A DNA stretch of 64,000 nucleotides from Rosellinia necatrix (lineage: Eukaryota; Ascomycota; Sordariomycetes; Xylariales; Xylariaceae), in assembly GCA_021209875.1 (NCBI GenBank), contig JAGYVD010000005.1, forward strand, positions 868,001 through 932,000. Reading direction: 5' to 3'. How positions within the stretch are numbered: position 1 is the first letter of the stretch; every line of letters begins with the position of its first letter. Position numbers and translations under genes: made by a program. The notes under the pieces are model-generated. The model was not told where the DNA came from. It searched no databases and saw only the letters and a list, made by a program, of their open reading frames with translations. Positions 1-64,000 of this stretch are shown piece by piece.

Positions 1-440
1 CGCCTCTCCTCGTCCCAGCCTTGGATCTTGTTCCCGGCCACCGTGGCGACGAAATCGGCGCTCTTCTCGTCACCGGGACGGATGCCGAGGTCGCGCATAC
101 CCGCGGGGCTCACGGCGAGGAGCTCAGGCTCCTTCACGGGCTGCGGGCGCACCCAGGTGAAGATGGCATCGCGCACCGTCCGGGGTCTGATCTCGCCCCG
201 GGGTGTCTTATCCGAGTCTGCCGGTGTCGGGTATAAGCCGTCGGCCGGTAGCTTCGATGTGAGATTCCATGACTTTGGGATGTCGTTTATTGATGCGCCG
301 ACGGCAGCGGGAGCACCGTCAGCCGTGGAGGCAGTCATGTGCTGGGCGCGTTGGAGGAGTGCTCGGCGGAAGGGTCCGTTACTCCTGCTGAGGAGGAGGG
401 CTCGAGGATTCTGGCGGGTAAGGATACGGCTAAAGAGCAT
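1..440 (-). CDS. FMP40: SelO/FMP40-type protein adenylyltransferase, N-terminal part (runs off the window)
   Basis: About 146 N-terminal residues are visible; the gene continues beyond position 1. SelO (UPF0061/YdiU) proteins are pseudokinase-fold enzymes that transfer AMP to protein hydroxyls, in mitochondria in eukaryotes. The reading SWNLTSKLPADGLYPTPADS, then TFTWVRPQ-like sequence and LLAVSPAGMRDLGI, matches the start of fungal SelO proteins as I know them. I chose the ATG at 440-438 over the in-frame ATG at 338-336 because the extra 34 residues (MLFSRILTRQNPRALLLSRS...) are arginine- and leucine-rich with no acidic residue, like a mitochondrial presequence. The catalytic part lies outside the window. 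The gene is divergent from the aldo-keto reductase at 975. Confidence 0.8.
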   Translation of the reverse strand, partial: MLFSRILTRQNPRALLLSRSNGPFRRALLQRAQHMTASTADGAPAAVGASINDIPKSWNLTSKLPADGLYPTPADSDKTPRGEIRPRTVRDAIFTWVRPQPVKEPELLAVSPAGMRDLGIRPGDEKSADFVATVAGNKIQGWDEER

Positions 441-974
441 ACCAGCTCATGGAAGGAAAAGTCAGATCGACCGCATCTGCCGTTAGGATATACGAAGAAT
501 TATGGAGGGGTATTGGCAGAAGGGGGGAGATATTGTACAGCAGTTTACTGAGATATACACTAATTGTAATGCTTAGCTGATCTGCCTAACCCACAATTGG
601 CTGCAAGTATTGGGCGGGTACAAGTAGGTACCAGCAAGTCGGTATGGGGAATCGGCGACAGAAAATGTCGTCATCGATACAGCTCTCCACCCACTTATAC
701 AGTGCCCGTGTCATATAATCGAATGTATCGCCATACTGAGTGTCTCGTCTTCCCAATGTGTAGCACACTCATTATAATTGAGTGATTAGTTCGCTTCTAG
801 ACTAGTTATCTGTACAACTTCCATCAAACCGCCGTGGGGCAAAAAAACCCCTCTATACGTGCAGCTTCAAAGTCTAACCCCATCGCTGTTGACTCCACGA
901 ATGCTCCATACTGTAATTTAAGGGCTGCCGCCGGCACCCAACTCCTTCCCTCTCTTTACACACGGGACGTAAAA
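441..974. other. Divergent intergenic region between SelO and aldo-keto reductase
   Basis: No coding signal is seen. The 534 bp separate two divergently transcribed genes and presumably hold both promoters. No repeat or RNA gene was recognised. Confidence 0.5.
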
Positions 975-2260
975 ATGCATTCGATCTCGGCTGGCTCAGC
1001 TGCCGTCGAACCGGGCTCGTCCGGAACCGGCTCCAAACCAGATTCCATCCCGCATCTAAAATTAAACGACGGCTATGAAATCCCGATGGTGCGTAACCGA
1101 ACCCCACTTTATTCGCCTTGCCCAGGGTCATATTGCGCCTGTGCGACGGGCGAAACCACGATACTAATCTGTAATGCGCGGTCCAACAGCTCGCCTACGG
1201 GCTCGGCACCGCTCGCACGACAGAAGAGTCGGAGGAGACCGTAAGGCTCACAGCCATGGCGATCAGGAACGGGTATTACCATCTGGACGGCGCCCAATGT
1301 GAGCTGCGCACCCGTCTACCTACTATCTACCTCCCTACTATCTACCTCCCTACCCCTGGCCGTTGAAATCACCCACACGTACACACACACACACACACAT
1401 AATGCACTTGCGTGCGGCATTGCATTGCATTGTCCGGGTCGTAGAATGATAAAAGAAGAAAAAAACAAAAACAAAACGAACCTGTGCTCACTGACTTACC
1501 GCCAGCGTATAAAAACGAGGCCGCGCTCGGCGCGGCGATCGCGCAGTCGGGCGTGGACCGCGCGCGGCTCTTCGTGACGACGAAGCTGCAGAACGTGAAC
1601 ATGGACGCGAGCCGGGCGATCGACGAGTCGCTGGCGCGGCTGGGCCTCTCCTACGTCGACCTGTACCTGATCCACGCGCCGTTCGCGGCGGCGGCGGCGG
1701 CGGCCTCGTCCTCCTCGTCCTCGTCCTCCTCCTCCTCGGCGGCGGAGGTCCTGCGCGGCGCGTGGCGGGCGCTCGAGGCGATCCGCGCGTCCGGGCGGGC
1801 GCGGTCGATCGGCGTCTCCAACTTCTCCGTGCCGCACCTCGAGACCATCCTCGCGGGCGCGGACGTCGTCCCCGCCGTCAACCAGGTCGAGTTCCACCCC
1901 TACCTGCAGCACTCCGACGACGGGCTGCTCGCGTTCTGCCGCGCGAAGGGAATCGCCGTCGTCGCCTACGGCGCCCTGGCCCCCGTCGCGAGGGCTAGCC
2001 CGGGCCCCTGCGACGCCGCGTACGCCCGCCTCGCGCGCAAGCATGCCGTCCGCGAGGCCGACGTCGCGCTGCGCTGGTGCCTCGACCAGGGCGTCGCCGT
2101 CGTCACCACGAGCGCCAGCGAGGAGCGGCTGCGCGGGTACGCCGAGAGGGTCCCCGCGTTCGCGCTCGCGCCTGCCGAGGTCGCCGAGATCGCCGCCGAG
2201 GGCAGGAAGAAGCATTTCAGGGGCTTTTGGACGAAGTGGTATCCGGAGGAGGGGAAGTAA
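975..2260 (+). CDS. Aldo-keto reductase (NADPH-dependent)
   Basis: Exons 975-1088, 1190-1298 and 1506-2260 give 325 aa. Aldo-keto reductases are cytosolic NAD(P)H-dependent carbonyl reductases with a TIM barrel. The AKR tetrad is visible as Asp71 (HLDGAQ), Tyr76 (SYKNE), Lys101 (VTTKL) and His131 (LIHAP), followed by GVSNFS, NQVEFHPYLQ and a C-terminal cofactor segment (VVTTSASEERLR). Intron 1 (101 nt) has an ACTAAT branch-like site. Intron 2 (207 nt) carries CTACCTCC repeats and a CA run. Odd features are a run of 7 Ala and 11 Ser right after His131 (codons 135-152), encoded by GCG and TCC/TCG repeats, and very high GC at third positions. It resembles fungal AKR3-like proteins; the substrate cannot be told. 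Confidence 0.88.
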
Positions 2261-2280
2261 TGACGGAACCACTTTGGTAT

Positions 2281-2300
2281 AGGTAGGTAGGTAGGTAGGT
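2281..2300. repeat. (AGGT)5 microsatellite
   Basis: Five perfect AGGT units lie in the short convergent gap between the aldo-keto reductase and the XRCC4 gene. Confidence 0.9.
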
Positions 2301-2485
2301 GAGTGCATCGAGACGGGTGTTCAGGGGGGTTTGTATTCAGGGGTGTTGTCAAGCAAGGTACATACGTGGGGTAGCAGGTCTTGGGGATTAACTATTCCTT
2401 TGCTACGGAAATTGTGAAAGCATGATCGTGTTTAATTGCTGAACTACCGTTTCACTGTTATACAAAGAAAGCTGATTTTGGCCTC

Positions 2486-3897
2486 CTATAACTCGGATTC
2501 GTCATCTGGGGGCGTCTCATCATCATCTGCCGGTTTGGGCGGGGGTGCTGCTTTCTTAGATTTCATGAATGGCAGACTCCGAGGTGGCGGTGGTGCATCG
2601 TCTGCATCCTCGGAGTCGCTCTCATGAGCAGTTTCTTTCCGTGTAGCTGCTCTCGTAGTACGGCTTGGTCGGGCCGTTGGTTTGCTTGCCGAAGCTTTCG
2701 GTTTCGTGGTAGGGCCTTGGGGGGGTGCCCCTTTCCTTCTTACCTCAGCCGCTATTGGTGGCTCGTCGTCGGTATCAGGATCGCTTGCTGTCATATCATT
2801 ATCTGTGCTCAGCTGCTGATCCTCGTCGATATCAGAGCCAGGTTCGGAACGGTCATTAGCACCGGCACTATCACCGCCATCCTGGTCGATGTCCATCATC
2901 TCGAGGCCATTACTCTCGTCATCTTCCTCTTTTATCGGTGCTTTCCGCTTACCGGAACGCGAAGACCCCGCGTTGCGATGCACGTCAGATCCGTCACCCC
3001 CTCCCATCTTCGCGAGCTTCTTCGGATCGACATTAGCAGCTGCGAGGAGGCGTTGCTGTTGCCTGATCTTGAGCTTCTTCTCGTTCAACAGATCCCTCAA
3101 CTTCTCGAGCATTTGTGCTTCATCCTCCTCTTTTGTAGTAATGAAATCATCTAGCTGGGCCTTTAACTCCTCGATGGAATGCTCCAGCGACTCGATCCTA
3201 GTCGTTGCGGCCGCCAGCTCGCCCGCTACCTTGGTGCGGGATGTGATGGCCGACACACACCAATCGAAGGGTGAGATTTCCGTCTTGTCATTCTCCTCTA
3301 ATTTGACAGATCCAATGCGTTGCTGTTCGTTTATTTAGTAATTTGATTTACGAAATAAGCCCTCACATTAGTCATATCAGGGGAAGGATGCGCACCGTTA
3401 TGCCTTGGATATTCTTCCGGAAGGACAAGGTCACCGAGGTACCATCCGATTGGACGTCAGCCCGGACTTCGATATCGGGCACAATCTTCAAATCGATAAA
3501 GATTGATGTCAGGATTTGTTCCCACTCCTCGCTAGTACAGTGGCCAGGCGCGGCCTTGTATTCGTCAATCTTTTTATGGCGCACTATATTTGAAAACGAA
3601 CAGGTGGTCAGCCTCCCACCCGACCAGCCGCTGCGGGGATCGCATGAATGTCGCATGCCGGGGGTCTCTAATCCGGCCGCGCCAATCTTGACGGCACGTG
3701 GGAAGTGACCCAACCTGATCTCTAACTGGTAAATGTGGAGGGGTACAGGACTCACGCTTGACCACGAAAACCGCGGTGCTCTCAGATCCGATGAGTTTCA
3801 GGTCGAGTGGCCGCGATCCGTTAGAAGAAACCTCTAACAAGAACGAGCCGTGTTCCTGTCCCGATATTGGGAAACGCAGTACGGGTATTTCTGCCAT
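2486..3897 (-). CDS. XRCC4/Lif1-like non-homologous end-joining factor
   Basis: Exons 3897-3756, 3583-3396 and 3322-2486 give 388 aa. XRCC4/Lif1 is the nuclear partner that stabilises DNA ligase IV in non-homologous end joining. Residues 1 to about 125 read as the XRCC4 head domain (MAEIPVLRFPI start; HCTSEEWEQIL; late FDWC). A long coiled coil follows, about 130-200 (heptads around IESLEHSIEELKAQLDDF and EKLRDLLNEKKLKIRQQQRL). The tail is low-complexity, acidic then Lys/Pro/Ala-rich, as usual for disordered XRCC4 C-termini. Intron 1 is phase 1 (GTGAGT...AG), and intron 2 is phase 0 with GACTAAT before the acceptor. The second half is weakly conserved, so the call rests on the head plus coiled-coil order. 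Confidence 0.8.
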
Positions 3898-6410
3898 TAC
3901 GGAACGAATGCTCTCAATAAATTGAAACGATACGAGTGATTTGTATCGACTCTTTCAGCCGGGTTGCCCTGAAGTCCAGGGTGAAATAAGACCAGGTGAT
4001 GGAAGATCAGGTCGATCCAGATAGTCTTGGCCGGACGTTGAAATCAATCGGCCTACCTAGGAAGGAGCGGATGCAGTTTCCGCGGCTGGTCGGTGAGATT
4101 CCCACCGGCAATAACAGGGTCAGGTGAATGTGTGCATATGAGGCCGATGATAAAAGATATAAGGATGCTATTATGATGCCAAGGGACGGCCGATAAAAAG
4201 TGGTGATGCTGTATGTTCAGCCGAGAAACTTGACCAGAGGCAAGCCGCAACAACGCAAATATAGAGAAAAAGTTATTGTCGATAAATGCGGTACAGACAC
4301 GAACCACAGTCACCGGAGTAGCTTGTAGAAGGATAGAAGCAACTGTCCAAAACAAGCCGAAAAGGTCTCGGTGTTAGTCAGTGTTGTCTCCTTAATCGCC
4401 AGCAAATACCTAGGTACTGTTATAATACCTCTAATTTAGGCTACGCATAGGGCTTTACAGGAAGTGGCTCGGTGGCTACAAGTAACCTGCTTGTTTGATA
4501 GCGCTAGGCAGCCATCTCGCTGCCTAAGGGCCTCCCTAACTTAAATACCTAGACACCACCTACCTAAGCAATATAGGTACCTAAGCACACGTGCCGCATC
4601 CCTTAGCGATTATATACGTGCTACAGGAGATCCTTTAGCAGTCCATGCGCTAACTATATGTTCCGGGAAAAGGCATATGGGGCAAGCGGAACGACTTGTA
4701 ACAATATATAGTTATTCCTAGACAAAATTGAGACGACTACGTTTAGCAACGGTCCAAAAGATCTTCACCTAACCTACCTACCTGGGGAAATTCAATTTAT
4801 ATTCTGTTCCGAACGACTGGTCTCGCCTAGACACCACAAGAGCTAGGTGTCCTGTTTAGGGAAAGTATGAATAGAATAGTCAATTAGTTGGTATCTGCAC
4901 TGTCAGGATGAGGGGTAATTCGCGTTTCTAAACGCGTCTGTCTCGTGTACTTCAGATCCTTAGGTAGTTAGTTATCCAGTAGGTAATAACTACCGCCTGT
5001 TTATTTTAGTACCGGCAAGTGAATTGGGGACCCATGGATAATGTATCAAGGCATATATCTACCAATGCGGGAGGTAATATTATAGGTATTATTTTTGGTA
5101 TCCCTTGCCATCATCTTTTTAGGCAATGAATACCTGGGTAGGTAGTGAACACCTACACTACTCCTCAGCTTGAGGTAAATGTGGGAACATGTGTGCTGTC
5201 CGTGCACTTGACCGGGGACACAAAATCGGTTGCCAGGTAAGAGGTTCGTTGCCAGGTAGGTAAGTAGATAGCTAATTCTGCCTATCTGTACCTAAGTGCT
5301 GGGCAGATAGGCGCTGGAGATAATGATGCAAGGTAGGTAAGCAAATAGGTAGGTAGGTAGGTAGGTAGGTAAGGTGGGCAGGTAGTAAATAGCTCCAGCT
5401 GTAAGTAGGGCACACCAATAAAATGCGATAAAATGTGTTCGTAGCTGCAGGTGTGGTGCAGGTTGCGTTCGTGCACAGACCATACCAACCCCCAGCAGGG
5501 GCAGACAGCATTTTTCTCCCAGCCATTCTGGAGGGTACACCGCCCAATCTGACCACCTTTCTGCCAATCACTTGCTCAACCAAGGGCTGCCCCATCAACC
5601 CATTGATCCATCCATCCCGCAGACCAGCGATCCTCGCCAGATTCTCCCACATGCACTAAGTTAATTGATTGAACCAACACCCACACATACTGGCCACACC
5701 CTCTGGCCGTTCACGTTGCATTGCGACTTCCACCACAACACATTCATTTGCACGACATCTACTTTTCTTCAGACCTCTCACACCTCCAGCTCAGATACCG
5801 GCGTCGTCCAGAAATACTCAAGTTACTTAAGTGACCAGACACGCTCGGTTCTGTAGCCACCCCCCCCAACAACCAGCCGAGGCCATCCACCGGCCCGACC
5901 GACCCATTTCCTTTCGTCTTTCGACCACACCACACGCGTACCGTACCTGGGCGAGCGCATCGCCGCCCGCATTTTCCACGTCATCTTCCTATCCACCCAA
6001 GCTGGTGACACGCAAACTAGACCGACTCCTGCCACGACTCTACCCGCTATCGCATCTCTCCATCATTTGCGGACGCCGTTCCTGCGACGACCCTACCTCG
6101 GATCCCACCACCGTCATTAGCGCCCGGCTCAGCATCTGCGATTGACTTGTCGGCGCCCACTTCCGGCTACGGCCAGGAGGATGCGATTCGGGCCAAATCG
6201 ATAGTTGTGGAAGGGAGTGGACCTAGATTGCGAAGAGAGCTCGCCTGCTACGAAAGCATCACGAGCCCTCGAATCACGGAGAGAATTATAGGACGCGCTA
6301 CGACCAATCTGCGTTTTTCATTCGCTACACCTTCTCCCCCGCATTAATCCTTTCCTTTTTTTTTTCCTTTTTCTTTGTTAGTTCTATTCCGATAAGAGGA
6401 CATAGACGAG
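3898..6410. other. Divergent intergenic region XRCC4 / Byr4
   Basis: The 2.5 kb contain no convincing coding exon. From about 4.38 to 5.38 kb they hold scattered ACCTA/TAGGT motifs, including an (AGGT)n run at 5346-5370. From about 5.66 to 6.40 kb the sequence is C/T-rich, like the promoter and 5' leader of Byr4, ending in a T-rich tract at 6349-6378 just before the start codon. Reading frames of 60-126 codons here lack codon structure and are not called. Confidence 0.5.
5346..5370. repeat. (AGGT)n microsatellite
   Basis: A run of AGGT units in the intergenic region upstream of the Byr4 gene. Confidence 0.85.
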
Positions 6411-9400
6411 ATGGAGTCGCTCCAGCTCAAACCGCGTAAACCGGTTGAGGAGATTGTTGAGAACTGGGACGACGACGATTTCATGATTGGAGACGATGGA
6501 GACCTCGCCTTTAGAAACCACTCGACAGCCTCCTCTACTCACGCCACATCCAACAGCCGTCATCGCGACAGCCGCTCTTCCTTTCGTTCCGACCGTGACT
6601 CGCTACCAAGCGATGATCATCAAGTACATCTGCCAGGAGACGACGAGAAATCTACGTTAGACGCCATAGCTGCCGCTACTGACGCAGGCATTCCCATACC
6701 TGTCAACGTTCCGCCCTCGGCTCTTGTGGGAGGAACCATCAAGCGACTAGGTGTTCGCAAGATTAAGAAAATCTTTCAAGAAGACTGGGGCGATGAGCTG
6801 GTACTTCCTGCGCCCGGTCAGACACTGCGTCTGAAAACACAAGATGGAAATAAATTTCCCGACGCTTTCCCTCAGGTTAGCAGCCCAACAAGCCCGGTTC
6901 GGGCCATGACGTTTCTACCTGCCCTGGCTCAGTTGTCACCCCCATCGACCGGACAGCGCAAATCCCTCGCGGCACCCATTAATCTAGAAAAGTTCAGAGA
7001 TATGGATGACGACGACGACGACATGTTTGGCGACAGTAATAGTACAATAAAGGCCTCTAAGTTTCAGGTCAAGGGCAGACCTGTCTCTTTGATAACACCA
7101 CCGACGCCTTCACCACCTCAGATAAGCAAAGAGACGGATGATGACTTCGAGAATGACCTTGAGCTACCGTCGGACGGAAAGCTAAAGCTCTCTAGTAAAA
7201 GGGACATACCGAAAACACCTTCTCTGCATGTTAACGACGACTTTGATTGGGGCGAAGGCAGTCTTGGGACTCGCTTTGGCGGTACCAGAAGAGACGCCTT
7301 CTCTAATCGGAGTTCATCTGTCTCGGCGATGAGCCCTAGTATTGCCAGCTCATTCACTGCTGAGAGCGAAGATGAGTTCTTCGATGGATTGATCTTCCCT
7401 ATCGGACCTCTTGACTTGGGTGAGCGACTAAAGCGACGGAAACAGAGCCGATCTCCTGGTCGCCTCGATCTCAGCAAGCCACAGCAAGCTAATAAACGAT
7501 CATCTTCGCCTAAAATTTCGTCTCCAACGCGTTATTCCGCAAAAAGTGCTTCACCAAGCCCCAAGTCTCCCAGACGCGGTGGCCTATCAAGTCGTGCTTT
7601 TCAAGTAAACAGAGACGAAGAAGATCTAGTGTCTGGCCTAGACCTGGGCGAAGGCAATGTTTTCCGCTTTGCCAAACCTACCGTACACCGCAATGTCAAA
7701 GTAAAGGAGGCACGACCAGTCAGCCCTGTCAGGCCCAAGGCCGCGGTTTCCATCACCTTCACTAACAAGCCGATCAATGCGGTCAACTCTCGGCTTCCGC
7801 GACCTATGATCGGTCATGAGCGATCCCACACGCAATCTTCCCTTGAGCCTGTCTCTGAGAGTGGTGACCCAATTCCACAGAAGCCTCCTCGAAGACCGCA
7901 GTCCAGGTTAAGCGGGCACTCGGCTCATTCGGCCCATTCATCGGTCTCTAGTGTCCATACACCCACCACCCCTTCTTCAACCCAGTCCAATTTCCCCCCT
8001 ACTCCACGAAGAAAAGAACTATGCCAGAAGACTTCGGCCGGGGCTCTACGCACAGAACCTACAACAACGAGCGCCCAGCTTCTGCGCTTAAAACGTTCAT
8101 TACCCGCCATGCGACACGGCCAGCCACCAGCCAAGCATGTTATGAATCGGGCTGATCGCCCGCCGTCACGTGGAGATTCCCGTACAGATGTGTATCGTCC
8201 CCAATCGTCTTTGCGGCCGAAGACTCCTGTAGAGCGAACTCGCCCCGTTTATGAGAGCGGCGCTGCCCAGGCAAGGAAGGGTCAGGTGCCTTTCCTGCCG
8301 GCTGGTGCTTCTCAATCTCAATCTCACCACGTGAACGCGAAGAATCTCCGATCATTTAGACGTCACGACTCCGAACAGGGGCCCGAAGTTAGACCAATTT
8401 CTCGAGCGCTCTCACGCAATGGGCTGCGATCTCCCAGCCCAAGACGATCCAAAACTGATAAGTCTACGCCAGAGCCTGCGTGGCAACAAATCAATAAACC
8501 TCGTCGAGTTCGGCATTTCGGAGACGGTCACGAATTGGATGCATTTGACGATCTACCAACTTCGGCCCAAATAGAATCACGGTATACCAAGCAACCAAGC
8601 GGCAGCGGTAACAGAATCAACATCCGTAACAAGATTTACCAGAACGTCTTGCCCGATCGCAACACGTTTAGCCCCGTCTTGCCGTATTCTCAAAGCCGCC
8701 TTGAAGCTCAACCCCGTTTTGCTCGGGATACGGCTGCCAGTCGCATAGCCCGAGAAACAAGCTTGGCCCAGCGAGCGCAACCCACTAGTTCTTTCGTGCC
8801 GTTGAATTTACAACGGGTCACGCAGCTGTCAAGTCGGGCAAATATTAACTCGCATGTTTCACTTAATCACAGCCGACCTAAGAAGTCCCGAAAACCACAA
8901 CAACTAAAACCACACCTCATTTCAAACCTCAACTCAGCCAAGGACTCCAAAAGCAGGTTCACCCTCTCTTTATCGATGGTTTGTGCGTGACTAACATGTT
9001 TCATTTAGTCATTAATGGAATGAGATACAACCCTACGACTTATCGCTGGGAAGGCAACGAGACTGCCCTAAACGCGTTCGATATACCGGCTTCATCACCG
9101 GCAACGACGCCTTTACCCCAGTCTACTACCCGTGAAAGAGAGACTACCACGCCCCGACCAGTCTTGATCACTAACATTAACACAAAAAAGGAAATCAGGC
9201 GAATAGGCGATATGGTTTTTGACCCCCAGAATATGTGCTGGCTCGAGATCAAAACCTCTACGCCAACTGGTCTCCAGTCCGACGATCCTATGGCCGGTTT
9301 TGCCGCGTTGGAAGAAGAGGATCCCTTTAAAGATATACCAGACCTAGAGGATAAAAAGCCGTCGAGGAGCGGCTCCGGTCGTGTTAGCGACATCCGCGAA

Positions 9401-9568
9401 GATTGGCTTGTCGGCGAAGAATTTGATGTGGGCCCTGAGTTCGTGAGACGACAACACGAAGAGGAAGCCCGCTGGAGACGGAAATGCGAAAAATGGACCG
9501 GCAAGGTCAGTCGCAATCGAGTCGATTGGCGGTGGACAATCCGCGACATCGTCATGCAAGCTCCCTAA
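6411..9568 (+). CDS. Byr4/Bfa1-like GAP subunit, septation/mitotic exit regulator
   Basis: Preferred exons 6411-8952 and 9009-9568 give 1033 aa. Byr4 (fission yeast) and Bfa1 (budding yeast) are spindle-pole-body proteins that with Cdc16/Bub2 form the GAP restraining the Spg1/Tem1 GTPase and so septation. The N-terminus carries ENWDDDDF and FQEDWGDEL, acidic Trp patches typical of the family. The middle is a long disordered Ser/Pro/Arg region. The C-terminus has the conserved block GMRYNPTTYRWEGNE, then MVFDPQNMCWL, a DPF acidic segment and REDWLVGEEFDVGPEFVRRQ. The intron is unusual: the only solution keeping GMRYNP in frame uses a GC donor (GCAGGT at 8953), branch CTAAC at 8991 and acceptor at 9007-9008 (56 nt). 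A GT-AG alternative (8957-9024) also keeps frame but deletes that conserved start. Confidence 0.85.
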
Positions 9569-10144
9569 ATACGAACGAAAACGAAATACGTATGATAACG
9601 AAGAAATGATGCATGAATCTGAGATTCAGAATGGAAGCAGCAAGCCAGCAACCTTTAATTGAGGAGAAGGGGGTATGGGTAGTGGTTTCGATTCTTGATT
9701 GTTTTTTCTACGTATGGCTTGCTTGCCTGAAGGAGATGTTGATGAACAAACCGATTAATGAGAAAAGGAGAATAGAGGAGTCTGTCTCACGGCGACTTCT
9801 ATCATCCGGGTACGAGGTTGCATGAATCTGGCTTTTTCCGCCAGCTTTCTATAGACGGGCTCTACGAAAGACTATTACGAAAGATGATGTTAATGAACTT
9901 TTACGCTCACGAGACGAGTCTGTATATATACGACAGAACAGTAGGTTGGTCTAGCCAAGTGTTATAGACAATAGAGTAACGGGAGTTTGTTACTTGCAAC
10001 ATTATTGAACCCTCATCAAATGTGATCATATTACCATGTCCTGCCTTACGAAATTAGTTCAACTCTGCTTCCCGCCCCCGATTCCGATAGACAATCCGCA
10101 CAGAATCATTCGTTGCTAACCTGCCCAAGTTTGGTCACAAGATG
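9569..10144. other. Convergent intergenic region
   Basis: This holds the 3' flank of Byr4 and of the small gene on the other strand. It is A/T-rich and no feature was recognised. Confidence 0.45.
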
Positions 10145-10603
10145 CTAGAGTGGATTCAGAGCGGGACAGAGGCCAACTGTGATGAAGGCAATAGCAAGGC
10201 ACAAAATAAAAAGCTTGCAGATGGCGGCAAGGGTAACTGTCGTCTGGTCGTCCCGAAACGCGACAAGTGTCGCCGTGCTGCCCCCTGAGAGAACGGGTTG
10301 CTCCCGTGCTCTGGGTGCTTTGGTATGACGGCGTCGTCTGCGTTTTCGGCGGGTCGGGAGAGGGCGAGGAAGGTCATGTTTACAGGAGTCCACATAGTCT
10401 TGTAACCCTGCGATCAATTCGGCCAAAGCCATCCGCCTGTCTCCGTCGAGCCGCTCTTCCAGCACCCCAGACTGCACCTGGGCGTCCTCGGCCGGCGTCT
10501 GGCTCCCGCCAGTTAGTGTCCGGCTTTCATCGGTGGTGAGCGGCGGTGATAGATCGCCTGGGAGACTGATGATTGCATTGCGTTGGAGGTTGGGTGCGGC
10601 CAT
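10145..10603 (-). CDS. Small hypothetical protein with C-terminal membrane segment
   Basis: This uninterrupted frame of 152 codons starts MAAPNLQRN. I do not recognise the family. Visible features are a polar N-terminal half, a strongly basic stretch around residues 83-94 (TRRKRRRRRH), and one hydrophobic segment near the C-terminus (about 123-145, including ICKLFILCLAIAFITVGL) ending six residues from the stop. This is the layout of a tail-anchored or single-pass membrane protein. It stands alone between Byr4 and a 2-kb gap. Codon use is less biased than in the neighbours, so a chance frame is possible. Confidence 0.4.
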   Translation of the reverse strand: MAAPNLQRNAIISLPGDLSPPLTTDESRTLTGGSQTPAEDAQVQSGVLEERLDGDRRMALAELIAGLQDYVDSCKHDLPRPLPTRRKRRRRRHTKAPRAREQPVLSGGSTATLVAFRDDQTTVTLAAICKLFILCLAIAFITVGLCPALNPL

Positions 10604-11319
10604 CCTGTCTGCTTCTGTCCAATTAGCTCGTATTCATACCCGCCCTCCGTGTTATAATCCACCTACTAGTTGCGTTCTTCATATATCAGCGGGGGAGGTG
10701 ACGGACTACTTCCGATGACCCCGAATTCTATATCAAATTCTCCTCCGTGAGGACGGTTTAGTCGCCGGATGAGACTATCGAGGGGCTATGCTGCTCCGCT
10801 GCCGTAGCGAAACCGTGCCACTTGACTTGGCTGGAACAGTTGTCGAGATGCTAAGGAAGAATAGAACGATAGATAATGGCCTCATTCATAGTAGCGGCAT
10901 GATAACCTCTCTCCCTCCTCTGGATTAGTACGGGCCAAAATCGCCGGCTGCGCGGCTTTGTCGGATAGGGGTATCACGAAGTGAATAGATAGGCTTGTTC
11001 CAGGCAGTAGTAGATGGGTAGAAAGAAGTATTGTATTTAGGGGCCAATGAGACCAGCAATTGATTCCTGAACCCTTCAAGGCCCCAAGTGAGTCTTGCAG
11101 TAGCTAGCAGTGTCGTAGTTGCACTCGACAGGCTTCGTGAATGACGTCTTGATAGCGGTATCGAACTTTAACATTACACTTTGAAGGTTATTTAAGCAGC
11201 CGTTGCGAACACTAACCCAAACATCATCCTCGCAAGAGCTGACGCTGGCACGACTCCCAAACTGGGCCAACTCAAAACAACCGATGGAGTATGAAGTGAG
11301 CCAGATACGTCCATCTCAG

Positions 11320-11356
11320 AAGAAGAAGAAGAAGAATAATAATAATAATAATAATA
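11320..11356. repeat. (AAG)n(AAT)n compound microsatellite
   Basis: About six AAG units run directly into about six AAT units. Confidence 0.85.
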
Positions 11357-12364
11357 CTACAAGGAGGAAAGTCGGGAATAAGCGGGTTTGGCTTTCTATT
11401 TCAATTAATGCTGTAAGAAAGTATACGATCAAAATATTGGAAGTAAATGTTATCACGCTTCATCTTGCTCAACGGCTCAATGTCTGAGCCAAAACGTTCT
11501 TCTAGTAGGTGAGCCGATCCTAATTTCGAAAGAAACAGAACGATCTATACGAATTTTTGATCTAGTTACTTGCATATCAATGTTGATAGAGTAGTAGGGG
11601 AGAGGGGGGGAGGGGAGGGGAGGACGGGACTACCATCTTAATTCCCCTCCCTAGTGGCTGCAAACTTATACTACTTCTATTTTGCTTCTATTTTGCTTCT
11701 GTTTCACGTCAAAGACATGACATTGGATGCATGGATGGATGGTCCAATGCAATCCCTCACCGTGACCATACCCCGCTACTGTTTATACATAATCTTACAT
11801 AAGGAGAGCCGCACTAGGTAGGTATGCCCCACGCCCTATCTTGCGATAACTAACAGTCGTTTAGTGGTTTGCGATCAGACTGGTCATGGAGGATTTCCGA
11901 AATAAGTAACCCGATGTCCCTAACACTCTGGGGTATGACGAAGCAATTCCAAAAGGGGACTGTTAAGCGCCCAGAACGCCGGCGCATACTGACATTCATC
12001 CATCCTACCAAATGACAGATAGCATCGTCGCTTTGCTTTTTACTGCGCCGTGACGATACACAGGACACCGTCGGGGAACTGTACGGGAACTGTGAATGGC
12101 TCCACGGCCGTCAAGCTCGGAAAACGGCCGGCTATGCTTAAGCGGTTGCATGGCATTAAGGAGCAACGGGTTAGACAGGAAGCGTGCTGCCCAACCAGAC
12201 GCCTCATATTTGACAGCTGCTAGTCTTGGAGACGCAATGCGGGTAGAAGGGCTTTCCAGAACATGGCCCTATCGAGCCAACTTGGGGCCAGCCCCCCACG
12301 ACCGAGAACATGTCGAGACCGGCTGCACCACCATGGCCATGAGAAGAGTGGGCTGAGCAGCGAA

Positions 12365-12412
12365 ACCGGTCATTGTACCGGTCATTGTACCGGTCATTGT
12401 ACCGGTCATTGT
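12365..12412. repeat. 4 x 12-bp perfect direct repeat upstream of dehydratase
   Basis: The unit ACCGGTCATTGT is repeated four times without a mismatch, ending 170 bp before the dehydratase start codon. Each unit begins with the palindrome ACCGGT. The position and exact period suggest a clustered regulatory site, but a simple tandem expansion would look the same. Confidence 0.8.
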
Positions 12413-12582
12413 CACGTAGGCTAGTGGATTTTTCGGGTCATTTGGACACGAGGGGTGTGAGTTGGAAAAGTCGAATGGTCATGGGTTAGAGCAGCTCATA
12501 TCATTCTACAATATCGTCGCCATCCTCCCGGTGCTTTCTTGGAAAAAGCACTATCGCGAGATTAAGTGGTAGTGTACATAAT

Positions 12583-14556
12583 ATGGCATGCGAGTCGGAG
12601 TCAGACTGCAATGGCTGTGCCGCCACGGCCTGCAGCAGCAGCAAGCCACCGGCAGACATCGAGGATTACAGGGCGGAAACCCAGAGACTCCAGGCGCGGG
12701 TCAGGGAGCTCGAGGAGCGACTCTCGGCGCAGAAGCCCGACAGCAGTTCGGCGGCCACCCCCGAAGATGCAACGCCCAAGCGACCCCTGAGATCGGCGGG
12801 CTGGTTCGACAGGCCCGACGATCGCACCATCCAGACGCTGTACATCGAACGGTATCTCAACTACGGCCTGACGAAGGAGGAGCTACTATCGGGCAAGCCG
12901 ATCATCGGCATCGCCCAATCTGGGTCGGACTTGGCGCCTTGTAATCGACACCATCAGGTGCTGGCGAAGAGGGTGCGCGAGGGGATTCGCTCTGCGGGCG
13001 GTATCGCCATCGAGTTCCCCACGCATCCGATCCAGGAGACCATAAGGCGGCCCACGGCCACCCTCGACCGCAATCTCGCCTATCTGGCCTTGGTCGAGCT
13101 GTTATACGCATACCCCTTCGACGGCGTGGTGCTACTCACGGGGTGTGATAAGACGACACCGGCCTGCCTCATGGCCGCCGCGACCATGAACATCCCAGCC
13201 ATCTGCCTCAACGTCGGCCCGATGCTGAACGGCTGGGCCAAGGGGGAGAGGGTCGGGGCCGGGACGGTCGTGTGGAAGGCCCGGGAACTCCACGCCGCAG
13301 GCCAGATCGACGAGGACCAGTTCACGGACATGGTGGCGGCGGGCACGCCGTCCGTGGGGCACTGCAACACGATGGGCACGGCGTCCACGATGAACGCGCT
13401 CGCGGAGGCGCTGGGCATGGCGCTCCCGGGATCCGCCGCCATCCCGGCCGCGTACCGCGAGCGGGCGCAGATGGCGTACAGCACCGGCGAGCGCATCGTG
13501 GGAATGGTGCACGAGGACCTCAAGCCGAGCGACATCATGACGCGGGCGGCGTTCGAGAACGCGATCGTGGCGAACACGGCCATCGGCGGGAGCACGAACG
13601 CGCCGATCCACCTGAACGCCATCGCGAAGCACGTCGGCGTCCCGCTCGACCTGGACGACTGGGACCGCCTCGGCTTCGGGATCCCGCTGCTGCTCAACAT
13701 GATGCCGGCGGGCGAGTTCCTCGGCGAGGAGTACCACCGCGCCGGGGGGCTGCCGGCGGTGCTCGCGGAGCTGCTCGAGGCCGGGGCGCTGCCGCACCCG
13801 GACGCGATGACGGCCAACGGGCGCAGCATCGGGGCGAACGCGCGTGGGCGGCGGACGTGGGACGCGCGGACGATCCGGCCGTTCGCGGACCCGCTGCGGC
13901 GGGAGGCCGGGTTCCTGCACCTGCGGGGTTCGCTGTTCGACAGCGCGATCATGAAGACGTCGGCGATCTCGGCGGCGTTCCGGGCGGCGTTCCTGTCGGA
14001 CCCGGCGGACCCGGACGCGTTCGAGGGCCGCGTGGCGGTCTTCGACGGGCCCGAAGACTACCACGCGCGCGTGGACCGGGCGGCCGTCGACGCGCGCACC
14101 ATCCTCGTCATGCGCGGCGTCGGCCCGCTGGGCTACCCGGGCGCCGCCGAGGTCGTCAACATGCGCGCCCCGGACCACCTGCTGCGCCGCGGCGTCGCCG
14201 ACCTCCCCTGCATCGGCGACGGCCGCCAGAGCGGCACCTCGGGCTCCCCGTCCATCCTCAACGCCACCCCCGAGGCCGCCGACGGCGGCAACCTCGCGCT
14301 GCTGCGCGACGGCGACGTCGTCCGCGTCGACCTCCGCCGCCGCCGCGTCGACGTCCTCGTCCCGGACGCCGAGCTCGCCGCCAGGCGCGCCGCCCTCGAC
14401 GCCGACGGCGGCTACCGCGGGCCCCCGAGCCACACCCCCTGGCAGGACATCTTCCGCCGCGAGGTCGGCGGGCTCAGCGAGGGCATGGTCCTCCGCCGCG
14501 CCCCGCTGTTCCAGCGCGTCGCCCAGACCTATCCCGTGCTGCGGGATAATCACTGA
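12583..14556 (+). CDS. IlvD/Edd-family dehydratase, sugar-acid (arabonate/xylonate) type
   Basis: A single exon of 657 aa. IlvD/Edd enzymes dehydrate dihydroxy acids or aldonic acids using an Fe-S cluster and Mg2+. The three cluster ligands are Cys120 (DLAPCNRHH), Cys188 (TGCDKTTPA) and Cys261 ([10 protein letters not shown]). Their spacing of 68 and 73 residues is the spacing I recall for the [2Fe-2S] bacterial xylonate and arabonate dehydratases, so a sugar-acid substrate is more likely than the branched-chain pathway. The active-site loop [13 protein letters not shown] is at 545-557. Residues 1 to about 75 form an extra N-terminal region with several Cys ([12 protein letters not shown]) and a short coiled coil ([13 protein letters not shown]), outside the usual fold. 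No mitochondrial presequence is seen. Third positions are almost all G or C, unlike flanking genes except the aldo-keto reductase. Confidence 0.9.
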
Positions 14557-14761
14557 AGCAGCAGCGTTCGGGATTCTATGCTGGCTCTAGGTGCGCGTGG
14601 ACACAAAGGAAGAGAGAGAAAATGAAAACAATATTGAAGAAAACTCTGATATCTACGTCGTTGGGTATAGCTGTCATATTCGTGTCACTGGTGATCTACT
14701 TTAACTCTACGCCCCCCTCGTCGGTTGCCGACGTGGGAATAATAGATCTTGCTAATTGTTT

Positions 14762-14780
14762 TATATATATATATATATAT
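14762..14780. repeat. (TA)n microsatellite
   Basis: About nine TA units, 200 bp after the dehydratase stop codon. Confidence 0.85.
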
Positions 14781-16423
14781 CTGGTGTTCTTTCCATTTGC
14801 CTATCTGCGCCTACATACGTGCCTGTTGTTTCGTTCTTCTAGAGATTTACATGCTGCTGCCTCTGTATGCGCATCGTTGTGAGATAATCATCAAAGAAAT
14901 GTCACGTAGCCCCTTTCTATTTCGAAGAGGGACGTAGCTACCTCGAGTCACGGAATACATGCTTGCATTATTCAGAAATTACACTGCTGGCGCTTTTCGT
15001 AGCCTCCTTCATTTATTAGTTGGAAATATCTCCCGCTTAAAAATAATTTTGGCTATCTCGTGACCTGATGGACTCTTCGGCGATAGGGGTCTGGAATCAC
15101 TTCCATTAGCTACCCGTCATCTACGTCTAGACCTTCTCGTTTCCCTTCTAGCTCTCTCTAGTTTTAGACCCGGTAGTTGGCATGTTGCATTGAAGCTCCA
15201 TCCCATGGGTCCCGTTTCCGGCGACAGACACTTGGCTACTTCACTAACTATGGATACAGCCGACAAACGGTGCTGTCACAAGAAGCGTAGGATGCCCGTT
15301 TCGTATAGAAGCAATGCATACGTGGGTTCACAAGTAGTACCGTCACATCCGGGTGGATCATGCTCCGTGGTTCTTGACGGCCAAGCCAGAACCTACTGTA
15401 TGGTGCTTTTGCTCATCGTAGCCCATCCGTAGCCTTGCCGCCTGCGATACTACCCATTTCATGATGCCTTCATTGCAGTGCTAGGCTGAGCCCTTCTCGA
15501 GTTCCAGCTTCGCTCGATTTGGTGCGCCGCTCCGTTAGCTGTGTCATCGGGTCTGCGTGGCTTCTATTTTGATTCTACACCGTCTTGAGTTTCAACCAAA
15601 GCCCAGATGGTCCGGTGAAGTGGCATAAGAGCTATATACTTGGCTTAATAATGGATATTTTAGCTCATGTTAAAGTATACGTACCGGGTTCTAGTTGTTA
15701 CTATTATGAGTGGGACTGAGTGCGGCGATTTAGTCACTATGATTCCATCATGCTAAGGGCACTTGGGAGGCTGTATTATTAGCTCTTCGTGGATTTTTAC
15801 TCTTCACCATGTTCGTCCGAGATACAAAGCCATCATGACTCCAGCCTAACGGCGGCTCAGATGGCCATGTGATTATATAAGCATCGAGATTGTGTTTGTT
15901 GCGAAGTCATCGACATTCCTAATCAGGCGTAGGGGCTTCTTCATTTCGCAGTGCATACGTATATAGCACAGAGCTAGAGCGGATGCTAGGGCATGGCGAA
16001 GTCGGCCAACGGGTTGTGGTGACCCGGGCGATCCGATACCTATGTATGTCTCAATGCTTCCACTGCTTCGTCTACACTACTCCCAGCTGTCAATAGCCAG
16101 ACCGCCCACATACCTTACAAGAGGGGATTGTGTTTGCGAGACTAGCGCAGGCTAGCAGGAAAGATCCAGGTCTGATCCAGGTTTCGAATAATCGTGGAGC
16201 TCAATGCAAGCGCCTGCGACGGTCGTATGGTCCGATAACCTTATTTCCTGTTCGATAGTCCTACATACATATACATACTCGAAAATCTCACCCCCTTGCA
16301 GCCGATCGCCGAGGTAGTTGTAGGCCGACCAAGCTCTCTGGACCGGACCCAACGGAGCCCTTGCTGCAGTTGCTTAACCTGCGGCAATCCCGGGGCTAAT
16401 GGGGAGCCTGAAGATGGACACTC

Positions 16424-16436
16424 AAAAAAAAAAAAA
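16424..16436. repeat. Poly-A tract (13 A)
   Basis: A mononucleotide run in the gene-poor region. Similar A or T runs occur at about 19646-19663, 20018-20030 and 20702-20716. Confidence 0.8.
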
Positions 16437-17600
16437 ACGCACGCCGACCGAAACGGCAGCTGTCGGGGCGAGACGGCCGACATGCCAAATGAAGAATGCC
16501 ATGGTAGGGTAGTAGGGCCAGCTTATCGCCTCCCGCCGATTGTCGAGCTGAATTGGGGGGTGTCGAGTCGGGGCCACCAATCTCGATGGAGAGGACGGTC
16601 AGCCAAGACCAAGGGCCGACCGGACAGACCATCTTACTCAGCAACACAGAGAGTCTCGGCGAGGAGTGGCCAGAGTGGCTGCTGCTGAGGCGCAAACAGT
16701 GCACAAAAAAAAACTAAAGTCAGCAATGTGCCGGCATTATGGGATAAGCATAAAAACCTGAATCGCAGGAGACAGGACCCCCCCCCTTGGAGGGAAACCG
16801 GCCAGCGCCCGGCTGGCATCTCGAGGAGGCTGTGCAGCCACTATGCTCGAAGGGGGGAGGGGCTGGGTGGCCCATCTACGTAGAGTAGCTGCATGACGAG
16901 ATCCAAGTGCAACACGCGCGTCCCGGCGGCACGACTTATATCGCATTGAGCCGGGGGCGGTGTGCAAGCGTGCAACGATGGAACAGTCAGCACGAGGGAC
17001 TAACCCCGGAGCGTGCTAGGCCTGCCGCCCGCCGCCGGCCATTGTGGCAGCCAAGCAATGGGCCTCAAAGTCGCTGCCGGTAGTTGTCGCCACGAGAGCG
17101 AGGGAGGCGGAGCGAGGGAGGGATGGGGATGGGGATGGGGGAGGGGGAAGAGGTAGACGGGCGAGAGAACGAGAGACTGGTGATTCTAGCGTACACTACT
17201 TGTACTGCAATCAATCCTGAGCCATCTCTGTTTCCATTATACCACCTTTCCCCACGCAAAGAAAGAGAGAGGGCCTGCAGGACCACGGCACGGCGAGGCA
17301 GGCCGGGCCCCCCCCTTCCTCCTCCCTCCCCTGCGCTTTCGCGAATACGCCGCCGACCCTGATTGGGCCCTTCCTTCACTCCTCGCCAGCGGGCAATCAC
17401 CTCTCTGCAGGACGACGACTTGTGTGTATGCAAGACATTGTACGGCCGTGCCTTTCCGCCCTGCTGACCCCCGGGACGACGGGCTGCCACGGCGGCCGGC
17501 CAGACCCTGAATTCCTGGCAACCGGAAATAACCTTGATCTGGGCTGTTTGGGTTTTTCTCTCCTACACTACGGTACAGTACAGCACCCACCGTGCGCGCG

Positions 17601-17622
17601 CTCTCTCTCTCTCTCTCTCTCT
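17601..17622. repeat. (CT)11 microsatellite
   Basis: Eleven CT units following a short CGCG run, within a pyrimidine-rich tract that continues to about 17637. Confidence 0.85.
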
Positions 17623-20600
17623 CCCTCTCTCCCCCCAGGTTGTCCCCTACGCTCTTCGTCTCCCCGGCCCCCCGGCTCCCCACTACGTCACAGGAGAGGC
17701 GCCCCCCTCTCCCAAGGGATGTATGTATATGTATATCTGTATGTATGTATGTGCTGTATGTACGGTTAGATGGTTTAAATAGTGTATGGGGAAGTGTCGT
17801 TACGGGATCGCTGTCCCGTTGTTACGGGCTGCCTCTCTGCTCCGCTGCAAGGGGACTCGCTAAACCGCAAATGTGCACGTCAGGGTGTTTGCCGAGCCCG
17901 TGAACACACACGCTAGCGCTTGCCGCCATTGAGCCAACGGTCTTCCCAGCCCAGAAAACCGACATGGCCGGCCATCGTTTAGATTGCCCAGCGCCTCGTT
18001 TTCAGCCTCCAAGACCAATGGTTCCCCCCGCGGCTAACTCCGCCGGAGGACCCTAAGCTCCAAAGCGAATGGCCTCAGACGCCATATATCCTGCACTAGC
18101 TCGACAATTGGCTCCCCTCCCCCCCCTCGCAGCATCTACTGCTTCCATATTAGGCCGTGATGTTTTTTGGCTGGGCTGTAACTTTGCAAGCGACCACTCA
18201 CATTTGCATGTGACGTGGCTTTGGGGCTAGGAGTTCAGGACGAGTCGTAAATGAGCGGCGAGTACATCCCGTGCAAGTATCTCCTTTCTTTGACCGCAGT
18301 TGGTTCTAATTCTCATAATTCTGATAACTAGTGCTTCTCTCATGACTTATCATCGCTCACCGACATGGAGTGGCTTGTACTTTCCTTGACCATTTGAAAC
18401 GCCATATGGTCCAGAAACTTCTCGCTTCGGTGGTCTTGGAAGCCTCAACAAGGTTCGTATCCCGTACCATAGGCAGCAGGAGCATATGGTCACACCACCA
18501 AGACTAACAGGAGCAAAAGTATATTGTGACTGGACTGGGCACTTAAACACTAATGGCCTGATATGTGACCGCAATTTGGTGCTAAGACAGCCTGTGTACC
18601 GTGACCCAGGAATCTGAGGTGATCCCTAATATTCCTCATCTTGAAATGTTTGATAAGCTCAGTTTATGTCATCTTGATGGTAAAAGAAAGATTGGAAGGG
18701 ATAAGCTCCTCGGGAATTATTATTTCCTCTGAGGAGCAGTCTAATAGACTATACCTTCGTAGTACCGACTCTATGGGAATTAATGATGATATGTCGAATT
18801 TAACCAGGAGCAGCCGAGTATGATTAGGTTAGATTGCACCGGTACCAATGCAACGGGATATTTTCCTTGTAAGATTACACTAGTTATATATAATCTTGGT
18901 AGGCAATGAAGATTCAGTGTACATGTCAGATGAATAATGATCACACCAATTTTGACACTGATATCTGAGCTAATACAACAGTATATATCAGATAGACAGG
19001 GCGCAAATACCCGTGGTTGAAAAAGGAGGAATGGCGAAAATAAAAGATAGCACGCCAGTATTATTAGTGAGCGCCCAAAACTTTAACTCGAAGCTGACAG
19101 TCGAAATTCCACGTGTCGGGGAGCTGCCAACTGCGGATCAATCAGCTACTTAATTACCTTAAGTTTGCCTAAGTTTGCCTAAGTCAAGTATGAATAAGGA
19201 CTCGTATGCATTAGCCTCGAAACAACAGGGCGAAACAAGTGTTGAACGGGCCCCTTTTAAGCCGCACATGGCCAGCCAATCCTTGTACTTGCCGGCACTT
19301 AGCACCCAGCGATTAAGTAGCGAGTTTACGCGTCGTGCTACCCTGACGGGGTGTTACACGAGATGCAAGTCCTCCCCCGACAACACGGGCATTTGCCGAA
19401 CGCCCCTAGGGAAGTTGTCGTAGCACGATAGGGATGGGATGTTTCACAACCCCGGTGGCAGATCTTTCGTCCCGACTGCTGCATCGTTGACCCGGCCAAG
19501 GCGATGAACTGAGATCTTGTGCGACTTGCTGTATGTAGGTCCCGATACCACGTTTATGCAATATGCCTGCCACTCGCGTGCCCCGGATACATATACATAT
19601 TTACTTACTGTACTGTGCATTGTTAGGCGGCGCCCCCCCCTTTTCTTTTTTTTTTTTTTTTTTCGGAGACCTCTCCTCCTTCTTTCTTTCTCCTCCTTCC
19701 TCTCTCCCTCTCTTTTTTCTTTCCTCTGTGTGTGGTAAAGTCGGCACACACCGGGACCCACTGGCGAGCGGGCGGCCCTCGAGCATCACACGTGGTGACG
19801 AACCCACCGGAACGGAGCTGCTGGGCGTGCCGTTAGTGGCTTGAACGACGGCGGGCAGAGCTGAGCTGGAGAAGGGATTATTACGTGAGGGGAACGGGAT
19901 GACTGGATGGACTGCATGTTCTGGAACACGGGGTTCCAATCTCCTGGGAACTCTGGGTCGCAATGATCGCGTACCACGTCTGCACGGGCGGGCACCAAAG
20001 AAGGAAAAAAGGGAGAAAAAAAAAAAAAAGGTCTACTACATAATAATAATATCCCTCCATACCCAGACGCTCGGTAACCCGTCCGCTTTTCCCCCTCCGC
20101 TGGTTGGGGGTTTGATCGATCTGGCCCTCCTCGGCCCTGCTCTGCTGCGGAATTCTACATGATGCTAGCTCGGGCCTTTTGCTGTCGTCCTGTCCGCTTT
20201 GGGGTTTCTACATGCAAGCCACAAACCGTCCAAGTCTCATGTACACACTCCCCTGTGGACGATTTGATACGCTGCGATTGTATACCCTTACTAAGATCGG
20301 GGTAGACCGTAACCCGCAAACTTGGCGGCGTGCCGCGAGCTGGACGCCGCATCTCATTCTGACTAAAGCTCAACAGGTAATCAACTGATGACGGCTTGGT
20401 GATGTCGGAGAGGCGGGCGTGATACAGCGATACAGTGATACAATATAGATAAGGTTAGACTTCTCGAAGAGCATTGGGTGGTATAAAGAGGTTGCATCCG
20501 GTCAGCTGACCAGAGGCTTGACCCAGCACAGCATGCCTGCTGCTGTGGTGTCCGCGGGTGCCAAGCTAGCAGCACAGCACCGTATCGGTATCCCAGGGGA

Positions 20601-20771
20601 TGCGTGGGCAGCATAACCGGCCGCGTGTGGTCGCCTCGACTATCTTGGTTGGATGGGGGGGTTGCATCCGTAGCTCCATTGAGGAAGGCAAGAGAATAAG
20701 ACAAAAAAAAAAAAAAGCGGGTGTCGCGGCCGGCATCTCGACGACAGGGTGTGCTACTACTACTACTGTAT

Positions 20772-20818
20772 GTCTAAGTACATACACACATACACACATA
20801 CACATATACACACACACG
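20772..20818. repeat. CA-rich microsatellite
   Basis: Imperfect (CA)n broken by TA steps. Confidence 0.75.
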
Positions 20819-22803
20819 TGCACTATTCTTCCCTTTTTATTTATTTTTGTTTTATGAACAATCCAGACCGCAAATCTGACTTGAGAGAGTCTACTTACAC
20901 TAGTCCCCCCCTCCCTACCCTCCCAAGCCAGAAGGAATAAATGGACCGGTTTCTATTCATGGAAGCTGGGCGGAACGGTTTCGCTCTTCTACGCTAGTCT
21001 AGTCTCGATGGACCTGTCTGGTGCCTGGATACTCTGCCCGGCTGTGTGTGTGTCAATTATGGATTACGGAAGAGTAAATACGTAACTACTTACACGCACG
21101 CTTAAGTACCTACTTAACATAGATGTTCTAGTTAGCTTTGGGTGCTTAGCGCGCTTCACATAATACCCCCCTGGCATTCTACCTAGTAAGTGGGACGAAG
21201 AACAGCGTGTACTTGTACACACAGCACCTTATTTCAGGTACCGACCTACCTATTTAACCCAGTAGTGAGTCAAAAACAGAGCACTAGCGTGGAGTCGTGC
21301 CAAAATGACTCGTCAGGATCTGCAACGTTCATCTCATGTCGAAGGGTCGCTCAGCCAAAAGCTGGGAGAGCCGGGTTGGCATTGGTACATAAGTCTAGAA
21401 GGCCCTATCAGGTTCGCGGTGAGCCGGACATGGCCGGTTCACATGATAGTCTCGGCTTTTAGTGACGACAGGTATCGGAGGGGTGGGAGGAGAAGGGGGA
21501 AGGGAGCGAGGGAGGGAGGGGGAAAGCATATCAGTATGGCGCCGATTGTCGTGCTAATCAACGACTTGAGTAATGATCACTGATAATGAACGGGGGGGGG
21601 GGGAAACTAGTTTGCTAGTCCGCCTTTCTCTATCTTCGGCGGCGAACAACAACGAACAAAGAGGTACTTCATCCAGCAGAGCGCCCAGTTCTGATATCTC
21701 CCCATGTCGTATTATCCCCACGCCAAGTGGCATCGGGAATAGATAGGCAGATGAATTGGTACATACCGTTTAGACTACTGGTATTAGTCTAGGACCAAGG
21801 CAGGCATGTATCCTGAAGAGCATCTATCCTAGGTAGGACCTAGTGTAGTATGGATCGATGAGAGCTCGATGCAAGGTGGTGGGGGGATGAGCGAGCTGCG
21901 GTTACGATAAGGTTTGTTCGTTTCTTTTGCCCTCTTGTCTCGGTACCATCATGAGGGGAGTTGATTAGGTCAGACCGCCTCCGTCTCCAGATGAGCCGGC
22001 TCCATCGAGGCGAATCGCCTTCGCAGATTGCCCGCATCGTCCTGGGGGCGGAGCTGGGGTTTCGGTTACGAGTTTCTGGGCAGAGCCCGCGCGGTAACGG
22101 CTCGGCATGGGCATGAACTAAGAAGAACATATCCACTTGGACACCTTGGATGCGGAGTTACTCTTACGTGCCTGGGCTGCCAGGGAGGCTGCCAGTTATC
22201 TATCTAGTGCACCTGAGGAATTCTATTTTACCAGGAAGTGCAAGTGGGAGAGGGCATGCGATGTAACATCATCGTCCCAGCCAACCCCTGGGTGGCCAAC
22301 GTTTCCAAGATTGACCAACGCTACTTACCACCCCTTCCCTCCCCTCCCCCCCAACAGAGGTTCAAGCACACATGGTTGAGCCTGCCAGACACAGCAGGAC
22401 CCCGCCATCGTACATCAATCATGGACAATTGCGGAATGGGAAGCTGTGCTAATCCGGCGGGCGGGAGGGGGGGGGGAGCTCTGTCTCTCTGTCTCTCTCT
22501 CTCTCTCACCGTGTTTTTTGCATCATCATCCTGGATACCAAGTCGCAGAAAGGCAGCTGTATGCGCGGCGCTGAATTGGTATCACATAGACGGCCGTGAA
22601 AGCGAAAAACGGCTGGGACACACTCCCATCCAAACGGCTGCTCGATGGAGGGGGTGGACGATCGATCTTATATCATCCAATTGATTACTGTAAGTGCGTA
22701 GGAATGAAGTTGACGGTGACCTTGTGTCTCTTGGCATTAGGTAGGTAACGGCTATCTCTCGCCGGGATGAGGGCTAGGCGCCATCTCGGGTTATGATGTA
22801 CAA

Positions 22804-22951
22804 TGGTAGTAGTGGCCGTAGTGGTAGTAGTAGTAGTAGTGGTGGTGGTGGTGGTAGTAGTAGTGGTAGTAGTAGTAGTAGTAGTGGCGGTGGTGGTCAT
22901 GGTAGCAGTAATAATAATTGATGTTGTCGTTGTTATTGTTGTTGCTGCTGG
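22804..22951. repeat. Trinucleotide array (GTA/GTG, then GTT-type units)
   Basis: About 150 bp of three-base periodic sequence. It is mostly TAG/TGG units, then AAT/TTG-type units from about 22908. On the minus strand it would encode poly-Thr; no start, splice signal or flanking domain supports translation. Confidence 0.8.
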
Positions 22952-23423
22952 AACGTGGACTTAAAGACACCCCCCCCGGTTAGTTCGGCCCGGCTTATTT
23001 TGATACATGAGGTTTCATTGCTCAACAAAGGCAATTTAGACAGCACACATCGATAGATCTAGGTGGGACTTGGTCTGGGCCAAGAGTCCAACTTTTTTTC
23101 CCTCTGGTTTTTTATGCTTATTTGATCGACTTCGGTGGTTATCACTATCGTCTTGCTTCATCCTCTCCTCCATAGTTGTGATACATCTGCCTACTAATAG
23201 ACGTGCGATGCCCTCCCCAGCCCTCCCCTCCGCTGCTCTACTCTCCTAGCTGGCGTGGGATTCCTACACATGCAACCAGCTCCATCTCGTTTTGGCCGCA
23301 GCTGCCGGTTGAGGAGGGTCGGGGGGTTTTGACCGAGGTGCGGTCAGACTTACTCTCTCTCGTGCCTAGGGCAAACTAGGCCAAACGGTTGGCGGCATGG
23401 TGCAGCAATCGCAGAGGTAGTGA

Positions 23424-23455
23424 TGTAGCAATGTAGCAATGTAGCAATGTAGCAA
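23424..23455. repeat. 4 x 8-bp direct repeat
   Basis: The unit GTAGCAAT is present four times without mismatch. Confidence 0.85.
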
Positions 23456-24454
23456 TGCAGCGCTGCGGCACAGTGAATTAAGGTTTTAAGCATATTTCTC
23501 GACGCCAGTACAGTAAGTGAAATGACGCGATAACACCAGCGTTGGTTTCGACGAAATAATGCAGGCAATGATTTTCCACCGTCGGGGCCGCACGGTACAG
23601 CTGCACTGTACGGTAACTAACACCCCAAGCGTGGTTTGTTCTATTTTTGAAACTGCGAAACACCGTTGGACAGGAACACAACCATGATTTACATAGTAAC
23701 GTACAAGTAGTAGTGTATATAGTTTAATTACTGGTATGATCCACCGTTATACTCATGTAAGTAAGCAGGCAAGTAATACTATAGCGGCTTATGCTGATAG
23801 TGTCGGCGGCATACCTGCTTAGAGGTAGTTATATTATTATTCTCATCTCTGCCTGTTTCTCAGCCGAGCGCACGGTGACAATACCAAGGCTAGTCGTTAC
23901 CTGCCACAGGCTTACCCTCAAACAGGTACTGATGGGCTTGCATTTCAGGTTCGGACACGAGCGCAGACCAGCGCAGACCAGCGCATCGGTGCACCCAGTA
24001 ACTCGAAGCACGACACCAACAACGGCGGCGGCGACATGCTGCAGATGCCTACCTGCATCGACATTAGCTACTACTTGGGTACCGTGTCTCTTCAGTGGCC
24101 TATCCACCGGCCAATCAGCTCCTACGCTGATTCTCGCCTCGGCCAATGGCAACGTTGACACTCGACTAGCCGGGAAAGACGTTAGTGCTAGCGTGCAGAT
24201 AGTAGTAGCTACAATTAGTAGTATTATCCAGTGCTAGAGTACACTTACCATAGTAAGATGTTGTTTCACAGGATGTGCAGGATGTACACTACTCAGACGT
24301 ACCTGCGGTACCTACCTACCTACCTCCCTACTTGGGACCCGCTGGGGTAGGCGTAGTGTCAAGTGGGTGGTTAGCGTTGTACTGTACCGTTGATTAGAAC
24401 AAGACAGCGCGGATCCACGACCCAATCCACTCCTCCCACAATTCGTAGTACCTT

Positions 24455-24480
24455 ACCTACCTACCTACCTACCTACCTAC
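24455..24480. repeat. (ACCT)n microsatellite
   Basis: Six or more ACCT units; the same motif family as the AGGT runs elsewhere in the window. Confidence 0.85.
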
Positions 24481-24510
24481 ATACATCCACCCATCCATCC
24501 ATACATCCAT

Positions 24511-24648
24511 ACCTTGATACACCCATACCTTGACACCTTGATACCTGGATACCTTGACACCTTGATACCTTGATACCTTGATACCTTGATACCTTGATAC
24601 CTTGATACCTGTATACCTGTATACCTATATACCTGGATACCTGGATAC
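24511..24648. repeat. 10-bp tandem array (ATACCTTGAT and variants)
   Basis: About 13 units of a 10-bp motif. They are nearly perfect in the centre (about 24550-24608), with variants (ATACCTGGAT, ATACCTGTAT) towards the right edge and some CATACCTTGA units on the left. The read-out is a decaying minisatellite. Confidence 0.8.
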
Positions 24649-25227
24649 AACCGTATCGAATTCTAGCCAACGGTAGGCTGAGAGTGGCGTCTGCGAGAAT
24701 GTAGGGAGATCCGAGGACGCGAAATATGGTCAGGGGCCAGCCAGGTCCCAGGCCGGGTCCCACTGCCCTGGATGGGCTCTCGTACGGCTAAGGCTGACTG
24801 TTAATTCGCCGGCCTCATCCCCCTTCATGTCTGTTTGCTAAGCTTTGCCCTTGTCTGTGGGCAGCAGGTACACCGGCGGCTTGTAGCATCGCGTGATGGG
24901 AGGCATGCTGATGGGTAACTGTGCTGCTCTAGTGCGCGGTATCTTAGTTCGGACATCGCCCTGGCGGCCTGTCTCGAAAGCGGCTTGGCACTCACTATGT
25001 GGTACTTCCGGTAACCCTGAAGCCACATACCCGCGGGAGAGTACCGTAAGCCGGTGCAAGACCGTTGCTCGAAGGGCCTTGTTGTACGCGCCACCGTCTC
25101 GTCGTCTCCGCCTTGTGTCGGTGCTGACTGACGACCTGACTGATCTGAGGGACTGCTCACTATGCAGAGACCCGAGCTCGAACGTGGGGACACGTTGGCC
25201 TACGCTCCGGTTTCCAGGTGCGGGTGC

Positions 25228-25234
25228 TATATAA
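25228..25234 (+). promoter_or_regulatory. Candidate TATA box of the polyketide synthase
   Basis: TATATAA lies about 310 bp before the PKS start codon and is followed by C/T-rich leader-like sequence (about 25255-25500), as is common in fungal promoters. There is no direct evidence of the transcription start. Confidence 0.3.
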
Positions 25235-25543
25235 CGCCCGCGGCCTGGACCTCGACTTCCTCGCCGGAGCATTGGTCCTTTCCTCATCTTCCTTTTTCCT
25301 TGTGGTCTTTACGATTTACGAATCCGGGGTGCCTCCTCCCGTTCACCATAGAGCTATAGAATCCGTCTGTTCAACACACGAGGGTCTCACAACAAACAAA
25401 GCCTTCACCACCGTCCTCGAGCCTGTTATTCAACTTCCACATTCTTTAGCGACCTCTGTATATACCCTCGACGCCTTCCCCCTCATCCCCCCTCCCTTAC
25501 CACGCACATAAAATACACCTGTTCAGCGGAATACTAAGTCGAA

Positions 25544-28500
25544 ATGGCCATGTCACAACAAGAAATCGAGTCCATCCTCGCCAAGGATGGTCCGATGCCC
25601 ATCGCCATTGTGGGTGTTTCGGGTAGATTTCCGGGAGATGCGACAACCCCAGACAAACTTTGGGATATGGTCTCCCAGGCGCGGAGTGCGTTGACCGACG
25701 TACCGAAGGATCGTTATAACATCGACGGATTCTACCACCCCAGTGCCGAGCACCAGGGCACAACGAGCACCCGGAAAGGCCACTTCATCTCATCCGATGT
25801 TGGCCTTTTCGACGCTCCATTCTTCAAGATCTCTGCCCAGGAGGCCCATGCCATGGACCCCCAGCAGAGACTTGCTCTCGAACTCTCATACGAAGCTTTA
25901 GAATCAGGTAAGACGGGATGCTCTGCCGGCATGTGAGGGGCCGAAACGGACTAACGAATGAATGCGTAGCCGGCTTGACAATGACCGACGTTGCTAAGGC
26001 CAAGATGGGATGTTACCTGGGCACCTGTGTTAGGGACTACGCCGCCATCCGTGCCATTGACCCTGATGATTACCCGTATGTACCTGCGCTCGGCGGCGAA
26101 GCGAAATTAACTAACACTCCGGTAGTCGTTACGAGGCAAATGGATCTATGGGTACTGCCATGGTGTCTAATCGTATTTCCTGGTACTTCGATCTGAAGGG
26201 ACCTAGCTTGACGCTTGATACCGCATGCTCGTCCTCTCTTGTTTGCTTGCATCTAGCCATGCAGAGCATCCGCACTGGGGAGTCTAATATGGTATGCTTG
26301 GGCGAGATCCAGTGTGCATGCATGTAATTCAATGCTGACCTTGACAATAGGCTCTCGTTGGTGCCACTAATCTGATCCTGGCACCACACACTTCCAACCA
26401 TCTTAGCACTTTGTCGTTCTTGTCCAAGGACGGCAAGTCGCAATCGTTCGACCACAAGGCCAACGGATACTCTCGTGGCGAGGGTGTTTCGTTTATCGTC
26501 GTCAAGTCTTTGGTCGATGCTCTACGAGATGGTGACTGCATTCGTGCGGTCGTCCGAGGCACCTCGGTGACCCACGATGGTCGAACCCCCGGTATCAACC
26601 TGCCCTCTGCCGAGTCGCAGGAGGACCTGATCCGGGCCGCGTACGCTAACGCGAACTTGACGCCGGAGGAGACAACATACTTCGAGGCACACGGCCCCGG
26701 TACACCCGCCGGTGACCCGCTGGAGACTTCTGCTATTTCCAAGGTCTTTACCAAGTACCACTCTCCGGAGTTTCCTCTTTACGTCGGATCAGTCAAATCC
26801 AACATCGGCCACTTGGAAGCCGGAGCTGGTATTGCTGGTCTTACCAAGGCGATTTACGCTCTTGAGAAGGGCCAAATCCCCCCCAACATTTGGTTCGAGA
26901 GAGCCAACCCCAAGATTTTGCTTAAGGAATGGAACCTTTCCGTTCCTACTGAGCTTCTTCCTTGGCCCACTAATGGTTTGCGACGTGCCAGTATCAACTC
27001 CTTCGGATACGGTGGTACTAATGCTCATTGTATTATTGATGACGCTTACCATTATCTCACTAGCCGTGGCCTCATTGGGCGACACAATACTGCACCTGTC
27101 GTCCCGCGACCCGCCGCCCTCCTATCCCCCGAAGCTGAGATCCCTCTTTCGATGGCGTCCTCGGCTTTCGCTACTAGCGTTCTGAACTCCGAGGTTGTCA
27201 GCACCGAAGGCACTACCACGCCAGACTCTGAGGTCGATGTTGCGGAGGATTTGGGAGTTATTTCGTCCACACCTCAGCTTCTCGTCTGGTCGCACCACGA
27301 GCAGAATGGTATTTCTAGGACCGCCAAGGACCTACAGGCCTACCTGAGCGAGGGAGATGTCCTTGCTACCGAGGCTCCCACCCACCTCAAGAGTTTGGCC
27401 TATACTCTATCAGCACGCCGAACCCGACACCCTTGGGCCTCGTTCGTGGTCGCTTCGGATCTCGAGGAGGCTGTGAAGGAGCTTGGCACCCCGGCTAAAC
27501 ATCTACGCCCCTCCGATAATCTCGCCTCGGTGTGGATTTTCACTGGTCAAGGTGCCCAGTGGTTTGGTATGGGCCGGGAGCTTCTAGCTTATCGTACCTA
27601 CCGAACCCGTATCGAAGAAGCTGCTGCTCACCTCAAGTCTATCGGCTGTGAGTGGGATCTAGTTGAGGAGCTTGGAAAGGGCCAAAACGACTCGCGAATC
27701 AACGAGCCTCAGGTCAGTCAGCCAGCTTGCACTGCTGTTCAGGTTGCTCTTGTCGACCTGTTGAAGGAGTGGGGTGCGTCTCCTGACTTCACCGTCGGCC
27801 ACTCGAGCGGTGAAATTGCCGCTGCCTATGCAAAGGGTGCACTTTCTCGTGAGGCTGCATGGACTGTTTCCTACCACCGTGGTCGTCTATCGGCCAGCCT
27901 AAACATCACTGGTGCCATGTTGGCGGTCGCCCTTGGGGAGGAAAGCGTTCAGCCTTTCATTGACCAATGCACTTCTGACCCCAAGCCGGTCGTTGCTTGC
28001 GTGAACAGCCCCGAAAGCGTGACTCTTTCTGGCAGCGTGGAGGGCATCGATGAGGTTCTCAACATTATCGGAAGCCAAGCCTGGGCTAGGAAGCTCCTGG
28101 TCAAGACCCCTTACCACAGCCCGTTCATGCAGAAACTGGCTGAGCCTTACTATGAGTCCATGAAGGGCATTACTGGCGGTGAAGCCACGTCTACTCGGAT
28201 GTTCTCCTCCGTTACTGGTAAAGAGACTGACGATGCTAGCCTTCTAAACCCCCAATACTGGGTTGACAACATGGTTAACTGCGTCCGTTTCGGCCCCGCC
28301 TTGGCTGGGATTATGAACGAACCTACCGTTTCTGGCAAGCCTATTGTCTTGATGGAAGTTGGACCCCATGGTGCTCTTCAGGGACCCGTCAAGCAGATCA
28401 TCAAGGCCCAGCCGGCTCAACCTTCCGAGTTGAACCTGTTTAGCTTATTGATGCGCAAGGAAGATGCTATTCGAACCACTCTGAAGGGTGTTGGTATTCT

Positions 28501-31500
28501 TTTCCAGAAGGGCCTGCCTATTGACGTCAGCAAGGCAAATCACCTCGACTCGAAGCAGGAGTCCCCTAACTTCCTTGTCGACTTGCCACCTTTCTCCTGG
28601 AACCACAATACGCGATTCTGGTATGAGACTGCATTGTCCTATGCCTACAAGAACCGGAGCGAGCCTAAGCACGACATTCTTGGCTCACGCGATATATTCT
28701 CTGGTGATGCTGAGCCCGCTTGGCGCAATTACCTCCGTACTTCTGAAATTCCTTGGGCCCGACATCATGGCGTACAGGATATCTTCCTTTTCTCTGCTGC
28801 TGGCTTCTTAACCATGGTTGCCGAAGCCATGCGCCAAATTGCCGAGCCCGGCAAGGTTATCGAGGGTATTCAGTTCCGAGACGTTTTCCCTGGCGCACCC
28901 ATTATTCTCACCGACAACGAGGATCAGCCCGTTGAGACGAAGCTCCAGCTTCGTAACTGGCGTGTTGCCTCGCGGTCGCTAACTACCTACTGGAAAGAGT
29001 TTACCATCACTAGCCGTACCCGTGATGGCACTTGGACCCAGCACAGCACTGGTCTCGTCTCGCTGAAGTACGCAGCTGACAACCACGCATCCAGTTTTGC
29101 TGATGAGCAGGCCGCCAACAATGAGGTTTACAAGAACGAGTATGCTCGCATCCAGGGCACTCCATTGGCTTCCCACACCGGCGATGAGTTCTACGCCAAG
29201 TTTGAGAAGCTTGGTATGCGCTGGGGTGAGACATTCAAGACGCTTAAGGAGTCTCGCTCTGCTGGTAATGCTGTCGTTGCGACTTTGCAGGTCCCTGATA
29301 CTCAATCTTGGATGCCTGCTCATGTTGAGTCTTCCTATGTCATCCATCCTGCTACCCTTGATGGTATCTTCCACATCCTTTTGGCCGCTGAAGGTGTTGA
29401 GAAAATCACCGTTCCCAAGTATATCGAGCGTATTTACATCTCTGCCAAGCTCCCAACCGAGGCTGGTGCGAAGCTTCAAGGTTATGCCGAGATCAAGGAG
29501 AAATGGGCTGATGGTACAAACGGAACCGTTGTGCTCTCTGATGAGAAGTGGGCTGAACCCCTACTTATCTTCGAGGGCTTGAAATCGACCGACTATAACT
29601 CCGGGTCGAATGATGATGAGAAGGACGAGTCTAAAATCAAGGCTGTTCGTAAACTGGGCGCCTACTCGACTTGGCACGTTGATGTTGAGAACTCCCCCGA
29701 GACCCTGAGGGAGATCTTGACCGATGCTGTCAATAAAGCTCCCCAAGTGCCATATACGGAGGTTTACGATCTCGAGTGGTGTGCGTATATTGTGTGCAAG
29801 AGAATGGCCCAACGCTTCACTGACGATGATGCCACGCGCATGGCTCCCCACCATCTGATCTTCTATAACTACATGAAGAACCAGGTCAAGCTGGCCAGCG
29901 AGAGCAAGCTGCCTTGCCAGACCCCTGAGTGGCTATCATGCAGCAAGGAGACCGAAGACGAGGTTCTTTCTCGTGCCGCGGCTACCAGCCTAGAGGGCAA
30001 GATGATGGTCCGTATCAGCGACAACATTGAGAGCGTTCTGCTGGGCGAGATCGAGCCTTGGGAGCTCATGAACCACGACAACGCTCTTAACGAAATGTAC
30101 CGCTACGGTCTTTCTGATGAGCGCACTCCTGCCGTCCAATGCGAATACATCAAACGCCTGGCTGCCAAGAGGCCCCTCCGTATCCTGGAGATTGGTGCCG
30201 GTACTGGTTCGGCCACTAGCCGTATCTTTGCCGCTCTGGGCGAGAACATTGCTGGCAAGCTAACAAAGTATACCTACACTGATATCTCTGGTTCTTTCTT
30301 CGCTGAAGCTGCCGAGGAGTTCAAGGAATACCGCTCTTTGATGGACTTCAAGGTCCTGAACGTTGAGAACGAGCCTGCTCAACAGGGTTTTGAGGAAGGC
30401 ACTTACGATATTGTCGTTGCCTTCCAGGTTCTGCACGCTACCTCGAAGATTAGCACCACCCTGGCCAACGCTCGCAGACTCTTGAAGCCCGGTGGTAAGC
30501 TGATTGTCACTGAATTGACTAGCAAGATTGGTCGCCGTTCTGCTGTCTTCGGTTTGCTCGCTGGTTGGTGGCTTGGTGAAGATGACGACCGACACTGGGG
30601 CCCTGAGCTCTCCGAGGAAGGTTGGGACGAGCGCCTTAAGGCTGTCGGTTTCACTGGTGCTGATCTATGCTTCCGCGACCGTGATGACGTCGGTTGGTCA
30701 TCTTCGCTGGTGGCCTCTACTAACCCTATCGAGCCCGAGATTTCTCCTCTTAACAATGTTACTATCATCACTGGCCCCGACGAGTCGGCTGGGGCGAGGG
30801 GTCTCACTGAAGAGCTGACCAAGAAGCTCACTGCCCAGGGCGCTACAGTTGACAAGAAGACCCTCACCGAGGCTGCCGAGGCCGATTTGACTAAGAATCG
30901 TATCATTGTCACAGCTGAGGTTGAGAACTCGGTGTTGACCGCTATGGACGACGTGCAGTACACTGCTGTCAAGAATATCTTCCTCCGATCTGATGGGACT
31001 CTCTGGCTCACCCAGGGTGGTGCTACCATTGATACTCGACGGCCCGCCCTTAACATGATCACGGGTCTTGCCCGCACCGTTCGCGGCGAGGCTCCTGAGA
31101 TCCGCCTTGCTACCCTCGATCTCGACCCTGATGTTGCGCTTGATGACCCCTCCACCACCAACACTGTCCTCAAGACGCTCACTATCCAAGGCGATGCTGC
31201 CAATATCGAGCACGAGTTTGCTGCTCGCAATGGTGCCATCCATATCCTCCGTCTTGGCACTGATGAGAACCTCAGCACACTACTCAAGCCCGATGAAGAT
31301 AACGAAAATGCCATTACTCAGCAACCTCTTAAGCAAGCCGGCCGTGCTCTCAAACTCGACATTAAGGCCACTGGTGAGCTTGATAGCTTCTTTTTCAACG
31401 ACGATGCCGAGCACGGAAAGACCCTCGGTGATTCAGAGGTTGAGATCGAGGTCAAGGCTGTTGGCCTCGACCAGTTTGACATGGTTGTTGCGGTTGGTCA

Positions 31501-33560
31501 AATCTGGGACGTTAACCTCGGCGTTGAGTGCTCTGGTGTTGTCACACGTGTTGGCAAGGACGTTGCTGAGTATGCTGTGGGTGATCGTGTCCTCACTGTT
31601 GCCAACGGCTGGTATAGGACCTATGTCCGTAACAGCCAGGAGAACTTCCAGAAGCTGCCCGAATCCATGTCCTTCGAGGAGGGTGCTTCCATGATGATCT
31701 CATACGGTACTGCGGCTTACAGTGTCTACAATGCCGCCCGCCTTGAGGCAGGTGAGACGATCTTAATCCACTCTGCTGCCGATGCCCTTGGTCAGGGTGC
31801 GATCCAGATGGCCCAGCACATTGGCGCTGAAGTTCTCGTCACCGTCTCCTCCGAGACTGAGAAGAACCTACTTAAGGAGAAGTATGCTATCCCTGATGAC
31901 CACATCTTCAGCAACAAGGATGCCGGCTTCGTCCAGGGGATCAAGCGTATCACCAAGGGCGAAGGTGTGCAGGTCGTCATTAACTCGCTCACCGGTGAGT
32001 TGCTGCGCCAGACCTGGCACTGCATTGCACCATTTGGCCGTTTTATCGAGCTGGGCGTTAAGGACATTAAGTCTAACACTGGTCTCGACATGGTGCCGTT
32101 CCTGAACAACGCCACATTCTCCGGTGTCAACATTCTACAAATGTACCGCACCAACACGCGCGTCTTCAGCAAACTTATGGCAGATGTCATGAAGTTTTAT
32201 GCCGAGGGTGTGTTCAAGCTTGTGCCCCTCAACATCAAGAAGTTTTCGGAGATTGCCGATGCCTTCCGAATTCTGCAGTCACGCCGCTCTCTCGGCAAGG
32301 TTGTGCTCCAGGTCGATGACAAGGATATCGTCCCCGTTACTCGTGGCAAGAAGACCGAGCTCAAGCTAGACCCTAATGCTACCTATCTCCTCCCTGGAGG
32401 TACTGGTGGTCTCGGTCGCCCCATGCTTAACTGGATGGCCGACAAGGGCGCGAAGTACTTTGCTCTCACTTCCCGCTCCGGCGCTAAGAACCCCGAGGTT
32501 CAAGCCCTTATCGCTGACCTCGAAACCAAGGGTGTTAAGACCCGTGTCTTTGCCACCGACATTGGTGATGAGGCTGAGTGTGCCAAGGTGCTCGATGAGC
32601 TAGCCAAGAGCGACTTCCCGCCCATCAAGGGTACCGTCGTTCTCGCCATGAATGTCAAGGTAAGCTATTCCCTACAACGTTCTTAAATTTGTTGATCTGT
32701 TTACTAACTTTTAAACTCAGGATTCCATGTTTGAGACGATGCCCCTAGACGCTTGGAACGGCGCCATTCGCCCCAAGTACTTTGTCACCACCAACCTACA
32801 CAACCAGCTGCCCAAGGATCTTGACTTCTTCATCACCATCTCCTCCGCTGCTGGTCAGATCGGTTCCATCGCCCAGAGTAACTACAATGCCGGTAACGTC
32901 TACCAGGACGCCATCATGCACCACCGCCGCACCCTGGGTCTGACTGGTACCTCTATTGATCTGGGTTGGATGGGCGACATCGGTTTCGTGTCAGAGCAGG
33001 GAAAGGTGCCAGAGATCGTGGCCTGCGGTGCGCCGCAGATCGGATCTGCTCAGCTATGGGCAATCCTTGAGGAGGCGATGGCGGGCGAGGTCCGCAACCA
33101 GCCTATCTTGGGTCTGGCAAGCGGTGGTCTAGTCAAGGCGAACGGCTTTGACGAGCCTTACTGGTTCGCCGATGCCCGCTTCGGACCGCTCCGTGCCTTC
33201 GACTCGGCCACACAGAGCGCCAAACCCAACAAGAGCAACAGCGGAGCCGTTGATTTCGCAGCCGCCATCGGGGCAGCCAAGACAGCGGCCGATGCCACTA
33301 AGGTCGTCTGCCAGGGTCTTATGGTCAAGCTCGCCAAGGGTCTCATGATGGAGCTCGAGGATCTTGACCCGGCCCGCCCGATCAACACCTACGGTGTCGA
33401 CTCGCTCATCGCCGTTGACATCCGCGCCTGGGCCCTCAAAGATCTCCAGAGCGTCGTCCACGTGTCGGAGATCCTCAAGAACCAGCCCATGATCGATCTC
33501 GCACAGCATATCGCTTCTAAGTCGAAGTTCCTGCCCGCTGCTCTCCAGCCTAAGGCTTAA
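25544..33560 (+). CDS. Highly reducing type I polyketide synthase (KS-AT-DH-MT-ER-KR-ACP)
   Basis: Exons 25544-25907, 25970-26075, 26126-26291, 26351-32659 and 32721-33560 give 2594 aa. This iterative synthase would build a reduced, C-methylated polyketide. Domains: KS about 15-430 (DTACSSS Cys191, His326, NIGHLE His366); AT about 540-860 (GHSSGE, Ser697); DH about 940-1250 (His1018, Asp1216); C-methyltransferase (LEIGAGTG from 1491); ER about 1830-2150; KR about 2190-2420 (PGGTGGLGR; Tyr2370); ACP ([11 protein letters not shown], Ser2543). No thioesterase or release domain follows the ACP. Several motifs are unusual: EAHGPGT instead of EAHGTGT in KS; the DH motif HxxxGxxxxP reads [10 protein letters not shown]; the ER glycine loop reads SAADALGQG. 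Loading and condensation residues are all present. No tailoring enzyme lies beside it, so the product cannot be predicted. Confidence 0.95.
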
Positions 33561-35177
33561 AACAAACACAAACACATAGAATGGAAACCATCGGGGCTGT
33601 ATATAACCAAAGGAAAGATGTTTGTACATGAGACTAATATTTGGATTTAATATTTTGGATTATCGTTGCGTGTAGGAGTTACGGGGATAGGTTGGCGGAT
33701 TGGATAGATCTTTCCTTTGTTATACTACATCATGAGCGTTAGATAGCGATGAATTTACGACAAGACCACAGTTCAAACAAAAAAACTTCCACCTTCGCTT
33801 TAGACGTGATAGCACTAAATCATTGCCTTAGAACTCCAAAGATTGAAAGAGTTCTTGACTAGTATGGGTCTATTGTCACAACGCGGGATATGTCCCAGAA
33901 AATTGTATAGTGATATGGTTATCGACAGTCTCAATGCTAATGCGGTATGCAGTATCATACATCAGAGTAGCTACCAAACAGGGCTCTTGCGTACTAGATG
34001 AGCTTTTTTGAGTGTCAATAACTTGAAAGATTTGACCTACACGTCACTGGCCTTGGCCGAATCTGGACGCCAAAAAGCTTGTCGCAATAACCAGGGCAGA
34101 GCATGCAGCGCAATCTACTGCAATCTACAGTAGCGCTCCCTAACACATGTTTACCGAGGCCGCAAAAGGAATTTACCAGTGCTGCACATCGACTGCACAT
34201 ATACGAAGCGACTACACGAATGCAAGACCCTATGATACGACTTGGAACTACACCTGGGCACATTGGTGGGCAACGAAGCGATGCGATGCGACGCGACGCG
34301 ATGCAACGCAACATAACACCATGGTATGGCACGATAAAAATAAAAAAAATAGAGAGTAAAAAAAATTCAATCAATCAATGTAACGACCGGCGGTAAGAGG
34401 CAGAGATCATCATAACCATAAAAAGCTCTCACTTGCTTCCATAATCGGCGTTGAAATGGATTACTCTAGAGCACAAGATAGAGGAAGACTCGACTGCAAC
34501 GAGAGATCCGGCGCGAAGGCCGGATTCCTCGTTCAAGCTCACCTACAATAAAATGTGCCCGTGTACAATTTGTTGATGGAAGAAGAGAGGAAGCAAAACT
34601 AGAAGACTTGGAGGGAAAATTGAGGCCTGTTAAATGTGCTTGTGGAGCATGGGCTAGCCCCACATCTATACTACTAGCCTTCTAGTGGGAGGTGATGTGG
34701 TCCGAGCTCGAGGGGGAGTGGAAGAGGGGGGGGTGGAATTACAAGTATATACATACCTAGGTATGTTTATACTACACTAGTTACATACTGCACTAGTTAC
34801 ATAACTATGTAATATGTACATACGCACACCTTTGAAAAATAAAGTGGGTTGGGCCTGGAGCTATGGCCAATGACGAGACTGGTGAAATAATCACCCGTTT
34901 AAGTGAATAACCGACCAATGGCCAATGCTGTGTAGCTAATCCACCTGAGTGATCCCCATCCAATCCCATGCGGCAATCCGATCCGACCCTCTCTCCAACT
35001 AAGCAGTTGAGCAAGTCCATCTGCAAAAGACGTCCAGACGTCAAACACACACAACACCCGACCCGAGAGCTGGTCCCCCCTTCCCTCTCCCCTCTCCCTT
35101 TCCCCCCCATCAACCAATTGACTCCGCCGTCCCGTCCCCTCTCCCCTCTACCTCATATTCCGTCGGGGGACGACACG
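33561..35177. other. Intergenic region PKS / complex I subunit
   Basis: No gene is recognised in 1.6 kb. The first part is the PKS 3' flank. A GCGAT-type pentanucleotide run lies at about 34277-34310, and C/T-rich sequence at about 35070-35160 is likely the leader of the complex I gene. Confidence 0.5.
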
Positions 35178-37862
35178 ATGTTTCGACAGACTCTGGCCCG
35201 TTCGGCTTGGCGGACGCCCCGGCAGGCCGCCGTTAAGGCCTCGAGAGCCTTTTCCGCCTCCCCCCGACGCCCGGCCGAGGTCGAGCTCACAGTTGGTCAG
35301 TCATAGCATGTCTGGGAGGCGCGGAGGTGTTGGCCTTGGGGAGTGCTTTTGCTAATTGGGCGTATATAGACGGGAAGAAGGTGTCGATCGAAGGTACGAG
35401 CACATCACGGCAATCGCCGAATCACTGCCGCTCTGCCGAATCATTGCTGCTCTGCTGAACCACTGCTGCTCTGCTGAGGCACATCGACGAAAGGAGGCCA
35501 GCCACTAACTGCGCAACAGCCGGGTCGGCGTTAATCCAAGCTTGCGAGAAGGCAGGCGTCACGATTCCCAGGTCAGCAGGTCCTTCAAGGAGCATCTTCC
35601 GTCGTGGTCGGAGACAGACAATGCTGACGTGATTGCTTCCCAGATATTGTTACCATGAGTATGCATATTATTATTATTATTATTATTACAGTCTCTTTTC
35701 GAACTCAAATTCAACCTCGCCCCCTCCCGTCCCCTCCCGTCCCCTCCAGGTTGCTAACCATGTCGCCTAGGAAATTAATGATCGCCGGTAACTGCCGTAT
35801 GTGCCTCGTCGAAGTCGAACGCGCCCCGAAACCCGTCGCCTCATGCGCCTGGCCGGTGCAGCCCGGCATGGTGGTGAAGACAAACTCCCCGCTCGCACAT
35901 AAGGCCAGAGAAGGAGTCATGGAGTTCTTGCTGGCAAACCACCCTCTCGACTGCCCCATCTGCGACCAGGGCGGCGAGTGCGATCTCCAGGACCAGTCGA
36001 TGCGGTATGGTGGCGACAGAGGCCGCTTCCACGAAATCGGGGGCAAGCGAGCCGTGGAGGATAAGAATATTGGGCCTCTGATCAAGACCTCGATGAACCG
36101 GTGCATCCACTGCACGCGGTGTATCCGATTCGCGAACGACGTCGCCGGTGCCCCCGAAATGGGGTCCTTCGGCCGTGGCAATGATATTCAGATCGGAACC
36201 TACCTCGAACAGAATCTCGATTCCGAAATGTCCGGTAACGTCATCGACCTTTGCCCTGTCGGCGCTCTCACATCAAAACCGTACGCCTTCCGAGCCCGTC
36301 CATGGGAGCTTAAGAAGACCGAGTCCGTTGATGTGCTGGATGGACTGGGGTCTTCTATCCGTGTCGACAGCCGCGGTCTCGAGGTTTTGCGCGTCCAGCC
36401 CCGTCTAAACGACGAAGTGAACGAGGAGTGGATCAACGACAAGACCCGGTTCGCCTGTGATGGTCTGAAGACGCAGCGCCTCACCATGCCTCTGGTTCGG
36501 AGAGATAACAAATTCGAGCCCGCCACATGGGAACAGGCTCTAACCGAGATCGGCGGTGCATACCAGCACCTTGCCCCCAAGCCAAACGAATTCAAGGTCA
36601 TCGCTGGTGAGCTGACAGAGGTCGAGTCTCTGGTAGCCATGAAGGACCTCGCCAACAAGCTCGGCCACGACAACCTCGCCCTTGATATGCCCTCTGGAAG
36701 CCAGCCTATTGCACACGGCGTTGACGTTCGTTCCAACTACCTCTTCAACTCTAAGATTTGGGGCGTGGAGAATGTCGACTGTTTGCTCCTCGTTGGCACC
36801 AACACGAGACACGAAGCTGCTGGCCTGAACGCCCGTATCCGGAAGCAGTGGCTGCGGTCGGACTTGGAGATTGGCGTTGTTGGCGAGACGTGGGACTCAA
36901 CCTTCGAGTTTGAGCACCTCGGTACCGATCTCGCTGCCCTGAAGAAGGCTCTCGCCGGCCCCTTTGGGAAGAAGCTCCAGGCAGCCAAGAAGCCTATGAT
37001 TGTGGTGGGCTCTGGTGTCACGGATCACCCCGATGCTAAGGCTTTCTATGAGCTCATCGGAACTTTCACCGAGAAGAACGCTGCCAACTTCTTGACCGAA
37101 GAGCATAACGGCTTCAACATCCTACAAAGGGCAGCTTCAAGAGCCGGCGCTTTCGAGGTCGGCTTCACGACGCCTTCGCCTGCTGTTGCAGAAACCAAGC
37201 CCAAATTCATCTGGCTGCTGGGGGCTGACGAGTTTGCTGATGCCGATATCCCCAAAGATGCCTTCGTTGTCTACCAGGGCCACCATGGTGACCGGGGAGC
37301 TCAGATCGCGGATATTGTCCTCCCGGGAGCAGCGTACACAGAGAAGGCCGGTACATATGTCAACACCGAAGGACGTGTGCAAATGACCCGTGCCGCCACC
37401 TCGCTACCCGGCGCATCCCGCACAGACTGGAAGATTATCCGGGCCGTCAGTGAGTTCCTGGGCGCCCCCCTCCCGTACGATGATGTCGCCATGCTGCGGG
37501 ACAGAATGGTCGAGATCAGCCCCACACTTGCCGCCTACGATGTCGTCGAACCCATATCGCTGCAGCAGCTCAGCAAGGTGCAGCTAGTAGATCAGAACAA
37601 AGGCTCAAAGTCCACTGGCGAGCCCCTGAAGAAGGTTATCGATAATTTCTACTTCACAGATGTTATTTCAAGGAGGTAAGTTTGGGACTCGTTATTTCTC
37701 ACTCGATGAGGAGACCTTAGAACTCAGCTAACTATCTTGACTAGTTCACCGACAATGGCTCGTTGCTCGGCAGCTAAGGCGACTGGCAACCCAGATACGA
37801 ATCTGATGGCACCCGGCATGGGCGAGGATAAACCTATGGGGCAAGTTGCATATGGCGCGTAA
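35178..37862 (+). CDS. nuo78: NADH:ubiquinone oxidoreductase 78-kDa (75-kDa) subunit, mitochondrial
   Basis: Exons 35178-35295, 35370-35393, 35520-35571, 35644-35658, 35771-37675 and 37745-37862 give 743 aa. This is the largest Fe-S subunit (NDUFS1/NuoG) of complex I in the mitochondrial matrix arm. A basic presequence (MFRQTLARSAWRTPRQAA) precedes a 2Fe-2S ferredoxin domain assembled from tiny exons: ACEKAGVTIPRYCYHE, then AGNCRMCLVE and CAWPVQPGM. Next come HPLDCPICDQGGECDLQDQ and CIHCTRCIRF for the 4Fe-4S clusters, then the molybdopterin-oxidoreductase-like domain. The reconstructed length is what I recall for fungal homologues (about 744). Intron 2 holds three 19-bp repeats and intron 4 an (ATT)n run. 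Confidence 0.97.
35418..35474. repeat. 3 x 19-bp imperfect repeat within intron 2 of the complex I gene
   Basis: Units of the form CGAATCACTGCCGCTCTGC, with few mismatches, are wholly intronic. Confidence 0.75.
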
Positions 37863-39318
37863 ATAAGAGCACGAGGTTAGGGGTGGGCCAACTTACAAAT
37901 CGGAGAGAAAGAAAAAAAACCGATAGACGCGGTGTACCTACCGCAGAGGAAGCAGGTCTATACTAACAGCCTGCCAATTCCAACGAGGGATAGAAAGAGG
38001 CTTGAAACTTTTCCCCTTTGTCACCGCCGAGTCAAGTGGGTGCGCACTACGCCATGGATAGTAAATGTACATATATCGCATAGTTGTTTCTACCGATGAG
38101 GGATTCCGAGATAAGGAAAGAAAGCAGCAGGGTGGCGCGAGGAAGGCGAATAGAGAATCGTATATAAAACAACAACGCATGCCCTCCCCCGGGATTTTAA
38201 TAGGCTACGGTTGTCAGACGGAAACGGCTTCCGCAAATCGATTCCCCGCAACGCCGCTTGACACTCCCAAGGCAGAGTGCGACAGACACTTCAACATACC
38301 AGATCCCCATTCTCAATACGTGCTAACCTATCGGACTACGTGTTAGGCTATGTCGTAAGATACAATGTAGAAAGCGCAAGATATGCCCCGGATCAACAAG
38401 TCGGAATATGGGATCGAAACCCAAGTGATGGGGATGGATTAGGCGTAGGAAATAAAGTACAGTATGAAAACTAAAGACAATCTCTGTCTGACGCATAGTC
38501 GCCAAGGGTACTATTATTTAAGCGGCACATCATGTCTAGTAGCTGGAGAAAGTGATAACCCTACGAGGGACAGAAAGCGTATAAGAAAACTTTTGGGTAG
38601 TACAAACTAGAGCCTATGTAACACTGCCTTTTCATAGCACAAAATACAAGAGCATGGGGATCTCCGCCTCCATTATTTTTAAGCCTACTACTAACCCTTC
38701 CCTAGCTCACCGAGTTTTCATTTATAATACCACTCGAAAAACTGCAACCTGAATTCTCCAATGACCAACAAAGGGTATCTGATTCTTTGCAGAATGCCTA
38801 CGCGGTTGAGATCGAGAAAACCATCCACGCAACTATATGAGACGATACGTCATGACTATGTCGTATGGCATACTGAGTGATCGGAAGATTAAGCCGAACT
38901 TCGATCAACCCAGGTGATAAAGGCAAAACCTGGGCTCGATGCTGGGTAGGGTGGTGATACGTTCCGAACGTTCAACACCATGTCGCAAAATCCATAACCA
39001 TAATGTGTCCAAGGCACCTGAACAAGGCAGTAGCCTGCTAGGCGTAGGATGTCGTAGACGTATGATTTGTAAATTGTCTGCTTCAGATGATGCTTCCGTG
39101 CGACTTCGTCATATGTTGATCGCTCCGAACAACAATCGAGCTCAAATTCACTGAGGTACTGGTAGTTCAGGAACTGATAATTAAAAACAAGAAAATTTTA
39201 CTGCAACAGACATGCGAGGCAAGAGACTCCGGGTTGCCGCAAAGCCACGGCTGGTAGAGAGCGCGGCCAACCCTATAACGCCAACCAGTCGAAAACAGTG
39301 TGCGGAGATGGGATGCGG
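37863..39318. other. Convergent intergenic region
   Basis: About 1.4 kb between the complex I gene and the PUF gene, converging 3' ends. No coding exon, RNA gene or repeat array was recognised. Confidence 0.45.
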
Positions 39319-42044
39319 CTATTGGTATGCACGGCCACCATAACGAGGGCCGGCGGGCATACGGCCGACGCCAGGTCCGACGCCAGGTCCAGGTCGTGTG
39401 GTGACGGCCGGGTTCGTGCATAGCATACCAACTCGGCTACCGAACTTAGATCCACGAAGAGACACCATGTGCTTTCGGATGTGAGCTGCCACAATCTCTT
39501 TATGTTGTGGGTTAGCATGTTGTAAGATCCATTGGATTAGATAGTTTCCGTATTGGTCGCTTGCAATATCAATCAATGGAATGCGAGGACGGTCCATGCG
39601 GCCTTCACAGACTCGGTCGAGGTACCGTGCAAGAAACTCTGCTCCGCCGATCTTCAAACACTTCTCAACCACCTTGGAAGCGTACTGATCCATGCTATAT
39701 TCAGCGGCATACCGAATTACATGGTCGATAGCTCTGCTGCGGTCAGCTGGTGCGCCATGCTCACAGATGTGCTGGATGCACCAGTTGCCGAACTGTCCAT
39801 GTGCAACGATATTAATGTTGCTCAGTACCTCCTCGATGCAAGGTCGCTGAGCGGTTATTAGTACGACGATATCAAGGTTCGATGGGTATTTAAGGGACAC
39901 AAACCTTATCTTCTTCGAGACAATTCTCGAATATATTTTGGACTACAAGACTTCCAGTCTCGCCTAGAGCTACCTCATGCCACATACCACGAAGTGCGTC
40001 GTTCACAAATTTCATGATCTGAGGTGGAGACTCAGTCCATCTCAGTTCAAAGAGCTTCTGCCAAACATGGCAGGCGTAGCGATGAATGACGGTTTCAGGG
40101 ATACGGCGTAGGAGCTCATGGACCATGATCGCTTTGTAGTCCTCTGGAACAGAGTCAAACGCCTTCTGGACCACATGGCACCCAAATGGGTCCATAGATA
40201 AGGTAAGGGTGCATCCCCGGATGGCTTCTGCAATCTTTATGACTTGCTCTGGTGTTCCATGTTCAAAACATCTCTGCACCAAGAAGTTACCAAATCGGTT
40301 GACCATCAGAGGATAGGCTTGGGCAACAATCGCCTCAACAATATCATATTTCTGGTCCGGAGTTCCGACCTTGAGCTTCTGCTGGAGAAAGATGGAGGCT
40401 TGCTGATCATTACTGCATACGATTTTATCCACAATATACTTCCAATTGCAGTTGACGTTACGGTCCAAGAGTCGGCGATAGTTCAGTGGCTCCGTAGTAG
40501 GTAGGTAAGTCTGTCCCTCTGTTGCAGTGGGCTGCTATAAACAAAGTGTTAAGTCTATATTGACACAATATATGGGCCATGTAAACTTACCTCAGACTTC
40601 CAAGGCCCGGAAGTACCTGACATAGAAGTAAATTCGCTCGCCAAAGGGGATAGAGGGGTGCCAACAGGGGTAGGCTGGTAACTAGAGTATACTCCGGCGC
40701 CCATGCCATTTTGTGAACCGCCAGATGCAATGGCGTTAGGGTCATACTGGTTTTGGGGATATGTATATCCGCCGTAGCCAAGCTGAGTACTGTAGCCTTG
40801 ACCTGCGCTACCAAAGCCTTGACCACCAAACCGAGCATCGAAACGATTGCCCCGTCGATTACCTAGTGGTTTAGTGGTCAGGTCGAAATCGGGCGTTAGT
40901 CGTTCAAGACGAAAATTGCTGGTGGCGGCAGGTTCATAAGCCATAGTGGACTCAACATAGCTGTGACTTGCAGCTCGTCCAAACCATGGCCCATTTTGCG
41001 GCATCTCTGGAGGGGGTAGACCACCTGGGCCTAGAGCGCTTGGAGTTTGCTTAATACCCCCCCAGATATTACGGGAGCGATTAAAGCCGGTCGCCGATAG
41101 AGAATCGCTGTTATCGGATCGATTATCTTCGTAGCCAGACCAGGTGTGCCCGCTCTCTCTGCCAATGTACTGAGCACTAGTGTTGGCGGGGTGAAGACCA
41201 GGGATTCGAGACGCATTAGAAGCTGCTTGCTGTCCTGCAGGGAATTCGGTATTAACTGGGGAGATACTAGTTGGCCGGTCCAGGCTCAAAGGGCCCTGGC
41301 GAGTGGAAGCAAGCTCTTGATCGAGACGGGTTATCTTGTTCTGTGCCTGGACAAGCTCAAACTTGAGGCGCATCAACTCGCCGTCGCCGGCAGCGGAATC
41401 ATTCACTGTGGCACTTGCAGGTCGAGTAGTGGGAGCTGTGCTCCCGAAAATCTCGTTAGCGGGGGTAATTGGCACCGAACTGCTGGTCACGGCGTATTCC
41501 GGTTTGGGACCATCATTAGCCCCTGCAGGAAAGTTACCAGAATTTCCGTTGACTGAAAGACCAGAGGATCGATGGTCCGGGATCTCAGAGGAGCCGAATG
41601 GTTCGTGGTTAAGCTTAGTCCTCTGCTCCGAAAGTGTTAATTGGGTAGTTATTTAAGACAAGTATGTCGGCTTGTAGTGACTGACCTTAGGACAGCTTTG
41701 ATTGATTAGTGATGAGGTTAAGAGAGCCCCACCGGATCTCTTCTGCGAGTGCGGGCCATCTGGGTCCTGCTTGTACTTTGATTAGCTTTCAATAATGCAT
41801 ATTAAAAAGATGCGGCCATCCATGCAGTGAATGGTTCCGTGGAATCCTAGTGGGATATCCATCTCGATTTCGAACAAGGTAATCATACTGCACTTACAAA
41901 AACGAGGAGAGACTTGAGCTGGTCACTCACGGCGGCAATAGAGAAGTCCTCCTTGCCGACCTTGACGTTCTCGTCCATTTGGACTGTCCCTGACGCCGAG
42001 GTGCGGCGTAGAGCAGGAGATCCGGTTGAGTGAGCCACGGACAT
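39319..42044 (-). CDS. PUF (Pumilio) family RNA-binding protein
   Basis: Exons 42044-41898, 41766-41686, 41622-40591, 40534-39905 and 39846-39319 give 805 aa. PUF proteins bind 3' UTRs and control mRNA stability, translation or localisation. Residues 1 to about 440 are low-complexity Ser/Pro/Gly/Tyr-rich with a short coiled coil (LKFELVQAQNKITRLDQEL). The Pumilio domain follows, with eight repeats. Their base-reading residues (positions 12/16) are S/Q (ASIFLQ), N/Q (FGNFLVQ), C/Q (FGCHVVQ), C/Q (YACHVWQ), S/Q (TGSLVVQ), N/Q (FGNWCIQ), S/E (YASKVVE) and N/Q (YGNYLIQ). The C-terminal tail is Gly/Pro/Arg-rich. Two acceptors (at 41622 and 40534) could each shift by one codon. All introns are phase 0. 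Confidence 0.92.
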
Positions 42045-44287
42045 GCCGTTCTAGTTAGGCTATGCCGGTTCGTGACCTTGAATGTAGGGGTATTGCAAAT
42101 GCCGCGACTGATAGGAACTGTATGTTTCAGCTGAATCTCTAGTTCCACCCACACACAAAAACGACAGATGGAAGAGATGCCAGAATAGCAAAGGTTAGAT
42201 CTTATGGCGAGTGAGAGACCCCAGAATGAGTGGCGAGTGCTGGCCAAATGATGGGGGCGTGGGATGGGATGGATGGGAGGTTGAAAGAAAGGACTCCACC
42301 GCGGATGACAACTAGGAGGAACTAGTCGGCGCCGTTCCGCACGTTTGAGTTCAAATTGATACAACTGCGAGGAAGCTAGCTCCTAGTCGATGGACGAAAT
42401 GATTATGCAAGAGAAGGCGTTGAGAGAAATGTCATGAGCTAGGACAAGAGGATGTGCTTGCCAGTCTAGCTATCCGAAGTTGGGACCGAGTGTATGTGTA
42501 TGTAAGGTGGCAACGGGTATCAGTTCGAGGGGAAGGGAATTTTATATTGGAGAAGTAGCAGTGGCCGCACACCTGAGAATTGACGAGATTATAGCTAAAT
42601 TGCCAACATGCTAGATGCGTCAGATGTGGTAGACACTGGAGACGTAGGGGAGCGTGGCAGGCATTCCGAGATGGCCTACCCAGACTCCTGCTAGATCTTG
42701 TAATTTCAGATGGCCTAGAGATGGAAAGTGTCAGAACTTCAGCAGACGAAACTGTCAAAAGGGCTGGCGGGAAGAGAGAATTGGCAGTCAGTGCCTGTAC
42801 TGGAAGGAGTGTTGTACCTGGTAAGTGTTGGAGGCTACGGGCCGAGTAGATTAGGTAGGTAGGTACTTAGTGAATGGGATGTTGAAAATGGGTACCTGGT
42901 AGGTAGTGCCGGAGAAGGTGGTGGCGGAGTGGAGAGGGTCAATGGAGTTAATAAGTTTGACGAAGTAGGTAGATGGAGAAAAAGAAGTAGATGGAAGGGG
43001 GGACAGGCAATATACATATGTAAAGAGCACTGGACCAGATGGCTAAGGAAACAGAAAGGTCGAGGGGAATCAAATTGATATGGGCAGGTACCTACCAACA
43101 TGCCTACCTGTGGACGTGTGGATCGGGAAGGCGCATCAAGCTACTAGATTTACCTACTTATCAGGCAGCTAGCCAGGTGAATTGAAACTGGAAAGTGCAA
43201 CGGTATGGACCAAAACATGATACTTAAGTACCTACCTTCTATCCAGCGGGCACCTAACCTGACATTGAACAGAGGCATCTAGGATTAGGCGCAGCCTCCA
43301 TGGTCGGCATTACCTACCTAATTGTCTCGCTACGGCATGTTAGATATCTGTGTGCGGTATGTTATCTTCTGAGCTGGCACGGTGGCACCTAGGTCCCTAT
43401 TGCCTACATAGGTAGATATTCGCGCCAAAATTGACCCTCCATACATAAGTCCAGTGGGAAACTGGCTCTGGAAGCTGGCATAGCCTAGGTACCTACGAAT
43501 ATCTCGTTTGCGTTCGTCCCCTTTCATTGCTAGCCCATAACCGAGAGTTTTCTTGCACAGGGTGTCAATTAGATGCTCACCATGACATTTCGCCACGACG
43601 TTAAGTGGTATGCACGCTCGGCAATATTGAATGGCACGAGTGCGCGATGCGAAGCTGCAATTCCGCCAAATATTAGTTCGTGCAACTTGATCGATATTTT
43701 TCGTGGGCACTGCATACGGCTTGATGGGGTGGTTGTTAGCAAGTGGAAGCGGATAAGGCAAAGATGAGGGACGATAGACTGATGCATTGATTCAAAAGAA
43801 CCGCTTACTATATATATTGGATATCAGCCTCCCCCAGGGATAAAATATTAAACATAATATCTCACTGGTTTGAAAGAGTCATCTTCATGTATCTACACCC
43901 ATTTACCACCTGTGCCCTGAATTTTGGCCAGGAGTCGCCACTATGGAGGCTCACGACCGGTTAGACCTAACCCCTATCCATCCCAAGTTGTCCAGAACCA
44001 TTGTTCATTAGGAGACACTGTCACCTAGGACTGAGACATGCATGCTTGGGCTGGGGGCCGTGGCGCGGGGTTCATATCGTTTTTCGGATATATATGGATG
44101 GTCGGGGCTGGTATAATTCGTTTCGAGAACAAAATAGAATCCCTCCAGAGTCTTGTCCTCGGTTTTCCGAGTCGAACTCCCCCTTTTCTATGCCTCATAA
44201 ATATCGCAATTGTTATACATATCGATGATACAAGGATCGGCCGTCGCTAGCGCAAGGCCTATCTGCCTTTCTTGTCTTGATAGGGTG
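42045..44287. other. Intergenic region upstream of PUF gene
   Basis: 2.2 kb, probably including a long PUF 5' leader and promoter. TAGGT/ACCTA motifs are scattered at 42850-43110 and 43230-43320. A 143-codon frame on the minus strand (43761-43330) shows no recognisable feature and is not called. Confidence 0.45.
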
Positions 44288-44741
44288 TTAGTATCCATGA
44301 TCCCGGGGGTATTGAGAGGCAATCGTACCGGTTGCAGTGCGCTTCTTTTTCGGTGCACCTTTGCCACGTTGTCTCCGGCTGCGGAAAAGTCAGTTTTCAC
44401 TATGCGATGCGTAAAACAGTGCACAAATGACTTGCCCTGCCAAATGTTCTTGTCGGTCATCCTCTTCATCATTCAACGTCTCTAGCCCCATGCTCTTGAA
44501 TTCTTTTTCTAGGGTATTGGTCGTAGGTCCCCGTGGCGGGTAATATTTCGCCATACTCGGGCCTCGCAGACGCTGTCGGAGGATTTTATTTCCCATTCGT
44601 ATTCCTTCGGGGTTGTAGGTGGTCGAGAAGATCTGGCATTGGACCTAGACAAGGGGTTAATTTTGTGTGCCACATTCGGCGGACGCAGTCGTCTCTTACC
44701 TTCATGAGGTCCAATAAACGTGCACGAGGGACGGCCGCCAT
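44288..44741 (-). CDS. rsm27: Mitochondrial small-subunit ribosomal protein S33 (Rsm27/MRPS33)
   Basis: Exons 44741-44700, 44644-44436 and 44378-44288 give 113 aa, the usual size. It is a protein of the mitoribosomal small subunit. Visible family features are VPRARLLDLMK at the start, IFSTTYNPEGIRMGNKILRQ, then RGPSMAKYYPP and the basic signature RGKGAPKKKRTA near the C-terminus. That signature appears only if the second intron uses a GC donor: exon 2 ends ...GCAGG, followed by GCAAGT (from 44435), with the acceptor CCGCAG. No GT donor restores this frame. The model is short but the conserved order and length make it secure. Confidence 0.92.
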
Positions 44742-45183
44742 CGTAGCTGAGTGAGTGGCTCGACAGTTACGCCCTCAAATTGTTGTTGAACGATTTGTCG
44801 CAACGCTCCAAATCACATTGAAGTAATCGCAGCTTTGATGAAGTTCAGAGCCAGTCTCCACAGTTGGTCTGTGCGTATGATAACACTTGTGTATGTACCT
44901 ACCAAGCTTTAGTGGATTAACGGGTGGCTAAAACATAAATAAGTGGGTAGGTAGGCAGTTAGCTACCTAGGTAGGTACCTACCTACAAGTTGACTAGGTA
45001 GGTAGGTAGCCAATTCTAGCTGCCGCAGTGGCCGCAGTGCACTTTCATAGGCCCCTAGGCTAGATCACGCAGATATTCGATGCCCACTCTCCTTGCATGT
45101 TGCTTACCAAGTACCTACCAGTCATCACATGAATGCATATGATTTTTACAACAATCCATTAGAAACTGAATGTCAATATTAAA
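44742..45183. other. Divergent promoter region S33 / RNase III
   Basis: 442 bp between divergent start codons. It contains a dense block of TAGG/CCTA motifs, including CCTAGGTAGG palindromes, at about 44945-45010. Confidence 0.6.
44945..45010. repeat. Palindromic TAGG/CCTA motif block
   Basis: Runs of GTAGG and CCTAC in both orientations around CCTAGG centres, so the block can fold back on itself. Similar blocks are at about 54186-54210, 56611-56640 and 57000-57075. Confidence 0.7.
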
Positions 45184-46431
45184 ATGCCTAAGCGCTCTTT
45201 CGAGGAATATTCAACAGTAGCATCGAATTCTGGGTACAATTCAGTACTCGACCATGCTGATAAGCTGTTGAAAGCTGCAGAATCTCTGAAGCGAGACCTC
45301 GAGCGCCTGGCAAACCATGGCAGCAATCCGTCCTCTGAGACCATCCTCTCAACCCTGAAGCAACATAATGTCCGAATACATTCCGCAACGCGGGCGTTGT
45401 CCCAGGATGAGGTTTGATCACCATCGCCCCGTTTAAGGATTAAATCCAGTGTCTGACATGCATGATAGACTGCCGGTTTGAGCGAAACCGAAGGGGCCTT
45501 TCATAAGACTCAGAAAGTGGACCAGAGCCAGTCACCTTCAAACCACCGCCCCCAGTCAGGATTACCGATTCCGCATCCAGAAATGCTCTCCAGATGGGTG
45601 GTTGAGGACGTCCTTGACAAGGATGTGCTACCGCCGCTGCCTCCCGTGTTGGATCCCGTTCTCGAGAAGGCAGCCCGTACGCACGCCGGCGTGGCGAAGA
45701 CACTTGGGGAGATGGACTATGAACGGCTTGAGTGGATAGGTGATGCCTATCTATATCTGGCATCATCGGCACTCATCTATCAGACCTTTCCCAACCTACC
45801 TGCGGGGCGGTGTTCGCAACTTCGCGAACGACTCATAAAGAACGAGACCCTCTCCGACTTCACCGTGCGATACAACCTCGATAAGCGCGCCAGGTTGCCT
45901 GCCGAATTTCATCACGGCGGTAGACCGTCGGCAACCGGGGCTGGCACCTCGGCGTCAAAGAAGGAAAGGAAAAAAATCCTCGGCGATCTCTTGGAAGCCT
46001 ATACCGCCGCGGCCATTCTAAGCGACGCCGGCGGCCTCCCCAATGTTATCGCATGGCTCAAGTCAATCTGGGGCACCGCCCTCGCGCGCGAGATTCGCGA
46101 TGAGCACAAGAAACCGGTGACTCAACATCCAAAATCCGCCTTAGTTCAAGCCATTGGAGCGAAGGGGGTCACCATTTCCTATCGCGACGAAGGCAAGCCC
46201 AAGACCGATAAAAACTCAGGCCTGCCATGGTTTACCGTGGGGGCATACTACGATGGCCTAGGCGAGACTAACCTTAATCTCGGGTACGGAAGCGGTCTAT
46301 CCAAAACTGACGCTGGCGCCAAAGCAGCTGCACAAGCTTTGGAGAATAAGAAGTTGATGAAGCGCCTAAAGCAGCTGAAGGACGATATGAATGCCACACT
46401 TCAAAAAGCTAGAGATTCCCAAGACAAATAG
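45184..46431 (+). CDS. Ribonuclease III (Rnt1/Pac1-like) with dsRNA-binding domain
   Basis: Exons 45184-45411 and 45469-46431 give 396 aa. RNase III enzymes cut double-stranded RNA; Rnt1/Pac1 types process pre-rRNA, snRNA and snoRNA in the nucleus. After an N-terminal helical region (LLKAAESLKRDLERL), the nuclease signature reads YERLEWIGDAYL (Glu161, Glu164, Asp168), and GDLLEAYTAA (Asp249, Glu252) supplies the second acidic pair. A dsRNA-binding domain follows at about 295-380 (HPKSALVQ; GYGSGLSKTDAGAKAAAQAL). There is no PAZ or helicase domain, so it is not Dicer. The intron (57 nt) is phase 0 with a CTGAC branch site. Confidence 0.9.
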
Positions 46432-47335
46432 TGCAGGTTGATGTATGTTTGGGTATTCTAATATGCCGCTAGATAGCAACTTTGTCAAGTACTATAGTAA
46501 ATATAATACCACATATAGCAAAACGCGCCAATTTGTTAGAGTAGAAGGGCAAATGTTTAATAAGTCATGATAAATCAGCATCGACTTAAGACCTAGGCTG
46601 CGATTTAGGGAGGCCCGATAAGAGAGGTTAGCCGTGACAAACGTTTCGCGCATTGGCGACCCGTCCCCATCGAAAGGCGGCAAAAGTCCTGCTGGCTCTG
46701 ACGCTTGAATGACAACTCATAGAGGTTGTATTCAGTCCACCTGACATCAGAGAGTGTGTTGTGTGCCTTTTTTGTTGTCTAGGTCAGGCCCTGGGGTGGA
46801 TATAGTTGCGCTATTTAGACAGTCTTGTTTCTCAGTGGTAGGTAGGTACTTATAACTTAGAGGAAGCAACCCCCTCCCCCCCCTCCCCGGCGCCCTAAAA
46901 AAAGGCCAATGTCACACAAGGTGGGCATGAATGCGGTAAAGCGAGAGCCGGAATACACCCCGAAGAAGATGCTGTCGTGTCTTGCGAGGAAGTGGGCAAT
47001 GCAGAACACAAGGCGTTGTGGGTTGGTCATTTGGGAGTTGCTGAAGGGGGATAGGGACAGGGGCGGAAGAAACACGTTCGCAACACAACAAGTGTATGGC
47101 ATCTTGATTTGGGGTTGGTTGAGTAGTAGTTAATATTGTGGTCGGAAGCTTTCTTTCTAGATTATTACCGAACAGCCAAAGCGAAATGGAGACAGGCAGG
47201 TAGAATTTGGGATAAGAAAATGAATAGAGATTCAAACCTATCGTATCCCCGATATTGAGCACGTAGCGACAGACTATTCGAGCTTTGCATGTAAATCTTT
47301 AGTGCTTCATTCATCTGACTTGTACTGTTCCAACA
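46432..47335. other. Convergent intergenic region
   Basis: About 0.9 kb of 3' flanks. It includes a C-run (46869-46888) and TAGGT motif (46840-46850). No gene is recognised. Confidence 0.45.
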
Positions 47336-49798
47336 TTAAGTAGTAACAATTGTAATATGGCCAGCAGATCCCTGTCTATCAACCTTTAGGCTTTGATTCT
47401 TGTCCTGCATTTTCCATCCGCGCTCTATTGCCTTATCCGAGGCATCATCGGCCTCCCCAAGCACGTCGGTAAGTTCATCTCCTCGTAGTTGGGCGACTGT
47501 GTGCCATATGTTGCCATAGCGAGAATACTGTGTCTGTGCAACATACAACGCTGCTATAGCCCCTACGCAAACCACATGCAAGATAATTAAGGTGCTGACC
47601 GTGATGTATCCTGAGCAGCCATTGGCCGAACAGGGCCCCGGAGTTTGGGTAGCCGTAGTAGCCACCGTGGTGGCACTGCTAGGTATCTGCAGCGTACCCA
47701 AATATCCGTAGTAAACCGAAGTGAACATAGTTGTCGTGAGCGACAAGAGAGAGTTGGCAGCCCGTCCGGTCTCCGCAATTATATCACTAAATAGTAGGCC
47801 GATTCCAGGGTCCGTCGGAAAAGCCCTGATGTTACAATAATAACAGAGAGTGAGGGTCTGGTTTGGCTTGAATTCAGGATATAGCTGGAAGTACATAAGG
47901 ATTTCCATTGATGCTAGGATAAGCATGTTGCTTGTGATGTTTCCGAGGTATGGGTGGTAAAGTAGTTGAGAGGACGATGAAGGCTCAGGAGTGCCGAGGA
48001 CCTCGAGATCCAGGATTTTCCTATCGGCGTGGCTGCCTTGTGGTTGTTGGGCGCCCATAAGAGACTGAATATCGGTGGTATTGTGCGCATAGGAAGTCTT
48101 AATCCATTGAGCTTGAGGCTCACGTAAATGCCCAGGGGCAGTCATCGATGTATGAAAGCGGCCAAGATGGAACCCGGATGAGCAGAGGGTGATATTGAAC
48201 TGTCCAGAGACCGTATCATAGCTCTTCCACTCCTGATATGAGCTCCCTGGGGGCAACACAGTTTCCTCGGGCACGCGCGTCCAGTTTTGAGAGCTCATAT
48301 CTGTTGTTATAATCAACGATACTGTGGCGTTTTCCGACCAGGGACCATTTGCTGGATCCCACATCGGGTCGTAGCTTGACGGACCATTTTCTCCCACAAC
48401 GCCATCGATTACGCAGCGACTTGACTGCCAGCCACTATTTCCAATTCTACTAGGGATGTAGCAGTTAAATCCCACAGTCCCACAGCCTCTAACACCGCAT
48501 AAGCTGCCTGGAGTCACTTCTGCGTCGGTAAAGCTTGCTTCATAATCGACAGTGCCAATGATGCGCCCAATGGTCCCTTCTGCACTCTCGGCTACACCTA
48601 TACGGTTAGCGCCATATATGGCACTGATTCGGGGCCGAATGCATGAAGACTGGGAGCTCAGAACGATTGTTGTCCCTTTAGCGTTTCTGACCGAAACTCT
48701 ATCCTGGGATTCAGGGATAGGTAGCAGAGACCTCTGAATCAGACCAGTATCGCTGACCCCTTTTACATCGGGAGTAGCATTGAAGCTTGTCTGAACCTCG
48801 CCAATAGTCGCATACACAGGGGGTCCAGTGATGAATTCTAGCCCTGAAAGGACAAGAAAGAAGTCGCCCTGATCATAGGGAAAGAGGTCTCCGAATTGCG
48901 TGTGATTTTGGTTACCAACGATAACAAAGTCGTTGATGTCGGAAAGAAGCAGAGTCGAAGAGAATTGAAGGGCTATTGTCACGATGATGATGATTAAGGT
49001 CAGCCACGTCTCGGCCTGCAGGAAGACGGCACGAGGTCTCTGAGATAATAGCAACCCCCCTAGCTTTAGAGGCCCATCATTAAGACTGCGCATAACAGAA
49101 AGCCATGCCACGTGACGCTTTTCTGTGCCATACTTCTCTAGTATAAGGGCCGCAATCATTGAAGTACAGATAGTGGCCTGAATTCCCACGACAATGCGCA
49201 ATGCAACAGAGCAAATGGTGATGGTTTGTGCAAAGTAGCCGTGTAGAGCAATGAAACGCCATAGATGGCTTGCGTCGGCTGCCTCATTAGACCCATGTCC
49301 AAACCAGAGAAATGTAAGAAAGCCGAAGATTCCCAAGATCCAGAGAGAGCCCCCGATTATACCGAATAGTCCTTGATAACCAAGTGATTCTTTCAGGGAA
49401 AGTCGCTGGCCAGCTGGACGTTTCGCTTCTTGCGCGAATACATTTCCAGCCCGTTCGCTTGACAAATATGATTCTTGGTTACTGGAAACCTCTTCTTGGC
49501 TGTAGATACTTGTGATAGACCGTTCGATGGCCGTTTCATGGCCGTGAATTTGCTGAGCAACCGAAAGCTCCCCTCGGTTGCCGTTATAGGCAGCAGAGCT
49601 TCCAGATAGCGCTTCGGGGTCGTGGTCTCTTCGATCTCCAACAAGCCCTTCTTGGTCTTCGTTACTCGTGACGGAATCTTGAACGAACAGTTCCGGGCCG
49701 TGGCTTGCGTGAGCCCCGAGAGTGTCTCCTTGATTTCCGATGTCGTTAAGGGAGTCCTCCGGGGGTGATTCCGGATTGTAGACTCGCCCAGAAGCCAT
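47336..49798 (-). CDS. Large membrane protein of unknown function
   Basis: A single exon of 820 aa. I do not recognise a named family; similar four-segment proteins occur as hypothetical proteins in filamentous fungi. Residues 1-140 are polar and acidic. Hydrophobic segments follow at about 144-167 (IIGGSLWILGIFGFL), 190-220 and 262-286 (LTLIIIIVTIALQFSS). About 440 residues then carry several Cys (LCGVRGCG, NCYIPS) and N-glycosylation sequons (NHT, NAT, NWT, NIT, NTT, NQT), so this part is probably outside the cell or in the lumen. A last segment at about 729-753 is followed by a 67-residue polar tail. No transport or enzyme motif is seen. Confidence 0.8.
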   Translation of the reverse strand: MASGRVYNPESPPEDSLNDIGNQGDTLGAHASHGPELFVQDSVTSNEDQEGLVGDRRDHDPEALSGSSAAYNGNRGELSVAQQIHGHETAIERSITSIYSQEEVSSNQESYLSSERAGNVFAQEAKRPAGQRLSLKESLGYQGLFGIIGGSLWILGIFGFLTFLWFGHGSNEAADASHLWRFIALHGYFAQTITICSVALRIVVGIQATICTSMIAALILEKYGTEKRHVAWLSVMRSLNDGPLKLGGLLLSQRPRAVFLQAETWLTLIIIIVTIALQFSSTLLLSDINDFVIVGNQNHTQFGDLFPYDQGDFFLVLSGLEFITGPPVYATIGEVQTSFNATPDVKGVSDTGLIQRSLLPIPESQDRVSVRNAKGTTIVLSSQSSCIRPRISAIYGANRIGVAESAEGTIGRIIGTVDYEASFTDAEVTPGSLCGVRGCGTVGFNCYIPSRIGNSGWQSSRCVIDGVVGENGPSSYDPMWDPANGPWSENATVSLIITTDMSSQNWTRVPEETVLPPGSSYQEWKSYDTVSGQFNITLCSSGFHLGRFHTSMTAPGHLREPQAQWIKTSYAHNTTDIQSLMGAQQPQGSHADRKILDLEVLGTPEPSSSSQLLYHPYLGNITSNMLILASMEILMYFQLYPEFKPNQTLTLCYYCNIRAFPTDPGIGLLFSDIIAETGRAANSLLSLTTTMFTSVYYGYLGTLQIPSSATTVATTATQTPGPCSANGCSGYITVSTLIILHVVCVGAIAALYVAQTQYSRYGNIWHTVAQLRGDELTDVLGEADDASDKAIERGWKMQDKNQSLKVDRQGSAGHITIVTT

Positions 49799-51218
49799 AT
49801 GGCAACGCTATAGGAGGTAATTTCGCTTCCTTTTGTCGTGGTAGAAAACGAAGAGGTTCTCGTAGTGTCATATGAAAAATGCTCAGAGTGAGGTCTAGTC
49901 ACTACAAGGTAGCGGCTGGATCACAAATAGAGAGCTGAGTATAGGGGTAGGGCTCAATGTCATTGATTCCTGGGCCTACCATCTAAGGTGGGAGGCCTTT
50001 AGTCCTTATATACACCAATGTGTCTCTAAAGCTACACCGTAGGGCAGCTAGTACCTCGCCATGTACTTTATCTACCTAACACGTAGTTATGACTAATTTT
50101 GTCTGAATAGTTAATAGTGCAATATGACTAGTAGAAGACTATTGAATTCATATATATGGTATACACAAGAATAGGCGAGGATACGGTCTTGAGTACATGA
50201 ATATATAAAGAGGGGAAGAATTCGATATCTGTATATGACGCAGTGGTCTGGCTGTGGTAAATCTCACCTTCGCATAAGAGAAGGAGTTCCTATCCATAAC
50301 AGCCGTATTTCATCCTAAAATAGACCGCGGTGGGCTGTAGCGATGAAGCTTGGACTAATGCCTCATGTCTTGGATCATGATGCGATGGCGATACGGCCCC
50401 CTATAACCTGTAAGAGGGGCTTAGGTCAAATTCTACGCGAGCTATATTTTTCTTTGCCAAGAACTGCATGTTTCCTAATAACCTGTAAGCACTTCGGATC
50501 CTTGGGATGGGGTTTTGACAACTGCTGCAAATATTGATCGCTATATCATTGGCTGCTAGTATCTGATCAATCGAGACATACATCGAAGGGTTACAGTCGG
50601 AGTCCTAGCGCCGTTGGGGGTCAAGCAGCTGAATTGCCCTGATGCGTCAGGGTATGTTCTGATTGGCCCTCCGCTGCACGCAGCTAATATTTCTAATTAT
50701 ATGCTGCAGGTTAAAGACCACCTTTTGCAAAGCCCAATTGTACTATAGCCATGTCTTAATTCCTCTCCAATCTGTAATAGTCCTTTGACGGCCTCATTCA
50801 CGTTAATTTTCTCTGTGAATCTAAAATAAGGCTACGATAGGTCAGCAAATCCTCATACAGGTGGGCCTGTCAGCTCATCTCATGAGAACGTTGGGTGTGG
50901 CTTGACGGACCCCTGCTAGTAGTCCGTGGTGCTCCCATCGATCTACATACGTCGTAGATCTCGACTTACCCCAACGTTCACCTGTCGCTAGTCAACGCCA
51001 CCTTATATTCACTATACAATTCCAGTGTATTGTATTGTCGCTCTCACGTAACTTGCGTGCATGTATTTTGGATATTATAAATCCAATGCCATTTCTATTT
51101 TGGCTTCGATTGTGGTTTAAGCCGCGGGTTAGCAGCATTCACGTTAGGCCTCCAAATTAATACTATCAAGTTTACAAGACTCTAAGGCCGTTAACGTGTG
51201 CTGCTGAAACCTGATACT
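49799..51218. other. A/T-rich intergenic region
   Basis: 1.4 kb with no recognisable gene. It is more A/T-rich than the housekeeping blocks. Confidence 0.45.
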
Positions 51219-52011
51219 CTAATGATTCCCCGCAACTTGCCTGCCATCGTCACCATTGCTCCTCGGTGGTAATACTGTCATAAACCCACGGTGACATTCT
51301 TCTAGGTTACCGTCTACGCGGATCTAGTAGTCTAGTTTAGCAAGATATCCAATCACCGTTGAGATTAAGGGAGTAAGGGGGAATACACACGGTGCTCATA
51401 ATGTCTGCATAGCGCTTACGGACCACCTCCGTGTTATCGAAGTACTCGTGATACCGCGTATTGAAGAGTTTCTCATCATCAAGCTTATCTCTGGCCCGAC
51501 TTAAGAATCGCGCTTCAGCGATCTCTCGTTTGCAATCAAGAGCAATGACCTTCACAGGTTTCGCGAACTATACGGAGTAAACCTGTATGTAAGTATCGTG
51601 GATAATATCGCGTTGTGTTTTTTTTCCCTCTCATACCTCTTCCTCAAATGCAAGGGCGGATTCCTCAGTGCGCGGGAACCCATCGAGAAGCAAGGTCACA
51701 GCAAAGTTCTGTTCACCTAGTAAAGAATGTATCCTGGGCTGAAGCGCGACGAGGAGCGGATTGGCTGGTAACAGCCGGCTATCAAGCAAATAATCGCGGA
51801 TCATATTGCTAAGCTTAGAATCCACGCCACTTTCAGATGCCTTGGAGTAACTGAGCTCTCTTAGATAGTCTCCCACAGAGAGGTGTACATAACGATGGTC
51901 GCGGGTATCTGCTCTGGTGGCAGTGAGTTTACAGAGAGTGCCCTTGCCACTTCCCGGGGGCCCGATAACGAAAATAATTGCATGGCGGTTTTTTTGCATT
52001 GCGATCTCCAT
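51219..52011 (-). CDS. UMP/CMP-kinase-like nucleoside monophosphate kinase, divergent from viperin
   Basis: Exons 52011-51637, 51567-51391 and 51323-51219 give 218 aa, the usual size of short-lid NMP kinases. Such kinases phosphorylate UMP/CMP (or AMP) with ATP. The P-loop is GPPGSGKGT (17-25), the NMP-binding motif is YVHLSVGDYLRE (UMP/CMP-kinase-like wording), and DGFPR is at 110-114. The lid region has R149-A-R151-D-K-L-D155-D156, where the usual RxDD arginine is Lys153 and the spacing differs, so this is a divergent paralogue rather than the housekeeping enzyme. The final short exon (IRVDGNLEECHRGF) is the only phase-compatible acceptor and fits the family's C-terminal segment; it is less certain. 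I used the ATG at 52011 because it gives the normal distance to the P-loop; no organelle presequence results. Confidence 0.82.
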
Positions 52012-53103
52012 ATTGTGTAGTCCAGCTGTTCTGTATTGATGAGGCTGGATAAGTTGGGAGGGAGTACTGGTAACCTTACACCGAGCAAAATCATGTATAT
52101 ATATATAATACATGTAGTTTATCTATTTGTCTTAATACCTCTATCAATTTGTAAATAAGACATTGTTTTTCATATACAAACTATACTAAATCTAGAAGAG
52201 TCATAATAGGTGATTCATAGTGTGCTAAGAAGCCTTTGTCAACACAATTGATTATCAGCATATTGCAACAAAGCACGTATTCAGTAGCAAGACTAATCAG
52301 GTATTCAAAATAAGCCTCTTGTGAGACGTTTTACTCACGTACACCCGGTCCCGTTATCTCTAAGAATAAACACACACACATAGAAACTGCAAAGCAACTC
52401 CTGCAATCAGGGAGAAGAGCCAATAGCAAAGCCCTGTATACCAGACATCTAAAATCATAGCCTGTTAAGTTGACACTCTATACCCCTCTCAAATCAGTAG
52501 TAGTTTCTAATATTTTGATATCGTTATTAGCAATAAACACGATAATTAGATTTGTCTAGACATGGGTTGGTTAACTGCAGTTTTTCGACTCCCAACATGG
52601 CATATTGTGATGGCTGCAATTGTGGTTGTTGGTTCAGAGCCTAAAAAAACCCAAATGCGTACCCGGCGGCCAAAATTCGTACCGGTGACCCAGTAGCATA
52701 TTCACCAACTTCTAGGCTCTGGATTCACTATTAAATAGCTCAGATCCCGTACTAGCCAACCAATCACGGCTGCGGCAAGTGCCAACCCAGCTGTAGGCAG
52801 TGACATGTAAGTTAGCCATGGCGGTCTACTTGAGCAGAAGCCACGAGATAGGGCTAGAGTGGTAGGTTACAGGCTAATAACGCCTGCATTACGTGGTTCC
52901 ATAGTTGTCTTTCATGTTTGTACTTTGTCTAGAACAATCAGCAACGTTAGCCCCATCATCGGAGTACATATATCAAGGTGCTCCCAAGCCGCGTTGGGAG
53001 GACCAGCCATACTTTTTACATCCTGTAACTGTCAAGGCTACACTCTATTCTTTGTTACGCGTCAGAGAGAACACCCGCAAGATATACCAGCTTGCCATCC
53101 ACA
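52012..53103. promoter_or_regulatory. Shared divergent promoter region of kinase and viperin genes
   Basis: 1,092 bp separate the two start codons. No other coding signal is seen. A perfect 9-bp inverted repeat (CAGAGCCTA at 52635-52643 and TAGGCTCTG at 52713-52721) with a 69-nt spacer lies in the middle. Its function is unknown. Confidence 0.45.
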
Positions 53104-54144
53104 ATGCTGCCGACAACTCCCATTCCGCCTAGCCTGGCCCAGTGCACGACTGTAGCTTGCGCTGGCCTTCTCAGCATTGGGGCTTACCTGTTTTATCGGA
53201 AGCATCAAGCGGGGAAGGGTATCAAGCCCATATCGGTAAACTACCATTTTACAAGACTTTGTAACAAGGAATGCGAGTTCTGCTTCCACACCGAAAAGTC
53301 TTCCTATGTCGCTCCGGAGGATAAAATGAAGCGCGGGCTCCGTCTACTCCGGGACGCCGGCATGCGGAAAATCAACTTTGCCGGCGGAGAACCATTCCTC
53401 TATTTGAAAACGCTATCCATGCTCTGCCGTTTCTGTAAAGAGGAACTTGGGCTTGAAAGCGTCAGCATCATCACCAACGGAACTAAGGTCACGAAGAAAT
53501 GGATGGAGGAGAATGGCCAGTGGATCGACGTCCTGGGTGTCAGCTGTGACAGCTTCGACGAGAAAACAAACATTGCCATCGGTCGCGGGACAGGCAAGAA
53601 TGTTGAGCAGCTCTTCAATATTCGCGACTGGTGCCGGGAACTAGGCATCAAGTTCAAGCTGAACACCGTAGTATGTACCTACAACTGGAAGGAGAACATG
53701 GTGGACACTATACAGAAGCTGGACCCGTTCCGGTGGAAAGTATTCCAAGTGCTCTACGTGGAGGGGGAGAACGACGCCAAGGAAGAGGATGTGCGCTTAA
53801 ATAAGCGAAAACGGAATGCTAAGAAGCTTCTCATCACGAACGAGCAGTTCGAATCATTCTGCAAGAAACATCGGCACCTAGGCTCGTTTGTCCCCGAGCC
53901 GAACTCGCTCATGGCGTCGAGCTACCTCATTCTCGACGAGTACCTCTGCTTTCTGGACAAGGGCACCGGGGACGAGAAACAATCACGATCGATCCTAGAT
54001 GTGGGTGTCCAGGAGGCACTTGAGGAGGTTCATTGGGACCAGGAAGCGTTCAGTCAGCGTGGGGGCATGTATGAGTGGACAAAAGGAGCTGCCGGGAACG
54101 AGGGAGGATGTTGCGGGATGGCAGACAATAAATTAGAGTGGTAA
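53104..54144 (+). CDS. Viperin (RSAD2)-like radical SAM enzyme, putative ddhCTP synthase
   Basis: A single exon of 346 aa. Viperins use a [4Fe-4S] cluster and SAM to dehydrate a nucleotide; the animal enzyme makes 3'-deoxy-3',4'-didehydro-CTP, a chain terminator of viral RNA synthesis. The radical SAM motif CNKECEFC gives Cys53, Cys57 and Cys60. Viperin-specific blocks follow: KRGLRLLRDAGMRKINFAGG with GGEP (94-97), ITNGT, CDSFDE, IGRGTGKN, WKVFQVLYVEGEN, SSYLILDEY, SILDVGVQEA and RGGMYEWTKG. The last residues NKLEW end in Trp346, matching the C-terminal Trp that animal viperin needs for Fe-S cluster delivery. A hydrophobic segment (about 14-31) replaces the animal amphipathic helix and suggests ER or lipid-droplet attachment. 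The start is the first ATG; an in-frame TTG lies 12 bases upstream. Antiviral function in this fungus is inference. Confidence 0.93.
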   Translation: MLPTTPIPPSLAQCTTVACAGLLSIGAYLFYRKHQAGKGIKPISVNYHFTRLCNKECEFCFHTEKSSYVAPEDKMKRGLRLLRDAGMRKINFAGGEPFLYLKTLSMLCRFCKEELGLESVSIITNGTKVTKKWMEENGQWIDVLGVSCDSFDEKTNIAIGRGTGKNVEQLFNIRDWCRELGIKFKLNTVVCTYNWKENMVDTIQKLDPFRWKVFQVLYVEGENDAKEEDVRLNKRKRNAKKLLITNEQFESFCKKHRHLGSFVPEPNSLMASSYLILDEYLCFLDKGTGDEKQSRSILDVGVQEALEEVHWDQEAFSQRGGMYEWTKGAAGNEGGCCGMADNKLEW

Positions 54145-55016
54145 ACGGGGGTTGGGTTAGCTTGGAGGACCTCGCAGATTAACTACCTGCTACCTACCTA
54201 CCTAGGTAGGTGCCTACTAGTGATGGGGTGCTGGCGGTATACTTTGCCGGACAGAGTATAGGCTGCAGGTGCAGTGGGCGTATCCAAGCCAAGGGAAGTC
54301 GTGGGTAGGCGGAAGGTACGGAAGGCAATAAGCTTAGGTAGTCCTGGATGCAAGCTGGCCATTTGACGGCAAGGGAACGGAGCTTATCTCGCCACTTTCC
54401 ATACAACATCTTTTTTGCCCTCCAATCCCGGGCATGAGCTGTGTCCAACCACATTGGGAATTCCCTTCCCTAGAAGTAGTGTATGCAAAGTAGTGTATGC
54501 ACAAGGAACTTATTGTCTCAGGTAAATACTAGATATACTTGCTAACACTGTATTTTGCCAAGACACTAGGATCTCGGTTCCAAGCTGTCGGGTCATGCAG
54601 CTCCACTACCGCCGTATTGTACGTCAAATGGGATAACTAGGGGATCGGCATAAATGACCCTTTGACCCTTTGACCCTTTGGCCGAAATGAATTTGTGGTT
54701 ATCTGAATACTACGGTGATAGGAAGTTAGGTAGCTACCGGCCCATAATCCAATAGGTATAGCGAATAAGGTCACGTAGACATATACTGCATTTCAACCAG
54801 GTCTAAACGTCTGTGAATGCTGCTATTTATGCATGTTTGTGAATAGAGCTTTAATAACGAGGGCTCTATTAAATAACTACCTAGGAGCAGTTGGCATATA
54901 AGGCGGCCAGCGCGAGAGCACTGTCCATTTGGAACCAACCCTACCTAAGCCCCTGCTTTCCCCCAATTTGCTTCTACGTCAACTAAAATATTTCAGATTT
55001 CGGATCCAATCCCAAG
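54145..55016. other. Intergenic region viperin / CYTH protein
   Basis: 0.87 kb with no gene recognised. A CCTA/TAGG palindrome block is at 54186-54210 and three TTTGACCCT-type 9-bp units are at about 54655-54681. Confidence 0.5.
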
Positions 55017-55971
55017 ATGAATCGCACAGCTGTGAAAGACGTTGCTCTGAGGCTACGACGCATTGTATCCAACATTGAAGTCGAGCGCAAATTCAACCCC
55101 GGCCCTAACTTCCCAACGTTCTACTCGATTAGGGGTGCCGTGAAAGTACAAGGGCTGCATCCTTTGGCAAACAATGATCTAGTGCGGCCGACCTGCGTTG
55201 TGTTTAGACAGCCCGTGGAGCTTATCCGCGATACATACTACGATACACCGGACGGCCAACTTGGAAAGCTGGGCCTCTGGGTCCGACAGCGCCGTGTTTC
55301 CGTTTTGCACGCTGATCGTCAGGGTCGCAAGGTTACTCGAGGACAAGCCTTGCCACCTGTCGCTGATCAGAGGTTAGTGTTCTGCAGTCTTCTATATTCT
55401 TTCGGCCGTCCGCGGTGGCAGACGTCCATGCGTAATGCGGAATATATGCTGACCTTAAACCTCTAGCTGGGAGACGACGCGATGGAATGCTAAACTGCGG
55501 CTCGCGGGCCATTTTGACAATTCCCAATTTGCCGAGATTGACGGGGAGAAGGGAGTTTCAGATGAGGTGTTGCGGATCACAGAGATGAAGATAAGACTAG
55601 AAGACCTGCGTGTCGTCTCGGATCTCCTAACTAGTCGACAATCGTGGGAGCTCAAGTGGCCGGCGGACGGTGCGCCACCCTCGCCAAAGACGACCATTGT
55701 GGTGGACGACGTCACCGAGGCCGGTGCCTACCAAGCAACATCGGACGAACTTACTTTCAGGCATACTATCGGCGAAGTGGAAACTTTTGAGGAATTCGTA
55801 ACCGAGGACAAGGACAGCACGGAACACGATGCACTCCGAAGGCAGACTGCGGCACATAGGATGGAAGACCTCGAGAAATTCATGTCGGCGTGCCCAGACC
55901 TGTTCTCCACGACGCCAAAACCTATTGGCAAGCTTAGCGCGTATGATGCGTGGAGAGCCTCACGTGGCTAA
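55017..55971 (+). CDS. CYTH-domain triphosphate hydrolase (thiamine-triphosphatase-like)
   Basis: Exons 55017-55372 and 55467-55971 give 286 aa. CYTH (triphosphate tunnel) enzymes hydrolyse the triphosphate of small molecules such as thiamine triphosphate or polyphosphate, with Mg2+. The signature ExExK is visible at 21-25 (IEVERKF). Typical tunnel elements follow: RDTYYDTPDGQL, GLWVRQRR, WNAKLR, a central ELKWPADG-like segment and the late FEEFVTEDK. The intron (94 nt, phase 2) has GCTGAC before the acceptor. The family call rests on motifs and their order; substrate specificity is not readable. It lies 0.9 kb downstream of viperin on the same strand. Confidence 0.82.
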
Positions 55972-57457
55972 GTCTGAGATGTTCGATACGCCACATCCGA
56001 CACACCCCGTCCGATCTCACAATACCCATCTGGAGCAGATCGCCAGGGGTCTTGTTTAGAACGGGTGAGACATACGGAGGCGCTCTGGATGTGCCACTTG
56101 TAGCCCCTCCCGCGGCCTCTCTCTCGACTGTATTTTCTAAATCTCTCGAGGCCGTGTTCTGTTTAGCCTGCAACGGTGTACCGTGGAGCCGTATTACAAT
56201 TCAATAACTACATTGCGTTACGCTACAGACACACGGTTGCACTACACGGTACTCGATCTCTGTTCTGACCAACACCAAAGTGCCACCAGACCAGAGTGAT
56301 CCCTGGTCGTATGAGTACCGACGCCATGCATCGTTTCGCCAGCCCTCCCTGCAGAACGCCACGAGCCTTATGTATACATTATGACTAGGATGCAGCCATG
56401 ATCCATGCAGACAGCTCCTTAAACCAGGTAGCGCACCTACCTAGGGACTGCACGCGACTACTGGATGACAAACAATTTGGTTTCAGAGTGGTTAGGATGC
56501 CGTTATTCAGGCGGGGTTTTCACCTGAGCTCATCAAATTGCTAGATTACCCAGAAAATGGCCTTCGATTAGGATAAGCATACCTACAAGGTTACGAATCT
56601 TAGGCTTCGTTTGGTAGGTACCTACCTGGGTAGGTATTCAGGCCCTCGGGAGAGGGGAGAGGTGTGTTTTGGTCCGCTAACCTGCCTACAATCTTGGGTG
56701 TAAAGTGAGAAGGGGACGCCCGGCGGGATAGTGATCTTCACGTGCTGGATATGCCTCGGGAAGTGGAGAAGGGCACTGGGAAAGTATGGCAGGGAACCCC
56801 GCTGTGCTAACAGCGCACTCGTCGGGGGCGAGTACCTCTAACCGGATGGGCACCGAGGCAAACGCCAGAAGCTAGAAGCCTCACCGATTGCTGCAGGGGT
56901 TCGCTCACTAGCGACGAACCGCAAGCCTAGAACCGCCAGAACCGAGGTGAGGTGAGAGACAGCAAACGCTGGGGCGGGACGCACCTAATTTCTGAAGCTA
57001 CCTACTTAGGTAGCCTGCCAGCCAACCGTCCAGTTAGCCTTCCCTACCTAAGTAAGTACCTACCTAGGTAGGCACTCGTAAACTATTTACTTGCCTATAC
57101 CTATACCGCCTCAACCTTAATTCTCTCATGATTTGGATTAAAATATTGTCTATCTAGTTCTCTAATGACCGAGCGCCGATTGTAATTCATTTTTCCTTTA
57201 GCTATTAAATATCGATAACGACGACGTCCTTGACGATATATAACTCCGCATCGCTGAAAGCCGACTCCCCCCTTGACCGAACGCGAGCGGTTGGCCATAG
57301 CTATCTACGTAATCGAACTACCACCCGTGAACCCCGTCTCATTCGGCTCGAGGAATCGTAGTGCCCATCGCAGTGCTGCCGTAGTGGTGTACGGGCGGGA
57401 GAGGAGGATTACGCGCCGTGGCCGTAATTGCGGGCAACTTGGGGATTGAAGCCCGCG
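55972..57457. other. Intergenic region with GC-rich hairpin segment
   Basis: 1.5 kb without a secure gene. TAGG/CCTA motif blocks are at 56611-56640 and 57000-57075. A GC-rich stretch at about 56690-56990 contains several short perfect hairpins. A 65-codon frame on the minus strand (57298-57101) is basic and unrecognised and is not called. Confidence 0.45.
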
Positions 57458-58570
57458 ATGGCGGATTCGGTTGGTATGGCGCGCCCTGGGTCTCTCGTAG
57501 CGCGGCCTCTATTCTTCATCTTTCCCACCCCGATCGCCCTGCTTGTGGAATCCGGTATCGCAGTGCGAACGTGTGCTGACGTATTTCTCTCGTCATAGAC
57601 CGCGTGTTCGTGCACGCGCTCAACACCGTCAAGAAGATCCCCAAGACCGGCGCGGCCCGGCCACCGCCGACCGACCGATTACGACTCTATGGCTTGTACA
57701 AGCAGGCGATGGAAGGCGACGTGGATGGCGTCATGGAACGGCCGCGGTCGGGCGCCGGGATGGATGCCAACGAACTGCAGCGCGAGAGGGACAAGTGGGA
57801 TGCATGGAACAGTCAGAGCGGCCTCAGCCGTACCGAGGCTAAGAGGCGGTATGTGGAGGCGCTTATTGATACCATGCATCACTACGCCAACACCCCGTAA
57901 GTCACCACTACGGACGCCTCCCACGACCGCCCGCCGATGGCGATGGCGATGGTGATGGCGATGGCGATGGCGAAGCGAACGAGCCACTCTGGAACATGGG
58001 GGTTTCGGCTAACAGGGTACCAGGGACGCGTTAGAACTGGTTGCCGAGCTCGAGTTTGTATGGAACCAAATAAAAAACAACAGCCCCTCGTCGACGAATT
58101 CATCACCCAAAGGACGCTCCTCCACTGACCCACGCCGTTTCCGGCAGCCCGTGAGCGGGACCGACGGGCCCATGAAAGTGCTGAGCCCGATGAGCGAGGA
58201 TGACGCTGCGGAACACCAGTACCGAGACGAGCAGGAGGGCGGAGAGGATGAGGTAGATTACGTCAAGAAGGGAGACCGCTGGTCGCGCAAGGTTGAACAG
58301 GCGCTGGTACGATTATCCGCGGAGGTGGCCGCGTTGCGGGAACAAATCACGACCGGACGAGAGTGGAGAGCGAAGAAAGAGAGAACCGTCCCAGCTCGGG
58401 TCGGATGGGTATTTTGGCTTGTTGCGAAACACCTTGCTGTCGACGTTTTCGTCCTTGCTATCGTTTTGATATGGATGCGGAGGCGAAAGGACAGGCGACT
58501 AGAAGACCAGGTTCGAGCAATACTGCGGGTATTACGCGAATATGCTAGAAAGGTTCTCCCGACCAGGTGA
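57458..58570 (+). CDS. Acyl-CoA-binding domain membrane protein (Atg37/ACBD5-like)
   Basis: Exons 57458-57473, 57599-57896 and 58024-58570 give 286 aa. The ACBP domain spans about residues 4-115 (MADSVDRVFVHALNTVKKIP start; RLRLYGLYKQAMEGDV with the conserved YxxYKQA-like core; WDAWNSQSGLS; LVAELEFVW). The first exon encodes only five codons plus one base but restores the normal ACBP N-terminus. An acidic linker, a coiled coil (about 189-217) and a membrane segment (231-256) followed by RRRKDRR form the C-terminal half. This layout matches peroxisomal-membrane ACBD5 and the fungal pexophagy factor Atg37, so binding of long-chain acyl-CoA at a membrane is likely; the peroxisome is inference. 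Intron 2 contains a GATGGC hexanucleotide repeat (57936-57974). Confidence 0.88.
57936..57974. repeat. (GATGGC)n in intron 2 of the ACBP gene
   Basis: About six hexanucleotide units with one variant, wholly intronic. Confidence 0.85.
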
Positions 58571-61318
58571 TACGAGCCTTTATCTATTCGGGGCTAACCC
58601 TATGAGAGAGGGGCGGACGGCTAGTATTTCGGGCGGCCTGGCCTGGCCCTGCTTTGCACCGCTCCGAAACTCAACTCCATTAAGAGCATCTCCTGCCCAA
58701 TATGTTATTTTTGAAAGGGAGTTAGCCGAAATATGACGGCTTTCGGATGGCCAAGAAAGACCCTTACTCCTGCTCTATGGAAGCGCAAGATACGTTGTCT
58801 AAAGGACTTATGTCGGGCCTATATGTCCGAGTCAGCAAATTTTGGGGGGTGGTTTACGTCCTAGCCAAATCAACAACTAATCAATCAGTTGGTGACGAAC
58901 ATGATCGTTATTACTAAGAAACTCTCTACCCAAGGGGTAGACTACATTATATGGCTACACGGATCTGCAGTCAAAGACACGCATATGTACTACAAGCTAT
59001 ATTTATTGGGGCCTCGCTGCACCGCATCCTAGCAGGGCACTTTTTCTAAACTTCAGCGATATGCCAACAATGCCAAGAAGAGTAAATAAAAACATTCTTT
59101 GACAAGCCCGCCGTTTTTTTTTATTTTTTAATTTTTTATTGCCAAGCAAAGTGTAGCAATTCAAGTTAACCTCGTAATAATGCCAAACAAGTTAGCTAAC
59201 GCTTTGGCTAAAGATATCTTTTCTGTATACCATAGACTCAAGGCTACCGTCCCGTCGCACGACGGCTAGCTAGCCAGTTTCGTCGGTACAATGTCAAGTC
59301 AGGGGCTTGGATGCCAAGTCTGGTCAAGTGCTAAATGAGAAGTAAACCTACTAATGCCAAACCGGCAAGAATAGAATATTAACATCAAACACTAGCATTG
59401 TGTAACTAGCCTTTTTTGCTTCTATACATGCGGATTGGTCTTTTCCATGTGGTAGCCCATCCTTTACAGCTACATATTGCATAGTAATTATAGCCAGTTG
59501 TGAATCACTTGGCCGAGGACGATCTTACATTTCTTATCTATGTAGCCTTTCGGCCTTGAGCTTGTGTGCTATGCGGTATCAGAGAGACTTTGAATGCGTT
59601 ATGTGTGTCTATGGGTCTGTTGCTAATCTAGGTATAGAATCATCACTAATTCTACAGACCAATGTCTGACACTGTTATTCACTTATCCATTGGGCCGCTC
59701 GACCGGCGAGTGGTATTCATTTGGCTATTGACTAGACGACTCTGCAAGTGTATTGGCCCATTCCGTTGCTAAGCCCAAGCCTCGCCTCCTGGGAGCCTAC
59801 CTGCCAGTCTCTCCTCTGTTTGCGGCAAAGTATTTGACGAATCCCCACCCAAGATACCTACTTAGGGAGTGCTTAGACTTAGATGAATTCATTTTTTTTC
59901 AGTACATCCCACAAAACATTTAAGCTGCATTCTCCCATTTCTTATTTATACCGTTTGTATGTGTGCTCCCCCCCCTACTAATTTCGTAACCACATCTTCC
60001 CCTTTCCGTGCCTTGTGTCATCCTAACCCTCACGGAGCAGAGCTATCGCCCCTCTGCCGGAAATCCCACAACTAGTTGTAATACGCTATTTGAATATGCG
60101 AGCAGTATTCCCGGCAGTTTTCATGTGAGACAGTGCGGTAGAAGTCGGTACTCACAGCTTATTTGTTGACCTGGGGTGAGTGCTGACTGATCTGTCTTGG
60201 CAGATTTGAGCCAATGACGACGTTAAAAGGGTCAGCGTGATAGTTGAATTCGGATTCCTTCAGAACATGACAAAATTGATGCCAGATGCGAGCTCCTTAC
60301 CATCCATAGCGGCTTGAACCGTAGTAATGGGCTATTGCAAATGAGTTTACCACGAACGTCTGCATGTTAACAGTTGAAGAGCGGCACTTGAGTCTCAGTA
60401 AATTTAGGTGACTGGGATTACATGGCGTGTGGTAAACGGGGAGACATTAATACGTACGTACGTGTTAGGCTGGTATGTCCTAGCATATCACTTAGTGTCA
60501 GAAGGGAACTAAAGCTGTTAGTGATACTCGAGATGATCGCGCAGTCAGCCTTCATCCAACAGCCAACCCCTCAGCCTGCAATATCTGAACAGACGGTTTA
60601 CTGCGCTGATGGTCATGGTGTCTAGTAGGGTGGGCAGGCTTCTCAGGGCGATTGCGGCCACCATCGCAGCGGGCTTGACGCTGGTCACATACTCAGGGCT
60701 GGGATTCGTCGGCTTACCATCAGGAGCCAGCTCTGTCTTTGCTGTCGGTGGCATAGCTAGCGGAAACGGAGCTAGCCTCAATTAGTGAAGCTGGCACCGA
60801 CAAGGATGCTGAGCTAGAGAATATAGGCGCCACGGCAACTATATAGCGGGTACCCTAGTGTGAAGTGCCGGATATTTAGACGTTGAGATACACTACATGC
60901 AAGAAACGGGGGACGAGAAGACAAGAGCGGATGTCGACAATTATAAGCATCGAGAGAAGGAACCTAATGGGTAGTCCTCCCTTTGGTAATACGGGGTTGT
61001 TAGCCAGGTACCTGTTCTAACGTACCTAATAGGAATCTCCTATTCCGAGCGGAAGAGTGTATAAGTAGTATTATCACTAGCTGGCTCCCTAACTACAAGT
61101 TTTACTATATCTGGTGTAAGGGTGCATAGTTTTTTAGAAGAAAACACGAACATAGGCTACAGATTTAGAAGAACCATGTTTCTTTCACGTACGTGATGAT
61201 CTGACAGTTTCAACATGTAGGCTTGTGTTGTCACCTACTTGGTGTTGGTGAGTACTAACATTGCCTTCAAGATGCTTCGCTCACTCCTACCTTCAGGGGG
61301 AATATGCGTGCATCCTTC
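58571..61318. other. Intergenic region ACBP / P450
   Basis: 2.7 kb, A/T-rich from about 58.7 to 60.0 kb. Apart from a doubtful small spliced gene at 60260-60754, listed separately, nothing is recognised. Confidence 0.45.
60260..60754 (-). CDS. Doubtful small spliced gene, unknown
   Basis: Candidate exons 60754-60602 and 60331-60260 would give 74 aa, beginning MPPTAKTELAPDGKPTNPSP and joining at a phase 0 GT-AG intron. The first exon looks coding (LRSLPTLLDTMTISA), but the second exon has an alternative reading: a frame ending at 60159 with the block IWHQFCHVLKESEFNY also looks plausible, so the 3' structure is unresolved. No family is recognised. It may be a relic of a larger gene. Confidence 0.25.
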
Positions 61319-63530
61319 TTAACACGGTGCTAGTTTTTCCCGGGACTCAAATATGCACAACAGAGGCCCTGGCTGTGCTGTGACTTGGTCCTTCATTTGG
61401 CGCCACATACTCTCCGGGTCGTAGCCTGGCGCAAACCGGACATTGTAATGTTTTACCAGGATGGCGGTTACCATTCGGAGCTCGATATAAGCGAGTCCTT
61501 TACCAACACATTGCCTATTTCCTACGGCGCGGGAAAATCCAGATTAGCATTGGAAACCTAGTATTACACTGATACTTGCATCTTGCAGGAGAATAAATCG
61601 GAGGGAAGACTTCTTATCTTGCAGAAAGATATAATAGTTTTGGCAGTGCTAGAACTTCTGCTGGCACACACACTCACCTACTGAAAATGGGGCGAAGGCT
61701 TGTTTGTCGCGGACCAGCTCCGGCCGAGAGTACCACCTTTCAGGTATAAACTCATCTGGATACTGGAATGCAGCTTCCACTAGCACGTTCCGTCAGCTTT
61801 AATTAGGTTCAGTGTTGCAGTCAATAAATTATAGAAGGAAAGCGAAAGCTATAGTAGAAAACACCTTACATCTGTGAATGGTATATTTCGGTGCTGTTAC
61901 CCTAGTATTAGGAGGGATCAGCACGTCGCCTATGAGTAGCCCCGAGGGTCCGGTCATTCGCCCGGCTCCCGTCAGTGCTGGTGGGACTAATCGTAAGGTT
62001 TCGTTGATGACACCGTTCAGGTGTGGGAGACGTGCGAGGATATTCGCATCAGTCACATCAACGCCGTCGAGTTCTGACCGGATCTTGTCGGCGTGCTCGG
62101 GGTATTTACAAAGATACCACCAGGACACAATCAAAGAGGCTCTAGTAGTATCGCTGCGAGTGCCCGTTTAGCGTAGATCCTGTGCTCAGGTTTTGAAAAT
62201 CTGTAGAGGAACCTTACCTGCCAGCAAGAACTGCCGACACGGCAGTTCCGCTCAGTAAGCGTTGTCGTGCCTTGAGATCCCATTTACCTTCTAGGCCGAG
62301 GTACTCATCGATAAACCACGATGCTAGGTTATGTTTATCGCTCTTTTCTTTCTCCTTGATGTATAATAATGCTTAGTGTGATGCCTGGAAATCCAGACGG
62401 TAGAGATAGAATGATGGGCTAGGGCTGTGAGAAATCATCCTTACATCCATGCAGATCTTCATATGCTCATCGCAGAAAGTAACAAGACGGAACCAATCTC
62501 GGACCCTTCCGTAAAACGGCAAAAATTCAAACCCTATGTGAGCAAGCCAGTCTGCGACGTACACTGGCCCGAGAAGGGCGAACGAGTTGTCTCGATGACG
62601 GATGATTGGATGCCCCCCACGAGTCTCCATGAGCTTAAAGTCTTGCCCGAATAATACTTCCCACATTGCGTCAAACGAGAACCACGTCATTATATCATTG
62701 ACTACGATAGGTTCCCCATCATACTTGGAGATACACTCAGAGAGAGTATGGGCTAGGTTTGCGAGCCGGGGGCGAAGTAAATCCATATCTTAAGAATAGG
62801 CAAATCAATAACTGAGGTAGGATGGAAATTATTTTTTTTCTCAAGGGAAGAACAGAAAAGAGGTGTATTGAATTAAGGAAAGGCACTCATACTTTTTGTT
62901 GCTAGCGATTGAACCCAGGGCTTTCGCCTCTCCCTGTGATCTATTTCATCACGAGTAAAGATGGCAGAGCTTCGAGGCTGCATAATATCATACCAAGTGT
63001 CTTTCGTATTCCCATTGTTCCAGCCATCCAGCAATTGTATAGCGTCCGGGTGAAAGATGGTGATTTCGTTGGGACCTTTAAAATATTAGTTTTAAGCACG
63101 TACTCCCTTCAGGGTCTTTTAGTAACTGATGGGCCGAGAACTTGCCGGTTCGCACAAATTTTCCATATTCTTGGTAAATTTTGTCCATAAACATAAAGTT
63201 TCTTGAGTCAGTGATATGAAAGACATGCCATAATTTTGTCACAGCTGCCAGCTTCGGACCAGGGAACGACACTATGGCATGAAAGAACAGGCGGTATATC
63301 GTCATGCTAGTAAAGAGACTGGTAAGATAGCAAATAGAAACGACAGCCAGTTGGTAGCCAGAGCCATGGGAAGAGTCACTTAAGCTATCCAAAAGCCAAT
63401 AAGCGACTGCGCCTAGTATGAAATGGGCAGAAACAATCTTCCGGGACTTTAAATGCCACTCCCCGTGAATGAAAAAGCCGGTATGGGCAATCAGCCCGGC
63501 AAAGAGGGAGTATACGATCGGAAAGATCAT
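61319..63530 (-). CDS. Cytochrome P450 monooxygenase
   Basis: Exons 63530-63146, 63075-62893, 62788-62445, 62354-62218, 62153-61870, 61779-61678 and 61521-61319 give 545 aa. Three hydrophobic N-terminal segments (about 1-20, 33-50, 60-88) precede the proline hinge FPGPK (89-93), an arrangement seen in fungal P450s annotated as tryprostatin B 6-hydroxylase-like. The I-helix motif is AGSDTT (348-353), the K-helix ETLR (401-404), then PERW, and the heme loop FSVGNRQCVG has Cys483 as the iron ligand, split by an intron after Val478. All core motifs are intact. Intron 1 must use a GC donor (GCAAGT at 63145) to give RTGPNEI. It stands alone in the window; the substrate and redox partner genes are not seen. 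Confidence 0.93.
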
Positions 63531-64000
63531 GATGATAGAGTCATTGAAACGCCAGTGTTTAGTGATGTTGGATACTGGCTAGTAATACCTAGAAAAAGTA
63601 AATGAAGGCGTTTCAAGCAGGAGCGCTATGAAATTCAGTTACGATATCAGGGTAATTATGGTTTTGGTGTAATCTCTAGTATCGATGAAGCAGCATAATT
63701 ATCTACAGTTCATACGATTCAGATGGCATCTTTCTGGCACTTCCTAGTATGGCGTGGCAAGAAGCGAAGAACAAAGAATGTGTCATATTGGGTAATGATG
63801 GTAACGGAATCCTTCCCCCCTCCCCCCTTTCCCCCCTGCCCCTTAAACGGCTCTGGCGGTTGGGGGCCAAAATTACCCCCACTCCCACACCGAGGAAACC
63901 AGATAGGTATATCTAGCATATTTTACTACATTCAATCACAGCCAGTAGAAAACAAAGGTCCGTACATTGTACGTTAGGATCTCGGTTTTAGCCGACGGCA
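63531..64000. other. Window end, upstream of the P450
   Basis: A probable P450 promoter and A/T-rich flank. A C-rich stretch lies at about 63813-63842. No gene is recognised. Confidence 0.4.

Follow-up and report, generated by a model that had tools for sequence, protein, structure and literature searches.

In Rosellinia necatrix, an ascomycete long used in mycovirus studies, a viperin gene and a gene for a nucleotide kinase of the ADK family lie head to head, and linkage of the two genes is conserved across many genera. Within the window (the whole stretch of 64,000 nucleotides analysed here, from contig JAGYVD010000005.1), both genes are intact and the kinase has kept its active site; the pairing recurs in other genomes, and the kinase forms a clade apart from URA6 and AK1 and belongs to another family than the four viperin-linked prokaryotic kinases found. 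The arrangement is probably best read as a nucleotide-modifying module of two genes, conserved in Pezizomycotina, in which viperin would make a ddh-NTP and the kinase would supply or recycle the nucleotide.

The viperin-like radical SAM gene (53104..54144, + strand) is a single exon with an intact ORF of 346 aa, running from a hydrophobic stretch at the N-terminus through the radical SAM core to a C-terminal Trp, and its CX3CX2C cluster motif reads CNKECEFC. The protein matches Radical_SAM (PF04055; 63.1 bits, cut-off 29.5) and the NCBIfam model NF038283, 'viperin family antiviral radical SAM protein' (253.6 bits, E=1.9e-75, cut-off 180), so the full-length viperin named in the preliminary description is confirmed at its coordinates. 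The score with the NCBIfam 'exception' model TIGR04278 (350 bits) is below the required 450, and the assignment is thus to the NF038283 family only. A Rosellinia necatrix protein of equal length shares 98% identity with the window viperin, which is also similar over its catalytic part to the solved viperins PDB 9dfu, 6b4c and 7n7i (359-375 bits); 6b4c is the viperin of Trichoderma virens. PF04055 has six matches across the organism's own genome (49.1 Mb, 12 contigs), among which the window gene appears to be the only viperin, judged by reading match and ORF lengths.

The kinase gene (52011-51219, - strand) has three exons separated by GT..AG introns and encodes 218 aa. Exon 1 (51637..52011, -) carries the P-loop GPPGSGKGT, HLSVGDYLR and DGFPR, exon 2 (51391..51567, -) the shortened lid RFLSRARDKLDDEKLFNTR, and exon 3 (51219..51323, -) the C-terminus and stop. 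This splice model scored highest among several compared, and it is supported by two truncated metagenomic homologues (P0132 and P0135) that, by reading, run into an intron at the site of intron 1. The two start codons diverge from an intergenic spacer of 1,092 bp (52012..53103), and the earlier placement of a kinase gene divergent from viperin over a 1.1-kb region was correct in its coordinates. Overall, the fold is of the AK1/URA6/UMPK type with a short lid, three residues shorter than in AK1 in the alignment. The P-loop, the lid arginines and the acidic residues that follow them are conventional, R145, R149, R151, D155 and R163 being invariant among the 14 members of kinase alignment A1, and 35 of 36 strongly conserved positions are retained in the window kinase. 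A decaying gene is therefore unlikely, despite a long branch in the kinase tree (0.65, compared with 0.07-0.12 for its three nearest rows). No second copy was found in the organism's own genome, where the kinase query returned the window gene and weak matches to URA6 and to a relative on C2; the remaining ADK-type kinases of this genome are URA6, two adenylate kinases with long lids and another divergent relative. The C2 gene (G000:C2:5315548-5316282; L041:4549-5283, -) encodes a divergent ADK-like kinase; its motif DGHPL is degenerate, its lid (ERSRQLTDDNERFETR) resembles that of the viperin-linked kinase, and it sits on a very long branch close to the base of the viperin-linked clade.

Recurrence of the pair was assessed between the best 120 of 2,524 viperin matches and the best 120 of 7,483 kinase matches, a kinase and a viperin on contigs of exactly identical length being counted as linked, as a proxy for one contig. 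By this measure 37 of the 120 listed kinases are linked, whereas shifting the lengths by up to 5% leaves 0.125 on average. Conservation in relatives had been set beforehand as the first test on which the pair could fail, and the pair withstood it. In 31 linked pairs the viperin and the kinase records name one species, and conservation and rates were compared on these 31 of 37; in one pair a single record is named, and five lack a species label, where the equal-length proxy is weakest (three of their shared contigs are short, at 2,999, 4,460 and 7,371 bp). The linkage count covered the viperin and kinase genes. Where locus tags look positional, the two genes are consecutive in all six cases (Xylariales sp. 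No.14919, Xylaria bambusicola, X. hypoxylon, X. curta, 'Lasiodiplodia mahajangana' and Apiospora aurea). A seventh tagged pair, from Zasmidium (M409DRAFT_21150/65407), has tag numbers far apart and not consecutive, DRAFT numbers of this kind being presumably not positional. The first 54 viperin rows include 49 with a species name, and 21 of these 49 have no linked kinase among the kinases listed, the R. necatrix record included. The listed kinases of Hypoxylon sp. FL0890 and Jackrogersella minutella lie on contigs of other length than those of their viperins, as does that of Ustulina deusta, an ambiguous case with multi-member clusters. Such absence among the 120 best is weak evidence, because matches are grouped in 90%-identity clusters, only the best 120 of 7,483 are compared, and intron-bearing genes are often mis-called. 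Altogether, the full-length homologues of both genes, the conserved kinase positions retained and the conserved linkage place the pair beyond chance. When each linked kinase is left out in turn, the conserved positions lost number six in Zasmidium, five in Xylariaceae FL0255, three each in FL0594 and Apiospora, and two in Poronia.

Membership of the kinase in the ADK family is well marked, the window kinase matching PF00406 at 64.4 bits (cut-off 26.8); all 14 members of alignment A1 match this model too. Together with the tree, this bears out the earlier view that the gene belongs among nucleotide kinases and not with other P-loop proteins. Thymidylate_kin (PF02223) gave 14.6 bits, below its cut-off of 27, and reached E<=0.001 in one of the 14 members of A1 (best E 5.8e-4), while none of the PADLOC models matched the window kinase at E 0.001. 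The best NCBIfam model was that for UMP/CMP kinase, TIGR01359, yet at 78.5 bits against a curated cut-off of 207.6. The kinase tree took in 89 of the 120 kinases listed, those of 165-300 aa with Papaver rows excluded, together with 32 of 101 generic rows (P0140-P0240), four PDB stretches and three own-genome kinases, the organism's own ADK1-like kinase being excluded; three of the 37 linked kinases (P0293, P0135 and P0332) are outside it. In this tree the linked kinases fall in one clade of 68 rows (support 99/89). A grouping of the window kinase with URA6 and CMPK1 was not recovered: with a midpoint root they lie on opposite sides of a 100/99 branch. The own-genome URA6 pairs instead with yeast URA6 (100/97), apart from the window kinase, which rules out a URA6 duplicate. 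The description as UMP/CMP-kinase-like consequently holds for fold and short lid and fails for identity, given the TIGR01359 score, the Ser at the base contact and the tree. Judged from sequence, the viperin-linked kinase is a separate fungal clade within the ADK family.

The depth of the linkage bears on whether the two genes are neighbors merely because gene order decays slowly in Xylariales, the kinase then being lineage-specific and unlinked to viperin function. Among the 35 linked rows of the kinase tree (window included), 31 are on the Xylariales branch, and this, with the Hypoxylon FL0890 and Jackrogersella kinases on contigs of other length, is what such inertia would leave. However, linked pairs also occur on a Dothideomycete-like branch, for example in Zasmidium on an 873-kb contig: four of the 35 rows fall with Dothistroma, Zasmidium and Meristemomyces, a weakly held group (87/75). 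Contigs of 2,999 and 4,460 bp, also on the Dothideomycete-like side, must hold the two genes within a short distance of each other, provided that an identical length marks a single contig. The pairing persists although the kinase changes at roughly double the rate of viperin (median distance ratio 2.2). A viperin tree, made by a quick method, combined 118 of the 120 best viperins (those of >=285 aa) with the window viperin and five of 17 prokaryotic loci. In it, the viperins paired on the 4,460-bp contig and in Zasmidium group with Lecanosticta, and Vermiconidia is joined by the partners from the 2,999-bp and 679-kb contigs; the partner from the 17,870-bp contig is placed, with poor resolution, near the base of the Lecanosticta/Vermiconidia part. 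Linkage on both branches means that the pair must be ancient or have been transferred as one block, and it makes slow decay of gene order the harder explanation, one that we regard as unlikely.

The residue at the base-contact position, four residues after DGFPR, sets the linked kinases apart from the reference enzymes. It is Ser in the window kinase, Thr or Ser in 34 of the 37 linked kinases, Asn in one and Gln in none, whereas of 101 generic relatives 98 carry Gln; the references have Asn (CMPK1 and the Dictyostelium enzyme) or Gln (URA6), and the window kinase has neither. CMP or UMP can therefore be named as substrate only with caution, and the substrate may be another nucleotide. It could be thought that the kinase serves something other than CMP/UMP supply, whether ddh-NMP recharging, a purine NMP or a relaxed choice of base, which would be compatible with the two-gene module. 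The altered contact and a lid three residues below AK1 length would fit this proposal, but Thr/Ser also occurs in 46 of the remaining 83 kinases, for which no linked viperin is listed (Gln in 30), and the fold, P-loop, lid arginines and following acidic residues are all conventional, leaving it possible though somewhat unlikely. Since the ddh modification sits on the ribose, a changed base contact by itself is no pointer to ddh-NMP. An independent fungal antiviral module, in which a re-tuned ADK kinase (Thr/Ser, short lid) would recharge ddh-CMP/ddh-UMP instead of only supplying CTP, appears quite unlikely. In the alignment, the SxGD motif has Ala in URA6, CMPK1 and the Dictyostelium enzyme and Val in the fungal linked kinase, an argument from alignment for which no backing was found in the literature. 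Three members of the same clade, from Hypoxylon sp. FL0890 (P0271), Hypoxylon sp. CO27-5 (P0273) and Stachybotrys (P0131), have Gln at the base contact, in contrast with all 37 linked kinases, and no viperin on an equal-length contig among those listed.

Viperin-kinase partnerships are already known in animals and prokaryotes, and what is added here is the extent of the linkage, the family and clade of the kinase and its altered pocket. Vertebrate RSAD2 and CMPK2 are likewise inverted neighbors, a viperin and a nucleotide kinase, and CMPK2 boosts ddhCTP output (PMC10058120). The fungal pair is probably analogous to this vertebrate pair in layout and logic, with a kinase of another family. A CMPK2-type kinase, the parallel first drawn for the window gene, is ruled out by the Pfam families found for the window kinase and for the kinases beside prokaryotic viperins and by the CMPK2 P-loop, which was compared as quoted: GLDATGKT (PMC10058120) is close to GLDATGKS of the thymidylate-kinase-type neighbor at locus L026, whereas the fungal kinase has GPPGSGKGT and PF00406. 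In prokaryotes, pVip (PADLOC PDLC02904, PDLC02905) similarly places viperin beside a nucleotide kinase gene, and 15% of bacterial viperin genes adjoin a CMPK2-like kinase gene (PMC11249213). A search for ATG-started ORFs of >=90 aa that lie close to viperin and carry a P-loop pattern found an adjacent kinase ORF at four of 17 prokaryotic loci, two of them near-copies (L017 and L018) and with short flanks at four of the 17 (L015, L022, L027 and L031). All four kinases are Thymidylate_kin (PF02223, 60.9-62.8 bits), in a Pfam scan covering these four neighboring ORFs; the fungal kinase, of another family, has no PADLOC match. It shares with URA6, CMPK1 and the Dictyostelium UMP-CMP kinase the fold, the size, a short lid, the P-loop and the arginines of the lid, and differs from them in its still shorter lid, Thr/Ser for Gln/Asn at the base contact and its place on the other side of the tree. 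Since the prokaryotic partners are thymidylate-kinase-like and the fungal one is an ADK, fungi seem to have built the partnership with a different kinase. In 2024, Shomar et al. reportedly traced a diversification of eukaryotic viperins to genetic linkage, in particular to linkage with nucleotide kinase genes, in work that may include fungi. No report of a fungal viperin-linked kinase was found in a search of open-licence literature, which is no proof of absence, and the word 'kinase' is absent from the main text of an article on eukaryotic viperins (PMC10732462).

In the proposed module, the N-terminal hydrophobic stretch probably anchors viperin, which would act on a pyrimidine nucleoside triphosphate, CTP or perhaps UTP, to form its 3'-deoxy-3',4'-didehydro analog; eukaryotic viperins are restricted to CTP or UTP derivatives (PMC11249213). 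The ddh-NTP would terminate viral RNA chains and halt viral RNA polymerases. The ADK-family kinase may phosphorylate an NMP to the NDP, leading on to the viperin substrate and raising its supply, or it may re-phosphorylate ddh-NMP arising from turnover, both roles being compatible with the data here. The substrate, the product, the joint expression and the antiviral purpose of the module are inferred. Viperin could alternatively serve ordinary or secondary metabolism instead of defense, with the kinase feeding that pathway. A highly reducing polyketide synthase gene (26411-33560, +) is located some 18 kb away on the kinase side, with domains for the C-terminal part of a ketosynthase, acyltransferase, dehydratase, methyltransferase, zinc-binding dehydrogenase and ketoreductase and a weak ACP match, and no fungal antiviral assay of viperin was found among the literature titles. 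However, genes for a complex I subunit and a PUF protein separate the polyketide synthase from the viperin-kinase pair, and a metabolic role is considered decidedly improbable. If the nucleotide-modifying module is real, a viperin-kinase partnership would have arisen at least twice from different nucleotide-kinase families, and nucleotide supply or recycling would be a general bottleneck of viperin immunity. Filamentous fungi would have a cell-autonomous antiviral pathway beside RNA silencing, and a kinase clade with an odd base pocket would offer a direct biochemical handle on the purpose of the kinase partner.

The spacer between the two genes has a GC content of 41.6%, compared with 51.7% for the window, and is a possible shared promoter. 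A bacterial-type promoter scan, whose model is not fungal, found three sites in it against a shuffle mean of 2.7, and repeat and Rfam scans gave nothing useful. A candidate CYTH-like gene (55017..55971, +; two exons, intron 55373-55466, 286 aa), a possible third member of the module, lies 0.87 kb beyond the 3' end of viperin and on the same strand, with no second copy found in the organism's own genome; its match to the CYTH triphosphatase domain (PF01928) is weak at 19.9 bits, below the 23.2 cut-off. An RNase III domain protein, which may act in RNA processing or in silencing, is encoded about 5 kb beyond the kinase (45478-46431, +).

Two further observations concern the placement of individual records in the trees. 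The genome record labelled Lasiodiplodia mahajangana, whose pair (P0016 and P0246; O1611_g450/451) groups with Nemania (Xylariales) in both trees, may on account of this placement be mislabelled or contaminated. The viperins of the basidiomycetes Mycena and Favolaschia (P0055, P0058, P0059, P0063, P0066, P0067, P0071, P0076, P0094 and P0117) form, with two unlabelled rows, one clade (support 99), and no Mycena kinase is present among the 120 best kinases listed. This clade is nested inside the ascomycete viperins, within an enclosing group of 98 SH-aLRT in the quick tree, and its position suggests horizontal transfer.
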